From: Lysobacteraceae bacterium SCN 69-320
GTDB lineage: Bacteria > Pseudomonadota > Gammaproteobacteria > Xanthomonadales > Rhodanobacteraceae
Reading direction: 5' to 3'
Assembly (NCBI GenBank): GCA_001725155.1
Contig: MEFP01000006.1
Location: forward strand, 62,001-126,000
DNA length: 64,000 nt
In this document: positions 1 through 64,000 of the stretch, in pieces
Layout: the number at the start of each line of letters is the position of its first letter
How positions within the stretch are numbered: the stretch's first letter is position 1
Notes under the pieces: generated by a model
Databases searched by the model: none
Told to the model about the DNA's origin: nothing
Seen by the model: only the letters and a program-made list of their open reading frames with translations
Made by a program: the position numbers and the translations under genes

Positions 1-153
1 GAGCTCCCCGGCCACCAGGGCGAACAGGCTGGACTTGCCGGCGCCGTTGCGCCCGGTTACGCCGACGCGCCATCCGGTATGGAGCTGAACGCTGGCATCG
101 GCGAAAAGCAGCTTGCTGCCGCGCCGCAGCGCGACCGAATCGAATCTGAGCAT
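1..153 (-). CDS. ABC-F family ATPase, N-terminal part only (YheS/Uup-like)
   Basis: Reading the minus strand from an ATG at 153 gives 51 codons open to the window edge. Residues 34-42 read GRNGAGKSS, a Walker A loop, preceded by the usual ABC-F start (a short beta strand, then RRGSKLLFADASV). ABC-F proteins are soluble tandem ATPases without membrane segments that act on the ribosome or in related roles; which branch this is cannot be settled from 51 residues, though the N-terminus resembles YheS. The rest lies outside the window. It diverges from the FKBP gene, and the 201 bases between them must carry both promoters. Confidence 0.8.
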   Translation of the reverse strand, partial: MLRFDSVALRRGSKLLFADASVQLHTGWRVGVTGRNGAGKSSLFALVAGEL

Positions 154-354
154 CCGGCTAGTCTACCAGCCGGGCCCGTCCGGTGTTTTCGCGGCCGGTC
201 GGAGCGGTCTGCAGGTCCGTCGGGAACTTCGACGGGCCCGGGCGGTCGCACCCCGCCGGACGTTTGCCTTCAACCCGCGCCGTCTCCACAATACGCCGCC
301 CCGTAGCGCCTAAGCGGCCATCGGGCCGCTAACCATCATTTTCAGGAGCACTAG

Positions 355-1098
355 ATGAGCAAGTTTCTGCAGAAGAGCCTGACTGCTGCCGCCATCGTTG
401 CGGCGCTCGGCACCGCCGGCGGCGCGTTCGCCCAGGAACTCAAGACCGAGAAGGACAAGGTCAGCTACATGGTCGGCATGGACGTGGGCAAGGGCCTGGC
501 CTCGATCAAGGACGAGATCGACATGGCCGTCGTGATCCAGGCTCTGCAGGCCTCGGTCAAGGGCGACAAGACCGCGCTGACGCAGGAAGAAGCGCTGAAG
601 ATCCGCCAGGACTTCATGACCAAGCTGCAGGCCAAGCGTGCGGCGGAAGAGAAGGCCAAGGCCGAGACCAACAAGAAGGCCGGCGACGAATTCCTGGCCA
701 AGAACAAGGGCAAGAAGGGCGTGACCACGACCGCTTCGGGCCTGCAGTACGAAGTCGTCAAGGCTGGCACCGGTCCGAAGCCGAAGGACACCGACACCGT
801 GCAGGTGCACTACACCGGCACCCTGCTCGACGGCACCAAGTTCGACAGCTCGGTCGACCGCGGCGAGCCGGCGACCTTCCCGCTCAAGGGCGTGATCCCG
901 GGCTGGACCGAAGGCCTGCAGCTGATGCCGGTCGGCTCCAAGTACAAGTTCTACATCCCGTCCAACCTCGCCTACGGCGAGAACGGCCCGGGCCCGATCG
1001 GCCCGAACGCCGTGCTGACGTTCGAAGTCGAACTGCTCAAGATCATGCCGCCGACGCCGGCCGAGCCGGCCAAGGCCGATCCGGCCAGCAAGAAGTAA
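355..1098 (+). CDS. FKBP-type peptidyl-prolyl cis-trans isomerase, periplasmic (FkpA/Mip-like)
   Basis: A 247-residue secreted prolyl isomerase that should catalyse cis-trans isomerisation of X-Pro bonds in periplasmic proteins. Residues 1-26 form a signal peptide ending AFA before Gln27. Residues about 30-125 are the helical, Lys-rich FKBP dimerisation domain, and about 140-233 the FKBP catalytic domain, with VHYTGTLLDGTKFDSS, the GVIPGW segment and the LAYGE segment. A Lys/Ala-rich tail ends the protein. The ATG at 355 follows AGGAG at 344-348. A strong terminator follows, so it is probably monocistronic. FkpA and Mip cannot be told apart from this alone. Confidence 0.95.
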   Translation: MSKFLQKSLTAAAIVAALGTAGGAFAQELKTEKDKVSYMVGMDVGKGLASIKDEIDMAVVIQALQASVKGDKTALTQEEALKIRQDFMTKLQAKRAAEEKAKAETNKKAGDEFLAKNKGKKGVTTTASGLQYEVVKAGTGPKPKDTDTVQVHYTGTLLDGTKFDSSVDRGEPATFPLKGVIPGWTEGLQLMPVGSKYKFYIPSNLAYGENGPGPIGPNAVLTFEVELLKIMPPTPAEPAKADPASKK

Positions 1099-1124
1099 TC
1101 GCGCGTTCGCGCACGATGTGACAC

Positions 1125-1158
1125 GGGGCGCGGCGAGCGTATCGCCGCGCCCCTTTTT
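1125..1158 (+). terminator. Rho-independent terminator of the FKBP gene
   Basis: A perfect 12-bp stem (1125-1136 GGGGCGCGGCGA with 1142-1153) closes a 5-base loop and is followed by TTTTT at 1154-1158, 27 bases after the FKBP stop codon. Confidence 0.92.
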
Positions 1159-1220
1159 GTTGTGCTGCGGCGCGCCTGGGCGCTGCTAGAATTTCGTGTT
1201 TTCCCGAGGATCTGCTACGC

Positions 1221-2561
1221 ATGAACGTCACCGTTTTCGGCACGGGCTACGTAGGCCTGGTCACCGGCACCTGCCTCGCGGAAATGGGCAATACCGTCGT
1301 CTGCGTCGACGTCGATGCGGCGAAGATCGCGCGGCTCAAGCAGGGGCAGATCCCGATCTACGAACCGGGCCTCGAAGAGCTGGTGCTGGCCAACCATGCC
1401 GCCGGCCGCCTGGCGTTCACCACCGAAGCGGCGCCAGCCATCGCGCATGGCGAGGTCATCTTCATCGCCGTCGGCACGCCGCCCGGCGAGGACGGCAGCG
1501 CCGACCTGAGCCACGTACTGGCGGTCGCGCGCACGATAGGCCGCCATCTCGGCGCCGGCAGCGTCATCGTCAACAAGTCCACCGTCCCGGTCGGTACGGC
1601 CGACCGCGTGCGTGACACCATCGCCGACGTCCTGGTCGAGCGCGGCGTGTCGATTGATTTCGACGTCGTCTCCAATCCGGAATTCCTCAAGGAAGGCGAT
1701 GCCGTCAACGACTGCATGCGCCCCGACCGCATTGTCATCGGCAGCGACAGCACGCGTGCGATCGCGTTGCTGCGCCGTCTGTACGCGCCGTTCAACCGCA
1801 ACCACGACCGCATCGTGCTGATGGACGTGCGTTCGGCCGAGCTGACCAAGTACGCGGCCAACGCGATGCTCGCGACCAAGATCAGCTTCATGAACGAAAT
1901 GGCCAATATCGCCGAACGCGTCGGAGCGGACATCGAGCTCGTGCGCCACGGCATAGGCTCGGACCCGCGCATCGGCTATCACTTCATCTATCCGGGCGCC
2001 GGCTACGGCGGTTCCTGCTTTCCGAAGGATGTGCAGGCGCTGGATCGCATCGCGCGTGCGCACGGCTACGAACCGCGCCTGCTGCAGTCGGTGGAACAGG
2101 TCAACGACGCGCAGAAGAACCGGCTGTTCGAACTCGTCGACGGCCATTTCGGCGGCGATCTGCGCGGCCGCACGTTCGCGCTGTGGGGGCTGGCGTTCAA
2201 GCCGAATACCGACGACATGCGCGAAGCGCCGAGCCGGCGGCTGCTGGAGCAGCTCTGGCGCGCCGGCGCGCGGGTGCGCGCCTACGATCCCGAAGCCCGC
2301 GGCGAAGCGCGTCACATCTTCGGCGAGCGCGACGACCTGGTCCTCTGCGAACAGCCGCTGCAGGCGCTGGACGGCGCCGACGCGCTGATCGTCGTGACCG
2401 AATGGAAGGCGTTCCGCAGTCCGGATTTCCGCCAGCTGGCCGCGCGTCTCACGCACAAGGTCGTGTTCGACGGCCGCAACATCTACGACCCGGCCGGCGT
2501 CGAAGCCGCCGGTCTTGCTTACTACGGCATAGGCCGCGGCCGCAGCGTCGCGCGGCACTGA
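1221..2561 (+). CDS. ugd: UDP-glucose 6-dehydrogenase
   Basis: Oxidises UDP-glucose to UDP-glucuronate with two NAD+. The 446-residue protein has the N-terminal dinucleotide fold (FGTGYVG at 6-12), the NKSTVPVGT segment, [10 protein letters not shown], and the active-site loop [10 protein letters not shown] with catalytic Cys266, followed by the C-terminal UDP-binding domain ([16 protein letters not shown]). Length is normal for the family. The ATG at 1221 has a CGAGGA Shine-Dalgarno at 1205-1210. With gmd just downstream it supplies nucleotide sugars for exopolysaccharide or LPS; no glycosyltransferase is nearby, so the final polymer is unknown. Confidence 0.96.
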
Positions 2562-2598
2562 GCGTGTTGCCGTGCCGACCGGGGAGGGTAGGGACACC

Positions 2599-3723
2599 AT
2601 GTCCAAGCGGGCGTTGATTACCGGCATTACCGGCCAGGACGGTGCGTACCTGGCCGAACTGCTGCTCGGCAAGGGGTACGAGGTGCATGGCATCAAGCGG
2701 CGCACGTCCTCGTTCAATTCCGAGCGCATTGATCACCTTTACCACGAGCTCGACGAAGCCGTGCCGAAGGTGCATCTGCATTACGGCGACCTGACCGACT
2801 CGCTGAGTCTGCTGCGCGTCATGCAACTGGTGCAGCCCGACGAAATCTACAACCTCGGCGCGCAGAGCCACGTCGCCGTGTCGTTCGAGGAGCCGGAGTT
2901 CACCGCTAATGCCGACGCGCTGGGCACGCTGCGACTGCTCGAAGCCATGCGCATACTGGGACTCGGCGAGCGCACGCGCTTCTACCAGGCATCGACCTCC
3001 GAGCTGTTCGGCCTCGTGCAGCAGTCGCCGCAGAGCGAGACCACGCCGTTCCATCCGCGCTCGCCCTACGGCGTGGCCAAGCTGTATGCGCACTGGATCA
3101 CGCAGAATTATCGCGAGGCCTACGGCCTGTACGCCTGCAGCGGCATCCTGTTCAATCACGAATCGCCGCTGCGCGGGGAAACCTTCGTCACGCGCAAGAT
3201 CACGCGCGGCCTCGCGCGTTGCGTCTACGGCCTGCAGCAGTGCGTCTACCTCGGCAATCTCGACGCGCGCCGCGACTGGGGCCATGCGCGCGACTACGTC
3301 GAAGCGCAGTGGCTGATGCTGCAGCAGGACCAGCCGCGCGACTACATCATCGCCACGGGCCACCAGCACACGGTGCGCGAGTTCGTCGAACTTGCCGCGC
3401 AGGCGCTGCAACTGGAGCTGGAATTCAGCGGCAGCGGCCTGGAACAGACGGCACGTGTCGTGCGTTGCGGTCTGCCGGGCAGCCGCCTGCAGGGCGGCGA
3501 AGTCGTCGTGCGCATCCATCCGCGCTATTTCCGTCCGGCCGAGGTCGACACCCTGGTCGGCGATGCCTCGCGCGCCGCACGCGAGCTCGGCTGGCGGCCG
3601 CGCGTGGCGTTCCCGGCTCTCGTTGCCGAAATGGCCGAAGCCGACCGCCGGCTGGCCGAACGCGAGACCCAGGGACTGATAGGATCGCGTCATGGCCGCC
3701 ACCTGATCGAGAAGCTGGGCTGA
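2599..3723 (+). CDS. gmd: GDP-mannose 4,6-dehydratase
   Basis: Converts GDP-mannose to GDP-4-keto-6-deoxymannose, precursor of GDP-fucose, GDP-rhamnose and relatives. A 374-residue extended SDR with NAD(P) motif GITGQDG at 9-15, the family block [15 protein letters not shown], catalytic S/T at 132-134 in STSELFG, and Tyr157/Lys161 in [23 protein letters not shown] and the C-terminal [11 protein letters not shown] block are diagnostic of GMD. The ATG at 2599 is preferred over an in-frame ATG at 2572 because the family begins [15 protein letters not shown] and GGAGG lies at 2583-2587. The second-step enzyme (GMER or RMD) is not in the window. Confidence 0.95.
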
Positions 3724-3724
3724 C

Positions 3725-3946
3725 ATGCCGATAGCCGCCACCCTGGAAGAACGCCTGACCGAGCTCGAAGTACGCTTCGCCTTCCTCGAGGAGACTGTCG
3801 CCGTGCTCAACACCACGGTCGCGGCCCACGATCGCGTGCTGGGCGAGATGCGCGAGGAGTTCCGCCGTCTGCGCAGCGAACTCGGCGTCGTGCGTTCCAG
3901 CCTGAGCCACGATCCGGCGACCGAGCCGCCCCCGCCGCATTACTGA
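3725..3946 (+). CDS. slyX: SlyX family protein
   Basis: A 73-residue protein starting one base after the gmd stop. It is almost entirely coiled coil: heptad-rich EERLTELEVRFAFLEETV, a central AAHDRVLGEMREEFRRLRSEL, and a C-terminus ending PPPPHY, the recognisable SlyX signature. Molecular function is not established; the name comes from an E. coli locus next to slyD. Its position suggests co-transcription with ugd and gmd, probably by chance of operon structure rather than shared function. Confidence 0.88.
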   Translation: MPIAATLEERLTELEVRFAFLEETVAVLNTTVAAHDRVLGEMREEFRRLRSELGVVRSSLSHDPATEPPPPHY

Positions 3947-3988
3947 CCGAACCGTTCCACCGCCAGCCTTTGCCGTCGAATATCTGCC

Positions 3989-4603
3989 ATGGCCGATTCC
4001 CTGCGTGACCAGTTGTTGAAAAGTGGGCTGGTTCAGAAGTTGAAGTCCGAAGCCAAGCCCGAACAGCCGCGTGCGCCGGCCGCCAGGCCAGGCGGCCGTC
4101 CCGGCGACAGCCGCGGTCCGCGGCCGGGCCAGAACCAGAGCCAGGGCAAGCCGCCGCCGCGCGGCGCGAATTCCGCACCGAAACCGCCGAGACCGGCCGG
4201 CGGCGAACCGGATCTGGCTCAGGCCTATGCGCTGCGCGCGCGCAGCGAGCGCGAGGAGCGCGAACGCGCCCAGCGCGAGGCCGAGCAGAAGGCACGCGAG
4301 AAGCGCGAGCGGCGCGAACAGGTCGCGCGCCTGCTCAACGGCAAGGCGCTGAACGCGGCCGACGCCGAACACGCGCGGCATTTCGAGCACGGCGGCAAGA
4401 TCCGCCGCGTCTATTGCACCCAGGACCAGCTCGCCGCGCTGAATCGCGGCGAACTCGCCGTCGTGCAGCACAACGGCCGCTATCTGATCGTCGCCGTCGA
4501 GGTCGCGCAGCAGGTCAAGGCCGTGCTGGCCGACGCGCTCGTGCTGCTGGTCGATCCGAATGCGCCGGTGGAGGACGATGTGCCGGCGGATCTGATCTGG
4601 TGA
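3989..4603 (+). CDS. DUF2058 family protein (YaiL-like)
   Basis: A 204-residue soluble protein beginning MADSLRDQLLKSGL, the usual DUF2058 start. Residues about 20-75 are a low-complexity Lys/Pro/Arg/Gly-rich linker, about 80-115 a charged helix (REEREREQ-type repeats), and the C-terminal half is the conserved domain with FEHGGKIRRVYC and LVVDPNAPVEDDVP-like blocks. E. coli YaiL has been annotated as a nucleoprotein or polynucleotide-associated enzyme, but no reaction is established. It converges with the acetoacetyl-CoA reductase gene; the 64 bases between show no U-tract terminator. Confidence 0.85.
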   Translation: MADSLRDQLLKSGLVQKLKSEAKPEQPRAPAARPGGRPGDSRGPRPGQNQSQGKPPPRGANSAPKPPRPAGGEPDLAQAYALRARSEREERERAQREAEQKAREKRERREQVARLLNGKALNAADAEHARHFEHGGKIRRVYCTQDQLAALNRGELAVVQHNGRYLIVAVEVAQQVKAVLADALVLLVDPNAPVEDDVPADLIW

Positions 4604-4667
4604 AGGCAAGCTGCCGGCGGGCCATTGCGGCCGGCCGGCGATACGGGCGGCGCAAGGCGCCGTCCGC

Positions 4668-5414
4668 TCAGAAATCCATGAAATAGCCGCCGTTGACCGG
4701 AATGTTCGCGCCGGTGATGAAGCCCGAATCGGCCGCGGCGAGGAAGTCGACCACGCGGGCGATCTCGGCCGGCTTGCCGAGGCGGCCGACCGGCACGTCG
4801 GCGATGATGCCTTCGCGGATCTCCGGCGCGATCTGCAGCACCATGGCGGTCTCGCAATAGCCCGGCGAAACGCTGTTGACGGTCACGCCCTTGCGCGCGA
4901 CTTCGCGCGCAAGCGCCATCGTGAAGCCGTGCATGCCGGCCTTGGCCGCCGCATAGTTGGTCTGGCCGAACTGGCCGGTCTGGCCGTTGACCGAAGAAAT
5001 GTTGACGATGCGACCGTAGCCGCGCGTGCACATGCCGTCGACGGCGTTGCGGCAGAGGTTGTAGACGCCGTCGAGATTGACGGTCAGCACGCTGCGCCAC
5101 TGTTCCCGGCTCATCTTGCGCAGGGTCGTGTCGCGCGTGATGCCGGCGGCGTTGACGAGCACGTCGAGGCTGCCGAATTCGGCCTCGACCTCGCGCACCA
5201 GCGTGGCGCAGGCGTCGAAGTCGCTGATGTCCAGCGGTGTGAAGCGGATGAACGGTGCCAGGTCGGCAGTTTCCTCGCGGAACGCCTCGATGCGCTCGGC
5301 GCGGGCGGCGAGGTCGGCGGCAATCACATGATGGCCGGATTGGGCCAGATGCCGGCAGATGGCCGTGCCGAGTCCGCCTATGCCGCCGCTGACTACTGCG
5401 ATGCGCCGATTCAT
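4668..5414 (-). CDS. phaB: Acetoacetyl-CoA reductase (SDR family), copy 1
   Basis: A 248-residue short-chain dehydrogenase predicted to reduce acetoacetyl-CoA to (R)-3-hydroxybutyryl-CoA with NADPH, the monomer for polyhydroxybutyrate. Visible are the nucleotide motif GGIGGLG, NAAG, catalytic Ser in NISSVNG, and Tyr/Lys in YAAAKAGMHGF. The VNGQTGQFGQTNYAAAKAG stretch and the NGGYFMDF end are typical of PhaB. The ATG at 5414 was chosen because AGGGGG lies ten bases upstream and the SDR fold starts there; an upstream in-frame ATG would add 12 unrelated residues. FabG is the main alternative, made less likely by the phaR neighbour. Confidence 0.85.
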   Translation of the reverse strand: MNRRIAVVSGGIGGLGTAICRHLAQSGHHVIAADLAARAERIEAFREETADLAPFIRFTPLDISDFDACATLVREVEAEFGSLDVLVNAAGITRDTTLRKMSREQWRSVLTVNLDGVYNLCRNAVDGMCTRGYGRIVNISSVNGQTGQFGQTNYAAAKAGMHGFTMALAREVARKGVTVNSVSPGYCETAMVLQIAPEIREGIIADVPVGRLGKPAEIARVVDFLAAADSGFITGANIPVNGGYFMDF

Positions 5415-5522
5415 GCGTTTTTTTCCCCCTGAGGCTATGGCTGCACGCACAATGACCGCGCCGCAAGAGCGACGCAGGCTACGGGTGCCGGAAGGGGCGC
5501 GGCGGACGGCCGCGCCGGTTGC

Positions 5523-6017
5523 TCAGGACTTTTCCTTGTCCTTGTCCTTGTTGCCGCCGCCGGCCTTCATCGAGCTCGATGCGGCGTTCAGGAAGCCCTG
5601 TTGCAGGGACTTCCACATGTCCATGTTGCGTTCGGTCAGATCGTTGAGCATCGACCAGGGCGTCTGGCCCATCATCGTATTGAGCTGGCTGCGGAACTGC
5701 TGCTGCTGGTCGAGGAAGACCTGCAGGCTGCGTTCGAGATAGCCGCCCATGAAGCCCTGCAGCGAGTCGCCGTAGAAACGGATCACCTGCGACAGCAGCT
5801 GCGTCGTGAACATCGGCTGGCCGCGTTCTTCGTGCTCGGCGATGATCTGCAGCAGGACCGAACGGGTCAGCTCTTCGCCGGTCTTGGCGTCGCGGACTTC
5901 GAACTCTTCGCCGTCGACCACGAGCTGGCGGACTTCCTCCAGCGTGATGTAGCTCGAGATCTCGGTGTCGTAGAGCCGACGGTTCGGGTACTTCTTGATG
6001 ACTCGGACTTGTGCCAT
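5523..6017 (-). CDS. phaR: Polyhydroxyalkanoate synthesis repressor PhaR
   Basis: A 164-residue regulator. Residues 5-65 are the PHB/PHA DNA-binding domain (RVIKKYPNRRLYDTEISSYI, then EFEVRDAKTGEELTRSVLLQI), followed by the PHB-accumulation regulatory domain (FMGGYLERSLQVF) and a Lys/Asp-rich tail. In known systems PhaR binds both nascent PHB granules and phasin/PHA promoters, relieving repression when polymer appears. It lies between two acetoacetyl-CoA reductase genes on the same strand, 108 bases before the downstream copy, so the three form a PHB block. No phaC synthase or phasin gene is in the window. Confidence 0.93.
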   Translation of the reverse strand: MAQVRVIKKYPNRRLYDTEISSYITLEEVRQLVVDGEEFEVRDAKTGEELTRSVLLQIIAEHEERGQPMFTTQLLSQVIRFYGDSLQGFMGGYLERSLQVFLDQQQQFRSQLNTMMGQTPWSMLNDLTERNMDMWKSLQQGFLNAASSSMKAGGGNKDKDKEKS

Positions 6018-6209
6018 GCCGGCAAGCTAGCACGGCTTGCGGCGATGCACCAGCCGGTTTGCTGCGCAGCATTACCTTTGGCACAGAAGCGAAGCGGCCT
6101 GGCGCCTGCGCTGTGGAGAGCGGGGTGTCCCGGAGCGTTGCCGTAGCGCGCTTGGCGCGCTGCGCCGCAGCGCGACCCGGCCGCGGTCGCGGCCGGGTCG
6201 CGAAGGACC

Positions 6210-6950
6210 TTACCAGCCCATGTAGTGGCCGCCGTTGATCGACAGGTTGGCGCCCGTGACCCAGCCGGCGTCGTCGGGGATGAAGAAGCCGACCGCATAG
6301 GCGATCTCGTCGGGATTGCCCAGACGGCCCACCGGAATCTGTGCGGCGATCTTGGCGCGCACCTCTTCGGGCACGGCCATGACCATCTCGGTCGCGACGT
6401 AGCCGGGCGACACGGTGTTCACCGTGATGCCGAACTTCGCGTTCTCCTGCGCCAGCGAGATCGTGAAGCCATGCATGCCGGCCTTGGACGCGGCGTAGTT
6501 GGCCTGACCGTACTGGCCCTTCTGGCCGTTGATGGAGCTGATCTGGATGATGCGGCCCCATTTGCGCTCGCGCATGCCGTCGATGACCGGACGCGTCACG
6601 TTGAAGCACGAATTGAGGTTGGTGTTGATGACTTCCTGCCACTGCAGCGCAGACATCTTGTGGAAAGTGCCGTCGCGCGTGATGCCGGCGTTGTTGACGA
6701 GGATGTCCACCGGGCCGAGCTGGTCGACGACTTCACGCACCATGGCTTCGGCCGAAGCCGGGTCGGCCACGTCGCCGGCGGCCAGGGCCACGTCGACGCC
6801 GTCGCGCTTGAGTGCTTCCTGCCACGCCGTCGCGCGCGCCTTGTCGCGATAGTTGGTGGCGACCTTGTGCCCCATCGCCGCCAGCTTGCGCACGATCGCC
6901 GTGCCGATACCGCCCGTTCCGCCCGTCACCAATGCCACGCGTGTGGTCAT
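6210..6950 (-). CDS. phaB: Acetoacetyl-CoA reductase (SDR family), copy 2
   Basis: A 246-residue SDR, closer to classical PhaB than copy 1: TGGTGGIG at the nucleotide site, NYRDK after beta-2 (a basic residue compatible with NADPH), NNAG, catalytic Ser in QISSINGQKGQYGQ, Tyr/Lys in YAASKAGMHGFT, and C-terminus NGGHYMGW. The ATG at 6950 follows GGAGTGGAG and begins the Rossmann strand; an in-frame ATG 12 codons upstream lacks these. It precedes phaR, with 192 bases between. Two divergent reductases around one phaR suggest paralogues with different cofactor or chain preference, which the sequence alone cannot prove. Confidence 0.88.
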   Translation of the reverse strand: MTTRVALVTGGTGGIGTAIVRKLAAMGHKVATNYRDKARATAWQEALKRDGVDVALAAGDVADPASAEAMVREVVDQLGPVDILVNNAGITRDGTFHKMSALQWQEVINTNLNSCFNVTRPVIDGMRERKWGRIIQISSINGQKGQYGQANYAASKAGMHGFTISLAQENAKFGITVNTVSPGYVATEMVMAVPEEVRAKIAAQIPVGRLGNPDEIAYAVGFFIPDDAGWVTGANLSINGGHYMGW

Positions 6951-7033
6951 GCTCCACTCCCAGTTAGTCGTCGTGATCCGTCGCAACGCGGGAAAGCCGC
7001 GAGACGCGGACTTCGCGGGATTCTACACAAGCC

Positions 7034-7936
7034 TCATGCACTGCCATGACGCATCCGCACAATCGACGCGGTATGCGGAATCGCCGCGACGTCGAAGACC
7101 TCGACCGCCGCGGCCAGCAACGCGGGCGGCGAGGCGGCATGACTCAGGCGCGCGATCGGCAGGCCGAGAAATTCCAGCGCGGCGCGCAGCGCCGGCAGCG
7201 GGTCGGTCGCGTCGATCGGCAGCGCCTGGTCCTGCTTGCTGAGCTTGCGTCCGGCCGCATCCAGCGCGAGCGGCAGATGCAGATACGCCGGCGTCGGCAG
7301 GCCCAGGCGTTGCTGCAGCAGGATCTGCCGCGGCGTGGAGTCGAGCAGGTCGGCGCCGCGTACGACCTCGCTGATGCCCTGCGCCGCATCGTCGACGACG
7401 ACGGCGAGCTGGTAGGCGTAATAGCCCTCGACGCGTCGCACCACGAAGTCGCCGACTTCCGTGGCCAGAGGCTGCTCATAGCGGCCGAGCAGCCGATCGT
7501 CGAAGCCCAGCGTGAGGTCGGGCACGCGCAGGCGCCAGGCCGGTGCGCGGTCCTGCGCGGGCGCCGCGACGCACGGGCTGTGATGCAGGCCGGCGCTGCG
7601 CTGCAGGTCGCTGCGGCTGCACCAGCAGGGGAAGGCGTGCCCGGCATCGACGAGCTGTCGCAGCGCCGCGGCATAGGCGTCGTGGCGCTGGTGCTGCCAG
7701 AGTATCGGTTCGTCGGAGACCAGGCCGAATGCGGCCAGGGTTTCGATCTGCTGCTGTGCGGCGCCGGCGACCTCGCGCGGCGGATCCAGATCCTCGATGC
7801 GGATGATCCAGCTGCCGCTGCGGCTGCGCGCGCGCAGCCAGCTGCCGATGGCGGCGACCAGAGAACCGAAATGCAGCGCGCCGGTCGGCGACGGCGCGAA
7901 GCGTCCGCGATACGCCGGGGCAGGGCGGCCGTTCAT
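7034..7936 (-). CDS. gluQ: Glutamyl-Q tRNA(Asp) synthetase
   Basis: A 300-residue truncated paralogue of glutamyl-tRNA synthetase that attaches glutamate to queuosine at position 34 of tRNA-Asp. It has RGRFAPSPTGALHFGSLVAA (the HIGH-equivalent), RIEDLDPPR, the four zinc-binding Cys/His/Tyr positions around CWCSRSDL and SPCVA, YAYQLAVVVDDA, and the KMSKS-equivalent GRKLSKQDQA. It lacks the C-terminal anticodon-binding domain, and the length matches the GluQ-RS family. The dksA-gluQ linkage common in other gammaproteobacteria is absent: the dksA-like gene is 17 kb away. Confidence 0.93.
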   Translation of the reverse strand: MNGRPAPAYRGRFAPSPTGALHFGSLVAAIGSWLRARSRSGSWIIRIEDLDPPREVAGAAQQQIETLAAFGLVSDEPILWQHQRHDAYAAALRQLVDAGHAFPCWCSRSDLQRSAGLHHSPCVAAPAQDRAPAWRLRVPDLTLGFDDRLLGRYEQPLATEVGDFVVRRVEGYYAYQLAVVVDDAAQGISEVVRGADLLDSTPRQILLQQRLGLPTPAYLHLPLALDAAGRKLSKQDQALPIDATDPLPALRAALEFLGLPIARLSHAASPPALLAAAVEVFDVAAIPHTASIVRMRHGSA

Positions 7937-8088
7937 GCGTTGACGACGCGGCGGTGGCTAGGCTGCCGGCGGCTGCGTGTCATGCGGCCTGCGTGCCTGC
8001 GCCTTGCGGCGCGCGCTTGAACTCTCCGGTTCCGGACGCAACTAGAGCCGGAGCCGGATTTCGTTTTCCGCTATGGGAATCTGCCGCC

Positions 8089-8949
8089 ATGCGCATCGTG
8101 TTGTTCCTGGCCACCAACCTGGCCGTCCTGTTTCTGTTGACCATCGTCATCAAGCTGTTCGGCCTCGACGCCGGCAGCACACGCAATCTGACCTCGATGC
8201 TGATCATGGCGGCGGTCATCGGCATGGGCGGCTCGTTCATCTCGCTGGCCCTGTCCAAGTGGATGGCCAAGCGTGCGACCGGCGCGCAGGTCATCACCCA
8301 GCCGCAGAACGAAGCCGAGCAGTGGCTGTATAGCACGGTCAAGCGCCAGGCCGAGAAGGCCGGCATCGGCATGCCGGAGGTCGCGATCTACGGCGGTCCC
8401 GAGATGAATGCGTTCGCCACTGGCATGAGCCGCGACCACGCGCTCGTCGCCGTCAGCATCGGCTTGCTGCAGAACATGGACCGGCGCCAGATCGAGGCCG
8501 TGCTCGCGCACGAGATCAGCCATGTCGCCAACGGCGACATGGTCACCATGGGCCTTATCCAGGGTGTTCTCAATACGTTCGTGATCTTTCTCGCGCGCAT
8601 CATCGGCTCGGTCGTCGATTCGTTCCTGCGCGGCGACCGCGACAACGGAGGCGGCGGCATCGGCTATTTCGTGACCGTCATGGTCGCCCAGCTCGTGCTC
8701 GGCGTGTTCGCCTCGATGATCGTCATGTGGTTCTCGCGCTGGCGCGAGTTCCGCGCCGATGCGGGTTCGGCGCGTCTGGAAGGCAAGGACGCGATGATCT
8801 CGGCGCTGCAGCGGCTGGCCGCAGGCCATGGCGAATCGACCCTGCCCAAGGAAGTCGCCGCGTTCGGCATCGCCGGTTCGTTCGGCAAGCTGTTCGCAAG
8901 CCATCCGCCGATCGAGGATCGCATCGCGGCGCTGCAGCAGCGGGCCTGA
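8089..8949 (+). CDS. htpX: Membrane zinc metalloprotease HtpX
   Basis: A 286-residue inner-membrane M48 peptidase involved in quality control of membrane proteins. Two hydrophobic segments occupy about 4-28 and 38-60, the zinc motif HEISH is at 141-145, two further hydrophobic stretches cover about 157-180 and 190-215, and the third ligand is expected in the FRADAGSA region. The start is the ATG at 8089, where the family's MRIVLFLATNLAV begins; a longer in-frame reading back to 7954 would add 45 residues of non-family sequence. A bidirectional terminator follows. Confidence 0.94.
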   Translation: MRIVLFLATNLAVLFLLTIVIKLFGLDAGSTRNLTSMLIMAAVIGMGGSFISLALSKWMAKRATGAQVITQPQNEAEQWLYSTVKRQAEKAGIGMPEVAIYGGPEMNAFATGMSRDHALVAVSIGLLQNMDRRQIEAVLAHEISHVANGDMVTMGLIQGVLNTFVIFLARIIGSVVDSFLRGDRDNGGGGIGYFVTVMVAQLVLGVFASMIVMWFSRWREFRADAGSARLEGKDAMISALQRLAAGHGESTLPKEVAAFGIAGSFGKLFASHPPIEDRIAALQQRA

Positions 8950-8992
8950 TCGCTCAACCAGGGGCCGGTCTGCGACCGGCTCCCGCGCAACG

Positions 8993-9018
8993 AAAAAGCG
9001 GCCTTACGGCCGCTTTTT
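8993..9018. terminator. Bidirectional terminator between htpX and fimX
   Basis: AAAAAGCGGCC (8993-9003) and its perfect complement at 9008-9018 enclose a TTAC loop. The T-run on either strand lets it terminate both htpX from the left and fimX from the right. Confidence 0.9.
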
Positions 9019-9071
9019 CGTGACACCGCAGCGCGGCATCGGTCGGTTCGCGCCGATGCAGGTGGCCGCGC

Positions 9072-11144
9072 TCACTGCGTGTCGTAGACCATGACCTTTT
9101 CGGGTTCCTGCAGGAAATTGCCCTGCACGAAGTTGACGCCGCAGCTGAACAGGATGGACATGCTTGCGGCGTCCTCGACGAACTCGGCCACGGTCAGCTT
9201 GCCGGCATGGTGGGCCTGGTCGCAGAGGTCCTTGAGCTTTTCCTGGTTTTCCTTGTGCTTGGGCAGTTCGGCCATGTAGCTGCGGTCGAGCTTCAGGTAG
9301 TCCGCGTCGATGTGCTTGAGCAGCTGCATCGAGTTGAGGCCCGAACCGAACTGCTCCAGCGCAAAGCCGCAGTGGATCTGCTTGAGGCCGGCCACGAAGC
9401 TGCGCGCCGGCTTGAGGTTGGTGACGACCTTGCTCTCGGGCATCTCGAACACCAGCGCGTCGCCGCGCAGGCGCGCGTTCTTGAGCTGCTGGGCGATCCA
9501 CGGCAGCAGGGTCTGGTCTTCCAGCGACTGCGGCGTGAGCTTGATGAAATAGGTGGTCTTGATGCCGCTCTTCTCGCGCTCGACCAGGGCCTTGATTGCA
9601 TGGGCGATGACCCAGCGGTCGATCTGCGGCATCAGGCCGTGCTGTTCGGCGATCGGCAGGAAGAAGTTCGGCGTGATCTCGCCCTTCGGGCCCTGCATGC
9701 GCAGCAGGATCTCGAAGAAATCGCCGTCGGCGCCGTGCAGGCTGATGATGGGCTGGTTGAACAGTACGAAGCCGTTGTTGTGCAGCGCGTCCTGCACGAG
9801 CTTGAGCCAGTGGCGCTGCTTTTCCTCGGCCGCCTTGTCCTGGGCGGCCGGGTCGAAGATGTTGACGCGGTTGCCGCCGTCGGTCTGGGCCGCGCGCAGG
9901 GTGTTGTTGGCGTTGGCCAGAATGGTCTGGGCGTTCGCGTTGCGCTCGCCGATCAGGCAGCCGCCGACGCTCATGGTCACGTTGATCGACTGCTTGCCGA
10001 CTTCGAAGATGCGCTCGCTGAAGGCCTTGAGCAGCACCTCGGCGACCTTCTTGGAGTTCTCCTGATCGCGGCCGACCAGCAGCACGGCGAAGGTATGGTC
10101 GGCGAAGCGGGCGGCAACGTCGGCCTCGGCCAGATGGCGGCGCATGAGATTGGCCAGATCGCCCAGCAGCAGGTCGGCGTTGCCGATGCCGATGGTGTCG
10201 AGCACTTTCTTGAAATTGTCCGGCTCCAGCAGCAGCAGGCAGCGATCGTTGCTGCCGGCTGCGGCGGCGGCGACCGCGCGGTCGAGCTCCACCAGCAGGT
10301 GCTGGCGGTTGTACAGGTCGGTGACGAGGTCCTTGGAGCGCAGCGCGTCGAGCTCTTTTTCGAGTTCGGGGTTGTTGGTCTGCTGGCGGAAGATGATCTG
10401 CTGGCAGGGTTCGCCCTCGTAGCTGGCTTCGGCGAATTCCATGACCGAGTCGAAGGTCGACCCGTTGGAACGCTGCGCCTTGAGATTGAGCTTCTGCGGC
10501 GGTTTCTCGCCCTTGGACAGTTTCTTGAGCAGGGACTTGAAGTCGTCGGCGTCCTCGGGCGCGATCATGTCGAGGATGGACATGCTCTCGATGTCCTCGA
10601 ACTCGTCGAAGCCGAACATCTCGAGGTAGGCCTTGTTCGCACGCACATGCATGCCTTCGTGCACGTAGGCGATGGGGTCGCGCGAGGAGTCGAGCAGGGA
10701 GTCGCAGCGCCGTTCGGTCTCGCGCAGTGCTGCTTCGAGGCGGCGCACGCTGCGCCGCATGAGCAGGCTGTCGAACTCCCGCTTGACGACCATCTGGGTG
10801 TGGTCGGGGCGCGCGCGCAGCGCGATCGCGCGGCAGCCGGAGCGGAACGCTTCGACGATGAGGTCTTCGCTGGGGCCGGCGGCGCTGCCGACGATGGCGA
10901 TGTCCTTGCCGCCGCGGTTGGCCGCATCGGTGATCTGGCTCAGCCGCAGGCTCTTGGCCGCGAGGTTGACGAGGATCAGATCCGGCGTGCCCTGGAGTAT
11001 CTGTTCTTCGAGTTCCGCCTCGTTGGTGGCTCGGGTCGGGCGTACCGCGATGCCGCCGTTGCGCAAGACGCTGATCTGCTGTTCGGCGTCCTCGACGGAG
11101 TCCTCGATCAGCAGCAACTTGATGACGCTGTCCTGTTTACTCAT
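9072..11144 (-). CDS. fimX: FimX-like c-di-GMP receptor (degenerate REC-PAS-GGDEF-EAL)
   Basis: A 690-residue protein with the order REC (about 8-125), PAS (about 150-265), GGDEF-like (about 275-425) and EAL-like (about 445-690), the size and layout of FimX. Every catalytic site is altered: the receiver phospho-acceptor Asp is Asn60 (DLILVN), the GGDEF signature is ADHTF at 348-352, EAL is EIL at 478-480, and the loop-6 DDFG-type motif reads EQFGSG. Known FimX proteins bind c-di-GMP in the inactive EAL domain and act with PilZ and PilB to control type IV pilus assembly at the cell pole, so twitching control is the likely role. The ATG at 11144 has GAGGGG just upstream. No pil genes are adjacent. 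Confidence 0.85.
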   Translation of the reverse strand: MSKQDSVIKLLLIEDSVEDAEQQISVLRNGGIAVRPTRATNEAELEEQILQGTPDLILVNLAAKSLRLSQITDAANRGGKDIAIVGSAAGPSEDLIVEAFRSGCRAIALRARPDHTQMVVKREFDSLLMRRSVRRLEAALRETERRCDSLLDSSRDPIAYVHEGMHVRANKAYLEMFGFDEFEDIESMSILDMIAPEDADDFKSLLKKLSKGEKPPQKLNLKAQRSNGSTFDSVMEFAEASYEGEPCQQIIFRQQTNNPELEKELDALRSKDLVTDLYNRQHLLVELDRAVAAAAAGSNDRCLLLLEPDNFKKVLDTIGIGNADLLLGDLANLMRRHLAEADVAARFADHTFAVLLVGRDQENSKKVAEVLLKAFSERIFEVGKQSINVTMSVGGCLIGERNANAQTILANANNTLRAAQTDGGNRVNIFDPAAQDKAAEEKQRHWLKLVQDALHNNGFVLFNQPIISLHGADGDFFEILLRMQGPKGEITPNFFLPIAEQHGLMPQIDRWVIAHAIKALVEREKSGIKTTYFIKLTPQSLEDQTLLPWIAQQLKNARLRGDALVFEMPESKVVTNLKPARSFVAGLKQIHCGFALEQFGSGLNSMQLLKHIDADYLKLDRSYMAELPKHKENQEKLKDLCDQAHHAGKLTVAEFVEDAASMSILFSCGVNFVQGNFLQEPEKVMVYDTQ

Positions 11145-11328
11145 GTCCCCTCGAACGGCGGGCAGACGCGCTCGCGGCCGGCAGGGAAGGAACCCCGGCA
11201 ACGCGCCGCATCTGGCGGGTCAATCTTGATGAATCGGCAAGCAAGAAGGTGCGAGCAACCGCTTGTCGCCGTTTTTACCGGATTCGTCCGGTTATTTCCA
11301 CACTGAATCCAGCGGCTTGCGTGCGCTG

Positions 11329-12336
11329 TCACAGAGGGGTCTTGGATTTTTCGCCGGCGATCTCGCGCACCAGGCGCGGCACCAGGTAGCCCGGCAGGCG
11401 CTGCCGCAGCGCCTCGACCAGGGTCAGCGCGGCAGCGTCAGCGACCTCGAAATGGGCCGCGCCGAGCACGCGGTCGAGCTGGTGCAGATAGTAGGGCAGC
11501 ACGCCGGCGGCGAACGCGCGCTCGGACAGCGCGGCCAGGCTGTCGGCGTCGTCGTTGACTCCGCGCAGCAGCACGGCCTGATTCAGCAGGGTGCAGCCAC
11601 GGGCGCGCAGCGCGCTGCAGGCGGCGTCGACGCGCTCGTCGAATTCGTTGGCGTGGTTGGCGTGCAGCACGACCACTTTCTGCAGCGGCAGTGCGTCCAG
11701 CCAGGCCAGCAGGCCCGCATCGACGCGCTCGGGCAGCACGACCGGCAGGCGCGTATGCAGGCGCAGGCGCCGCACATGCGGGATCTCGCGCAGGGCGGCG
11801 GTCAGCTCGGCCAGCTTGGGGTCGGACAGGGACAGCGGGTCGCCGCCGGACAGGATGACCTCGTCCAGGCCGGGGTCGGCGGCGATCGCCGCGACGGCCT
11901 CCCGCCAGCGGCCGGTCGCGGCGGTTTCCTCGGCATAGGGAAAATGCCGGCGGAAGCAGTAGCGGCAGTTGACCGCGCAGGAGCCGGTCGCGATCAGCAG
12001 CGCCCGGCCGGCGTATTTCTGCAGCACGCCGTGGGCCGAACGGGCGGCCAGGTCGCCGACCGCGTCGACCGCGAAACCGGGCTGGGGCGCCAGCTCGGCG
12101 GCCAGCGGCAGGACCTGGCGCAGCAGCGGGTCGTCCGGGTCGCCCGGCCGCATGCGCGCGACGAAGCCCCGCGGCACGCGCAGGGCGAAGCCGGTGTCGG
12201 CATCGGGCAGCAGCCGGCCGGCCTGGGCTTCCAGGCCGAGCAGACGCAGCAGTTCCAGCGGATCGGTGACCGATTCGCGCCAGAGCTGCTGCCAGCGCGG
12301 AGGAAGCTGCGCGGGCAGGCGGTTAGCGGTTATCAT
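11329..12336 (-). CDS. epmB: EF-P beta-lysylation protein EpmB (radical SAM lysine 2,3-aminomutase-like)
   Basis: A 335-residue radical SAM enzyme. The cluster motif CAVNCRYC carries the CX3CX2C cysteines, followed by FRRHFPY and the SGGDPL block. The length is that of the short EF-P-modifying clade rather than catabolic lysine aminomutases. EpmB isomerises alpha- to beta-lysine, which EpmA attaches to a lysine of EF-P. It diverges from efp with 82 bases between the start codons, the standard linkage supporting this call; epmA is not in the window. Confidence 0.92.
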   Translation of the reverse strand: MITANRLPAQLPPRWQQLWRESVTDPLELLRLLGLEAQAGRLLPDADTGFALRVPRGFVARMRPGDPDDPLLRQVLPLAAELAPQPGFAVDAVGDLAARSAHGVLQKYAGRALLIATGSCAVNCRYCFRRHFPYAEETAATGRWREAVAAIAADPGLDEVILSGGDPLSLSDPKLAELTAALREIPHVRRLRLHTRLPVVLPERVDAGLLAWLDALPLQKVVVLHANHANEFDERVDAACSALRARGCTLLNQAVLLRGVNDDADSLAALSERAFAAGVLPYYLHQLDRVLGAAHFEVADAAALTLVEALRQRLPGYLVPRLVREIAGEKSKTPL

Positions 12337-12418
12337 CGCGGGCTAGTTTCCGGCTTTACGGCCAGTCGACCATTGTAGCCGCATAACCGCGGCGATTCCC
12401 TTTCACCAGGAGTGACCC

Positions 12419-12985
12419 ATGGCCAGCTATGGCATGAATGACGTCAAGAACGGCATGAAAATCATCGTCAACAACGAGCCGTGCGTCATCACCGACACCG
12501 AATACGTCAAGCCGGGCAAGGGGCAGGCCTTCACCCGCGTGCGCTACCGCAACATCAAGTCGGGCCGCGTCGTCGAACTGACCATGAAGGCGACCGACTC
12601 GGTCGAGGCCGCCGACGTCGTCGACACCGACATGGAATACCTGTACTCCGACGGCGAGTTCTGGCACTTCATGCACCCGGAAACGCACGAGCAGGTCGGC
12701 GCCGAAGGCCCGGCCATGGCTGATGCGTCCAAGTGGCTCAAGGGTAACGAGACCTGCGTGGTCACTCTGTGGAACGGCAGCCCGCTGACCGTCGCGGCGC
12801 CGAACTTCGTCGAACTGGAAATCACCGAGACCGATCCGGGCGTGCGCGGCGATACGTCCGGCGGCGGCGGCAAGCCGGCCAAGCTCGAAACCGGCGCCGT
12901 CGTGCGCGTGCCGTTGTTCGTGGCCCAGGGCGAGAAGATCCGCGTCGATACGCGCACCGGCGAATACGTCTCGCGCGTCAAGTAA
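12419..12985 (+). CDS. efp: Translation elongation factor P
   Basis: A 188-residue EF-P that relieves ribosomes stalled at polyproline stretches. The N-terminal KOW-like domain contains the modification loop PGKGQAF with Lys34, the lysine used by the EpmA/EpmB system; the OB domains follow, ending in [18 protein letters not shown] at 12408-12412 precedes the ATG. A strong terminator lies 25 bases after the stop. Lys34, rather than the Arg seen in EarP-type EF-Ps, agrees with the divergent epmB. Confidence 0.97.
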
Positions 12986-13010
12986 ACCAAGGTTGCCGCC
13001 GCGGCGGACG

Positions 13011-13043
13011 AAAGGGAAACCCGCATGCCGGGTTTCCCTTTTT
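13011..13043 (+). terminator. Rho-independent terminator of efp
   Basis: A 13-bp perfect stem (13011-13023 with 13029-13041) and a CATGC loop end in a TTTTT run at 13039-13043. Confidence 0.92.
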
Positions 13044-13089
13044 CGTATCCGCCCCCATCATGCGCGGATCGCCAGAGCAGGAGCAGGGT

Positions 13090-14418
13090 GTGAGCAGCAT
13101 CGAGCCGATTCCCGTCGACAGCCTGATCGAAGCCCGCTGGGTAGTGCCGGTGGAGCCGCATGGCGTGGTGCTGGAGCGGCAGGCCGTCGTCGTCGATGGC
13201 GGCCGTGTGCGCGAACTGCTGGACATCAGCGAGGCACGGCGCAAGTACGCGCCGCGTACGACCCGCGTGCTCGACGAGCACGTGCTGATTCCGGGGCTGG
13301 TCAACGCGCATACGCACAACCCGATGACCCTGATGCGCGGCATTGCCGACGACCTGCCGCTGATGACCTGGCTGCGCGAGCACATCTGGCCGGCCGAGGC
13401 GCGCGCCATGAGTGCGGAGTTCGTGCATGACGGCGTCGAGCTAGCGATCGCCGAGATGCTGCGCGGCGGCACGACCTGCTGCAACGAGAACTATTTCTTC
13501 CCCGACGCCCAGGCGGCCACCTACCGCCGGCACGGCTTCCGCGCGATGGTCGGCCTGCCGATCATTGAATTTCCCAGCGCCTGGGCACGCACGCGCGAGG
13601 AATACTTCGACAAGGCCCTGGCCGTGCATGACGAATACCGCGGCGACGCGCTGGTCGGCATGGCCTTCGCGCCGCATGCGCCCTATACGGTCAGCAACGA
13701 GAGCTTCGAGCGCGTGCGCATGCTGTCGGATCAGCTCGACCTGCCGGTGCACGTGCACGTGCACGAGACTGCGCAGGAAGTCGAGGATTCGCGTCACGAG
13801 CACGGCGTGCGCCCGCTTGCGCGGCTGCGGGGGCTGGGCCTGGTCAACGACCATCTGATCGCCGTGCACATGACCCAGCTCGACGAGCACGAGATCCGTC
13901 TGTGCGCCGAGGCCGGCGTGTCGGTCGTGCACTGCCCCGAATCCAATCTCAAGCTGGCCAGCGGCTTCTGTCCGGCCGAAGCGCTGCGCCGGGCCGGCGT
14001 CAACGTTGCGCTGGGCACCGACGGCTGCGCCAGCAACAACGATCTGGACATGTTCGGCGAGATGCGTACCGCGGCGCTGCTGGCCAAGGGCGTGTCCGGC
14101 GACGCGCGCGCGTTCGACGCGGCGTTCGCGCTGCGCGCGGCCACGTTGAATGCGGCCAAGGCGCTGGGCTGGGCCGAGCGCGTCGGCTCGATAGAGCCGG
14201 GCAAGGCCGCCGACTTCGCCGCGGTCCGCCTCGACGCGCTGGAAACCCTGCCGGTGTTCAACGTGATCTCGCAGCTGGTCTATGCCTGCGGCCGTCAGCA
14301 GGTCAGCGACGTCTGGATCGCCGGCGTGCCGAAGCTCGTCGACGGCGCGCTCGTCGACATGGATACGGCTGCACTGCGCGCCAGGGCGCGCGAGTGGGGC
14401 GAGCGTCTGCGCGGCTGA
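13090..14418 (+). CDS. mtaD: TRZ/ATZ family amidohydrolase; probable 5-methylthioadenosine/S-adenosylhomocysteine deaminase
   Basis: A 442-residue metal-dependent deaminase of the amidohydrolase superfamily. Metal ligands are visible as NAHTHNPM, HVHVHETAQE and the Asp of LGTDGCASNNDLDM, and the ESNLKLASG and IEPGKAADF blocks are typical of MtaD/ATZ proteins. The likely reaction is deamination of MTA or SAH to the inosyl analogue. The GTG at 13090 is preferred because AGGAG sits six bases upstream; an ATG at 13060 is possible but lacks a ribosome site and lies close to the efp terminator. It sits upstream of ubiG, an order also remembered from Xanthomonas, where SAH removal and methyl transfer make metabolic sense together. 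Confidence 0.87.
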   Translation: MSSIEPIPVDSLIEARWVVPVEPHGVVLERQAVVVDGGRVRELLDISEARRKYAPRTTRVLDEHVLIPGLVNAHTHNPMTLMRGIADDLPLMTWLREHIWPAEARAMSAEFVHDGVELAIAEMLRGGTTCCNENYFFPDAQAATYRRHGFRAMVGLPIIEFPSAWARTREEYFDKALAVHDEYRGDALVGMAFAPHAPYTVSNESFERVRMLSDQLDLPVHVHVHETAQEVEDSRHEHGVRPLARLRGLGLVNDHLIAVHMTQLDEHEIRLCAEAGVSVVHCPESNLKLASGFCPAEALRRAGVNVALGTDGCASNNDLDMFGEMRTAALLAKGVSGDARAFDAAFALRAATLNAAKALGWAERVGSIEPGKAADFAAVRLDALETLPVFNVISQLVYACGRQQVSDVWIAGVPKLVDGALVDMDTAALRARAREWGERLRG

Positions 14419-14514
14419 GTCCGTAGTCCGTCGCTGCGGCCAAGCGCCGCGGCCGGACATCGCGGCCGGCGTGGTACACCGTCGGCCGACGCGAACGAAA
14501 ATGGAAACACGCAA

Positions 14515-15222
14515 ATGACTGTCAGCGAAAATGTCGATCGCAGCGAAACGGCCAAGTTCGATCGCCTGGCGAGCCGGTGGTGGGATCCGGACGGCGAGTC
14601 GCGTCCCCTGCACGATCTGAACCCCGTACGCCTGGCCTACGTCGCCGGACGCGTGAGCCTGCGCGGCGCGCGCGTGCTCGACGTGGGCTGCGGCGGCGGA
14701 TTGCTCAGCGAGGCGCTGGCCGCGGCCGGCGCCGAGGTCACGGCCATTGATCTGGCACCCGGCGTGCTCGACGTCGCGCGGCTGCATCTGTACGAGTCCG
14801 GCCTGAAGGTCGACTACCGCGAGATCAGCGCCGAGGCGCTGGCGGCGCAGCAGCCGGCGAGCTTCGATGCGATCACCTGCATGGAGATGCTCGAGCATGT
14901 GCCGGATCCGGCCAGCATCGTCGAGGCCTGCGCGCGCCTGCTCAAGCCCGGCGGCAGCTGGTTCGCCTCGACCCTGAACCGCACGCCGCGGGCCTTCGCG
15001 CTCGGCATCGTCGGCGCCGAATACCTGCTGCGCCTGCTGCCGCGCGGCACGCACCACTATCGCCAGTTCATCAAGCCGAGCGAACTCGCCGCGGCGCTGC
15101 GCGCGAGCGGCCTGGAACTCGACGACCTGCGCGGCCTCGACTACAACCCGCTGACGCGGCGTGCGCGGCTGGTCGACTCGGTTGCGGTCAACTATCTGGT
15201 CAGCGCGCGCAAACCCGCATGA
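14515..15222 (+). CDS. ubiG: Ubiquinone biosynthesis O-methyltransferase
   Basis: A 235-residue SAM-dependent methyltransferase that performs both O-methylations of ubiquinone synthesis. The N-terminal block [20 protein letters not shown] is diagnostic of UbiG; motif I is [12 protein letters not shown], followed by the acidic SAM-binding residue in AIDLAPG, then [10 protein letters not shown] and the substrate-loop region [14 protein letters not shown]. Its stop overlaps the next start by four bases, so it heads a coupled operon with the phosphatase and phytoene-synthase-like gene. Confidence 0.96.
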
Positions 15223-15890
15223 GATGGCATGACCGCGAACTGGACGCGGTGCTGTTCGATCTCGACGGCACCCTCGTCGACTCGGCGCCGGACCTCGTCG
15301 CCGCGATGCAGCGGCTGTGCCGCGAGCTCGACGCGGCCGAACCCGACGCGGCCGCGGTTCGCGCCGCCGTGTCCAAGGGCGGCCGCGCGATGTTGCGCCG
15401 CGGCCTGCCGGGTCTGGACGAGCCGCGCTACGAGGCGCTGCTGCCGCGCTTTCTCGATATCTACGCGGCCGATATCGCCGGGTTGTCGCGTCCGTTCGAT
15501 GGCGTCGAAGCCCTGATTGCCGCGATCGAAGCGCGCGGCGCGCGCTGGGGCGTGGTCACGAACAAGCCCGGCTGGCTCGCGCGGCCGCTGCTGGAGCGCC
15601 TGGGCTGGTCACAGCGCAGCGCGGCCCTGGTCAGCGGCGACTGCCTCGCCGTGCGCAAGCCCGATCCGGCGCCGGTGCGGCATGCCTGCGAACTGGCGGG
15701 CGTTGCGCCGCAGCGCTGCGTCTACGTCGGCGACGACCTGCGCGACATCGAGGCCGGCCGCGCCGCCGGTCTGTACACGGTCGCCGCTGCCTGGGGTTAT
15801 CTCGACGGCGAAGATCCGCACGGCTGGGCGGCCGACTGGGTCGCTCCGTCGGCGCTGGCTCTGCAGCAGGCGCTGCAGCTGCACCCATGA
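15219..15890 (+). CDS. gph: HAD-superfamily phosphoglycolate phosphatase-like protein
   Basis: A 223-residue HAD hydrolase. Motif I is [14 protein letters not shown] with the two catalytic Asp, motif II VVTNKP, motif III the Lys after CLAVRKPDP, motif [14 protein letters not shown]. It has a helical cap between motifs I and II. Gph removes phosphate from 2-phosphoglycolate; the alternative in organisms with ubiG-linked copies is MupP, a MurNAc-6-phosphate phosphatase for peptidoglycan recycling. The context does not decide between them. Start and stop overlap ubiG and the next gene by four bases each. Confidence 0.85.
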
Positions 15891-16714
15891 ACGCGTGGTC
15901 CGCCGATGTCGCGAGCTTCATCGCGAAGCTCGAACAGGCCTATGCCGAATTCCGCATCGGTGGGCCGCTGCTGCGGCGCCAGGCGCCGGCCGTCCTGCTG
16001 TTCGAGGCCATCGCCCACGAGCTGACCCAGGCCGTATTCCATCTGCCCGACCCGGCTGTCGCGACGGGCAAGCTGCAGTGGTGGCGCGAGGAACTGCAGC
16101 GCAGCTTCGCCGCGCAGGCGCGCCATCCGCTGACGCGCGAACTCGCCCTGCCGGCCGGCACGGCCCCCGACGCGGATGTTTTCGACGGTCTGATCGTACA
16201 GGCGGCACAAGGCCGCGACCTGCCACCGGCGGCGGATTTCGCCGCGCAGCGCGCCGCGCTGCTGCCGGCCTTCGTGCGCATCGAGCGCCTGCGCGTGAGC
16301 CTGCTCGGCACGGCGGATACGGCGGTCGCGGTCCAGGCCGAGGTCCGCGTGCTCGCGCATCTGCTGCGCGGACTGGCGCGCCTGCCGCTGGCCGAAGACG
16401 ACGAGCCGCTGCCCGTCTCCATGCACGCGCTGGCCCGTCACCAGCTCAGTCGCGGCGCCCTGCGCGAGGCCGGCGCCGCGCGCGATGCGCTGGTGCGGGC
16501 ACAACTGGCCGACATTGCCACGGCGCTGGCCGCGCTGCGTCCGGCGGTCGAGGCTGAGGCCGGCTCTGTCGGCCGGCTGCGCTGGCGCTGCGAGCGCTGG
16601 CGCGCGCGGCCGCTGCCGGCCGGCGATCCGTTCGCGCCGTTGTGGTCGCGGCTGGACCGGGCGCCGTGGGACACGGCCTGGCAGGCCTGGCGCGGCCTGC
16701 GCCGCGAGCGCTGA
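15887..16714 (+). CDS. Squalene/phytoene synthase family protein, divergent
   Basis: A 275-residue all-helical protein starting in an ATGA overlap with the phosphatase gene. The FHLPDPAVATGKLQWWREEL stretch matches the squalene/phytoene synthase superfamily, specifically the KLxWWRxEL signature shared with the NDUFAF6-like branch. I do not see the paired aspartate-rich motifs needed for prenyl diphosphate catalysis, so a true terpene synthase role is doubtful. Coupling to ubiG suggests an association with quinone or respiratory-chain biology, but this is inference. Confidence 0.7.
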   Translation: MNAWSADVASFIAKLEQAYAEFRIGGPLLRRQAPAVLLFEAIAHELTQAVFHLPDPAVATGKLQWWREELQRSFAAQARHPLTRELALPAGTAPDADVFDGLIVQAAQGRDLPPAADFAAQRAALLPAFVRIERLRVSLLGTADTAVAVQAEVRVLAHLLRGLARLPLAEDDEPLPVSMHALARHQLSRGALREAGAARDALVRAQLADIATALAALRPAVEAEAGSVGRLRWRCERWRARPLPAGDPFAPLWSRLDRAPWDTAWQAWRGLRRER

Positions 16715-16928
16715 GCCGCGCCTGCTAAGCTAGGCGTCCGGTAGCCGCCGCGATGGCGCCGGCTGCCGGTGCAGTCGCCCCTGCGGCGGCCGCCCGGTGG
16801 CACGCGGCGCGGCGGGACCATTGAGCCTGCGGCGTCCGGCCCCACCTGCAACCGAATGTCGCGCCGGCCCGCCGGCGCGTCCGCAAGCGCCAGGCCGCTT
16901 GCCCGTACCGAGTTTCCGAGGATTTCCG

Positions 16929-17900
16929 ATGCGCACCAGCGAAAACGCCGTCCGTTCCTTGCCGGACATCGCCAACGAGGCCCAGCCTCATGCCGCCGGC
17001 GCACTGGAATGGGTGGGCATGGGCGAGATCGAGGTGCCGGTCAGCGTCGGCACGGGCGACGGCCGCAGCGTGCAGTCGGGCGCTCGCGTCACCGCCTATG
17101 TGAATCTGGCTCGGCCCGATGTCCGCGGCATCCATATGTCCCGGCTGTATCTGCACGTGGACAAATCCCTGTCCAACGAGCCGCTGACGCCGTGCTCGCT
17201 GCGCCGCCTGCTCAAGGAGTTCCTCGACTCGCATGCGGAGCTGTCCGACCGCGCGATGATCCGGGTGGCCTTCGACCATCTCGTGCGCCGGCCCGCGCTG
17301 GTCAGCGACAACAGCGGCTGGAAGGCCTATCCGATCGTGCTGACCGGGCTCATGGAGCGCGGCCAGTTCAGTCTCGAACTCGCCTGCGAAGTCGTCTATT
17401 CCAGCACCTGTCCGTGCTCGGCGGCGCTGGCGCGCCAGCTGATCCAGGAACGCTTCGGCGAGGACTTCGCGCGCGGCCGGGCACTGGACTACGACCAGGT
17501 CATGGCCTGGCTCGGCAGCGAGCAGGGCATCTGCGCGACCCCGCACAGCCAGCGCAGTTCGGCCGAGATCCGGGTCAAGCTCGCGCCCGGTTTCGAATTG
17601 CCTGTCGTCGAGCTGATCGACCGCGTCGAGCAGGCGCTGAAGACGCCGGTGCAGACCGCGGTCAAGCGCGTCGACGAACAGGCCTTCGCCCGGCTCAACG
17701 GCGAGAACCTGATGTTCTGCGAAGATGCCGCGCGGCGCGTGCAGCAGGCGCTGGCCGCAGACGAGCGCCTGGTCGATTTCTGGGTGCGCGCCTCGCACTA
17801 TGAAAGCCTGCATCCGCACAACGCCGTCGCGATCGCGACCAAGGGCGTGGCCGGCGGTTACGGCGGCGGCATGGACAGCTTCGCGCCGCTGCGGCGCTGA
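16929..17900 (+). CDS. folE2: GTP cyclohydrolase FolE2 (type IB)
   Basis: A 323-residue cyclohydrolase converting GTP to dihydroneopterin triphosphate for folate. It belongs to the COG1469 tunnelling-fold family, not to FolE1. Diagnostic blocks are VNLARPDVRGIHMSRLY, the conserved Cys region YSSTCPCSAALAR, and the C-terminal FWVRASHYESLHPHNA. FolE2 works with metals other than zinc and in several bacteria is induced under zinc limitation. The ATG at 16929 follows GAGG; upstream in-frame extension to 16797 is unlikely given the family start. I saw no clear Zur-type operator upstream. Confidence 0.93.
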   Translation: MRTSENAVRSLPDIANEAQPHAAGALEWVGMGEIEVPVSVGTGDGRSVQSGARVTAYVNLARPDVRGIHMSRLYLHVDKSLSNEPLTPCSLRRLLKEFLDSHAELSDRAMIRVAFDHLVRRPALVSDNSGWKAYPIVLTGLMERGQFSLELACEVVYSSTCPCSAALARQLIQERFGEDFARGRALDYDQVMAWLGSEQGICATPHSQRSSAEIRVKLAPGFELPVVELIDRVEQALKTPVQTAVKRVDEQAFARLNGENLMFCEDAARRVQQALAADERLVDFWVRASHYESLHPHNAVAIATKGVAGGYGGGMDSFAPLRR

Positions 17901-18606
17901 AGCCGCTGTCGTCGGCGCGGCCGGCGTCGTTTTCCCCTTTCACTGATTCCGTTCCGGCGCGCCCGCAGCGGCGCGCAGGTCGACGGCGGCCAGGCGCTCG
18001 CCCGCAACGGGCGCCGTCGCCCGTGCGGAAGGAGCCCTCCGGCCGCAGAGCGAATACCGATATGCCGCCTACGGCGCCGGCGATTGCCGTTGTTGCGCGT
18101 ATTCGTTGCGTCGATTGCGCGGTGACAATGCGCGCGGCACCGCACTCTGCGCGGTCGAATAATTCCGAATACCGGTAATCGGGGGATTACCGGCCGTTCT
18201 GCTGCATAGCCGCATTGCAAATCCCCAGCGCGTCGCGTACAAGATATCGGCCTGCGCATCCGTGGTCGCCACACCATGCGGGCACGCGGTAGGGGATCCG
18301 TGGCGAAATTGGGGAATACGACGTAGTCGAAGAAGACGCTGCAGCACCCGCGTGTGCGGCTGCATTGCAGTACTGCTCGTGCGCGCCGCCGGTTGCGGTC
18401 AACGCGCATCCTGCGCAAACTACGTATGCCTTCGTACAATTTCGCATTGCGGATACTCGCGGTACGGGGGATTTCGCTTAGAGCTGCGCCACGATCCGTA
18501 CCACTCGTCTGGCACGGCGCCGTGAGGTGCCGGTCATTGGGTGAATTGGGGAGCGGTTTTGGATCGTTGATCCGCCGCAGAACACCTTTCGAGTAGGAGT
18601 ATATAA
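17901..18606. promoter_or_regulatory. Long intergenic region upstream of the TonB-dependent receptor
   Basis: About 700 bases without a convincing gene. It is visibly richer in A/T than its surroundings from about 18060 on. It contains a perfect 9-bp inverted repeat (CCGGTAATC at 18172-18180, GATTACCGG at 18185-18193) and a small GGATC/GATCC repeat at 18561-18573. Open frames here lack ribosome sites and family sequence. It probably holds the receptor promoter and its controls, but no -35/-10 pair stands out. Confidence 0.45.
18172..18193. repeat. Perfect inverted repeat, possible operator or RNA hairpin
   Basis: CCGGTAATC and GATTACCGG are separated by GGGG, 414 bases before the receptor start codon. 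There is no T-run after it on either strand, so an intrinsic terminator is unlikely. Confidence 0.5.
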
Positions 18607-21540
18607 ATGTCACGTCGCCACAATGTGTTGTCCTGGGCGGTGCGCTACGCACTGCTCGCCGGCGGTGCCGGTGCTGCCTCCATCGCGCCCGCCATTGCGT
18701 TCGCCCAGTCGCCCGCACCGAAAGACGGTGAAGATGCGGCACAGCTCGAGCGCATCGAAGTCACGGGTTCGCGCATCCGCAAGGTTGATCTGGAAACGGC
18801 GCAGCCGGTTCTCGTGATCGACCGCGCCGAAATCGAGCGTCAGGGCTTCCAGTCCGTCGCCGACATCCTGCAGAACGTCTCCGCCACCGGTTCGCCCGCG
18901 ATCAGCCGCGCGCAGCCGCTGTCGGCCGGCGAATCGCCGGGTGGCGCGTTCATCAGCCTGCGCAACCTCGGCGCGCAGCGCACCCTGATTCTCGTCAACG
19001 GCAAGCGCCTGGGCATCAACACCAACGGCCTGCAGGACGTGTCCACGATTCCGACGGCGATCATCCAGTCGATCGAAGTCCTCAAGGACGGCGCCTCCTC
19101 GGTCTACGGCTCTGACGCGATCGGCGGCGTGGTCAATTTCATCACGCGCAGCAACTTCGAGGGCATGGAAGCCAATGCCTATTGGGGCCAGTTCGGCGAA
19201 GGCGACGGCGACATCCAGCGCTGGGACGCGACCCTGGGCTACAAGGGCGACCGCGGTTCGCTCGTGGCCACGGCCGAATACAGCGAGGAAAAGGAAGTCG
19301 CCGGCGCCGACCGCGATTTCTCGCGCTATCCGCGCGGCGCATACCACCCGTACCTCGGCTGGACCACGGTCAGCCAGTGGGGCGTGCTCGTGCGCTCGGC
19401 GGCACAGGGCGGCAACCTGACTCTCGACCGCGGCGGTGATCCGTACGACATCACGAACTACCATCCGACCAACGGTTCGGCGCCGAACGGCGACGTCAGC
19501 AACACCAATCTGCAGACCGACCTGCGCACGCCGATCAAGGCCAAGAACCTGTTCATTTCGGGCGACTACCACATCAACGACTGGCTGCGCTTCCGCGGCG
19601 ACGTGATGTACAGCGATCGCGACTCGGACCGCCAGGTCGCCGGCTATCCGTTCCAGAGCGCGTCGTTCGCCGGCACCACCATGTCGCGGGACAGCTACTA
19701 CAACCCGCTGGGCAGCCAGCACGGCGCGGCCAATCCGACTGCGGTCAACTATCAGCGCCGCACCTGGGAAATTCCGCGCACGACGACCAGCAGCCTGCAG
19801 ACCTTCCGCGCCACGATGGGGCTGGAAGGTTCGTTCGAGCTGGCCGACCGCACCTTCGACTGGGACGTGAGCTATCTCTACACCCAGAACAAGCTGAACC
19901 AGGCCGCCTACGGCAACCTCAATACGGTACGCGTCGCGCAGGCCGTGGGTCCGTCCTTCCTGAATGCCGCGGGCCGCGTGCAGTGCGGTACCGCCGCCAA
20001 TCCGATTCCGTTCTCCAGCTGCGTACCGTGGAATCCGTTCCTGCCGTACGGCCGCACCGGTGACGGCGGTCTGACCAACAACCCGGAACTGGTCAACTAC
20101 CTGTTCCAGGAAGAGCACTCGACCGGCCTGACCGAGACCAAGGTCTACTCGGCCAACCTCACCGGTCCGATCGTGACCCTGCCGGCCGGCGATCTGTCGT
20201 TCGCGTTCGGCGCCGAGCACCGTGCCGAAAGCGGCAAGTTCGTGCCGGATGCGCTGTCGCAGACCGCTTCCTCGACCAACCTCGCGGCCGGCCCGACCAA
20301 GGGTGGCTACGACGTCGACGAAGTCTATGCCGAGCTGTTCGTGCCGATCCTGCGCGACGTCGCGTTCGCCAAGGATCTCAGCATCAGCCTGGCGTCGCGT
20401 CATTCCGACTACAGCACCTTCGGCAAGACGACCAACAACAAGGTCGGCTTCACCTGGAAACCGATCGAACAGCTGATGTTCCGCGGCACGCGCGCCGACG
20501 GCTTCCGCGCACCGACCATCGCCGACCTGTACGGCGGCGGCTCGCAGACCTTCAGCTTCTACACCGACCCGTGCGACACGCTGTACGGTGCGGCCCGCAG
20601 CAATCCGGCCGTGCAGGCGCGCTGCGCGCAGGACATCCAGAACGCCGCCACGTTCCGCCAGCTCGGCCAGGGCTTCACGCCGACGACGGTGGCCAATGCG
20701 CAGACGCCGGTCGCCTTCACCTCGGGCTCCAATCCGCTGCTGCAGCCGGAAATCTCGCGTTCCAACACGCTCGGCGTGGTGTGGAGTCCGGAGTTCTCCG
20801 AAGGGCTCAACATGAGCCTGGACTGGTGGAAGATCCGCGTGACGGAGACCATCGTCGCCGACAGCCCGACGCAGAAGCTCAACGACTGCTACGTCGACGG
20901 CATCGCGGCGCGCTGCACGGGCTTCACGCGTGATCCGGCGCTGGGCTACGTCAACACGCTGACGTTCGGCACGCGCAACGCCGGTTACGTCGAGACCAAG
21001 GGCTACGACTTCGACCTGTCCTACCGTCTGCCGACGGACTGGGGCAACTTCGGTATCGTCTGGCAGAACACCTACGTCACCGACCTGGAGTTCAAGTCGA
21101 CCAACGACCCGGTGGCCAAGCCCAGCCGCACGAACTCGTTCGCGAGCAGCGGCGGCATCAACTTCCGCCTGCGTTCGAACCTGACCGTGAACTGGGACCT
21201 CGGCGACTTCGGTGCGACCTGGGGCACGCGCTACTTCTCGGGCTCCAAGGAAACCTGCCTGAGCGTGGCGACCTTCCCGGACGAGTGCAACAACCCGAAC
21301 TACATCGCGGCGAATCCGGCGGATACGCGCGCGATCAACGTGATCGGGGCGAACGCATTCCACGATCTGCAGGTGCGCTGGAAGGCGCCGTGGAAGGCGA
21401 CGATCGCCATCGGTGCGAACAACGTGTTCGACCACCTGGCGGCGCCGAACTATTCGAACCCGAGCTCGTCGAGCACGCCGTACTACGGCGGTTTCGACAT
21501 CGGCCGGTTCTACTACGTGCGGTACCACCAGCGCTTCTGA
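18607..21540 (+). CDS. TonB-dependent outer membrane receptor
   Basis: A 977-residue outer-membrane active transporter. Residues 1-33 are a signal peptide ending AFA. The plug domain covers about 50-190 (IEVTGSRIR, GFQSVADILQNV, RTLILVNGKRLG, DGASSVYGSDAIGGVVNFIT), and the rest is a beta-barrel with repeated amphipathic strands, a late GTRADGFRAPTIADLYGG block and a terminal aromatic (YHQRF). The ligand is not evident; Xanthomonadales use such receptors for iron chelates, vitamin B12, peptides and plant or algal carbohydrates. AGGAG precedes the ATG. Codon use is strongly GC3-biased. No exbBD, tonB or sigma/anti-sigma gene is adjacent. Confidence 0.94.
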   Translation: MSRRHNVLSWAVRYALLAGGAGAASIAPAIAFAQSPAPKDGEDAAQLERIEVTGSRIRKVDLETAQPVLVIDRAEIERQGFQSVADILQNVSATGSPAISRAQPLSAGESPGGAFISLRNLGAQRTLILVNGKRLGINTNGLQDVSTIPTAIIQSIEVLKDGASSVYGSDAIGGVVNFITRSNFEGMEANAYWGQFGEGDGDIQRWDATLGYKGDRGSLVATAEYSEEKEVAGADRDFSRYPRGAYHPYLGWTTVSQWGVLVRSAAQGGNLTLDRGGDPYDITNYHPTNGSAPNGDVSNTNLQTDLRTPIKAKNLFISGDYHINDWLRFRGDVMYSDRDSDRQVAGYPFQSASFAGTTMSRDSYYNPLGSQHGAANPTAVNYQRRTWEIPRTTTSSLQTFRATMGLEGSFELADRTFDWDVSYLYTQNKLNQAAYGNLNTVRVAQAVGPSFLNAAGRVQCGTAANPIPFSSCVPWNPFLPYGRTGDGGLTNNPELVNYLFQEEHSTGLTETKVYSANLTGPIVTLPAGDLSFAFGAEHRAESGKFVPDALSQTASSTNLAAGPTKGGYDVDEVYAELFVPILRDVAFAKDLSISLASRHSDYSTFGKTTNNKVGFTWKPIEQLMFRGTRADGFRAPTIADLYGGGSQTFSFYTDPCDTLYGAARSNPAVQARCAQDIQNAATFRQLGQGFTPTTVANAQTPVAFTSGSNPLLQPEISRSNTLGVVWSPEFSEGLNMSLDWWKIRVTETIVADSPTQKLNDCYVDGIAARCTGFTRDPALGYVNTLTFGTRNAGYVETKGYDFDLSYRLPTDWGNFGIVWQNTYVTDLEFKSTNDPVAKPSRTNSFASSGGINFRLRSNLTVNWDLGDFGATWGTRYFSGSKETCLSVATFPDECNNPNYIAANPADTRAINVIGANAFHDLQVRWKAPWKATIAIGANNVFDHLAAPNYSNPSSSSTPYYGGFDIGRFYYVRYHQRF

Positions 21541-21568
21541 TCGGGACGGCGCTGGTCGTGTAAGCCGG

Positions 21569-21598
21569 AGGCCCCGCGGGATGCGGGGCCTTCTTTTT
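21569..21598 (+). terminator. Rho-independent terminator of the TonB-dependent receptor
   Basis: GGCCCCGC (21570-21577) pairs with GCGGGGCC (21583-21590) across a GGGAT loop, extendable by one A-T pair, with TTTTT at 21594-21598. Confidence 0.9.
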
Positions 21599-21671
21599 GG
21601 CGCGGTTGCCGAACGCCGTTTCCGCCGTGCCCGGTCAAGCGGCGCGCCGGCCGCATTGCCATCGAGTACCC

Positions 21672-21950
21672 GTGCCGAAATTCACCTGGAACGACGAAGT
21701 GCGCGTGCTCCAGCCGGTGTCCGCGCCGGACCGCCGGGGGCTGCGGGAATCGGTCATCGGCATATTCGGGCAGCGCCCGCCGGCTTCCCATTTCGCGCAG
21801 TTTCCGGTGCGGTATTCAGTGGAGTTTGCGGACGGCGAAGCGCTGGACCTGCACGAAGACGACCTGGCCGCGGGGGAAGCCCCGGATGCCGGCGGCCGCG
21901 GCGAGGGCAGCGCGGAGTCTGGCTTCGTCCGTGACGATGGTGGCTCATGA
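21672..21950 (+). CDS. Hypothetical small protein
   Basis: An open frame with a GTG at 21672 gives 92 residues beginning VPKFTWNDEVRVLQP. The first about 65 residues look like a compact beta-rich domain (VRYSVEFADGEALDLHEDDL); the tail is Gly/Glu/Ser-rich. I do not recognise the family. Its stop overlaps the ATG of the next small gene by four bases (21947-21950), so the two are probably coupled. The start is uncertain: an upstream in-frame codon at 21597 overlaps the terminator loop region and is less likely. Confidence 0.55.
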   Translation: MPKFTWNDEVRVLQPVSAPDRRGLRESVIGIFGQRPPASHFAQFPVRYSVEFADGEALDLHEDDLAAGEAPDAGGRGEGSAESGFVRDDGGS

Positions 21951-22204
21951 GCGTGCGTACGAATGCGGATGGCATATTGACCGGTCTGCGCTGTCACGAC
22001 GGCTGGTTCGTCGGCGTGCAGTTGCGCGAGTCGAGCGTCGAGCTTCGCTTCCGGCGGCTCGACGGCGAAACCGTCCAGCTGTTTCTGCAGGGCGTGCGCA
22101 GCTTTGCGCTGGACCGTTTTCTCGAAGGCAACATCGTCGACACCGCTTACGCCTGGCCGGTCGCTGCGGCGCCGCAATGCCTGTGCCGCGTTCTCCTGCG
22201 ATGA
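21947..22204 (+). CDS. Hypothetical protein, probably truncated by a frameshift
   Basis: An 85-codon frame starting in an ATGA overlap with the preceding gene. It begins MSVRTNADGILTGLRCHDGW and has an alternating beta-strand pattern (VGVQLRESSVELRFRRLDG). The reading runs to a TGA at 22202-22204, but protein-like sequence continues in the +1 frame immediately afterwards, so the annotated end is probably artificial or mutational. Family unknown. The upstream partner and the coupling suggest the two small proteins work together. Confidence 0.6.
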   Translation: MSVRTNADGILTGLRCHDGWFVGVQLRESSVELRFRRLDGETVQLFLQGVRSFALDRFLEGNIVDTAYAWPVAAAPQCLCRVLLR

Positions 22205-22340
22205 GGCGTTTCTCGATGCGCCGGGCGATCCCGAGGCCGGCACCCTGTTCGTGCTGGAATCTTCGTACGGTGCGACGGTTTTCGCGCTGGTGCGGGAACT
22301 GGCGCTGGTCGATCCGGCCAGCCGCGAGCCCGTCGGATAG
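22200..22340 (+). pseudogene. Displaced C-terminal part of the preceding hypothetical gene
   Basis: From 22200 the +1 frame reads DEAFLDAPGDPEAGTLFVLE and on to a TAG at 22338-22340, with strong hydrophobic strands and high GC at third positions, but no start codon or ribosome site of its own. Dropping one base near 22199 would join it to the 21947 gene to make a single protein of about 131 residues. It may be a true pseudogene, a sequencing error or, less likely, programmed frameshifting. Confidence 0.5.
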
Positions 22341-22397
22341 ACGCGCCCAGCAGGGCGTTGCCGGGCGCGGACTGCGGCTGTCAGGCCGGCGCCGGCA

Positions 22398-23228
22398 TCA
22401 TTTCCTCGCGGCAGCGGCCGCCGGCAGCAGGGCCGGATCCAGCCGCACGTCGAACCAGTTGAAGCCCCAGTGCACATGCGGCCCGCTCGCGCGGCCGGTG
22501 GCGCCGGCTGCGGCGAAGACCTGTCCCTGACTCACGCGGTCGCCGAGTTTCACGTTGATGCGGCTCAGGTGCAGGAACGAGCTGGTCAGGCCGTGGCCGT
22601 GGTCGATCAGCACCGTGCCGCCGGTCAGGATCAGGTCCGGCGCGGCGAAGCTGACGATGCCGCCGGCGGGAGCCTTGACCGGCGTGCCCGTGGGCACGGC
22701 GATGTCGAGTCCGTAGTGCGGCGCCTTCGGCACGCCGTTGTCGATGCGCTGGCTGCCGTAGACGCCGCTGATGCGGCCTTCGGCCGGACGGCGGAAGCCG
22801 CCGAGATAATCGGTGCGGTCATCGTCGCGCTCCCGCGCCTTGGCCACGCGCGCCTGTTCCTCGGCGATGCGTCTGGCGAGGTCCGGATCGGGCGTGACCG
22901 TGTGCGGCGGCAGGCCGTCGACGCGCTCGATCTTGTACTCGCGCTGGACGACCTGCAGCGAGTGCTGCTCGGTCTTGCCGTTGCGGTGGCGGATGGTCAC
23001 GGTCACGCTGGCCGGCGCGTCGCGCTCGATGCCGAACACGTAGCGGCCGTCCGCGTCGACACGTGCTTCGCGCTCGCCGATCCGCACCGCGCTGCCGGGC
23101 TCGGTGCTGGCGGCGATGAGCTGGCCCTGCTGCACGCGCGCCGGCAGTGCCGCAGCCAAGCCGGCGGCCGGCAGGCACAGCAGACACACCAGGAGCAGGG
23201 AAGGGCGCCGCCGTGCGTTGCGCCTCAC
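22398..23228 (-). CDS. M23 family metallopeptidase (peptidoglycan endopeptidase), secreted
   Basis: A 276-residue protein with a signal peptide (about 1-26, PSLLLVCLLCLPAAGLAAA), an Ig-like/linker region, and a C-terminal LytM domain. Zinc ligands are visible in HYGLDIAVP (H and D) and in GPHVHWGFNW (HxH); HGHGLTSSFLHLSRI is the loop before them. It should cleave peptide cross-links in the periplasm or outside the cell. The GTG at 23228 lies in a GTGA overlap with the pyrC stop, so it is translationally coupled as the last gene of yidD-pyrC-M23. Confidence 0.92.
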   Translation of the reverse strand: MRRNARRRPSLLLVCLLCLPAAGLAAALPARVQQGQLIAASTEPGSAVRIGEREARVDADGRYVFGIERDAPASVTVTIRHRNGKTEQHSLQVVQREYKIERVDGLPPHTVTPDPDLARRIAEEQARVAKARERDDDRTDYLGGFRRPAEGRISGVYGSQRIDNGVPKAPHYGLDIAVPTGTPVKAPAGGIVSFAAPDLILTGGTVLIDHGHGLTSSFLHLSRINVKLGDRVSQGQVFAAAGATGRASGPHVHWGFNWFDVRLDPALLPAAAAARK

Positions 23229-24559
23229 CGGTCGAATTCCAGGCGCATGCCGCGCACGGTGTCGTCGACGCGCTGACCGTCCCAGACGCGCTGGCCGTTG
23301 ACCCAGGTCGCGGCGATGCTGGAACGGAAGGTATGGCCTTCGAACGGCGACCAGCCGCAGCGCGACAGCACTTCCTCGCGCCTGACCGTATGCGCTCTGC
23401 GCGGATCGACCAGTACGAGATCGGCGAAATAGCCTTCGCGCAGATAGCCGCGCTGCTTGACCTGGAACAGCTCGGCCGGCGCGTGAGTCAGGCTCTCGAC
23501 GATGCGCTCCAGCGGTATCGTGCCGTCGAAGGCCTGCTCCAGCGCGCACTGCAGCGCGAACTGCACCAGCGGCAGACCCGACGGGGCCTGTTCGTAGGGC
23601 AAGGCCTTTTCGGCCAGGGTATGCGGCGCATGGTCGGTCGCCAGCACGTCGATGCGCCCGTCACGCAGTGCGGCGACGATGGCCAGCCGGTCGCTCTCGC
23701 TCTTGATCGCCGGATTGCATTTCATCCAGTTGCCCAGGCGCGGATAGTCGCGCTCGGAAAACTGCAGGAAATGCACGCAGGTCTCCGCCGTGATGCGTTT
23801 GCCGCGCAGCGGTCCCGACGCGAACAGGGCGAGTTCGTCGGCCGTGGTCACGTGCAGGATGTGCAGGCGCGTGCCGTGGCGGCGCGCGAGCTCGACGGCC
23901 AGGGTCGAGGACTTCAGGCAGGCCTCGCGGGAACGGATGTAGGGATGGCGCTCGACCGGGATCGCGTCGCCGTAGCGCTCGCGTTCCTTCGCGAGGTTGG
24001 CCTCTATCGTCGGCGTGTCTTCGCAGTGGGTCACGACAATGGTCGGCGCGTCGCGGAAGATCGCATCGAGCGTGGCCGGATCGTCGACGAGCATGTTGCC
24101 GGTCGAGGCACCCATGAAGATCTTGATACCGCAGGCCGCGCGCGGATCGAGCGCGCGGATCACCTCGAGATTGTCGTTGGTCGCGCCGAGATAGAACGCG
24201 TGATTGGCGGCCGACTTCGCCGCGGCGCGCGCATACTTGTCTTCCAGCGCCTCCAGGGTCGTCGTCGTCGGCTTGGAGTTCGGCATTTCCATGTAGCTCG
24301 TGATGCCGCCGGCGACGGCCGCGCGCGACTCGGTCGCGAAATCGGCCTTGTGTTCCAGGCCGGGTTCGCGGAAATGCACCTGGTCGTCGATCATGCCCGG
24401 CAGCAGCCAGTGCCCCGCGGCGTCGAGGACGGTCTCGTCGCTGCGTGCGCCCAGCTCCGCGGCTATCGTCTCGATGCGGCCGTCGCGCAGGCGTACGTCG
24501 GCGACGCGCCGGTTTCCTTCATTGACCAGCTCGGCATTGCGGATCAGCCAGTTCTTCAT
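23225..24559 (-). CDS. pyrC: Dihydroorotase
   Basis: A 444-residue cyclic amidohydrolase converting N-carbamoyl-aspartate to dihydroorotate in pyrimidine synthesis. Metal site [10 protein letters not shown] near residue 60, the probable carboxylated Lys in [10 protein letters not shown], metal His in THCEDT and LHILHVTT, and the catalytic Asp in [10 protein letters not shown] are all present. It is the longer class I (allantoinase-like) type, not the shorter E. coli PyrC type. Four-base overlaps with yidD upstream and the M23 gene downstream indicate one operon. Confidence 0.94.
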
Positions 24560-24819
24560 TGGGGTTTCTCGTCGGAAGGATCGGTGGGCTGCGGCCGGAA
24601 GGTGAATTGCAATGGCACGTAGTCGAAGCCGCCCTCGCTCCAGGGATTGCAGCGCAGCAGCCGCCAGGCGGCGAGCAGACTGCCGCGCCAGGCGCCGTGG
24701 CGCGAGACGGCAGTGCGCGCGTAATGCGAACAGCTTGGATGGTAGCGACAGCGCTCGCCGAGCAAGGGGCTCAGCAAACGCTTGTACAGGCCAAGCAAAT
24801 AGAGTATTAGCCGAGACAC
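24556..24819 (-). CDS. yidD: Membrane protein insertion efficiency factor YidD
   Basis: An 87-residue peripheral inner-membrane protein that assists YidC. It has the N-terminal amphipathic helix ([18 protein letters not shown]) and the Cys-containing signature [11 protein letters not shown], then [24 protein letters not shown]. Start is a GTG at 24819 with no good ribosome site, typical of yidD genes that depend on upstream translation elsewhere. Here it is not between rnpA and yidC but leads a pyrC operon. Confidence 0.93.
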
Positions 24820-24872
24820 GAAGGCGGAGGACGCAGTACTTGGCGTTGCGCGGGGGCGCAGATTTCCGGCGG

Positions 24873-24901
24873 TTGCCGGTGCTGGGGACTTAGGCTATAA
24901 C
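24873..24901 (+). promoter_or_regulatory. Predicted sigma-70 promoter for the dksA-like gene
   Basis: TTGCCG (24873-24878), a 17-base spacer and TATAAC (24896-24901), 33 bases before the ATG. The hexamers match consensus at four and five positions. Confidence 0.55.
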
Positions 24902-24933
24902 ACGCCGCCGCCTAGCCACAACGGTGAACGGAA

Positions 24934-25980
24934 ATGGCGAAAAGCACGCGCAGTACGGCAAAGAAACTCGTTGCCAAAGGCAAAGCCACCGCGAGCGCCA
25001 AGGCGGTGAAGAAAACGTCGAGTACGGTCAAGAAGGCGCCTGCGAAAGCCGCAGCTCCTGCGAAGAAGGCGAGCAAGCCGGCAGCCAAGCCGGTGAAGCC
25101 CGCAAAGCCGCTCGCCAAGGCGGCCACCAAGCCGGCGGCGAAAGCCGTTGCCAAGCCCAAGTCCAAGCCGGCGCCCAAGCCCGTCGCGAAGGCCGCAGCG
25201 AAGACGGGCAAGGTGAGCAAGCCCGTCGCCGTGAGCAAGCCGGTAGCCGCAGCGAGCAAGCCCAAGCCGGTCACGGCGGCGGCTTCCGCGAACGCGAAGG
25301 TGAAACAAGCAACGCCTACGATTCCGGCCGCAGCCGCCACGCCGGTGGCCAAGCCGAAAGCGCCGCCGCCGGCGCCGAAAGCGACAGCGCCGACGATCGG
25401 TACCGCCGCGCCGGAACGGACCGCGACACCAGCCCCCTCAAGCAAATCGACGAAGCAAGTGATAACTGAAGAAAGCAAGAAGAATTCGCGCAAAGGCGTC
25501 ATCGCACCGACGGCTTCCGAAGCCGGGATCACGATGGAAGGCGGTCGCTACGCGCTTGCCGCGACGACCAACATCGACCTGCCGCCGGGTTACCGTCCGT
25601 CCGCGGACGAGGAATACATGAACCCGATGCATCTGGCGTTCTTCCGCAACAAGCTGCGCGAATGGCGCGACCAGCTTGTCGAGGAATCGAAGCAGACCAT
25701 CGACAACCTGCGCGAGGAAGTGCGCGACATCGGCGACGAAGCCGAACGCGCGACGCGCGAGACCGAGAACTCGCTGGAGCTGCGCACGCGCGACCGCTAC
25801 CGCAAGCTCATCGCGAAGATCGACAAGGCGCTCAAGCGCATCGAGGAAGGCCGCTACGGCTACTGCGAGGAGACCGACGAGGACATCGGCCTCGAACGCC
25901 TCGAAGCACGTCCGATCGCGACCTTGTGCCTGGATGCCCAGGAGCGCTGGGAACACCGCCAGCGCCAGATGGGCGACTGA
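24934..25980 (+). CDS. dksA: DksA/TraR-family RNA polymerase-binding protein with long basic tail
   Basis: A 348-residue protein. Residues 1 to about 170 are a low-complexity Lys/Ala/Pro tail resembling histone H1 C-termini; about 195-348 are the DksA domain: MNPMHLAFFRNKLREWRDQL, a coiled-coil with tip region DIGDEAERATRE, SLELRTRDRYRKLI and the zinc-finger region. DksA binds the RNA polymerase secondary channel and works with ppGpp at rRNA and amino-acid promoters. Two of the four zinc cysteines are missing: Cys311 and Cys332 remain while positions 314 and 335 are Thr and Ala. Long basic tails are a feature of Xanthomonadales DksA. A terminator follows. Confidence 0.9.
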   Translation: MAKSTRSTAKKLVAKGKATASAKAVKKTSSTVKKAPAKAAAPAKKASKPAAKPVKPAKPLAKAATKPAAKAVAKPKSKPAPKPVAKAAAKTGKVSKPVAVSKPVAAASKPKPVTAAASANAKVKQATPTIPAAAATPVAKPKAPPPAPKATAPTIGTAAPERTATPAPSSKSTKQVITEESKKNSRKGVIAPTASEAGITMEGGRYALAATTNIDLPPGYRPSADEEYMNPMHLAFFRNKLREWRDQLVEESKQTIDNLREEVRDIGDEAERATRETENSLELRTRDRYRKLIAKIDKALKRIEEGRYGYCEETDEDIGLERLEARPIATLCLDAQERWEHRQRQMGD

Positions 25981-25988
25981 ACCACGAC

Positions 25989-26021
25989 CGGAAGCCCCGC
26001 CTCGGCGGGGCTTCCGCTTTT
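25989..26021 (+). terminator. Rho-independent terminator of the dksA-like gene
   Basis: A 12-bp stem (25989-26000 with 26005-26016, core GGAAGCCCCGC) around CTCG, followed by CTTTT; flanking CCACGA/TCGTGG can extend the stem. Confidence 0.88.
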
Positions 26022-26158
26022 CGTGGTCGCCGGAATCGTCGGAGTCGCGAAGCTTCGGAGACGGCTGGGGGCAGTCTGTCGGTCGTGCGACGGCGTTTCT
26101 GGCGTCGTCGACGCGGGTGCGCCGCAAGTGTCGGCGCGCCGGTGCGCGTTGTGGAAAT

Positions 26159-26589
26159 TCAGCCGTTCAATGCATTGCGCGCATGCTGCTTGACCGTCTG
26201 CAGCATTGCGGCCAGGCCGTTGGAGCGCGTCGGCGAGAGGTGCTTGGCCAGACCTATCGAATCGACGAAGCGCGGCTCGGTCGCGACGATGGCCTGCGCG
26301 GAGCGGCCCGAATACACGCGCAGCAGCAGCGCGATCAGGCCGGTCACGATGGCCGAGTCGCTGGTCGCGGCGAACTCCAGCCGGTTCGCGTCGCCGCTGG
26401 CGACCAGCCAGACCTGCGACTGACAGCCGTGCACCTTGTTCGCCTCGGTCTTCCACTCCTCGCGGAACGGCGCGAGCTTGCGGCCGAGGTCGATCAGGTA
26501 CTGGTAGCGCTCGGTCCAGTCGCCGAAGAACGAGAACTCGTCGATGATCGCGTCCTGTGCCGCTTCGGCCGCGGCGGCCGAGGTGTCGC

Positions 26590-26593
<4 letters not shown>
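26159..26593 (-). CDS. sufE: Cysteine desulfuration protein SufE
   Basis: A 144-residue sulfur acceptor that takes persulfide sulfur from SufS for iron-sulfur cluster assembly. The active-site region [12 protein letters not shown] contains catalytic Cys57, and the fold blocks [20 protein letters not shown] and [16 protein letters not shown] match SufE/CsdE. The ATG at 26593 lies in an ATGA overlap with the cysS stop, so the two genes are coupled. CsdE is the alternative name; no suf or csd cluster is in the window. Confidence 0.9.
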
Positions 26594-27969
<1,376 letters not shown>

Positions 27970-28269
27970 GCAATGGCGCCTTGATGAACGGCAAAGTGTA
28001 GCAGGCAGCCTGGCCGGCGACGGTGAAGCGGCTGTCGGCGCGGATTCCGGCGCCGGAACCGGCAGATATCGCGGCGGACAGGTAGCGTTTACGTCCGCTG
28101 CGCCGTCGGACCGTTCAGATCCGCCGCAAACCGGTCGCAGGGCTGATTGCCTTATCGCCGATTCAGCCTGTTCCGGTTAAATTCTCATCAAGTCTATGGA
28201 GAAGCGCGCCCGCCCGGGTACCGGCGGGTTTCCAGCCCGCGCTTCGCCAGGTTTTTCCGGAGATGCGTA
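27970..28269. promoter_or_regulatory. Divergent intergenic region between cysS and the glycine-zipper gene
   Basis: Three hundred bases without a supportable gene. It must hold both promoters; I could not pick a -35/-10 pair with confidence. The 28170-28190 stretch is AT-rich (TTCCGGTTAAATTCTC). Confidence 0.35.
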
Positions 28270-28812
28270 ATGTCAGGTCGGGTTTTTCCGTGGTGTGCCG
28301 TTGTGCTGTCGTCGTTCCTTTCCGTTGCCCAGGCCCAGGGCGAGCGCCGCGACCTCGCCGATGAAGGCGTGCACTTCGCCTGGGCCGACGTCGTCCGCGT
28401 CGATCCGATCTATACCTACGAACGCGTCAGCCGCCCCGAGCGCGAGTGTTACGACGCCGAAGTCACGCGTCGCGACGACCGCCGCGGCAACAACACCGGC
28501 GCTACGGTTCTCGGCGCGATCATCGGCGGGGCACTGGGCAACCAGGTCGGCAAGGGCGACGGCCGCAAGGCCGCGACGATCGCCGGCGCCGTGGCCGGCG
28601 GCGCGATCGGCAACAGCGTCGGCCGCCGAGACGACGACACCTATGTCAGCAGCGAACGCCGTTGCCGCGAAGTCGACGGCGGCTACGAAGAGCGCCGCAT
28701 CAACGGCTATGACGTCGAATACCGCTATCGCGGCGAAACCTACATGTCTCGGCTGAACTACGATCCGGGCGAGCGCATACGCGTACGCGTCTCGGTGACG
28801 CCGGCCGACTGA
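28270..28812 (+). CDS. Glycine-zipper 2TM-domain protein, exported
   Basis: A 180-residue protein with a signal peptide (about 1-23, ending AQAQG) and a glycine-zipper segment at about 75-118 (GAIIGGALGNQVGKGDGRKA, then IAGAVAGGAIGNSVG), a motif found in envelope proteins of the 17-kDa antigen/RcpA-like group. The C-terminus is a charged domain (YEERRINGYDVEYRYRGETY). Likely outer-membrane or periplasmic; function not known. The ATG at 28270 follows GGAG at 28259-28262, and an upstream in-frame extension would remove the N-terminal signal character. Confidence 0.82.
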   Translation: MSGRVFPWCAVVLSSFLSVAQAQGERRDLADEGVHFAWADVVRVDPIYTYERVSRPERECYDAEVTRRDDRRGNNTGATVLGAIIGGALGNQVGKGDGRKAATIAGAVAGGAIGNSVGRRDDDTYVSSERRCREVDGGYEERRINGYDVEYRYRGETYMSRLNYDPGERIRVRVSVTPAD

Positions 28813-28912
28813 GCCGCAGATCCGGAGTCCTTTGCCTGCCGGCTGATCCCGGACCAGACGGCCGCGGGTCGGCTGGAGGGCGCTGCGCTCCGGCTGCTTA
28901 TGCTCAAGTATT

Positions 28913-28942
28913 GTTGCGCCGCGCAACGCTTCCGTGCATGAT
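28913..28942 (+). promoter_or_regulatory. Predicted arg operon promoter overlapping a palindrome
   Basis: TTGCGC (28914-28919), 17-base spacer, CATGAT (28937-28942). The -35 lies inside a perfect 15-base palindrome, GTTGCGC-C-GCGCAAC (28913-28927), which could be an operator. It is the best promoter candidate upstream of the arg leader ORF, though the -10 is weak. Confidence 0.4.
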
Positions 28943-28969
28943 CGCCCGGCCTTTTTCTCCCGCCCGCCA

Positions 28970-29074
28970 ATGACCGCGAACTATTCCGACGCCGACATCC
29001 TGACCAGCGCCCGCATGGCCGCCGGCATGACGTCGCGCGCGCGCCGACCGTTCCCGACCATCACTGCCGGGTAG
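28970..29074 (+). CDS. Putative leader peptide of the arginine operon
   Basis: An ATG-to-TAG frame of 34 codons. The last part reads MTSRARRPFPTITAG, with Arg at positions 23, 25 and 26 (codons CGC, CGC, CGA) and one earlier Arg15. It ends 30 bases before a terminator hairpin. The spacing between the Arg codons, the stop codon and the hairpin fits a classical attenuator leader. Weak points: no Shine-Dalgarno for the ATG at 28970 or for the internal ATG at 29027, and Thr/Ile codons follow the Arg codons, so the sensed amino acid is not proven. Confidence 0.45.
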   Translation: MTANYSDADILTSARMAAGMTSRARRPFPTITAG

Positions 29075-29133
29075 GTTGTCGCACAGCTTTCATCTGTATC
29101 GACGAAAAACCCGGCCTCAGCGCCGGGTTTTTT
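29066..29133 (+). promoter_or_regulatory. Candidate transcription attenuator of the arg operon
   Basis: Three mutually exclusive segments are visible. GCCGGGT at 29066-29072, overlapping the leader stop codon, can pair with ACCCGGC at 29109-29115 (antiterminator); the same ACCCGGC is the upstream arm of the terminator whose downstream arm starts at 29122. A ribosome stalled at the Arg codons (29036-29047) would leave the first segment free, while one reaching the stop would cover it and allow termination. Confidence 0.5.
29105..29133 (+). terminator. Terminator hairpin inside the arg leader
   Basis: AAAAACCCGGC (29105-29115) and its perfect complement (29122-29132) enclose CTCAGC, with a T-run to 29133. 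It ends 54 bases before the argF' start codon, so it would end transcription before the operon unless disrupted. Confidence 0.85.
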
Positions 29134-29187
29134 CTTGTTCGCAACGAACTCCCGGACACCAGGCCCACCGCCACTCCGAGGATTTCG

Positions 29188-30198
29188 ATGACCCCGCGCC
29201 ATTTCCTGAACACCAACGACTGGTCCCGCGCCGAGCTTGACGCGCTGCTGGAGCAGGCCGCCCGCTACAAGCAGAGCAAGCTCGGCCGGGAAATGGCCGG
29301 CAAGTCCATCGCACTGCTGTTCTTCAATCCGTCGATGCGCACGCGTACGAGCTTCGAACTCGGCGCGTTCCAGCTCGGCGGCCATGCGGTAGTGCTGGAG
29401 CCGGGCAAGGCGGCCTGGCCGATCGAGTTCGAACCCGGCGCGATCATGGAAGGCGACACCGAGGAACACATCGCCGAAGTCGCACGCGTGCTGTCGCGCT
29501 ATGTCGACCTGATCGGCGTGCGCGCGTTTCCGAAGTTCCAGCACTGGGAAGTCGATCGCGAGGACCGCGTGCTCAAGGCCTTCGCCCAGTACGCGACCGT
29601 GCCGGTCATCAATCTCGAGACCATCACTCATCCCTGCCAGGAACTGGCCCACATCCTCGCGCTGCAGGAGCATTTTGGTTCGCTGCAGCGCAAGAAGTAT
29701 GTGCTCACCTGGACCTATCACCCCAAGCCGCTGAATACCGCCGTGGCCAATTCGGCGCTGCTCATCGCCACCCGCTTCGGCATGGACGTGACGCTGCTGT
29801 GTCCGACGCCGGACTACGTGCTCGACGCGCGCTACATGGAGCTCGCGCAGCGCAATGCCGCCGAGAGCGGCGGTTCGCTGGCCGTCAGCCACGACATCGA
29901 AGCGAGCTACCGGGGCGCCGACGTGGTCTATGCCAAGAGCTGGGGCGCGCTGCCGTTCTTCGGCAAGTGGGAGCAGGAAAAGCCGATCCGCGAAGCGCAC
30001 CGCCATTTCATCGTCGATGAAGCCAAGATGGCGCTGACGAACAACGGCGTGTTCAGTCATTGCCTGCCGCTGCGCCGCAACGTCAAGGCCACCGACGCGG
30101 TCATGGATTCGCCGGCCTGCATCGCCGTCGACGAAGCCGAAAACCGCCTGCACGTGCAGAAGGCCATCATGGCCGCGCTGCTGAATCCGTCGCGCTGA
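29188..30198 (+). CDS. argF': N-acetylornithine carbamoyltransferase
   Basis: A 336-residue transcarbamylase that makes N-acetylcitrulline from N-acetylornithine and carbamoyl phosphate, the Xanthomonas route. The carbamoyl phosphate motif appears as [20 protein letters not shown] (STRT-type in ordinary OTCases), and position 92 is Glu within EGDTEEHI, the residue that marks acetylornithine rather than succinylornithine enzymes. [12 protein letters not shown] and the late [16 protein letters not shown] block (with the Lys that is carboxylated in the X. campestris enzyme) are present. It is the first gene after the attenuator and lies 38 bases before argG. Confidence 0.93.
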
Positions 30199-30236
30199 TC
30201 CGCGCCGCCGCTTCCGCCACTTCTGGAATATTCCCC

Positions 30237-31451
30237 ATGTCCGATACGAACAGCGCTGCCGCCAAGGACGTCGTCCTCGCGTTTTCCGGCGGTCTCGATA
30301 CGAGCTTCTGCATTCCCTATCTGCAGGAACGCGGCTACGCCGTGCATACGGTATTCGCCGACACCGGCGGCGTCGACGCCGAAGAACGCGCTTATATCGA
30401 GGTGCGTGCCGCGGAACTCGGCGCCGCGAGCCACGTGACCGTCGACGGCGGTCCGGCGATCTGGTCCGGCTTCGTCAAGCCCTTCGTCCAGGCCGGCGAG
30501 GGCTATCAGGGCCAGTACCCGCTGCTCGTGTCCGACCGCTATCTGATCGTCGAGGCGGCGCTCGCGCGCTGCGCCGAAATCGGCACGCGGCGCATCGCGC
30601 ACGGCTGCACCGGCATGGGCAACGACCAGGTCCGCTTCGACCTCGCGGTCAAGGCGTTAGGCGACTACGAAATCCTCGCGCCGATCCGCGAGATCCAGCG
30701 CGACCACAAGGAAGTGCGTGCCTACGAGCAGCAGTATCTGGAGCAGCGCGGCTTCGCCGTGCGCGCCAAGCAGAAGAGCTACACGATCAACGAGAACCTG
30801 CTCGGCCTGACCATGTCCGGCGGCGAAATCGACCGCTGGGAAGCGCCCGGCGCGGGCGCGCGCGGCTGGTGTGCGCCGCGCGCCGAATGGCCGGCGCAGG
30901 CGCTGCGGCTGCAGGTGACTTTCGAGCAGGGCGAGGCGGTGGCGCTCGACGGTGAGCGCATGGCGGGCCATGCCATCCTCGCCCGGCTCAACGCCGCGCT
31001 GGCGCCTTACGGCGTCGGCCGCGGCATCTATACCGGCGATACGACCATCGGCCTCAAGGGGCGCATCATCTTCGAAGCGCCGGGTCTGATCGCGCTGCTG
31101 ACCGCGCATCGCGCGCTCGAGGAGGCGGTACTGACGCGGCATCAGAACCGCTTCAAGCCCGAGGTCGCGCGGCGCTGGGTCGAGCTGGTCTACGAAGGCT
31201 TCTATCACGACCCGCTGAAGACCGATCTTGAAGCGTTCCTCGCTTCCAGCCAGCGCTGCGTCAATGGTACGGTCACCCTGGAAACCGACGGCGGCAACGT
31301 GCACGCGGTCGCGATCCGGTCGCCGCACATCCTCAATGCCAAGGGCGCGACCTATGCGCAGTCGGCCGACTGGGGCGTCGCCGAGGCCGAAGGCTTCATT
31401 CGCCTGTACGGCATGAGTTCCACGCTGTGGGCCGAGGTCAATCGCTCGTGA
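30237..31451 (+). CDS. argG: Argininosuccinate synthase
   Basis: A 404-residue ATP-dependent ligase joining citrulline and aspartate. The nucleotide PP-loop is [11 protein letters not shown] near residue 15; [13 protein letters not shown] and [10 protein letters not shown] follow. The ATG at 30237 starts the family's N-terminus; a longer frame inside argF' is not coding. Its stop overlaps the GTG of the deacetylase gene (GTGA, 31448-31451). In the acetylcitrulline route the citrulline comes from the next gene's product. Confidence 0.95.
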
Positions 31452-32557
31452 GCGCAGACCCTTCTCTGCTCGCACGCTGCCTGGAGCATCTGCGCGCGCT
31501 GGTTTCCTACGACACGCAGAATCCGCCGCGTGCGATCGGCACCGGCGGCATCTTCGACTACCTGCAGGCGCAGCTGCCGGGCTTTACCCATCGCGTGACC
31601 GACTTCGGCGCCGGCGCGGTCAGCCTGTATTCGGTGCGCGGCGCGCCACGCTTCCTGATCAACGTGCATCTGGACACGGTGCCGGTCACGCCGACCTGGA
31701 CGCGCAATCCGTTCGAGCTGCTGGTCACCGAGGATCGCGCGATCGGCATGGGCGCCTGCGACATCAAGGGCGCGGCGGCGGCGATGGTGGCCGCGGCGCA
31801 GGTCGCCGACGGCGACTGCGCGTTCCTGTTTTCCTCCGACGAGGAAGCCAACGACGCGCGCTGCATCGCCGGCTTCCTGGCCGAAAAGCACGCGTTCGAC
31901 GCCGTGCTCGTGGCCGAGCCGACGAAGGCCGAGGCCGTGCTCGCGCATCGCGGCATCAGTTCGGTGCGTCTGCGTTTCGCCGGTCGCGCGGGTCATGCCT
32001 CGGCGGCGAGCGCAGCCGGCGACAGCGCCGTGCATCAGGCGCTGCGCTGGGGCGAACGCGCGCTCGCGTACGCGGAGTCGCTCGCGCATCATCGCTTCGG
32101 CGGTCTGACCGGCCTGCGCTTCAACATCGGCCGCATCGAAGGCGGCATCAAGGCCAACGTCATCGCACCGTCGTGCGAAGTGCGCTTCGGCTTCCGGCCG
32201 CTGCCGACCATGTCCACGGAAGGATTGCTGGAAGCGTTCCGCACGGCCGGTCCGGCCTTGCCGGCGGAATTCGAACCCACGTTCTACGGCGCCTCGCTGC
32301 CGGCCGGCGACACGGCGGCAGCCGAAACGCGCCGGCTGGCCGCGCGCGACGTGGCCGACGAACTGGGCCTGCCGATCGGCAATGCGGTGGACTTCTGGAC
32401 CGAAGCCGCGCTGTTCTCGGCCGCCGGCCACACCAGCCTGGTCTACGGTCCCGGCGACATCGCCCAGGCGCACAGCGCCGACGAATGGGTTGCCTTGGAT
32501 CAATTGCAGCAAGTCACCGAAAGCTACGTACGGATCATTACGCATGGCCGCCACTAA
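31448..32557 (+). CDS. argE': N-acetylcitrulline deacetylase (M20 family)
   Basis: A 369-residue M20 metallohydrolase. Metal ligands appear in VHLDTVPV (His, Asp), MGACDIKGA (bridging Asp), SSDEEAND (catalytic Glu pair) and late in the [11 protein letters not shown] block. In this cluster it should deacetylate N-acetylcitrulline, made by ArgF', to citrulline for ArgG; assignment rests on the neighbours since the fold is shared with ArgE and DapE. The GTG start at 31448 is coupled to argG. Its 3' end overlaps argB by 14 bases. Confidence 0.88.
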
Positions 32558-33860
32558 GGACGTTCGCCAGACCATCGTGCGCCTGCTGTCGAGCATGGCC
32601 AGCGCCAAGGAAATCCATCAGTACCTCAAGCGCTTTTCGCAGCTCGACGCCAAGCGCTTCGCCGTGGTCAAGGTCGGCGGCGCCGTGCTGCGCGACGACC
32701 TCGATGCACTGACCTCGTCGCTGGCATTCCTGCAGCAGGTCGGCCTGACGCCGATCGTCGTGCATGGCGCCGGTCCGCAGCTCGACGAACAGCTGGCGGC
32801 CGCCGGCATCGTCAAGCAGACCGTCGACGGCTTGCGCGTGACGTCGCCCGAGGCGCTGGCCATCGTGCGCCGCGTGATGCAGAGCGAGAACCTGCGCCTG
32901 GTCGAGTCGCTGCAGACCCTCGACGTGCGCGCGACCTCGGTCGTCGGCGGCGTATTCGAGTCGGCTTATCTCGACCGCGAGCGCCTGGGCCTCGTCGGCG
33001 AAGTGCAGGGCGTCAACCTCGCGCCGATCGAGGCCAGCCTCAACGCCGGCTCGATTCCGGTCATCGCGAGCCTCGGCGAAACCGTCGGCGGGCAGATCCT
33101 CAACATCAACGCCGATTTCGCCGCGAATGAACTCGTGCAGGTGCTGCAGCCGTACAAGATCATCTTCCTGACCGGCACCGGCGGCCTGCTCGACGGCGAG
33201 GGCAGGGTCATCGACTCGATCAACCTGTCGACCGAGTACGAACACCTGATGGCGCAGCCCTGGATCAACGGCGGCATGCGCCTGAAGATCGAACAGATCC
33301 GCGATCTGCTCGACAACCTGCCGCTGGCCTCGTCAGTGTCGATCACCCGGCCGGCGGAACTGGCCAAGGAACTGTTCACGCACAAGGGCTCGGGCACCCT
33401 GATCCGCCGGGGTGAAAAGGTGCTGCGCTTCGATTCCTGGGACGGCGTGGATCAGTCGCGCCTGCGCACGCTGATCGAATCGAGCTTCGGCCGCCGCCTC
33501 GTCGAGGACTATTTCGAACGCACCGCGCCGCTGCGCGTCTACATCAGCGAGAACTACCGCACGGCCGTGATCCTGACGCTTGCCGAGGGCCTGACCTATC
33601 TCGACAAGTTCGCCGTGCTCGACGAGGCCCAGGGCGAAGGTCTCGGGCGCGCGGTCTGGCAGGTCATGCGCGAGGAAAATCCGCGCCTGTTCTGGCGTTC
33701 GCGCCACGGCAACCTCGTCAATCCGTTCTACTACGCGGAATCCGACGGCTGCTACAAACAGGAGAAATGGAAAGTGTTCTGGTACGGCTTCGGCGATTTC
33801 CCGACCATCGAGCGCTGCGTCGAGCATTGCCGCAGCCGTCCGGCGACCCTGATCGGCTGA
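32544..33860 (+). CDS. argB: Bifunctional N-acetylglutamate synthase/kinase
   Basis: A 438-residue fusion. Residues about 1-285 are an amino-acid kinase domain ([56 protein letters not shown]); about 290-438 are a GNAT-type NAT domain ([44 protein letters not shown]). The same architecture in X. campestris catalyses both acetyl transfer to glutamate and phosphorylation of N-acetylglutamate, and resembles vertebrate NAGS. It replaces separate argA/argJ functions. The ATG at 32544 overlaps the preceding gene; argC starts 10 bases after the stop. Arginine feedback on the enzyme is likely. Confidence 0.93.
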
Positions 33861-33870
33861 GGAGGCACTC

Positions 33871-34827
33871 ATGAAGACCGTAGGCATCATCGGCGCGCGC
33901 GGCCACACCGGCGCCGAGCTCATCCGCCTGATCGCCGGCCATCCAGAGCTGGAACTGGCCTTCGTCTCTTCGCGCGAACTCGACGGCCATGCCGTCGCCG
34001 ACACGGTTCCGGCATATGCCGGAACCTTGCGCTACAGCAATCTCGATGCGGATGCGACCGCGTGCGCCGACGTCGACGCCGTCGTGCTGGCGCTGCCCAA
34101 CGGCAAGGCCGCGCCCTATGTCGAGGCGATCACGGCGGCCGCGCCGCAGCGCGTCATCGTCGACCTGTCGGCCGACTACCGCTTCGACCGGCAGTGGTAT
34201 TACGGCCTGCCCGAACTCACGCGCGCGGGCTATGCCGGCCAGACCCTGATCAGCAATCCGGGCTGCTATGCGACGGCGATGCAACTCGCGATCGCGCCGC
34301 TGGTCGAGGACCTTGCCGCGCCGCCGGCCTGCTTCGGCGTGTCGGGCTATTCCGGCGCCGGCACCACGCCCTCGGACAAGAACGACACGGACAAGCTGCG
34401 CGACAACCTGATGCCGTACTCGCTGACCGGCCACGTGCACGAGCGCGAAGTCAGCGAACAGCTCGGGTTGCCGGTGGAATTCATGCCGCATGTCGCGCCG
34501 CATTTCCGCGGCATCACCCTGACTGCGAATCTCTGGCTGCGCCAGCCGACCACGCGCGAGGCCGTGCGCGAACGCTATGCGCAGCGCTATGCCGGCGAGC
34601 CGCTGGTGCGCCTCGTCGACGAGGCGCCCTGGGTCAGCCAGATCGCCGGTCGCCATCACTGCGAGATCGGCGCGTTCGCGCTGGCCAAGGGCGGCAAGCG
34701 TATCGTCGTCGTCGCCACGCTGGACAACCTGCTCAAGGGGGCCGCGACGCAGGCGTTGCAGAACCTCAATCGTGCGCTCGGATTCGACGAATTCAGCGCG
34801 ATCCAGGGCTACGGAGAACTCGCATGA
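33871..34827 (+). CDS. argC: N-acetyl-gamma-glutamyl-phosphate reductase
   Basis: A 318-residue NADPH-dependent reductase, third step of arginine synthesis. The nucleotide motif is [13 protein letters not shown], and the thioester Cys132 lies in [13 protein letters not shown]; the HVHEREV and HVAPHFRGI blocks hold the general-base His. Length fits the family. GAGG precedes the start at 33871 and the stop overlaps argH by four bases. Confidence 0.95.
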
Positions 34828-36122
34828 GCGGACTGCTCTGGCAGAAGGAAGGTGTGGAAGTCGATCCGCGCATCATGCGCTTCCTGGCCGGCGACGACGT
34901 GCTGCTCGATCGCGAGCTGTTCCTGCACGACGTGCAGGCGAGCAAGGCGCATGTCGAAGGTCTGGCGCGGATCGGCCTGCTCGATGCGGGCGAGTGCGCG
35001 GCGCTGCTGCGCGAGCTCGATTGTCTCGCCGAGGATTTCTCGTCCGGCAGCTTCGTGCTCGATGAGCGCTACGAGGACGGCCATTCGGCGATCGAGGCGC
35101 GCCTGACCGAACGCCTCGGCGATGCCGGTCGCAAGGTGCATACAGGCCGCAGCCGCAACGACCAGGTGCTGGTCGCTTCGAGGTTGTGGCTCAAGGCGCA
35201 GTTGAACGAGCTGATCGCGTACTGCACCGGTGCGGCGCGCGCCTGTCTCGACCGCGCCGCGGCCGAGTCGCTGCCGATGCCGGGCTATACGCATCTGCAG
35301 CGCGCCGTGGTGTCGTCGACGGCGATGTGGTTCGCCGGTTTCGCCGAGGCCTTCATCGACGATGCGCGCCGCGCGCGCGACACGCTCGCGCTGATCGACG
35401 CGAACCCGCTCGGCACGGCCGCCGGCTACGGTGTCAATCTGCCGCTGGACCGCGATTTCACGACGCAGCGTCTCGGCTTCGCTCGGCTGCAGGTGTCGCC
35501 GATCTATGCGCAGCTGTCGCGCGGCAAGTTCGAGCTCGCCGCGCTGGACGCGCTGGCCTCGGCATTGCTCGACCTGCGCCGGCTGGCCTGGGACCTGAGC
35601 CTGTTCACGACGGCCGAATACGGTTTCGTCGCCTTGCCGGCGGCGTATACGACCGGCTCGTCGATCATGCCGAACAAGCGCAACCCGGACGTGATCGAAC
35701 TGATGCGCGCGAGCTATGCGGCCGTGGCCGCGGCGCGCTGCGAGGTCGAACAGCTGCTGTCGCTGCCGTCGGGTTACCAGCGCGATCTGCAGTTCAGCAA
35801 GGGCTCCATCGTGCACGGCTTCGGTCGCGGGCTGGCGGCGCTCGCGTTGCTGCCGGACCTGTTGCGCGCGTTCGCCTGGAATGCCGATGCATTGGCCTCG
35901 GCGATCGAACCGGCCATGTACGCAACCGACGTCGCGATCGAGCAGGCCGCCGCCGGCGTGCCGTTCCGCGATGCGTATCGCCGGGCAGCGGAAACTGCGG
36001 CGAGCGCCGGGGAAGGGCGCAGCCCGCAGGCCAGCCTCGCCGCGCGCGTGTCGCCGGGCGGCGCGGCCGATCTGCGGCTCGGTGAGCTCGAGGCGCGCTG
36101 GCAGGCGCTGGCCGTCGCATGA
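34824..36122 (+). CDS. argH: Argininosuccinate lyase
   Basis: A 432-residue lyase releasing arginine and fumarate. Superfamily signatures are [20 protein letters not shown], and the flexible catalytic loop [12 protein letters not shown]. The N-terminus [20 protein letters not shown] and the shorter total length than E. coli ArgH look like the Xanthomonas type. The ATG at 34824 overlaps the argC stop and its own stop overlaps proB, both by four bases. Confidence 0.95.
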
Positions 36123-37270
36123 GACCTCTGCATGCGGAACAGGCGTTGCCGCGCTGGCGTCGCGCCGTGCTCAAGGTCGGCAGCAGCCTGCTCGCGGCCA
36201 ACGGCGGCGGGCTCAGCACGCGTCATGCACTGGGCCTCGCCGAGTTCATCGCGGCCAGCCATCGCGCCGGCCGTGAGATCGTGCTCGTGTCCTCGGGCGC
36301 CGTTGCGGCCGGCCGCTCGCTGGTGCGTGCGCAGCCCGAAGCGGCGCATGGCCTGGCCGCGCGTCAGGCGCTCGCAGCGCTCGGCCAGACCACCGTCGTC
36401 GCACTGTGGCAGCGCTTCTTCGACCGGCCCGTTGCGCAGGTGCTGCTGACTCATGACGACCTGCGCAATCGTCGCCGCTATCTGAATGCGCGGGCAACCC
36501 TGCGCGAGCTGCTGAATCTCGGCGCGCTGCCGATCATCAACGAGAACGACACGGTCGCCGTCGACGAGCTCAAGCTCGGCGACAACGACAACCTCGCCGC
36601 GATCGTCGCCGCGCTCGTCGATGCCGACCTGCTGCTGATCGCCAGCGACATCGCCGGCCTGTATTCGGCCGACCCGCGCAGCGACGCGGATGCCGAACCG
36701 GTCAACGAAGTCGCCGCAGTGACGCCGGCCATCCTGGCCATGGCCGGCGGTGCCGGCACGGCCGCGGGTACCGGCGGCATGCGCACCAAGCTCGACGCGG
36801 CGGTCAAGGCTGCCACGGCCGGTATCGGCACCGTGCTGTTCGACGGCACCGACGCGCAGGCACTGCGCCTGCTCGCGGTCGATCGTCTGCGCGGCACGCA
36901 TTTCCTGGCCGGCGCGACGCGCCTGCAGGCGCGCAAATACTGGCTGCGCCATGCGCCGCTGGCCGGCGGCCGCATCCAGGTCGATGCGGGCGCGGCACGC
37001 GCGCTGCTCAGCGGCGGCGCTTCGCTGCTGCCGGGCGGCATCGTCGGCGTCAGCGGCGATTTCGCGCGCGGCGACATGGTGGAGATCGAGACCGCGCGCG
37101 AGGCCGGCGCGGCCATCGTCGCGCGCGGCATCAGCCAGTATGCCGCCGGCGAAGTGCGCCGCATCGCCGGGCGCAAGTCGGCCGACATCGAGCCCGTGCT
37201 CGGCTATAGCTACGGCGAGACCGTCGTTCACCGCGACGACCTCGTCGCCACCAGCGGAGCGGAAGCATGA
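36119..37270 (+). CDS. proB: Glutamate 5-kinase
   Basis: A 383-residue enzyme for the first step of proline synthesis. The N-terminal amino-acid kinase domain (about 15-260) carries [36 protein letters not shown] and [12 protein letters not shown]; the C-terminal about 285-370 is a PUA domain ([20 protein letters not shown]). Proline feedback inhibition is usual for the family. It is coupled to argH and proA by ATGA overlaps, placing proline and arginine synthesis on one transcript, sharing glutamate as precursor. Confidence 0.95.
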
Positions 37271-38529
37271 CGACGAGCGTGCGCGAACAAGCCCTGGCCT
37301 GCCGCCAAGCGGCTCAGGCCATCGCCGAACTCGATGCGGCCGCGCGCCGCCGCCTGCTGGAGGGCATGGCCGACGCATTGGCCGCCGACGAGGCGGCGAT
37401 CCTCGGCGCCAACGCGCAGGACATGGCCGCGGCCGCTGCGCGCGGCACCGCGCCGGCGCTGCTCGATCGCCTGCGTCTGGATGCGGCCCGTCTCGCGGCG
37501 ATGGTCGCCGGCGTGCGCCACGTTGCCGGTCTGCCGGATCCGGTCGGCCAGGTCACGCGCAGCGAACGGCGCGCCGACGGCCTGCTGATCGAGCGCGTGC
37601 GCGTGCCGCTCGGCGTCGTCGCGATGATCTACGAGGCACGTCCGAACGTGACTGCGGATGCGGCCGCGCTTTGCCTCAAGGCCGGCAACGGCGTGATCCT
37701 GCGCGGCGGCTCCGAGGCGCAGCAGTCCAACCGTGCGATTGCCGCGGCGCTGGCCCGGGCGCTGACTGCCTGCGGCATCAGCCCGGCCGCGGTCAGCGTG
37801 CTCGCGGACCTGCGCCGCGAGAGCATGATCGAGCTGCTGCAGCTCAGCGACATCGTCGACCTCGCGATTCCGCGTGGCGGCGAAGGCCTGATCCGCTTCG
37901 TCGCCGAGCATGCGCGCGTGCCGGTCATCAAGCACTACAAGGGTGTCTGTCACCTGTTCGTCGATGCGAGCGCCGACGACGCACTCGCGCTGGGTCTGCT
38001 GATCGACGGCAAGACCACGCGTCCGGCGGTCTGCAATGCATTGGAGACCTTGCTCGTGCATGCCGACATCGCGCCGCGCTGGCTGCCGCAGGCCGCGGCC
38101 GCCTTGCAGGCGCGCGGTGTGGAACTGCGCGGCTGCGAACGTGCGCGTGCCCTGGTGCCGGCGATGAAGGAAGCCACGGATGCGGACTACGCGGCCGAGT
38201 TCCTCGATCTGATCCTGGCCGTGCGCGTGGTCGACGATGTCGAACAGGCGATCGCGCATATCCGCCGCTACGGCTCCGACCATACCGAAGTCATCGCCAC
38301 GGGCGAGGAGCGCCAGGCCCGGCGTTTCGTGCAGGCGCTGCGCTGCGCCGTCGTCATGGTCAACGCGTCCTCGCGCTTCAGCGACGGCGGCGAACTCGGC
38401 CTCGGTGCCGAGATCGGCATTTCGACGACGCGCCTGCATGCCTACGGACCGATGGGCGCCGAATCGCTGACGATCGAGCGCTATGTGGTGCGCGGCACAG
38501 GGCAGGTGAGGCACCCGACGTCGCGCTGA
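37267..38529 (+). CDS. proA: Gamma-glutamyl phosphate reductase
   Basis: A 420-residue aldehyde-dehydrogenase-superfamily enzyme reducing glutamyl-5-phosphate to the semialdehyde. Visible are [44 protein letters not shown], the catalytic Cys in [14 protein letters not shown], and [20 protein letters not shown]. It closes the arg-pro operon. No clear terminator with a U-tract follows. Confidence 0.96.
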
Positions 38530-38708
38530 GCGGTTTGCGTATGGTGCAGGCCGCCGGCCGCGCGCCGGCAGCCGTTCAGACGCCGTATGCCGGCCTCTGC
38601 GCCAAGGCGTGCGCACCATGCCATCAGTTGGGGCAAATACCTGCAACCAGCGGCCCCCGACGCACATCCAACTCCAGGCAAGTGCAGCAACCCCCTGGAG
38701 TACGCGCC

Positions 38709-38963
38709 ATGACCGCTTATCGTCTGATGTCTTCTGCCACGCTGCCGTCGAAATTCGCCATCGCTTGCGCTGTCGCGATGGGATTCGCGGTTGTCAGTCT
38801 TTTCTCGGGCACGGATCGCGTGGCCCTGCCGCAGGTCGTTCCCGAACGCAACGAGGTCGTGGTTCTGCCGACCATCGTCGTCGTGCCGACCGCGGCCGAT
38901 CGTGCGGCTGCCGCCGCGCTCGATGTCGCGGCGTATGCCGTGAGCCGCAGCGACGGCGTCTGA
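38709..38963 (+). CDS. Small predicted membrane-anchored protein
   Basis: An 84-residue protein with one hydrophobic segment at about 13-33 (FAIACAVAMGFAVVSLFSG), then a Val/Ala-rich outer part (NEVVVLPTIVVVPTAADRAA). TGGAG at 38696-38700 precedes the ATG, and codon use is GC3-rich. I do not recognise a family. It lies 179 bases after proA, so it may have its own promoter. It converges with the aldehyde dehydrogenase gene. Confidence 0.65.
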   Translation: MTAYRLMSSATLPSKFAIACAVAMGFAVVSLFSGTDRVALPQVVPERNEVVVLPTIVVVPTAADRAAAAALDVAAYAVSRSDGV

Positions 38964-39058
38964 GCAGCGACGCGAACACGCGCCGCACCATAGTGCGTTC
39001 GCCCGGCGCCGTTGCCACAGCGGCAAAAGCGCCGGCTTCGCGTGACCAGTCGGGCTGC

Positions 39059-39100
39059 GCCGGGGAACCGCCGGTGCGTAGTGGCCGTCGGTTCCCGGCG
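39059..39100. terminator. Hairpin between convergent genes, possible weak terminator
   Basis: GGGAACCG (39063-39070) pairs with CGGTTCCC (39089-39096), with GCC/GGC extensions around it. It lacks a T-run on either strand, so intrinsic termination would be weak; it could also just mark the convergent junction. Confidence 0.35.
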
Positions 39101-39150
39101 TGTTGCCGAGAATCATCCGTGCAAAGCAACGCTCGACGTGCCCCGCGGAT

Positions 39151-40584
39151 TCAGGCGTCGCGCAGCACGAGCAGGCGCAGCTCGGTCATGTCCTCGATCG
39201 CATAGCGCACGCCTTCGCGGCCGAGGCCGGAATCCTTGACGCCGCCGTAAGGCATGTTGTCGACGCGGAAGCTCGGCACGTCGCCGACGATCACGCCGCC
39301 GACCTCCAGCGCATCCCAGGCGCGCGTGGTCTTGCGCAGATCGAACGTGAACAGGCCGGCCTGCAGGCCGAAATCGCTGCGGTTGACCTCGGCCAGTGCC
39401 GCGTCGAAATCGTTCCAGCGCTGCAGCAGCACGACCGGGCCGAAGGCTTCCTGACAGGACACGGGCTGGTTCGGGTTCACCCCTTCGAGCACCGTCGGCC
39501 GCAGCATCGCGCCGTCGAGCGCGCCGCCGCAGAGCAGGCGCGCACCGCCGGCGACCGCCTGGTCGATCCACCCCTTCAGACGCTGCGCTTCCTTGACGTC
39601 GATCATCGGGCCGATGAAGGTGTTCTCGTCGCGCGGGTCGCCGCACTGCAGCGACTTCACCTTGGCCACGAGACGCTCGCGCAGGTTGTCGTAGATCGCA
39701 TCGTGGGCGAGGATGCGCTGCACGCTGATGCAGCTCTGGCCCGACTGGTAGAACGCGCCGAATACGAGCCGGTCGACGACGAAGTCGAGCCGCTCGGTCT
39801 GATCCGCATCGACGATGCAGGCGGCGTTGCCGCCGAGTTCGAGCACGACCTTCTTCTTGCCGGCGCGCGCCTTCAGATCCCAGCCCACGCCCGGCGAGCC
39901 GGTGAACGACAGCAGCTTGAAGCGCTCGTCGGTCGTGAACAGGTCGGCGCCGTCGCGGTGCGCCGGCAGGATCGAGAACGCGCCGGCCGGCAGGTCGGTC
40001 CCGGCCAGCACTTCGCCGATGATCAGCGCGCCGATCGGCGTGCGGCTGGCCGGCTTGAGCACGAACGGACAGCCCGCGGCGATCGCCGGCGCGACCTTGT
40101 GCGCGGCGAGGTTCAGCGGGAAGTTGAACGGCGAGATGAACGAGCACGGCCCTATCGGCACACGCCTGGAAAAACCGCGATAGCCGCGCGCGCGCGCCGA
40201 GATTTCGAGATTGAGCACCTCGCCGTCGATACGCAGCGCCTCTTCGGCGGCGACCTTGAACGTGTCGATCAGCCGCGAGACCTCGCCGCGTGAATCCCTG
40301 ATCGGCTTGCCGGCCTCGATGCACAGCGCGACGGCCATTTCCTCGGCGCGCTCGCGGAAGCGTGCGATGCAATGCTCCAGCACGGCCTGGCGCTGGTACG
40401 GCGCGAAGCGGCGCAGCGGCTCCTGCGCGGCTACCGCCGCAGCGATCGCCGCGTCGATCGCTTTCGCATCGGCCAGCGCGACGCGCGTGGCGACCTTGCC
40501 GGTGTACTTGTCGGTCACTTCCAGATCGGTATTGGCAGCGACCGGCTTGCTGGCAAGGTAATAGGGATAGGTTTCGGCGAGCAC
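39151..40584 (-). CDS. NAD(P)-dependent aldehyde dehydrogenase
   Basis: A 477-residue member of the aldehyde dehydrogenase superfamily. Cofactor and catalytic elements are GPCSFISPFNFPLNL, LKPASRTP, FTGSPGVGW, catalytic Glu in VLELGGNAA, and catalytic Cys in YQSGQSCISVQR. The overall sequence is nearest to the lactaldehyde/phosphonoacetaldehyde/non-phosphorylating GAPDH-like group, but the substrate cannot be read. The GTG at 40584 has AGGAG seven bases upstream. It lies 55 bases downstream of the acetolactate-synthase-like gene, so the two are likely co-transcribed, suggesting the aldehyde comes from that enzyme. Confidence 0.9.
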   Translation of the reverse strand: MLAETYPYYLASKPVAANTDLEVTDKYTGKVATRVALADAKAIDAAIAAAVAAQEPLRRFAPYQRQAVLEHCIARFRERAEEMAVALCIEAGKPIRDSRGEVSRLIDTFKVAAEEALRIDGEVLNLEISARARGYRGFSRRVPIGPCSFISPFNFPLNLAAHKVAPAIAAGCPFVLKPASRTPIGALIIGEVLAGTDLPAGAFSILPAHRDGADLFTTDERFKLLSFTGSPGVGWDLKARAGKKKVVLELGGNAACIVDADQTERLDFVVDRLVFGAFYQSGQSCISVQRILAHDAIYDNLRERLVAKVKSLQCGDPRDENTFIGPMIDVKEAQRLKGWIDQAVAGGARLLCGGALDGAMLRPTVLEGVNPNQPVSCQEAFGPVVLLQRWNDFDAALAEVNRSDFGLQAGLFTFDLRKTTRAWDALEVGGVIVGDVPSFRVDNMPYGGVKDSGLGREGVRYAIEDMTELRLLVLRDA

Positions 40585-40639
40585 GGGATTCTCCTGGCAG
40601 TCCTGGCCTGTACGGCGTCGCGTCGGGCGCGCAGCGGAT

Positions 40640-42280
<1,641 letters not shown>

Positions 42281-42354
42281 GGCCGCTCCTGCGTAGTTGC
42301 GGCGATTCTCGGCAGCGTGGCGCGGGCGGTCAATGTCTCCGGGCGAAACTGGCG

Positions 42355-43704
42355 CTATTCCACACGCAGGCGCAGCTCGCCGTCGGCCAGGCGCGCGCGC
42401 AGCAGGCTGCCGCGCGGCGCATCACTCGGGCTGCGGATCAGATGGCCGTCGCCGGCATCCTGCAGCAGCGCGTAGCCGCGCGCGAGCACGGCCAGCGGGC
42501 TGACCGCGTGCAGCGCGCGGGCCAGCTCGGCCAGGTGTGCGCGGCGCGTGTCGAGGCCGCCGCGCAGCCGGTGCTGCAGCAGGTCGCGCTGATGGGTCAG
42601 GGCCAGCCGTGCGCGCTGCAGGCGCGCCGCCGGTGACTGGTGCAGCAGCCGGGTCAGCAGCGCCGCCAGACGCTCGCGCCGGCGCTGGCGCGCCTGCTGC
42701 AAGGCATGGCGCAGACGCAGCTGCAGCGCCGCGAGGCGGCTGCGGCCCAGTTGCAGGCGCTGGCCCGGACTGCGCGCCTGCAGTTGCGCCTGCAGGCGAT
42801 CGAGCTGCTGCTGGCGCTGCTGCAGGCGGCGCTGCAGCAGCAGATGCAGCCGCTGGCGGCGCAGGGTGAGCTGGCGCGACAGCTCGGCCGCGTCGGGAAC
42901 CAGCAGTTCGGCGGCGGCCGACGGTGTCGGCGCACGCAGGTCGGCAACGAAGTCGGCGATCGTGAAATCGGTCTCGTGGCCGATCGCGCTGACGACCGGC
43001 AGCGGGCTTGCGGCGATCGCGCGCGCGACGGTCTCGTCGTTGAAGGCCCAGAGGTCTTCGATCGAACCGCCGCCGCGGGCCAGCAGCACCGCGTCGTGAC
43101 GTCCGGCCGCCGCGACGGCGCGCAGGGCCGCGACGATGGCCGGCGGCGCTTCGCGGCCCTGTACCGGTACCGGCACGATGTCGACCGCGATCAGGGCATA
43201 GCGCCGCGCGAGCACGCTGAGCACGTCGCGCACGGCCGCGCCGGTGGCCGAGGTGATCACGGCGAGCCGGCGCGGAAAGCGCGGCAGCGGGCGCTTGCGT
43301 TCGGCCGCGAACAGGCCTTCGGCGGCGAGCAGGGCCTTGAGCCGGTCGAACTCGCGGCGCAGCGCGCCTTCGCCGGCTTCTTCCAGGTGTTCGACGATGA
43401 GCTGGAACTCGCCGCGCGCCTCGTACAGGCTGACGCGCGCGCGCGCCAGCACCTGCTGGCCGTCGGCCGGACGGAAGCGCAGGTAGCTGCTCTTGGGCTT
43501 GAACATCGCGCAGCGCACCTGGGCGCCGCCGTCCTTGAGGCTGAAGTACAGATGGCCGGAGGCCGGCCGCGCGAGATTGGAGATCTCGCCTTCGAGCCAG
43601 ATCAGGCCGAAGCCGTCTTCGAGCAGGTCGCGCGCGCGCCGCGTCAGCTGCGACGGTGTAAGCACGTCGCGGCCGCTGGCATAGACGATGCGGTCTTCGG
43701 ACAT
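42355..43704 (-). CDS. xseA: Exodeoxyribonuclease VII large subunit
   Basis: A 449-residue nuclease subunit degrading single-stranded DNA. The N-terminal OB domain is LTPSQLTRRARDLLEDGFG to about 110; the catalytic region has ITSATGAAVRDV and LLARGGGSIEDLWAFNDE and SAIGHETDFTIADFVADLRA; a long Arg/Gln-rich coiled coil follows (about 270-400), then the conserved VSPLAVLARGYALL. The ATG at 43704 was chosen as the family start; an in-frame ATG 23 codons upstream adds a Pro-rich stretch without homology. The small subunit XseB is not in the window. Confidence 0.93.
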   Translation of the reverse strand: MSEDRIVYASGRDVLTPSQLTRRARDLLEDGFGLIWLEGEISNLARPASGHLYFSLKDGGAQVRCAMFKPKSSYLRFRPADGQQVLARARVSLYEARGEFQLIVEHLEEAGEGALRREFDRLKALLAAEGLFAAERKRPLPRFPRRLAVITSATGAAVRDVLSVLARRYALIAVDIVPVPVQGREAPPAIVAALRAVAAAGRHDAVLLARGGGSIEDLWAFNDETVARAIAASPLPVVSAIGHETDFTIADFVADLRAPTPSAAAELLVPDAAELSRQLTLRRQRLHLLLQRRLQQRQQQLDRLQAQLQARSPGQRLQLGRSRLAALQLRLRHALQQARQRRRERLAALLTRLLHQSPAARLQRARLALTHQRDLLQHRLRGGLDTRRAHLAELARALHAVSPLAVLARGYALLQDAGDGHLIRSPSDAPRGSLLRARLADGELRLRVE

Positions 43705-43822
43705 CGGCAGGCAGGGCTTGCCGGCCAGGGCCGGACGGGCCGGCAGTGTAGGCGCGGGCGCGGGCGGCGGCAAACGGCTTGCGCGTCATCGGAAATTGAG
43801 CGAAGTCGGGCACGCTGCTGTG

Positions 43823-43842
43823 CGCCACTCGCTATAGTGGCG
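43823..43842. promoter_or_regulatory. Inverted repeat around a TATAGT element
   Basis: CGCCACT (43823-43829) and AGTGGCG (43836-43842) flank CGCTAT; TATAGT at 43833-43838 could be a -10 for the plus-strand signalling gene whose ATG is 148 bases on. No good -35 is seen at 17 bases. Confidence 0.35.
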
Positions 43843-43985
43843 ACGTCGGAAGCGGCCTCGGTCCGCGGCGGGTTCGCCGCGCCGGCGTCGTAGCGGACGC
43901 TGCCGCAAGCCGCGGCAGCGGCGTTCATGGCAGAGGATGCAGTCCGCGCTGTCTCTGCCAGTCACTCAGGGGTGATGAAAGCCAC

Positions 43986-46403
43986 ATGGTCGATTCCGTG
44001 ACCGAATCCGAAGCGCCGCGCCGCGCGGCCGCCGGTGAGCGCGCCTTGCGCCAGCGTCTGGACAGTTTCGTCGCCGACTGGCGCGCCAGTCTCGGCGACC
44101 ACTGGGACGGCGCCAAGGCCGGCCTGCTGCACGAGGAGCTCGAAAGAATCAACGCCGAAGCCGAGGCCCTGGATCTGGCCGAGGTCGCGGTGCCGACGCT
44201 GGAGCTGATCGTCTTCCTGTGTTCCTTCGTCGAGACCGGCGCGATACCGAGCGCCGTGCAGCGCGCTGCGCTCGGCAGCCTCGTGGACGGCCTGGCCCCG
44301 TCGCCTGTTGCGCCGAAGCCGGCGCCGCGCGTGGCCAAGCGCGCGCCGTCCGGCAACGTGCGCGGCCAGGTGCATTACCTCGCCGCGCCCGAACGCGTGA
44401 TCGACGCATTGGCGCCGACGCTCGGTGCGCAGCGCTTTCTCGTGCGCCCGTTCGAAACGCTTGCGCCGCTGCAACTGGCGATGGCCGAGAGTCCGCCCGA
44501 CGTGCTGCTGGTCGACGACGCGTTCGTGCCGCAGCTCCACGACCTGCTTGAAGTCATGGCGCGCGCGCGCGAGGCGCAGCGCGACCCGCCGGTCTGCCTG
44601 GTGCTGTCGGAAGCCGCCGATCTGGCGCGCGTGCTGTATGCGCAGCGTGCCGGCGCCGATGCGGTCGTATCCAGCCGCGATCCGGTCGCGATACTCGCGC
44701 GCATCGAGGAAATGCTCGAACAGCGGCGCAGCCTCGGCTATCGCGTGCTCGTGGTCGAGGACGATCCGGCCCAGGCCAAGTTCTGCGAATCCGTGCTGCA
44801 TCACCGCGGCATCACTACGCGCGTCTGCGCCGACGCAGCCGGCGTGGCCGAAGCCGTGCATGCGTTCCATCCGGATCTCGTATTGCTGGATTTCTACTTG
44901 CCCGACGCCAACGGCATCGAAGTCGCGCAGATCATCCGCGCCGAGCCCGGCTGCGCGTTCCTGCCTATCGTGTTCCTGTCCGGCGAGCAGGATCTGGACC
45001 GGCGCTTCGACGCGATCTCCATGGGCGGCGACGATTTCCTGACCAAGCCGGTCAAGCCGCGCCATCTGCTGATGACCGTGGAAAGCCGCGTGCGCCGCGC
45101 GCGCGCGCTGAGCCTCAGCGCCGGTTCGGCCCGCGGCGAGCGGCGCGGCACCCTGTCGGGCCGCGACGTGTTCCTGCAGGAGCTGCAGCATCTGGCCGAA
45201 GCCGGCGGCGAGGCCTGTGCTGCGCTGGTCTATCTGGCGGTCGACGAGGTCGAGGCCGTGCGCGAGCGCATCGGTTTCGTCACGGCCGGCACTCTGGGGC
45301 AGCAGCTCGCCTCGGCCATCGCCGCCGAGCTGCCGTTCGCGCGGCCGCTGTGCGCGTACGGCGAATACGTGTTTCTCGCGCTGGCCCAGCGCGACGACGA
45401 ACTGGCCCTGCGCGAGGCGCTGGAGCAGGCGCGCAGCCGGCTCGCGGCGCGCGTCTGGCTGTCGGCCGATGATCCGCTGCGGCTGGGCTTCAGCCTGGCC
45501 GCGCTGCGCGTCAGCGGCCCGGTCGAGCGCGCCGAGATGCTGATCCGCCGCGTGCGCCAGCAGGCGCTGGGTGTGCAGGCCGCCGGCGGCAACGCCGTCG
45601 CGCTGGATCTGCGCGATCCGAATGCGGCCAGCGAGGACCCGCGCGTGCGGCTGGTTCGCGCCATCCTGCGCACCGGCGCCGACGCGGCCAACTCGCTGCT
45701 GTCGTTCCAGCCGTTCGCGCCGCTGGCCGGCAATCTCAGCGGCCAGTACCTCGCGCGCATGCAGCTCAAGCCGCCGCGCAGTTCGCAGAGCATCCTGATC
45801 GAGCCGGCCGAATACCTGCCGCTTGCACGTCGCCTCGGTCTGGCGACCCAGGCCGACAAACGTCTGATCCGCCTGGCGCTGCGCCAGTTGCACGGACGCG
45901 GCGAGATCGGCGAGCTGCGCCTGTTCCTGCCGGTCAGCGCCGAATCGCTGCTCGATGCCGCGTTCGCGCCGTGGCTGGCGACGGAGCTGCGTGCCCAGGC
46001 CGTGCCGGCCTCGGCGATCGCGCTGGAGTTCGACATCGCCGACCTGATCGAGCTGCAGCCCGGCGACGCGGCGATCGAAACCCTGCAGCGCGTCGGTGCG
46101 CGCTTCTGCCTGCGCGCCGACGACGATTCCGAACGCGCGCAGCGCTGGCTGCAGCACGCGGCGTTCAGCGTGGTGCGCTTCGAGCGGCCGGCGACTGCAG
46201 TCGCGACGGGTTCGGCCTGGTCCGCGCTGGCCAACCGGTTCGCCGCGGTGCGCAGCCTGGGCAAGATCGTCATTGCCAGCGGCGTCAACGAAATGGCCGA
46301 CATCGGCGAATTGCTGCGCAGCGGTGCGCATTACGCGAACGGTGCGCTGGTCTGCGACTGGCTGACCGATTTCGAGTTCGATTTCGCCGGCGCGGTGCTC
46401 TGA
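43986..46403 (+). CDS. Signalling protein: HPt-like, two receiver domains, degenerate GGDEF and EAL
   Basis: An 805-residue cytoplasmic protein. Residues about 15-105 are helical and HPt-like; about 125-245 a degenerate receiver; about 250-372 a canonical receiver with phospho-acceptor Asp302 in LVLLDFYLPDANG and the conserved Lys in FLTKPVKP; about 388-530 a GGDEF-like fold without a GGDEF motif (the site reads AYGEYVF); about 545-805 an EAL-like fold where EAL is replaced by YLARM and other metal ligands are not apparent. It should sense phosphorylation but not make or break c-di-GMP; ligand binding is possible. No kinase is adjacent. It diverges from xseA across 281 bases. Confidence 0.82.
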   Translation: MVDSVTESEAPRRAAAGERALRQRLDSFVADWRASLGDHWDGAKAGLLHEELERINAEAEALDLAEVAVPTLELIVFLCSFVETGAIPSAVQRAALGSLVDGLAPSPVAPKPAPRVAKRAPSGNVRGQVHYLAAPERVIDALAPTLGAQRFLVRPFETLAPLQLAMAESPPDVLLVDDAFVPQLHDLLEVMARAREAQRDPPVCLVLSEAADLARVLYAQRAGADAVVSSRDPVAILARIEEMLEQRRSLGYRVLVVEDDPAQAKFCESVLHHRGITTRVCADAAGVAEAVHAFHPDLVLLDFYLPDANGIEVAQIIRAEPGCAFLPIVFLSGEQDLDRRFDAISMGGDDFLTKPVKPRHLLMTVESRVRRARALSLSAGSARGERRGTLSGRDVFLQELQHLAEAGGEACAALVYLAVDEVEAVRERIGFVTAGTLGQQLASAIAAELPFARPLCAYGEYVFLALAQRDDELALREALEQARSRLAARVWLSADDPLRLGFSLAALRVSGPVERAEMLIRRVRQQALGVQAAGGNAVALDLRDPNAASEDPRVRLVRAILRTGADAANSLLSFQPFAPLAGNLSGQYLARMQLKPPRSSQSILIEPAEYLPLARRLGLATQADKRLIRLALRQLHGRGEIGELRLFLPVSAESLLDAAFAPWLATELRAQAVPASAIALEFDIADLIELQPGDAAIETLQRVGARFCLRADDDSERAQRWLQHAAFSVVRFERPATAVATGSAWSALANRFAAVRSLGKIVIASGVNEMADIGELLRSGAHYANGALVCDWLTDFEFDFAGAVL

Positions 46404-46424
46404 GCACGGCGCCGAGGATCAGGA

Positions 46425-47882
46425 CTACTGCGCCGGTTCGTCGCGGTTTTCCGCGGCCGGCAGGGCCACGGCGCCGCGCCGGCGCGTCTGCAGATAGCGC
46501 GCGAGCAGGCTCAGGCCCAGCAGTCCGGCCAGCACGCTGAGCGGCCAGGCCAGCAGCCAGGGCCAGCGCAGGCCGACCACGGTCAACGCGAGCAGGCTCA
46601 CGGCGACCCAGGGCAGGGGGCCGGCCTCGGCGCGGCCGAGCACGCGCTGATTGCCGAGCGCCGAGCCCACGCTGTGGGCCAGGCGCATCGCGCCGGCGGC
46701 CGCGCGGCTGGAGCTGCCGCCGTAGGCACGTCCGCCGCGGCGTGACACTTTCTCCACTTTGCGGCGTTTCAGCACGATCTCGGTCGCGTTGTCGAGATCG
46801 TCGAGATACTGCGCTTCCATCTGGGCGGCGAAGCCGCGGTCCTCGACCGCGAGGTCGATCTCGCAATTGCCGATCCAGCTCGCGATGTTCAGGTTGCTCG
46901 ATCCCACGCGCGCCCAGCGCGCGTCGGCGACTGCGGTCTTGGCGTGCATCATCGAGCCGTTCCATTCGAACACCCGCACGCCGGCTTCGAGCAGCGGCCG
47001 ATAGCCCGCCTGCGACAGGCGCGCGACCGCGGGAATGTCGCTGGTGCCCGGCACGAGCAGGCGTACGTCGACACCGTCGCGCGCGGCGGCGACCAGTGCC
47101 TGCACGTAGGGCGACAGGCCGACGAAGTAGGCGTCGGCCAGCCACAGGCGTTCGCGCGCCATCGCCGCGATGAGCTGATCGAGACGGAACAGGCCGGCCG
47201 TGCTCGGCTGGGTCGCGATCACGCGCACATCCACCGTTCCGGCGGGCGTGCCGGCGCTGAGCTGCAGTTCGGCCGGCAGCGGCGCGCCGAGCTGGCCCCA
47301 GAGCTCGGCGAACGCATGCACGAGCTCGGCGACGGCCGGACCGCGCAGCGCCACGCCGGTGTCGCGCCAGGGCGCGATCTGCCGCTCCGGATCGCCCAGC
47401 CATTTCTGCGACAGGCAGACGCCGCTGATGCAGGCGAACGCGTTGTCGACGACGAGCAGCTTGCGATGATCGCGGCTGATCCAGCCCAGCGGACTGGAAA
47501 ACCGCGGCGGATTGTACGAACGCACCTCGCCGCCGGCGTCCAGCAGCGGCTGCCAGAAGCGCCGGCCGTCCAGTCCCAGGCAGCCCAGCCAGTCGCGCAG
47601 GACGCAGACGCGCACGCCGGCTGCGGCGCGCGCGACGAACAGGTCGCGCAGGCGGCGGCCGACCGCGTCGTCGCGGATGATGTAGTTCTCGAAGAAGATC
47701 GTCCGCTGCGCCGCGGCGATCTCGCGTTCCCAGGTCTCGAAATGCACCGCCGCGTCGATCAGCAGCACGACGGCGTTGCCGCCTATCAGGGGAGCGCCGG
47801 CGGCGCGGCTGAAGGCCTGTTCGGCCATGCGGCGCCACGGCGAGGCGGGCAGTACGGGAGGCGGGCAGGCGAGCTCGGGCAT
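46425..47882 (-). CDS. Phospholipase D-family cardiolipin synthase-like protein
   Basis: A 485-residue protein with two HKD motifs: HRKLLVVDNAFACISG and HAKTAVADARWARVGSSN, each followed by the Gly-Ser/Asn element. This pattern fits ClsB-type cardiolipin synthases that use phosphatidylglycerol or phosphatidylethanolamine. Two hydrophobic segments lie near the C-terminus (VAVSLLALTVVGLRWPWLLA and LSVLAGLLGLSLLA), unusual because most Cls anchors are N-terminal. The ATG at 47882 is preferred; an upstream in-frame ATG would add 37 unrelated residues. It converges with the signalling gene, ending 21 bases away. Confidence 0.86.
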   Translation of the reverse strand: MPELACPPPVLPASPWRRMAEQAFSRAAGAPLIGGNAVVLLIDAAVHFETWEREIAAAQRTIFFENYIIRDDAVGRRLRDLFVARAAAGVRVCVLRDWLGCLGLDGRRFWQPLLDAGGEVRSYNPPRFSSPLGWISRDHRKLLVVDNAFACISGVCLSQKWLGDPERQIAPWRDTGVALRGPAVAELVHAFAELWGQLGAPLPAELQLSAGTPAGTVDVRVIATQPSTAGLFRLDQLIAAMARERLWLADAYFVGLSPYVQALVAAARDGVDVRLLVPGTSDIPAVARLSQAGYRPLLEAGVRVFEWNGSMMHAKTAVADARWARVGSSNLNIASWIGNCEIDLAVEDRGFAAQMEAQYLDDLDNATEIVLKRRKVEKVSRRGGRAYGGSSSRAAAGAMRLAHSVGSALGNQRVLGRAEAGPLPWVAVSLLALTVVGLRWPWLLAWPLSVLAGLLGLSLLARYLQTRRRGAVALPAAENRDEPAQ

Positions 47883-47991
47883 GTGGCCGAGTGTAGCCGG
47901 GGCTCTGGTGCAGCGGATGTGTTCACGCCGGTTGTGGCCGGCCGCGTCGCAGGTGTAGCGTTCCGGCGGATTCCCGGTGCGGAGCGAGTGC

Positions 47992-48276
47992 ATGGATTTC
48001 GTCGTCGACCACGACCGCGCCGCGCGGCGCTTCCAGGCCGTCGTCGACGGCCACCGCTGCGAGCTCGACTACACGCTGGAGGGCACGCGCATGGACATCG
48101 TGCATACCGGCGTACCTGCCGCCGTCGGCGGCCGCGGCATCGCCGCGCGCCTGACTGCCGCCGCCGTCGCTGCCGCGCGCGCCGAAGGCTGGCGCATACG
48201 GCCGCTGTGCTCGTATGCGCGGCTGTGGTTCGACCGCCACCCCGAGCAGGCCGACCTGCTCTGGCGGGCCGGCTGA
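47992..48276 (+). CDS. GNAT-family N-acetyltransferase, YjdJ/COG2388 type
   Basis: A 94-residue minimal GNAT: CELDYTLEG, DIVHTGVP, then the acetyl-CoA loop VGGRGIAARLTAAAVAAAR and IRPLCSYARLWFDRHPEQ. This one-domain group resembles the human CoA-binding GNAT domain protein family; substrates are unknown. ATG at 47992 has GGAG upstream. It is followed, after 60 bases, by the YdeI-like gene. Confidence 0.88.
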   Translation: MDFVVDHDRAARRFQAVVDGHRCELDYTLEGTRMDIVHTGVPAAVGGRGIAARLTAAAVAAARAEGWRIRPLCSYARLWFDRHPEQADLLWRAG

Positions 48277-48336
48277 GCGGCGCGCCGGTCCCGTCCCGTT
48301 CACTCCGACCAATCCGCGCCCGCCGAGGAAGCGTCC

Positions 48337-48936
48337 ATGGGAACCCGCGATCCGCGCGTCGACGCCTATATCGCCAATGCCGCCGAATTCGCCCGGCCGA
48401 TACTGTCCTACCTGCGCGACACCGTGCACGAACACTGCCCGGCGGTCGAGGAATCCATCAAGTGGGGCATGCCGTATTTCCTGCATCACGGCATGCTCTG
48501 CGGCATGGCCGCGTTCAAGCAGCATTGCAGCTTCGGCTTCTGGAAGGGCTCGCAGTTCGTCGCCGATGCGCAGGAGGCCGACGGCATGGGCCAGTTCGGC
48601 CGCATCACCTCGCTGCAGGACGCGCCGGACGCGAAACGGCTGGCCCGCTACATCCGCCAGGCCATGCAGTTCAACGAGAACGGTGCCGGCCCGCCGCGCA
48701 AGCCCAAGGCCGCGCCGCGCGCGCCGGCCGAGGTGCCCGAGGACCTGGCCGCTGCGCTGAAGAAAAACCGCAAGGCTGCCGCGACGTTCGATGCTTTCAG
48801 TCCGACCAACCGGCGCGAATACATCGAGTGGATCAGCGAGGCCAAGCGCGCCGAGACGCGCGCCAGGCGCCTTGCGCAGACCGTCGAGTGGCTGGCCGAG
48901 GGCAAGCCGCGCAACTGGAAGTACATCAACTGCTGA
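48337..48936 (+). CDS. YdeI/OmpD-associated family protein with DUF1801 domain
   Basis: A 199-residue protein. Residues about 5-115 are a DUF1801 domain (CPAVEESIKWGMPYFLHHG, CSFGFWKGSQF); about 130-199 an OmdA-type domain (VPEDLAAALKKNRKAAATFD, SPTNRREYIEWISEAKRAET). The fusion is the standard YdeI arrangement; members have been linked to resistance to cationic peptides, but the biochemistry is unclear. CGAGGAAG lies upstream of the ATG. A CCCTCTCC palindrome follows before the convergent peptidase gene. Confidence 0.9.
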   Translation: MGTRDPRVDAYIANAAEFARPILSYLRDTVHEHCPAVEESIKWGMPYFLHHGMLCGMAAFKQHCSFGFWKGSQFVADAQEADGMGQFGRITSLQDAPDAKRLARYIRQAMQFNENGAGPPRKPKAAPRAPAEVPEDLAAALKKNRKAAATFDAFSPTNRREYIEWISEAKRAETRARRLAQTVEWLAEGKPRNWKYINC

Positions 48937-49081
48937 TCCGGTCGGCCGGGCCCGCCGCTCTGCAGCCGCTGCTGCGAGGGAAGCGGGAAGAAAGCGCGCT
49001 GCGCGGATTCAACGGCCGGGCCGCAGCGTGCACTCGTTGAAAATTCTTCTGAAAATTCACTGACGCGCCGGGCGTTGGCTG

Positions 49082-49104
49082 CCCTCTCCCGCGAAGGGAG
49101 AGGG
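49082..49104. repeat. REP-like palindrome, copy 1
   Basis: CCCTCTCCC (49082-49090) and GGGAGAGGG (49096-49104) around GCGAA, between the convergent YdeI and M14 genes. A similar palindrome is at 55518-55542. Confidence 0.65.
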
Positions 49105-49120
49105 GAGAAAGCCTGATCTG

Positions 49121-49156
49121 GCCGGATTGCGGGCGGAGAAACCCGCTCAATCCGGC
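49121..49156 (-). terminator. Hairpin at the end of the M14 peptidase gene
   Basis: GCCGGATTG (49121-49129) pairs with CAATCCGGC (49148-49156), with an inner CGGG/CCCG stem. It overlaps the stop codon of the minus-strand peptidase. The following minus-strand sequence is only mildly T-rich, so it is a weak intrinsic terminator at best. Confidence 0.4.
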
Positions 49157-50916
49157 GCCCGGTCGACGCGGAAGATCGGATAGAGGTTGAACTGCTCGTC
49201 CCAGGACGCGTGCCGGCGGGCGAAGAACTCCAGGCGCGCGGCGGGGTTGCGGACGAATTCCGGCTCCGTCGCAAGCTTGCGCTGGAATTCGGCGGCCAGC
49301 GCCGGATCGCGCTTGAGCTGTTCGCGCGCGACGTCCTCGGCGACGTATTCCTCCATGTATTCCTTCTGCTCGAACGCGCCGTTGAACTCGCCCCAGGCGG
49401 CGAGCGAGTCGGGCGCCTGCGGCTCGAGCAGGGCGATGGCGATGCGCGAGCGTGCCTGGGCCAGCGGCACGTACAGCGCGCCGGCGCCGATGTCGCGCGT
49501 CTCGGCGCGCCATTCGCCGTGCAATGTCGCGCGCTGGTGGCTTTCGCTCGGGCGGTCGGCGAACTTGGCTGCGTCGGCGCGGAAGCTCTGCAGCGGCTGC
49601 CGCGCGCGGGCCGTGTCCAGCCGCTGATAGACGACGCCGTGGGCATCGAGCTTGGCGGCCACCAGCGCCGACCAGGCCGCCGGCACGAGGTAGCCGCCCT
49701 TGGGCGCTTCGACCAGCGTGGCCGGCTGCACGTCGTCGCGCAGGGGCACTTTCCAGAGCTGCGGCTTGCGCTCGTCGTAGCGCGTCATCAGCGTGCCGGA
49801 GATTTCCGACGGCGTGCGCGTATAGGCATAGCCGCGGAATTCGATCTCGCGCGCCTTATCGCTGGCCTTGTAGTCCAGCGCGACGCGCGTGCCGCCGAGG
49901 GTCGCGGCGCGTTCGTCGGCCGTCAGCTGTTCGGCGCGCCAGCCCTTGCCGTGCTCGCCGACGAGCTGCAGCACGTCGAGTATGGTGTTGCGCGTGATCT
50001 TCACGCGCGTCGGATACGGTTTCCACGAATGCGTTTCGACGAGCATGCCGAAGCGGTTGCGCAGCGGCAGGTAGCCGGTGGAGAAACGCGGCGGCGCGAC
50101 GGCATCGGCGAAGCCCGAGGCCGGGTCGTCGCCGACGACGAAGGACGGATAGAAGCCGACCGGCAGCGAACCTTGCTTGCTCAGTTGCGCGATGGTTTCG
50201 TCGCGCAGTTCGCGGCCGAGCTTGCGCAGTTCCTCGTCGCCGGAATACAGCGGTTCGACCTGGATCGCCACGTCGTGCTCGAACTTGGCGCCGTCGGTCA
50301 CGTGCAGGTCGACGTAGACCACGGGGTCCCAGCGGTTCATCAGCACGAGCATGGCCTGCATCTCGGGCGCGTCGACCTTGAGGTAGTCGCGGTTGAGGTT
50401 GTAGTTCTGCGCCGTCGTGCGCCAGCCCATCTGCTCGGGGCCGCGCTGGTTCGGCCGGTTCCAGGCCGCGAAGCGCTCGTGGCCGTCGACGTTGAACACC
50501 GGCACGAACACGAATACCTGGCGATCGAGCAGGCCCTTGCCGGCCTTGCCCTGCAGCAGCTCGCGCAACAGCAGGAAGCCCGCGTCCTTGCCGTCGATCT
50601 CGCCGGCGTGGATGCCGCCCTGGAACAGGCTGACCGGTATGCCTTGCTCGTGAGCGGCCTCGGGCGTGCGCGCGCCGCTCGTGGTCGCGACCAGTGCGAG
50701 CATCGGCCGGCCTTCGGGCGTGCGGCCGAATTCGTCGCAGCGTACCGCGTCGGGCCAGGCCTTGGCGAAGCGCGCGCAGAGGTCGATCACTTCGTCGTAG
50801 CGGCCCGTGCGCTTGAAGCCGGACTGCTCGGCGACGGTGCGCAGGGTGTCGGGGGCGGCGAAGCTGGCGCCCGCGGCGCTCAGCAGGGCGGCAAACAGGG
50901 CGGTCTGGCGGATCAT
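49147..50916 (-). CDS. M14-family zinc carboxypeptidase, secreted
   Basis: A 589-residue exported metallopeptidase. Residues 1-20 are a signal peptide (TALFAALLSAAGASFAA). The catalytic domain shows the zinc ligands in GGIHAGEIDGKDAG (His, Glu) and DLHVTDG (His), the substrate Asn-Arg pair NLNRDYLK, and catalytic Glu in MLVETHSW. About 230 further residues follow, as in large M14 proteins of gammaproteobacteria. It likely trims C-terminal residues from peptides in the periplasm or outside. The ATG at 50916 begins the signal peptide; a longer frame upstream lacks it. Confidence 0.92.
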   Translation of the reverse strand: MIRQTALFAALLSAAGASFAAPDTLRTVAEQSGFKRTGRYDEVIDLCARFAKAWPDAVRCDEFGRTPEGRPMLALVATTSGARTPEAAHEQGIPVSLFQGGIHAGEIDGKDAGFLLLRELLQGKAGKGLLDRQVFVFVPVFNVDGHERFAAWNRPNQRGPEQMGWRTTAQNYNLNRDYLKVDAPEMQAMLVLMNRWDPVVYVDLHVTDGAKFEHDVAIQVEPLYSGDEELRKLGRELRDETIAQLSKQGSLPVGFYPSFVVGDDPASGFADAVAPPRFSTGYLPLRNRFGMLVETHSWKPYPTRVKITRNTILDVLQLVGEHGKGWRAEQLTADERAATLGGTRVALDYKASDKAREIEFRGYAYTRTPSEISGTLMTRYDERKPQLWKVPLRDDVQPATLVEAPKGGYLVPAAWSALVAAKLDAHGVVYQRLDTARARQPLQSFRADAAKFADRPSESHQRATLHGEWRAETRDIGAGALYVPLAQARSRIAIALLEPQAPDSLAAWGEFNGAFEQKEYMEEYVAEDVAREQLKRDPALAAEFQRKLATEPEFVRNPAARLEFFARRHASWDEQFNLYPIFRVDRAPD

Positions 50917-51058
50917 GGACTGCACCGGTGGACGTGGGCCGGCAAGCATAGCCATTGCGGCCGGCGATCGACACGGCATGCGTGGCAATAACCGATGCCG
51001 GCAACGCAGCGGCGGCGCCTGTCGCGCTGCGGCAAGACGGCGTCGTCGCGACTAAGCC

Positions 51059-51337
51059 TCAGAGCAGACGCAGCGCGAACGACAGTCCGAGTTCGGCCGC
51101 CGTCGCCAGCGCGAGCCAGAGGCCGGCGACCGGCCAGCTCCAGCGCGGTCCCTCGCCACGTCGCGACAATGCGGCGAGCGCGAATCCGCCGAGCGCGCTG
51201 AGGCCGACGAACAGCAGCAGCGCGCCGCCGGCCGCCCAGGTCGTGCCGAGGGCGAGCAGCAACGCCAGGCCGGCGACGAGGATCACGCAGACCTCGAACG
51301 CCGCGAACAGCACGAGCATCAGCAGCAACGGGACCAC
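51059..51337 (-). CDS. Small integral membrane protein
   Basis: A 92-residue very hydrophobic protein with about three membrane segments (LLLMLVLFAAFEVCVILVAG, LGTTWAAGGALLLFVGLSAL, WPVAGLWLALATAAELGLSF). The start is a GTG at 51337 with GAGGAT six bases upstream. It is the last of a minus-strand run MFS - small peptide - cupin - this gene. Family not recognised. Confidence 0.7.
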   Translation of the reverse strand: MVPLLLMLVLFAAFEVCVILVAGLALLLALGTTWAAGGALLLFVGLSALGGFALAALSRRGEGPRWSWPVAGLWLALATAAELGLSFALRLL

Positions 51338-51402
51338 GGCGCAATCCTCGCAAACGGAGCGTGCAGCATAGCGCGGCGGCAGCGCCGGCCCCGCGCTGCG
51401 CT

Positions 51403-51774
51403 TCAGTCCGTGCGCAGCTGGTCGTCGAGACTGCGGGTCAGCGCGGTCTGCACGTCGCCCGTATGCGCGGTGTCCTTGCGCTCGATCAGCATCAGCAGGC
51501 ACTCCTGCTCGGCCACCGGCAGATGCTGTACGCCCTTGGGCACGACGAACAGCTCGCCGGGGCCGAGTTCGACGGTGCGATCGGGCAGTTGCAGACGGAG
51601 TCGTCCCTGCAGCACGAAGAACAGTTCGTCCTGCCCGTCGTGGCTGTGCCAGACCAGTTCGCCCTGCACCTTGGCGACCTTGACGTAGCAGTCGTCGAGC
51701 GAGCCGACGACGCGCGGCGACCAGTGTTCGCCCAGCGCGGCGGCGCGGGCGCGGACATCGACGGGATTCAGCAC
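51403..51774 (-). CDS. Cupin domain protein
   Basis: A 123-residue single-cupin protein. The metal-binding motif 1 is WHSHDGQDELFFVLQGRL (His, His, Glu) and motif 2 includes VVPKGVQHLPV. Substrate unknown; many such proteins are sugar isomerases, dioxygenases or sensory domains. Its GTG at 51774 overlaps the end of the 45-residue peptide gene by seven bases, so it is coupled to the MFS transporter unit. Confidence 0.85.
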   Translation of the reverse strand: MLNPVDVRARAAALGEHWSPRVVGSLDDCYVKVAKVQGELVWHSHDGQDELFFVLQGRLRLQLPDRTVELGPGELFVVPKGVQHLPVAEQECLLMLIERKDTAHTGDVQTALTRSLDDQLRTD

Positions 51775-51905
51775 AGCATGGCTCCGAGTTGTCCGGCAAA
51801 GATGGTTTCGCCCCAGCGCAGCCAGAGCAGCGCGAGCAGCAGCGCGGCGGCCAGGGCCAGCGCCGACCCGACGACGCGGCGCCAGGACAGCGCGGCGCCG
51901 TTCAC
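51768..51905 (-). CDS. 45-residue single-pass membrane peptide
   Basis: A tiny frame of 45 codons starting with a GTG in a GTGA overlap with the MFS stop (51902-51905) and ending seven bases inside the cupin gene. Residues about 12-30 are a clean transmembrane helix (VVGSALALAAALLLALLWLR), followed by WGETIFAGQLGAMLC. Its position, GC3-rich codons and tight overlaps on both sides argue that it is translated. No family is recognised; it may associate with the transporter. Confidence 0.6.
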   Translation of the reverse strand: MNGAALSWRRVVGSALALAAALLLALLWLRWGETIFAGQLGAMLC

Positions 51906-53152
51906 GGCGTGGATTCCGCCGTGCGCAACGGCAGCGGCGCGGCGGCCGGCGTATCGCGCGTGACGTAGCTGATCGCCGCGGCGGCCAGCCCCAGCGCGAT
52001 GCTCGCGATCCAGACCGGCTGGTAGCTGCCGGTCGTGTCGTACAGTCGTCCGGCGACCCAGGCGCCGATGAAGCTGCCGACCTGATGGCTCAGGAACACG
52101 ATGCCGTACAGGGTCGACAGATAGCGCAGGCCGAACAGGCTCGCGACGGCGCCGTTGGTCAGCGGTACGGTACCCAGCCAGAGGAAGCCGAACACCGCGG
52201 CGAAGACCAGCGCCGAGGTCGCGCTCAGCGGCACGATCAGGAAGATCGCGATCACGACGGCGCGCGCTGCATACAGCGCGGCGAGCAGGCGCGGCCGCGA
52301 ATGGCGTCCGCCCCACAGGCCGAACAGATAGGAGCCGGCGATGTTGAACAGGCCGACCAGCGCGAGCGCGGTGGCGCCGACCTGGGCCGGCAGACCGCGG
52401 TCGACGAGATAGGCCGGGAAATGCGTCGCGATGAAGGCGATATGGAAGCCGCAGACGAAGAAGCCGGCGTTGAGCAGCCAGTAGTGCGGATGGGCGGCGG
52501 CCTGGGCCAGCGCGCGGGTCAGGCCGCCGTCGTCGGCCGTCGTCGCGACCGTGCTCGCCGCGGGCCGGCGTATGCCGGCGGCCGCCGCAATGGTTGCGAG
52601 CATGAGCACGCCGAGGCCGAGCATCGCGCTGCGCCAGCCCCAGGCGGCGATCAGGGCCTGGGAGACCGGCACGACGGCGAACTGGCCGAACGAGCCGCCG
52701 GCCGTGACCAGACCGAAGGCGACGCTGCGCTGTTCCGGTGGCACGAGACGTGCGACGCCGGTCAGCACGACGACGAAGGTCGTGCCGCTCAGACCCAGGC
52801 CGATCAGCACGCCGAGGCTGGCCATGATGCCGCCGGGCGTGAGCACCAGCGCGGCCGCCGCGAGGCCGGCCGCATAGACCAGCGCGCCGATGACGAGCAC
52901 GCGGCGTACGCCGTAGCGGTCGGCGATCGCGCCGACGAACGGCTGGGCCAGACCGAACAGCAGGTTCTGCACGGCGATCGCGAAGCCGAAATACTCGCGG
53001 CCTATGCCGAAGTCGCGGCCTATGGGCTGCATGAACATGCCGAAGCTCTGGCGCACGCCCATGCTCAGGGTGACGATCAGGGCGCCGCAGGCGATTGCGA
53101 TGATCGCGGTGCGGGTCCAGCTCGTCGGGGATTCGGTAACGCTCGGTTTCAT
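51902..53152 (-). CDS. Major facilitator superfamily transporter
   Basis: A 416-residue transporter with 12 predicted helices in two halves. The first-half MFS signature is GAIADRYGVRRVLVIG, with its weaker repeat GLWGGRHSRPRLLAALY in the second half. It resembles the oxalate/formate antiporter-like (OFA/MCT) group, GVRQSFGMFMQPI being typical. Substrate is unknown. It diverges from a LysR regulator 98 bases away, which is the likely controller, and is coupled to the small peptide and cupin downstream. Confidence 0.9.
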   Translation of the reverse strand: MKPSVTESPTSWTRTAIIAIACGALIVTLSMGVRQSFGMFMQPIGRDFGIGREYFGFAIAVQNLLFGLAQPFVGAIADRYGVRRVLVIGALVYAAGLAAAALVLTPGGIMASLGVLIGLGLSGTTFVVVLTGVARLVPPEQRSVAFGLVTAGGSFGQFAVVPVSQALIAAWGWRSAMLGLGVLMLATIAAAAGIRRPAASTVATTADDGGLTRALAQAAAHPHYWLLNAGFFVCGFHIAFIATHFPAYLVDRGLPAQVGATALALVGLFNIAGSYLFGLWGGRHSRPRLLAALYAARAVVIAIFLIVPLSATSALVFAAVFGFLWLGTVPLTNGAVASLFGLRYLSTLYGIVFLSHQVGSFIGAWVAGRLYDTTGSYQPVWIASIALGLAAAAISYVTRDTPAAAPLPLRTAESTP

Positions 53153-53250
53153 CGGGCAGAGGAAAAGCGGAACTGTCGGGCAGGGTAGTGGCAGGCGTAT
53201 CGTCGCGACAGCGGCGGTGCCGCCGATTCTGTATCAACGGACGATTGAGA

Positions 53251-54159
53251 ATGAGCGAATCCGTTTCCGACATCGCCGTGTTCGTCGCCTGTGCCGACGG
53301 CGGCCGGCTCAGCCTCGCGGCGCGCACGCTCGGCATCACCCTGGCCGTGGCCAGCGCGGCGCTGAAGCGGCTGGAGGCGCAGCTCGGCGTGCGCCTGATC
53401 CTGCGCACCACACGCAGCCTGCGTCTGAGCGCCGAGGGCGAACGCTATCTGCCGCATGCGCGCGCCGCGCTCGACGCGCTGCGTGCCGGACGCCTCGCGC
53501 TGAGTCGCGATGCGGAAGCGCTGAACGGTCTCGTACGCGTGACTGCGCCGGCGGATTTCGGCCGCAACCGCCTGGCCGGCTGGCTCGCCGATTTCGCCGC
53601 GCGCCATCCGGGCGTGCGCTTCCAGATCACGCTCGACGACGCGATCGCCGACTTCTTCGCCGCGCCGGTGGATCTGGCGCTGCGCTACGGCACGCTGAGT
53701 GATTCCAGCCTGATCGGCGTGCCGCTGGCCCGCCTCGAACGCGTGGCCTGCGCCGCACCCGACTACCTCGACCGGCGCGGCGCGCCGCTGCATCCGCAGG
53801 AGCTCGCCGACCACGACGCGCTGTGCTACATGCGCCAGTACCGGCCCGTGGACCGCTGGAGCTTCTTCCGCGGCGCCGAGGCCTGCGAGGTCGGCGTGAC
53901 GCCGCGCTGGACCTTCAACGATGCGGAGATGGTGCGGCGCTGGGCCGTGCGCGGCCGCGGCATCGCCTACCGCATCTGGGCCGACATCGTCGAGGACGTG
54001 GCCGCGGGCCGCCTGCAGCGCGTGCTGCCAGAATGGCGCGGCGAAGCCACGCCGCTGAGCCTCGTCTATACCGAACGGCGCCTGTCGCCGGCGCTGCGCG
54101 CGCTGATCGACTTCCTGCTCGAACGCCGCGATGAACTCGAGAACTGCGCGCCGGACTGA
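53251..54159 (+). CDS. LysR-family transcriptional regulator
   Basis: A 302-residue regulator. The N-terminal winged helix-turn-helix is FVACADGGRLSLAARTLGIT through LGVRLILRTTRSLRLS; the C-terminal effector domain begins about residue 90 (VRVTAPADFGRNRLAGWL). The wing is of the CrgA/AaeR-like type. The ATG at 53251 starts the HTH domain; a GTG or ATG further upstream would add residues across the divergent promoter. It faces the MFS gene and probably regulates it with a co-inducer related to the transported compound. Confidence 0.9.
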   Translation: MSESVSDIAVFVACADGGRLSLAARTLGITLAVASAALKRLEAQLGVRLILRTTRSLRLSAEGERYLPHARAALDALRAGRLALSRDAEALNGLVRVTAPADFGRNRLAGWLADFAARHPGVRFQITLDDAIADFFAAPVDLALRYGTLSDSSLIGVPLARLERVACAAPDYLDRRGAPLHPQELADHDALCYMRQYRPVDRWSFFRGAEACEVGVTPRWTFNDAEMVRRWAVRGRGIAYRIWADIVEDVAAGRLQRVLPEWRGEATPLSLVYTERRLSPALRALIDFLLERRDELENCAPD

Positions 54160-54258
54160 AGCGGCGCGATCGGATCGGTGCGCGCCCTCGGCGGTTTCGC
54201 CGCGCGCGGTTGCCTCGCCGTTGCGGCTCGCCTGTCGGCTCACCGCAACTTACGTCGC

Positions 54259-54711
54259 TCAGCGAAATGCCGCGAGACTGCGTGCGGCTTCGCCGCCGAC
54301 TTTTTTGCGCAGCCAGCCGGACCAGCCCAGCAGCAGGCCCGCGGGGCCTAGCGCCTGGCGCGACCAGCGCCAGAAATCGAAGCTGTCCACGTGTTCGCAG
54401 ATCAGGCCGTCGCGGAAGCGGAATTCGGCGTGGATCACGTTGTGCACGGGCCGGCCGCTCTTGCTGAAGCGGTACCAGGCCTGCCATTGCGCGCTGCCGC
54501 GGTCGCCGTCGGTGCGCACGTCGGAAAACTCGACACGCAGATCCTTGCCGCGCTCGCAGAGCATGCGCCACATCGCGCCGACCCTTTCGCCCTGCAGCTC
54601 GAACACCGGATCGCGGAACGTCGCGTCGGCGGTGTAGCAGCTGGCCATGGTCGCGCCGTCGCGGCGCTGGAAGGCGCGGTAGAACAGGTCGATGCGTTCG
54701 CTGGGCTGCAC
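54259..54711 (-). CDS. Nuclear transport factor 2-like (SnoaL-type) protein
   Basis: About 150 residues with the NTF2-like cone fold: IDLFYRAFQRRDGATMASCY, ATFRDPVFELQG, VEFSDVRTDGDRGSAQWQAW, HAEFRFRDGLI and SFDFWRWSRQALGP, the last being typical of small ketosteroid-isomerase-like proteins in proteobacteria. Substrate unknown. The GTG at 54711 is my choice since the domain begins just after it; in-frame ATGs at 54774 and 54849 would add an Arg-rich extension and are possible. Confidence 0.75.
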   Translation of the reverse strand: MQPSERIDLFYRAFQRRDGATMASCYTADATFRDPVFELQGERVGAMWRMLCERGKDLRVEFSDVRTDGDRGSAQWQAWYRFSKSGRPVHNVIHAEFRFRDGLICEHVDSFDFWRWSRQALGPAGLLLGWSGWLRKKVGGEAARSLAAFR

Positions 54712-55085
54712 GGGACGGTCTCGCCGGAAAAGTCGGCCTATGGTGCCAGCTTGTCGCCGCGCCGCGCGTGGCATGGGCGCCGGCTGGCGGATTTCGCACC
54801 CCCGCGGGGTCTCCGCGTACGCAGCGCACAGCTGGCTCGGCTGCGGCAAGGCCGCGTATTGCCTGTCACGGCGCCTGCTGGCCTAATCCAGGCTCATTGC
54901 CGGCGAAAAGTCGGTGCACAAGCTCGGCGGCACCGCTGCTGCCGCCGACCGGATCGTTTGCGCCGAAGCCGAAGCCACCGTGGCGGAAGTCAGGAAGCAG
55001 CCGGTGGCCGAGCAGGAAGAACATTGCAGCCGGATGCTCGGCCTCACGCGCAACGGGAGCTGACGGCGGCGACAGGAGCGAAGCG
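54712..55085. other. Gap between the NTF2-like and DUF1801 genes, with a possible gene remnant
   Basis: If the NTF2-like gene starts at 54711, about 370 bases here have no intact gene. A plus-strand stretch from 54887 to 55063 stays open and is GC3-biased (its middle reads AEVRKQPVAEQEEHCSRMLG) but has no start codon or ribosome site, so it may be the tail of a lost gene. I see no terminator. Confidence 0.35.
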
Positions 55086-55502
55086 ATGGCGACGGGCAGG
55101 AGTAAACCGGTCACGACTACCGCCGACGGCGACGTGGAAGCCTTTCTCGCGGCGCTGGAACATCCGGCGCGCGATCTCGTCGCCGCGCTGCGTACGCTGG
55201 TGCTCGGCGCCGACGCCTCCATCGGCGAAGCCATCAAGTGGAATGCGCCGAGCTTCCGCACCACCGACTATTTCGCGACCACGCATCTGCGCACCAGGGT
55301 CGGCACCGGCCTTATCCTGCATTTCGGCGCGAAGAAGAATGCGATCGCCGAAACAGGAGTGTCCATCGCCGACCCGACCGGCCTGCTGCAGTGGCTGGCC
55401 AAGGACCGGGCGCTGGTCGCGATCCGCGACGCCGACGATCTGGCCGCGCGCGGCCCGGCGTTGCAGGCATTGCTGCGCGACTGGATACGGGCGATGCCGT
55501 AA
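55086..55502 (+). CDS. DUF1801 domain protein
   Basis: A 138-residue single-domain DUF1801 protein: VEAFLAALEHPARDLVAALR, EAIKWNAPSFRTTDYFAT, ILHFGAKKN. It is the stand-alone version of the domain seen in the YdeI-like protein 7 kb upstream. Function unknown. GGAG lies upstream of the ATG at 55086. A CCCCTCTCC palindrome follows before the convergent RND gene. Confidence 0.85.
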   Translation: MATGRSKPVTTTADGDVEAFLAALEHPARDLVAALRTLVLGADASIGEAIKWNAPSFRTTDYFATTHLRTRVGTGLILHFGAKKNAIAETGVSIADPTGLLQWLAKDRALVAIRDADDLAARGPALQALLRDWIRAMP

Positions 55503-55517
55503 CAACCTCGCCTGATT

Positions 55518-55542
55518 CCCCTCTCCCACGAGAGGAGAGGGG
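55518..55542. repeat. REP-like palindrome, copy 2
   Basis: CCCCTCTCC (55518-55526) and GGAGAGGGG (55534-55542) around CACGAGA, between the convergent DUF1801 and RND genes. It shares its stem with 49082-49104. Confidence 0.65.
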
Positions 55543-55554
55543 GGCTAGTGTTCC

Positions 55555-58500
55555 TCAGTGCTGCGCGGTCGCCGGTATCGACTTCGGCGCCTTGCGCCGC
55601 AGCGCGCGGTGCTTCACGCGTTCGCGCAGATCGTCGAGCACGGTATAGGCGGCCGGAATCACGACGAGGCTCAGCAGGGTCGAGGTGATCAGGCCGCCTA
55701 TCACGGCGATGGCCATGGGGGCGCGGAAGCTGGCATCGGCGCCGAACCCCAGCGCGATCGGCAGCATGCCGGCGCCCATCGCCAGAGTGGTCATGACCAC
55801 GGGCCGCGCACGCTTGCGGCAGGCGTCGACGAGGGCGTCGTGCTGGCTGAGGCCGTGGTCCTGCTCGGCGACGACGGCGTAGTCGACGAGCAGGATGGAG
55901 TTCTTCGTCGCGATGCCGATCAGCATCAGGAGACCGATCAGCGCCGGCAAGGACAGGTAGTTGTTGGTCAGCAGCAGCAGACCGAACGCGCCGCCGGCGC
56001 ACAGCGGTACGGCAATCAGGATCGTCAGCGGCTGCAGCGCGTTGTTGAACAGCAGCAACAGCACGGCGTAGACGCAGAAGATGCCGGTGCCCATCGCGAC
56101 GAGAAAGCCGACGAACAGTTCGACGAAGATTTCCGCATCGCCGGTGTTGAGCAGCTTCACGCCGGCCGGCAGCTGCTTGAGCGAGGGCAGCTGTTCGATC
56201 TCGGCCATGACCTCGCCGAGCGGGCGGCCGTTGAGTTCCATGTTGAACGTGATGTTGCGCTGGCGTCCGTAGCGGTCGAGCTGGGCCGGGCCGCTGTCCA
56301 GACGAATGTTCGCGACCGAAGCCAGCGGCACCGGGCCGTCGCGTCCGGGAACGCGCAGCAGGCCGATCACCGCGGGCTGGTCGAGATTCTGCTCGGCGAT
56401 GCGTACGCGGATCGGAATCTGCCGTTCGGGCAGGTTGAGCTTGGCCAGACGCTGGCGGAAGTCGCCGGCCGTGGCGATGCGTGCGGCCTCGGCGATGTCG
56501 GCCGTGGCCACGCCGAGGTCGGCCGCGCGCAGCGGATCGGGCGTGATGACCACTTCCGGTCGCAGCAGCGAGGCGGTCGAAGTCACGCTGCCCAGGCCCT
56601 TGAGATTGCGCAGATCGCGTTCGACGAGCTGGCTCGCGTCGAGCAGGGTCTGTGGATTGTCGCCGGCCAGCACGAGCTGCAGCAGTTCGCCGGGTTCGCT
56701 GCTGATGAAGCTCACGCGCACGCCGGGCAGGTCGGCCAGACGCGCGCGCACCTCGCGTTCGAGCGCTTTCTGGTGGCGCGAGCGCGTCGCCGGCTTGCCC
56801 CAGTCCAGGGTCAGGGTGGCCTTGCGCACGTCCCCGACGAGGGACTGATTCGGATCGCCGAGATCGAGCACGCCGCCGATCGCGGTATAGACGCGCTTGA
56901 GCTCGGGCAGGTCGGCCAGGGCGCGGCGCGCCTGCTCGGCGACTTCGGTGGTCTCGGCCAGGCTCGCGCCGGGCGGCAGTTCCAGGCTCAGGTTGCTGCG
57001 GCCGAGATCGGCCGGCGGGATGAAGGTGGCCGGAATCAGCGGCACGATCGCCAGCGAGGCGATGAACAGGCCGAAGGCCAGCCACAGCGTGCGCGCGCGG
57101 TGCGCGAGCGCGCTTTCGACGAGGCGCAGATACCAGCGCATCAGCGCGCCTTCCTTGTCCTCGTGCGGCTGCGGCTTCAACAGATAGGCCGCCATCATCG
57201 GCGTCAGCAGACGCGCGACGGCGAGCGAGAACAGCACGGCCGTCGCCGCGGTCCAGCCGAATTCGCGGAAGAACTTGCCCGGAATGCCCGGCATGAACGC
57301 GACCGGCACGAACACCGCGGCCAGGGTCAGCGAGGTCGCGATGACGGCCAGGCCGATCTCGTCGGCCGCATCGGTCGCCGCCTGCTGCGGCGACTTGCCG
57401 AGGCCGAGATGACGCACGATGTTCTCGACCTCGACGATCGCGTCGTCGACGAGGATGCCGACGACGACCGCGAGCGCGAGCAGGGTGATCATGTTCAGGC
57501 TGAAGCCGAACCAGTGCATCACGGCGAAGGTCGGGATGATCGACAGCGGCAGGGCGAGTGCCGAGATCCAGGTCGCGCGCCAGTCGCGCAGGAACAGCCA
57601 GACCACGAGTACGGCCAGCAGCGAGCCTTCCCAGAGCATGGTCATCGACGAGGAGTAAGAGCCCTCGGCTTCCTCGACCGTGGAGCTGACTTCGGCGAAG
57701 CGCAGATTCGGATAACGCTGGCCGAGTTCGGCGACCTTCGCGCGTATCGCGCGGCCGACGCCGACTTCGCTCGATCCGCGGGTGCGCGTGATCGCGAAGC
57801 CGACGGCGGGCTTGCCGTCGAGCAGCGCGAGCTGGCGCTGTTCGGCGGCCGCATCGCGGATCTCGGCCAGGGCCGAGAGCTTGACCTGGCGGCCGTCGGG
57901 CAGCGCGATCGGCATGTCGCGCAACTGGGCCACGGCCCGCACCGTGCCGACCGTGCGCACGATCTGCTCGTTGCCGCCCCAGTTGGCCTTGCCGCCGGGC
58001 ATCTCGACCTGGATGCGCGCGAGCTGCTGCGACACAGCGCCGGCGGTGATGCCGTGGGCTTCCAGTGCGCCGGGCTTCAGATCAATGCGCACTTCGCGGT
58101 CGACGCCGCCGGTGCGCTTGACCTGGCCGACGCCGGGCACGCCGAACAACGCCTTGGTCACGGTGTCGTCGACGATCCAGCTGAGTTCGTCCGGTGCGAG
58201 CGTGTCGGATTCGACCGTGAAGCTCAGCATGGTGCCGCCGACGACGTTGATCTTGGCGACGACGGGTTCCTCGATGTCCTGCGGCAGATCGCTGCGGATG
58301 CGCGTGACCGCGTCGCGCACTTCGTCCAGCGCCTCGTCGAGATTGCGGCCGAGCTCGAATTCGATGCGCGTGCTGGACACGCCTTCGTTGACGGTGGAGA
58401 CGAGCTTGTCGATGTCGGCCAGGCTCGCGACCGCGTCCTCGACCTTGCGCGTGACCTCGGTTTCCATCTGGCTCGGCGCGGCCCCGGGCAGGGTCACCGT

Positions 58501-58647
58501 GACCATGACCATCGGCAGCGAGATGTCGGGAAAGCGCGAGATCGCCAGGCTGCGGAAGCCGGCGATGCCGGCGGCGCAGAGCAGCACGAACAGCAGCACG
58601 GCCGGCAGCGGCCGGCGTATCGCCCAGGCGGAGACGTTGATGCTCAT
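55555..58647 (-). CDS. RND-family efflux transporter permease (HAE1-like)
   Basis: A 1030-residue inner-membrane proton antiporter subunit with the normal RND layout: N-terminal helix (RRPLPAVLLFVLLCAAGIAG), two large periplasmic loops, and two six-helix bundles. The proton-relay Asp pair is in VVVGILVDDAIVEVENI. It pumps drugs, detergents or other small molecules out through an outer-membrane channel not encoded here. The ATG at 58647 overlaps the fusion-protein stop by four bases. Resemblance to the simpler AcrB/MdtBC-like group does not fix the substrate. Confidence 0.93.
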   Translation of the reverse strand: MSINVSAWAIRRPLPAVLLFVLLCAAGIAGFRSLAISRFPDISLPMVMVTVTLPGAAPSQMETEVTRKVEDAVASLADIDKLVSTVNEGVSSTRIEFELGRNLDEALDEVRDAVTRIRSDLPQDIEEPVVAKINVVGGTMLSFTVESDTLAPDELSWIVDDTVTKALFGVPGVGQVKRTGGVDREVRIDLKPGALEAHGITAGAVSQQLARIQVEMPGGKANWGGNEQIVRTVGTVRAVAQLRDMPIALPDGRQVKLSALAEIRDAAAEQRQLALLDGKPAVGFAITRTRGSSEVGVGRAIRAKVAELGQRYPNLRFAEVSSTVEEAEGSYSSSMTMLWEGSLLAVLVVWLFLRDWRATWISALALPLSIIPTFAVMHWFGFSLNMITLLALAVVVGILVDDAIVEVENIVRHLGLGKSPQQAATDAADEIGLAVIATSLTLAAVFVPVAFMPGIPGKFFREFGWTAATAVLFSLAVARLLTPMMAAYLLKPQPHEDKEGALMRWYLRLVESALAHRARTLWLAFGLFIASLAIVPLIPATFIPPADLGRSNLSLELPPGASLAETTEVAEQARRALADLPELKRVYTAIGGVLDLGDPNQSLVGDVRKATLTLDWGKPATRSRHQKALEREVRARLADLPGVRVSFISSEPGELLQLVLAGDNPQTLLDASQLVERDLRNLKGLGSVTSTASLLRPEVVITPDPLRAADLGVATADIAEAARIATAGDFRQRLAKLNLPERQIPIRVRIAEQNLDQPAVIGLLRVPGRDGPVPLASVANIRLDSGPAQLDRYGRQRNITFNMELNGRPLGEVMAEIEQLPSLKQLPAGVKLLNTGDAEIFVELFVGFLVAMGTGIFCVYAVLLLLFNNALQPLTILIAVPLCAGGAFGLLLLTNNYLSLPALIGLLMLIGIATKNSILLVDYAVVAEQDHGLSQHDALVDACRKRARPVVMTTLAMGAGMLPIALGFGADASFRAPMAIAVIGGLITSTLLSLVVIPAAYTVLDDLRERVKHRALRRKAPKSIPATAQH

Positions 58648-59747
58648 GGAGCAGCCGTCCCGGCGAGCACGCGCACGCGGTCGCCTTCGCTGAGGAAGCC
58701 CGCGCCGCGGGCGACGACGGCGGCATCCGGTTCCAGGCCCGACACGATCTCGATCTGGCCCGCGTCGACGCGGCCGGTCTCCACGCGTTTGCGCGTGACG
58801 CGCTGGTCGGCGCCGACCTGGAACACGTAGCTGTGGCCGTCGCGCTGCACGACCGCGGCCAGCGGCAGCAGCAGCGCCGTGCTTTCGCCGAGCTGCAGTT
58901 CGCCCTGGGCGAACATGCCGGCGCGCAGGGCGCCCGGCTCGCTCAAGGTCGCGTAGACGATGCCGGTGCGGCTGGCGGCGTCGAGGCTGGCCGCGACGCG
59001 GCGCACCTGCGCGTCGGCGCGGCTGCCGTCGGGACCGGCCACCTGTACCGGCGCGCCTTCGCGCACGCGCACGAGTTCGGCCTCGGGCAGATTGCCGCGC
59101 CATTCGAGGCGGCCGTGGCGGATCAGCCGCAGCAGCTGGTCGCCGGCGGCGACGACCTGGCCCGGCTGCACGTCGCGGCGCGAGATCAGGCCGTCGTCGG
59201 GCGCGCGCAGCTCGGCGAAGCTCAGGCGCAGCGCGGCCGCGTCGCGCTGTGCGCGCGCGGAGTTCAGGCGCGCTTCGGCCTGGGTTGCCGCGGCCCACAT
59301 CTCGTCGGCGTCGCGGGCGCTGGTCAGGCCTTTCTCGCGCAGCGCGGCCATGCGTTCGTTGTTGCGCCTGGCCACGGCCAGCGCGGCCTGCGCCTCGGCC
59401 ACGGCCGCATCGGCCTGGCGTTGTTCGCTCTGCAAAGTCCGCGTGTCCAGGCGCAGCAGCACCTGGTCCTTGGCCACTGCCTCGCCGACGTCGACGAGCA
59501 CTTCGGCCACGCGCACGCCCGAGAGTTCGACGCCGAGCAGCATCTCCTCCTGCGCGGCGATGCTGCCGGATGCGGTCAGGCGCTGCGCCAGGGTGCGTGT
59601 CTGCGGCGTGACGAGATTGACCGACAGGCTGGCGCCGGCGTCGGCCGCCGCAACCGGCGCGGGTTGCGGATCGGAGCTGCAGCCGGCCAGCAGCACAGCG
59701 GCGAAACAGGGCGCCAGCACGGCGCGGTACGACGATCGTGGCTTCAT
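58644..59747 (-). CDS. RND efflux periplasmic membrane fusion lipoprotein
   Basis: A 367-residue HlyD/AcrA-type adaptor. Residues 1-22 end in the lipobox LLAGC, so it is probably a lipoprotein anchored by Cys22. It has the lipoyl half-motifs (LGVELSGVRVAEVLVDVGEA, and the later LISRRDVQPGQVVAAGD), an alpha-hairpin between them (about 95-165), and the beta-barrel and membrane-proximal domains. It precedes and is coupled to the permease gene, forming a two-gene pump operon without its own regulator in the window. Confidence 0.93.
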   Translation of the reverse strand: MKPRSSYRAVLAPCFAAVLLAGCSSDPQPAPVAAADAGASLSVNLVTPQTRTLAQRLTASGSIAAQEEMLLGVELSGVRVAEVLVDVGEAVAKDQVLLRLDTRTLQSEQRQADAAVAEAQAALAVARRNNERMAALREKGLTSARDADEMWAAATQAEARLNSARAQRDAAALRLSFAELRAPDDGLISRRDVQPGQVVAAGDQLLRLIRHGRLEWRGNLPEAELVRVREGAPVQVAGPDGSRADAQVRRVAASLDAASRTGIVYATLSEPGALRAGMFAQGELQLGESTALLLPLAAVVQRDGHSYVFQVGADQRVTRKRVETGRVDAGQIEIVSGLEPDAAVVARGAGFLSEGDRVRVLAGTAAP

Positions 59748-59841
59748 GGCGAACGACTCGGCAAAGGAAATCGGAGATGGCCCTGCTCGCGTCGAACGGA
59801 CAGGGCGCAGATCGACAGGCGCGCCGCGGGCGCGCTCGCTG

Positions 59842-61602
59842 TCAGGCGGCGAATTGCAGGCGGGCGAGCTCGGCGTACAGTCCTCCCTGACCCAGCAGCT
59901 CCTCGTGCGTCCCTTGAGCGACGATGCGGCCGGCCTCGAGCACGACGATGCGGTCGGCCTGCTGCACGGTGGCTAGGCGATGGGCGATGACCAGGGTCGT
60001 GCGGCCGTGCATCAGGCGCTCCAGCGCATGCTGCACGGCGGCTTCGGACTGCGCATCGAGATTGCTGGTCGCCTCATCCAGCAGCAGGATCGGCGCGTCC
60101 TTGAGCAAGGCGCGCGCGATCGCGATGCGCTGCTGCTGGCCGCCAGACAGGCGCACGCCGCGTTCGCCCAGATGAGTCGCATAGCCTTCGCTCTGCGCAC
60201 TGATGAAGTCGTGCGCTTCGGCCGCGCGGGCTGCGGCGATCACCTCGTCCTCGCCGGCATCGACGCGGCCGAAGCGGATGTTGTCCAGCGCGCTCGCGCC
60301 GAAGATGACCGTGTCCTGCGGCACCAGCGCGATCGCGCCGCGCAGCTCGGGCAGGGCCAGTGCGCGCAGGTCCTGGCCGTCGATGCGCACCGTGCCCGAC
60401 TGCGGATCGTAGAAGCGCAGCAGCAGCTGGAACACGGTGCTCTTGCCGGCGCCGGAGGGACCGACCAGTGCGACCGTCTCGCCCGGGCGCACCTGCAAGG
60501 TGAAGTCGTGCAGCGCGGCCGTGTCCGGCCGCGACGGGTAGCGGAACTCCACCTGCTCGAACGCGATCGCGCCGCGCACCGGCTTGTTCAATGCAGCCGG
60601 CTGGTCCGGCGAGCGGATCTGCGCCGGCGTGGCGAGCAGTTCGTCGATGCGCTGCAGCGCGCCGGCCGCGCGCTGCACTTCGCCCCAGACTTCGCTGAGC
60701 GCGCCGACCGAACCGCCGGCGATGACCGCATACAGCACGAACTGGCTCAGCACGCCGGCCTTGAGCTCGCCGGTAAGCACCGCGTGGGCGCCGCTCCAGA
60801 GCACGAGCACGATTGCGCCGAACACCAGCAGGATGGCCAGCATCGTGATCGCCGCGCGCGCGCCGATGCGCCGCCGGCTCGTCGCGATGCCCCGGGCGAT
60901 CGCGTCGCCGTAGCGACTGCGCTCGGTCGCCTCGCGGCCGTAGGCCTGCACCGCGCGCATCGCATTCAAGGTCTCGTTGGCCACGGCCGAGGCGTCGGCG
61001 ACGCGATCCTGGCTGTCGCGCGACAGGCGCTGCAGGCGGCGGCCACCGAGAATCATCGGCGCGATGACGAGCGGAATCACGAGTGCCGCGTAGCCGGCCA
61101 GGCGCGGGCTGGTCCAGACCAGCGCGGCAGAGGCGCCGACCAGGGTCGCGACGCTGCGCACGGCGACCGACAGGCTCGAACTCACGACGGTCAGAACGAG
61201 TTCGCTGTCGGCCGACAGGCGCGAGGTCAGCTCGCCGACGCGGGCGCGCTCGAAGAAGGCCTGGTCCAGGGTCAGCAGATGGTCGTAGACGCGCCGGCGC
61301 AGCGCGGCGACCGCGCGTTCGCCGAGCAGGGTGATGCAGAAGTAACGCGCGCCGGTGGCTACCGCGAGCACGACGGCGACGCCGAACAGGGCGAGGAAGC
61401 TCGCGTCGATGCGTGCCGGATCGGCGTCGGCGAAGCCCGTATCGATCATGTGGCGCACGGCCACCGGCAGCGACAGGGTCGCGGCCGAGGACAGCATCAG
61501 GAAAACGATCCAGCCCGTCAGCAGCCCGCGCTGGCCGCGCAGCAGCGGCAGGATCAGGGACAGCGAGGCCAGGCTGCGGCGCGGCGGTTTCGGTTCGGTC
61601 AT
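59842..61602 (-). CDS. ABC exporter with fused membrane and ATPase domains
   Basis: A 586-residue half-transporter of the lipid/drug exporter type (MsbA-like). Six membrane helices cover about 25-310; the ATPase half has Walker A GPSGAGKST, signature LSGGQQQR, Walker B ILLLDEATSN and the switch His in IAHRLATV. It should act as a homodimer. The sequence is close to the ATM/lipid-A-exporter-like cluster common in proteobacteria, with unknown substrate. No partner gene is adjacent. Confidence 0.92.
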   Translation of the reverse strand: MTEPKPPRRSLASLSLILPLLRGQRGLLTGWIVFLMLSSAATLSLPVAVRHMIDTGFADADPARIDASFLALFGVAVVLAVATGARYFCITLLGERAVAALRRRVYDHLLTLDQAFFERARVGELTSRLSADSELVLTVVSSSLSVAVRSVATLVGASAALVWTSPRLAGYAALVIPLVIAPMILGGRRLQRLSRDSQDRVADASAVANETLNAMRAVQAYGREATERSRYGDAIARGIATSRRRIGARAAITMLAILLVFGAIVLVLWSGAHAVLTGELKAGVLSQFVLYAVIAGGSVGALSEVWGEVQRAAGALQRIDELLATPAQIRSPDQPAALNKPVRGAIAFEQVEFRYPSRPDTAALHDFTLQVRPGETVALVGPSGAGKSTVFQLLLRFYDPQSGTVRIDGQDLRALALPELRGAIALVPQDTVIFGASALDNIRFGRVDAGEDEVIAAARAAEAHDFISAQSEGYATHLGERGVRLSGGQQQRIAIARALLKDAPILLLDEATSNLDAQSEAAVQHALERLMHGRTTLVIAHRLATVQQADRIVVLEAGRIVAQGTHEELLGQGGLYAELARLQFAA

Positions 61603-61691
61603 CGGGGAGTCCGGTGGGCTTGCGGGCCGGTCGCCGGTTGCGGCGGCCAGCTCGTCATGGAGACAGTGCGGCGCGATTCAATCGCCGCGAT

Positions 61692-62288
61692 TCAATCGGC
61701 CCGGCGCAAGGTGCTGCGTCCGCGCGTGAGGTCGGCCAGCAACTGGGCCAGCGCGGCCACGCGCGGCTCGGGCAGGGCCAGGCGCAGCGAGGCGCCGTCG
61801 CTGCCGTAGCGCTCGGCCAGGCAGTCGGCTTCGAAGTCGGCCAGGCGCGCCTTGAGTATGGCCAGCACGGCGAACGGCAGTTCGAAATCGACTTCGGTCT
61901 TGTGCACCAGCGGCACGCGTTCGGCCAGACGCAGGCATTCGGCCGCGACGCCGCCGTAGGCGCGCATCAGGCCACCGGCGCCGAGCTTGATGCCGCCGTA
62001 CCAGCGCGTCACGACCAGCATGACCTGGTCGAAACCCTGTCCGTCTATCGCCTGCAATATCGGCTTGCCGGCCGTGCCGGCGGGTTCGCCGTCGTCGGAG
62101 AAGCGGTAGCTCTGGCCGATGCGGTAGGCCCAGCAGTTGTGCGTGGCCTGCGGATCGCCGACGCGGGCGAGGAACGCGAGCGCCGCATCCGGGCTGGCGA
62201 CCGGTGCGGCCAGACAGAGGAAGCGGCTTTTCTTGATGTCCTGCGCGGCCTCGGCGGGCTGCGCCAAGGTGCAAAGCGGTGAGTTCAT
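61692..62288 (-). CDS. YigZ/IMPACT family protein
   Basis: A 198-residue UPF0029 protein. The N-terminal domain has KKSRFLCLAAPV, ATHNCWAYRIG and FSDDGEPAGTAGKPIL, and GGIKLGAGGLMRAYGGVA is the family signature; a ferredoxin-like C-terminal domain follows. In eukaryotes the family (IMPACT/YIH1) regulates Gcn2; in bacteria the role is unknown. The ATG at 62288 begins the domain. Confidence 0.9.
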   Translation of the reverse strand: MNSPLCTLAQPAEAAQDIKKSRFLCLAAPVASPDAALAFLARVGDPQATHNCWAYRIGQSYRFSDDGEPAGTAGKPILQAIDGQGFDQVMLVVTRWYGGIKLGAGGLMRAYGGVAAECLRLAERVPLVHKTEVDFELPFAVLAILKARLADFEADCLAERYGSDGASLRLALPEPRVAALAQLLADLTRGRSTLRRAD

Positions 62289-62374
62289 CCACCGATTATC
62301 GGCCAAGCCATCGGGCAAGTGATCGGACGCGCCGCTCGCGGCATCCGCGACGAGCGGCGGATCGCCGCGGCAAT

Positions 62375-63541
62375 TCAGCGCAGCTCGCGCAGATCCTCGG
62401 GCAGCACGTAGTCCGGGTGGGTGCGGCGCAGCAGCGCAAGATTTTCCAGCGCATCGGCGCGGCGCTGCGCACGCAGCAGTTCGCGGATCTTGCCGGCCCA
62501 TTCCTCGGGCTTGAGGCGGGCATTGCGCTGCAGTTCGGCGGCGCTGTCCGCCGGAGCGGTGGCAGCCGGCGCAGCGGCCCCGGATGCCACCGCCTCGGAA
62601 GCGACCGGTGGGGCGGCCTCCGGCTGCGGCGCCGGCTGTTCGCGCGCGATCTGGCGGTTCGCGCGCTGCTCGCGCTTGGCCAGCGGGTCGGCGGCCGCGG
62701 CTTCGGCGCTCAGGCCGTAGTCGTCGCGGCGCGTGCCGCTGGCAATGGCGGCCTTGCGCTCGACCGAGTTGTAGTCGGGCACGCCGCCCGGGAAGGCCTG
62801 CGGCGGCGCGTTGCCGCTGCCGGAACCGGCGCCGGCCGCTGTCGCGCCGCCGGCGTTGGCGGCAAGTTCGTTCGCTGGCGTTGCGGCGGTCTGGGCTTCG
62901 GCGAGGGGCGCGGGCGGCGGCGTTGCGGCGGGCGGCGGCGCGTCGAAGCGCAGGCTCTTGTCCTTGCTGTCGGCGGCGTCGGCACCGATGACCTCGACCT
63001 GGCGCCGGTGCGCCGCGGTCTTGGCGGTCGGCGGCGGCGCCGGTTTGGCCAGGGCTGGCGCCGGAGCCCCGGCGCCGGCTGTCGTGGCCTGTGCCGGTGC
63101 GGCAGCCGGCGGCGCGTGCGATGTGGCCGGTGCCGCCGGCGGGGCGGCGGGTTCGGGCGGCGGCACGATCGCGCTGATCGGCACGACCTCGCGCTCGGCC
63201 CGCTCGGCGCGGGCGGCCGGCGACACTGCCGGGCTCGTCGCGCCGGGCAGGGTCTCGTGGAACGCGTTGCGCATCTGCCAGGCCACGCCGGCGGCGAGCA
63301 CGAGGCCGGCGGCGCTGCTGAGGCCGACCAGCCACCAGGGCCGGCGCGTGCGCGGCGTGGCGTGGCGCAGCGCGTTGACGCGCTGCGGCTCCACGGCCGC
63401 GCGCGCCAGGGCCAGCACGGCCGCATCGAGCTTGGCGTCGGGTTCGCTCTGCGGCAGGCGGCGATACAGGCGCGCGAGTTCGGACTCCTCGCCGGCGAGG
63501 AAGGCTTCGAATTCGCGCTCGTGGTGATTTCGATGAGTCAT
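62375..63541 (-). CDS. Probable membrane-anchored anti-sigma factor
   Basis: A 388-residue protein coupled to the ECF sigma gene by an ATGA overlap (63538-63541). It has a cytoplasmic N-terminal part (about 1-65, charged helices), one transmembrane helix at about 68-90 (WLVGLSSAAGLVLAAGVAW), then about 220 residues of Ala/Pro-rich linker, and a C-terminal helical repeat region (LRAQRRADALENLALLRRTH). No zinc-finger anti-sigma motif (HxxxCxxC) is present. The topology and linkage argue for sigma-factor control, with the outer C-terminal part as sensor; this is inference. Confidence 0.65.
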   Translation of the reverse strand: MTHRNHHEREFEAFLAGEESELARLYRRLPQSEPDAKLDAAVLALARAAVEPQRVNALRHATPRTRRPWWLVGLSSAAGLVLAAGVAWQMRNAFHETLPGATSPAVSPAARAERAEREVVPISAIVPPPEPAAPPAAPATSHAPPAAAPAQATTAGAGAPAPALAKPAPPPTAKTAAHRRQVEVIGADAADSKDKSLRFDAPPPAATPPPAPLAEAQTAATPANELAANAGGATAAGAGSGSGNAPPQAFPGGVPDYNSVERKAAIASGTRRDDYGLSAEAAAADPLAKREQRANRQIAREQPAPQPEAAPPVASEAVASGAAAPAATAPADSAAELQRNARLKPEEWAGKIRELLRAQRRADALENLALLRRTHPDYVLPEDLRELR

Positions 63542-64000
63542 TCGGCAAACCTTGCGCGGATCTTCGCGAATGCGTAACGCAGTCGCGACTTCACCGTCTC
63601 CTGTCCGGCGCCGGTGACCTCGGCGATTTCCTCCAGCCCCAGACCGTTCTCCATGCGCAGCACGAACGCCGTGCGCTGCTCGTCCGGCAGATCCTCCAGC
63701 GCCCGCTGCAGGCGGCGGCGCTGCTCGAATTCGCTGAGCACCCGGTCGGGGCGCTCGGTCTCGGGAGCGTCGAGCTGACGCAGCACCAGCTCGGTTTCCT
63801 CGCTGCCGGCCTGGGGTCTATGGCGGCGCATCAGATCAATCGCAAGGTTGTGCGCGATCTGCAGCAGCCAGGTCGTGAATTTGGCCTCGGGCCGGTAGCG
63901 CTCGCGGGCGACGATGACGCGGCTCCAGGTTTCCTGGAACAGCTCGTCGGCGCTGGCCCGCTCGCCGCGGCAGTGGCGCAGCAGAAAGCGGTACAGTGTG
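63538..64000 (-). CDS. ECF RNA polymerase sigma factor, N-terminus cut by the window edge
   Basis: Reading the minus strand to the window end gives 154 codons. It contains sigma region 2 (ADELFQETWSRVIVARERYR, KFTTWLLQIAHNLAIDLMRR), a linker, and region 4 (LEDLPDEQRTAFVLRMENGL, then the helix-turn-helix LEEIAEVTGAGQETVKSRLR). An internal ATG at 63831 is not the true start because region 2 lies upstream of it. The missing start is beyond 64000. Its stop overlaps the probable anti-sigma gene by four bases. Confidence 0.9.
   Translation of the reverse strand, partial: TLYRFLLRHCRGERASADELFQETWSRVIVARERYRPEAKFTTWLLQIAHNLAIDLMRRHRPQAGSEETELVLRQLDAPETERPDRVLSEFEQRRRLQRALEDLPDEQRTAFVLRMENGLGLEEIAEVTGAGQETVKSRLRYAFAKIRARFAE

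What the first reader, a model, noticed from the sequence alone, without database searches (positions are those of the whole stretch)
28913..29133. Arginine operon leader with the parts of a ribosome-mediated attenuator
Seen directly: a 34-codon ORF (28970-29074) with Arg at 23, 25 and 26; an 11-bp terminator with T-run (29105-29133) ending 54 bases before argF'; and GCCGGGT at 29066-29072, over the leader stop codon, exactly complementary to ACCCGGC in the terminator's first arm. Stalling at the Arg codons leaves GCCGGGT free to break the terminator; reaching the stop hides it. Classical attenuation is well known for his, trp, leu, ilv and thr; I do not know of an established case for this acetylcitrulline-type arg cluster. 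Weak points: no Shine-Dalgarno, only modest Arg enrichment, and Thr-Ile-Thr codons follow.
Basis: partly seen in the sequence, partly recalled or inferred. Interest (0 to 1): 0.7.

Follow-up and report, generated by a model that had tools for sequence, protein, structure and literature searches.

The report
Arginine attenuator with a frozen peptide
Upstream of its arginine-making genes this bacterium carries what looks like a short RNA switch, worked by a ribosome that slows on arginine codons; it is found across related families that lack the usual arginine repressor, and it is related to a Xanthomonas small RNA of previously unknown purpose.

Summary
In Tahibacter a 34-codon leader ORF (28970-29074), an antiterminator arm (29066-29072) and a terminator (29104-29133) precede argF'. 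All 70 argF' upstream regions taken from the family without regard to the leader carry the same ORF, and a peptide-profile hit (E<=0.01) occurs in each of 253 argF'-bearing f1 and f2 genomes sampled. Arm 2/arm 3 pairing survives shifts of the stop codon, clearly in 8 of 18 such loci. ArgR was found in 8 of 200 order genomes, all of one family without argF'. In 17 of 19 sister-family loci an ordinary Arg-run leader sits at the same place, so arginine codons are the likely common sensor. The RNA is related to Rfam RF02242 'Xoo5', an orphan Xanthomonas small RNA; the window itself scores below that family's cut-off. Unusual: in the window's clade the peptide core GMTSRARR is nearly frozen (69 of 70 unbiased loci) while most third codon positions drift, and its last Arg codon is the rare CGA (70 of 70). 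This suggests that the nascent chain helps the stall. There are no arginine-response data, and a published Xoo5 deletion without growth defect is in tension with the model.

The parts
28914..28942 (+). promoter-like element TTGCGC - 17 nt - CATGAT
   Evidence: TTGnnn-N16-18-nAnnnT found upstream of the leader start in 88 of 89 loci of set A, 96 of 97 of set B, 3 of 10 of set C; mononucleotide-shuffle rate 4.4%. The strict sigma-70 scan does not list it.
28970..29074 (+). leader ORF, 34 codons, Arg at 15, 23, 25, 26; TAG stop
29024..29047 (+). codons for the nearly frozen core GMTSRARR
   Evidence: 69 of 70 loci fetched by ArgF' keep it exactly, the other has GMTSRAHR
29045..29047 (+). CGA codon, last Arg of the core; proposed stall codon
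   Evidence: CGA in 70 of 70 unbiased and 194 of 196 distinct loci, against 32 of 2909 Arg codons in argF' of 151 loci; the divergent leader L307 has CGT there
29066..29072 (+). antiterminator 5' arm (arm 2), GCCGGGT, over the last two codons and first base of the stop
29076..29105 (+). inner helix of the antiterminator in the window (29076-29081 with 29100-29105; 29083-29086 with 29094-29097)
   Evidence: fold of 29061-29118. Not well supported by relatives: the spacer folds no better than shuffles in set A (mean z 0.0, 2 of 89 at p<=0.05) and somewhat better in set B (mean z -1.1, 25 of 97)
29104..29133 (+). intrinsic terminator: arm 3 29104-29115, loop 29116-29121, arm 4 with T-run 29122-29133
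29188..30198 (+). argF', N-acetylornithine carbamoyltransferase, first gene of the presumed operon
   Evidence: NF003384, 611 bits, cut-off 288
30150..38529 (+). rest of the cluster: argG, argE', argB-type acetylglutamate kinase, argC, argH, proB, proA (outer limits of the reading frames; starts not refined; co-transcription not tested)
   Evidence: NCBIfam matches (argH 270.7 bits, just under its cut-off 279.5)

Best explanation
A ribosome-mediated transcription attenuator that switches the arginine operon off when arginine is plentiful. RNA polymerase starts just upstream of the leader ORF and a ribosome follows it. If charged tRNA-Arg is short, the ribosome stalls at the Arg-Ala-Arg-Arg codons, most likely at the slow CGA codon. 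From there its front edge stops just short of arm 2, so arm 2 pairs with arm 3, the terminator cannot form and the operon is read. If arginine is plentiful, the ribosome runs on, covers arm 2, and arm 3 pairs with arm 4 to terminate transcription 54 bases before argF'. Shown here by comparison: conserved ORF, conserved Arg codons with a nearly invariant CGA, mutually exclusive pairings, a nearly fixed distance from CGA to arm 2, a promoter-like element, argF' downstream, ArgR not found in the families that have the leader. Inferred: the stall position, the arginine dependence and the direction of the response. In this clade the nascent peptide probably also contributes to the stall; this last step is the least certain.
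For: Leader in 70 of 70 family loci fetched by ArgF', out of 219 family genomes with ArgF'. Peptide-profile hit at E<=0.01 in 125 of 125 f1, 128 of 128 f2 and 3 of 3 f3 genomes with ArgF' among the 398 drawn (counted by hand from the listings; not each hit was checked to lie before argF'). argF' directly downstream in 193 of 196 distinct loci by motif, and in the other 3 by eye. Stop-anchored arm 2 fits G[CT]YGG[GAC]T in 168 of 196; its third base and the arm-3 partner form a standard pair in 163 of those 168 (C-G 94, U-A 60, U-G 9; C-A mismatch 5). Best arm 2-arm 3 pairing beats dinucleotide shuffles at p<=0.05 in 150 of 196. In 18 loci whose stop lies elsewhere, arm 2 begins 16-23 nt from the CGA but -12 to +8 nt from the stop. 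No PF01316 in the own genome; in 8 of 200 order genomes, all family f12, and none of the 9 f12 genomes listed has ArgF'. Arg-run leaders with terminators in 17 of 19 sister-family loci (by eye, terminator found by script in 15 of the 16 scripted). CGA is read poorly and de-attenuates a his-leader reporter (PMC4046918, passages).
Against: No expression data with and without arginine. The arm 2/arm 3 covariation follows mostly the split between Rhodanobacteraceae and Lysobacteraceae: 6 parsimony changes in arm 2 and 10 in arm 3 on 126 tips, and the independent-pairs test is not significant. Arm-2 pairing does not reach p<=0.05 in 46 of 196 loci, among them 10 of the 18 with a shifted stop. Over all 196 loci more share the stop distance (166 at 6 nt) than the CGA distance (158 at 21 nt), although the latter varies less (sd 1.9 against 3.5). 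Unanchored alignments did not recover the antiterminator. In Xanthomonas oryzae a strain deleted for Xoo5 was reported to grow like wild type in rich and minimal medium, with flanking genes said to be unaffected (PMC3039613, passages); the deletion's borders were not seen. The Northern bands of Xoo5 (~130, ~100 nt) are shorter than the 159 nt expected up to the T-run. Mechanical short-ORF test in sister families: sense 14, antisense 6 of 19, so such ORFs are not rare by chance.
Confidence: 0.86

Rival explanations
1. The leader peptide is an arrest peptide that senses a small molecule (arginine or a pathway intermediate) in the ribosome, rather than charged tRNA-Arg; RNA parts work as above.
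For: GMTSRARR nearly frozen: 1 amino-acid step in 8 codons on a 151-tip argF' tree, against 19 in the quietest 8-codon run of the first 90 argF' codons, while third positions of G, T, R, A, R change 22-30 times; Ala at -5 and -2 of the core is also unchanged.
Against: 121 of the 151 tips were found through the peptide itself, so the step count is biased low (the 70 unbiased loci agree). Sister families have plain Arg runs and variable peptides. The residue after the core varies (P, L, R, C) and so does the stop position, unlike stop-codon arrest.
Confidence: 0.12
2. A plain codon-starvation attenuator in which the peptide has no role; its conservation reflects RNA structure or low divergence.
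For: Codons are constrained too: TCG and CGA change once each on the tree; the two other core Arg codons are CGY in 195 of 196 and 195 of 196 loci, the exceptions being one CGA and one His codon. In set A RNAalifold pairs the Arg-codon stretch with arm 2 and the bases behind it.
Against: Third positions of five core codons drift about as fast as in argF' (mean 24.4 steps) while their first two positions change once in all. That helix is not predicted in set B, and a mini-hairpin UCG..CGA is no more stable than random synonymous codings.
Confidence: 0.4
3. The short RNA or the peptide acts in trans, as the label 'sRNA Xoo5' implies and as reported for the peTrpL leader peptide.
For: Listed as an sRNA and seen on Northern blots in Xanthomonas; peTrpL precedent (PMC7298713, start of the abstract in the listing).
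Against: In front of argF' in all 196 distinct loci; counted among the likely Hfq-independent RNAs, and no phenotype of the deletion, in PMC3039613. Arms 2, 3 and 4 serve a cis role. Not exclusive of attenuation.
Confidence: 0.08
4. An ordinary terminator of upstream transcription beside a chance ORF; no regulation.
For: The strict scans list no promoter or terminator.
Against: Conservation of ORF, CGA, arm 2 and promoter-like element.
Confidence: 0.02

Closest known systems
Rfam RF02242, sRNA-Xoo5 of Xanthomonas oryzae (PMC3039613)
   Same: Same place (between PXO_00354 and PXO_00353, the latter named N-acetylornithine carbamoyltransferase in the paper) and same sequence family: 144 bits in L123/L124; 12 of 20 loci tested above the cut-off, each on the leader.
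   Different: The window scores 31.3 bits, below the gathering score of 50. The entry is typed as an sRNA; the words arginine, argF and leader had 0 occurrences in the paper's main text, though two arginine enzymes appear in its table for another sRNA mutant.
His/Trp/Leu/Ilv/Thr ribosome-mediated attenuators (features recalled)
   Same: Leader ORF with codons for the end product, antiterminator, terminator, stop codon beside arm 2.
   Different: Arginine; only three Arg codons in the control region; nearly frozen non-regulatory residues; a 1:2 helix predicted in set A only.
speF leader ORF34 (DUF2618/PF10940), Salmonella (PMC6386406, passages)
   Same: 34-codon upstream ORF with consecutive Arg codons that sense arginine.
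   Different: No Pfam family at E<=1 for two leader peptides; it controls polyamine synthesis through Rho, RNase G and access to the ribosome-binding site, and the paper found no intrinsic terminator.
Fungal arginine attenuator peptide (recalled, not searched)
   Same: A conserved upstream peptide in front of an arginine gene.
   Different: Recalled: stalls at its stop codon when arginine is high. Here the stop position is not conserved.
ArgR repressor of arginine genes
   Same: Same regulatory task.
   Different: Protein repressor; not found in the own genome and, among 200 order genomes, only in family f12.

Membership tests
ribosome-mediated transcription attenuator | short translated leader ORF | tested here: met
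   nearly synonymous-only drift in the core on the argF' tree; translation itself not measured
ribosome-mediated transcription attenuator | control codons for the operon's end product | tested here: met
   Arg codons in 196 of 196 distinct loci (selected by motif) and in 17 of 19 sister-family loci
ribosome-mediated transcription attenuator | intrinsic terminator before the first gene | tested here: met
   terminator found in 219 of 220 motif-bearing loci (L196 holds only 35 nt beyond the match; L229, a chance match inside another gene, set aside)
ribosome-mediated transcription attenuator | antiterminator that shares an arm with the terminator | tested here: met
   150 of 196 at p<=0.05; window fold; covariation few events
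ribosome-mediated transcription attenuator | 1:2 pause or protector hairpin | tested here: inconclusive
   RNAalifold predicts a helix of the Arg-codon stretch with arm 2 and the bases behind it in set A (85 loci), not in set B (97 loci); covariation there not examined
ribosome-mediated transcription attenuator | readthrough rises when arginine is short | not testable with these tools
   needs RNA or reporter data
Rfam RF02242 Xoo5 | gathering score 50 bits | tested here: not met
   31.3 bits in the window; met in 12 of 20 relatives' loci. So a related element, not a member by Rfam's rule
DUF2618 / SpeF leader (PF10940) | Pfam match | tested here: not met
   no Pfam family at E<=1 for two leader peptides
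fungal arginine attenuator peptide | stalling at the stop codon under high arginine | not testable with these tools
   stop position not conserved, which speaks against it

The most novel reading that the evidence does not exclude
In Lysobacteraceae (Xanthomonadaceae) and Rhodanobacteraceae an ordinary Arg-run leader evolved into a nascent-chain-assisted arginine sensor: a nearly frozen peptide AxGMTSRARR slows the ribosome so that only three Arg codons, the last almost always CGA, suffice to read arginine supply. It would be a bacterial counterpart, by convergence, of the fungal arginine attenuator peptide, with its codon-run form still present in sister families.
Probability: 0.4. Interest if true: 0.85.

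Novelty: new variant of a known kind. Interest (0 to 1): 0.72.

Why it matters
It offers a function for an orphan Rfam small RNA, explains how families without ArgR could control arginine synthesis, and gives a natural series from codon-run leaders to a nearly frozen peptide at one gene, in which the contributions of codons and nascent chain can be separated by experiment. The ten literature searches listed no paper that I recognised, from titles and starts of abstracts, as describing an arginine attenuator for this operon; listings were capped and the library lacks most subscription journals.

Tried and rejected
His-leader control: RF00514 gave weak matches in 9 of 59 family genomes, none above its cut-off; His-run ORFs before hisG: one in 29 loci, judged chance. 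An ilv leader (LLVLVLIT type) lies before ilvC in 3 of 27 loci, too few for a control; the sister-family Arg-run leaders served instead.

A mini-hairpin UCG..CGA suggested by RNAalifold in set B was rejected: mean -2.63 kcal/mol against -2.51 for random synonymous codings. The nearly invariant TCG codon stays unexplained.

The MFE pairing of arm 2 with 28934-28950 was set aside because that stretch lies at or upstream of the predicted start of transcription.

Presence outside the order: 4 of 274 class genomes matched; 3 belong to the order and the fourth (L234) shows no such leader on reading. Weak hits L221-L228 and L230 lack the motif and were dropped; L229 is a chance match in another reading frame and was dropped. 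One search counted pairs only in loci whose arm 2 begins GCCGGGT (81 of 89, set A) or GCTGGGT (66 of 97, set B), so I do not use those counts as evidence.

Sets: A = loci L001-L100 (89 distinct, 88 of f1), B = L101-L210 (97 distinct, mostly f2/Lysobacteraceae, some f3, f4, Rhodanobacteraceae and unplaced), C = L211-L220 (10). The scripts print these as f1, f2 and f4, which is not exact. Ascertainment: L131-L210 were fetched by the exact string GMTSRARRP, L071-L130 and L211-L220 by the peptide profile, so the invariance of the core must be judged on L001-L070.

Full report
WHAT IS THERE. The cluster reads argF', argG, argE', an argB-type acetylglutamate kinase, argC, argH, proB, proA. The region 29061-29118 folds into an antiterminator of 7+6+4 pairs at -23.7 kcal/mol (z -4.7); 29087-29140 folds into the terminator hairpin at -20 kcal/mol. 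With arm 4 present and arm 2 free, the terminator wins in the energy model (29061-29140), so antitermination would have to be a matter of timing, as usual for attenuators.

CONSERVATION OF THE ORF. Of 219 family genomes with ArgF', 70 upstream regions were taken, chosen through ArgF' and genus, not through the leader. 69 of 70 encode [AS]GMTSRARR at the expected place; the last (L035) has GMTSRAHR. A profile of 13 such peptides was run on 398 genomes of the order: 271 matched at E<=0.01. By hand count these are 125 f1, 128 f2, 3 f3 and 7 f4 genomes plus 8 weak hits in f5, f8, f9, f10 and f12; of those 8, 5 were read (L222, L223, L225, L227, L228) and lack the motif. Not every f2 hit was checked for its place. 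ArgF' was found in 356 of the same 398, among them all 125 f1, 128 f2 and 3 f3 genomes. In f4, 9 have ArgF'; 6 of these have the peptide hit, G235 has a divergent leader (ASMTSRARRT, last Arg codon CGT), and in G281 and G299 the contig ends inside or just before the gene. In genome contigs 431 places encode a relative with exact GMTSRARRP; only the best 80 were returned, with titles of Lysobacterales genera or unplaced MAGs.

PEPTIDE VERSUS CODONS. On a tree of 151 argF' proteins the eight core codons show 1 amino-acid change; the quietest eight-codon run among the first 90 argF' codons shows 19. Third positions of G, T, R, A, R in the core change 29, 30, 23, 22 and 27 times (argF' mean 24.4), so the DNA drifts and the peptide hardly does. 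121 of these 151 tips were found through the peptide, which lowers the first number; the 70 unbiased loci show the same pattern. Two codons are nearly frozen as codons: TCG (194 of 196 distinct loci, 69 of 70 unbiased) and CGA for the last Arg (194 of 196, 70 of 70). CGA is 32 of 2909 Arg codons in these argF' genes. In the two exceptions (L217, L219) the next codon is CGA; L307, outside the 196, has none. In a his-leader reporter CGA is read poorly and gives strong de-attenuation (PMC4046918, passages).

RNA ARMS. Among 196 distinct loci, 168 have G[CT]YGG[GAC]T anchored on the stop codon. The third base of arm 2, its partner in arm 3 and the base of arm 4 read C-G-C in 94, T-A-T in 60, T-G-C in 7, T-G-T in 2 and C-A-T in 5. 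The association is strong (Fisher p about 1e-29) but follows mostly the family split (87 of 87 such f1 loci have C; 46 of 50 such Lysobacteraceae loci have T): 6 changes in arm 2, 10 in arm 3, and an independent-pairs test that is not significant. L060, in f1 with an early stop, has GCTGGGT / ACCCAGC / GCTGGGT, an extra event outside that count. Positional evidence: 158 of 196 loci have arm 2 starting 21 nt after the CGA, 192 within 16-24, sd 1.9; 166 have it 6 nt before the stop, range -12 to +24, sd 3.5. In the 18 loci whose stop lies elsewhere, arm 2 begins 16-23 nt from the CGA; 8 of these pairings reach p<=0.05 (L060, L103, L107, L117, L165, L170, L212, L215), 10 do not. In L060, L103, L107, L117, L165 and L212 GCTGGG(T) lies at or behind the stop, so it is kept as RNA. 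The distance is about where the front edge of a ribosome held at the CGA would end (inference from usual footprint size, recalled). RNAalifold predicts in set A a further helix of the Arg-codon stretch with arm 2 and the bases behind it, the place of a classical 1:2 hairpin, but not in set B.

PROMOTER AND TRANSCRIPT. TTGnnn-N16-18-nAnnnT lies before the leader in 184 of 186 loci of sets A and B and 3 of 10 of set C; shuffles 4.4%. The -10-like box ends 24-28 nt before the start codon in 74 of 88 set A loci and 7-10 nt before it in 88 of 96 set B loci, so the ORF is nearly leaderless in set B. Rfam's Xoo5 model matches the window at 31.3 bits (E 7.4e-5, below its cut-off of 50) and the leader of 12 of 20 relatives above it, up to 144 bits. 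Liang et al. 2011 (PMC3039613, passages only) cloned this RNA from Xanthomonas oryzae, mapped its 5' end by RACE, gave 124 nt, and saw two transcripts (~130 and ~100 nt) early and only the short one later. The gene after it, PXO_00353, is named N-acetylornithine carbamoyltransferase there. The 124-position model begins CUAUG, so I infer a 5' end 2 nt before the leader AUG. Tensions: up to the T-run the RNA should be 159 nt, and the deletion strain showed no growth difference in rich or minimal medium. If that deletion left the terminator in place, my model predicts an arginine shortage; its borders were not seen.

SISTER FAMILIES. For 22 genomes of f4-f11 the argF' locus was read. 19 loci of f5-f11 have enough upstream sequence; by eye 17 carry a short ORF with an Arg run (for example VVVRRRRP, NPRRRRV, LRRRRM) followed by a terminator, and 2 do not (L312, L316); a script found the terminator in 15 of the 16 it was given. 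Their other residues are not conserved over the set. CGA is 21 of 85 Arg codons there, against 24 of 309 in their argF' (p 6e-5). A mechanical test is weaker: ATG ORFs with three Arg in five are found on the sense strand in 14 of 19 and antisense in 6 of 19; mononucleotide shuffles 7.4%.

REGULATOR. PF01316 (ArgR) was not found in the own genome and was found in 8 of 200 order genomes, all of family f12; the 9 f12 genomes listed have no ArgF'. So ArgR and this leader exclude each other in the sample.

READING. Arginine-codon attenuation appears old in the order and is the best explanation. In the clade of the window the codon run is R-A-R-R and the peptide in front is nearly frozen. I take a nascent-chain contribution as possible to likely but unproven (0.4). 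Whether tRNA charging or free arginine is sensed cannot be told from sequence. The names f1 to f12 are group codes of the genome collection; f1 holds Tahibacter, and that f2 is Lysobacteraceae/Xanthomonadaceae is my inference from the Xoo5 matches.

Noticed in passing
L315, locus positions about 1170 and 1356: The end of the Arg-run leader appears twice, 186 nt apart, with an N behind the first copy: a tandem duplication or an assembly fault.
   Followed up: partly
L292, L294, L300, upstream of ilvC: Leader ORFs with LLVLVLIT/LVVLVLIT runs precede ilvC in 3 of 27 loci examined, all in f2.
   Followed up: partly
window 29033-29035 and relatives: The Ser codon of the core is TCG in 194 of 196 loci although other Ser codons are open to it; no explanation found.
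   Followed up: partly
L107, L211, L215, L217-L220 (f4): The leader stops within one to four codons of the core, so the variable tail and the final Ala-Gly are not needed for the peptide.
   Followed up: yes
L214 (genome of 2.8 Mb, f2): A diverged leader (AMASGMTSRARRPYES) with only a 5-pair arm 2: perhaps a decaying switch in a reduced genome.
   Followed up: no
window 28147-28812 and upstream of the leader in L060 and L312: A gene matching NF008437 lies upstream of the leader in the window, and a similar reading frame is seen upstream of argF' in L060 and L312, so the neighbourhood seems conserved.
   Followed up: no
PMC3039613, table 4: Argininosuccinate synthase and N-acetylornithine carbamoyltransferase are listed as down-regulated in a mutant of another Xanthomonas sRNA, Xoo1; any link to this leader is unknown.
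   Followed up: no
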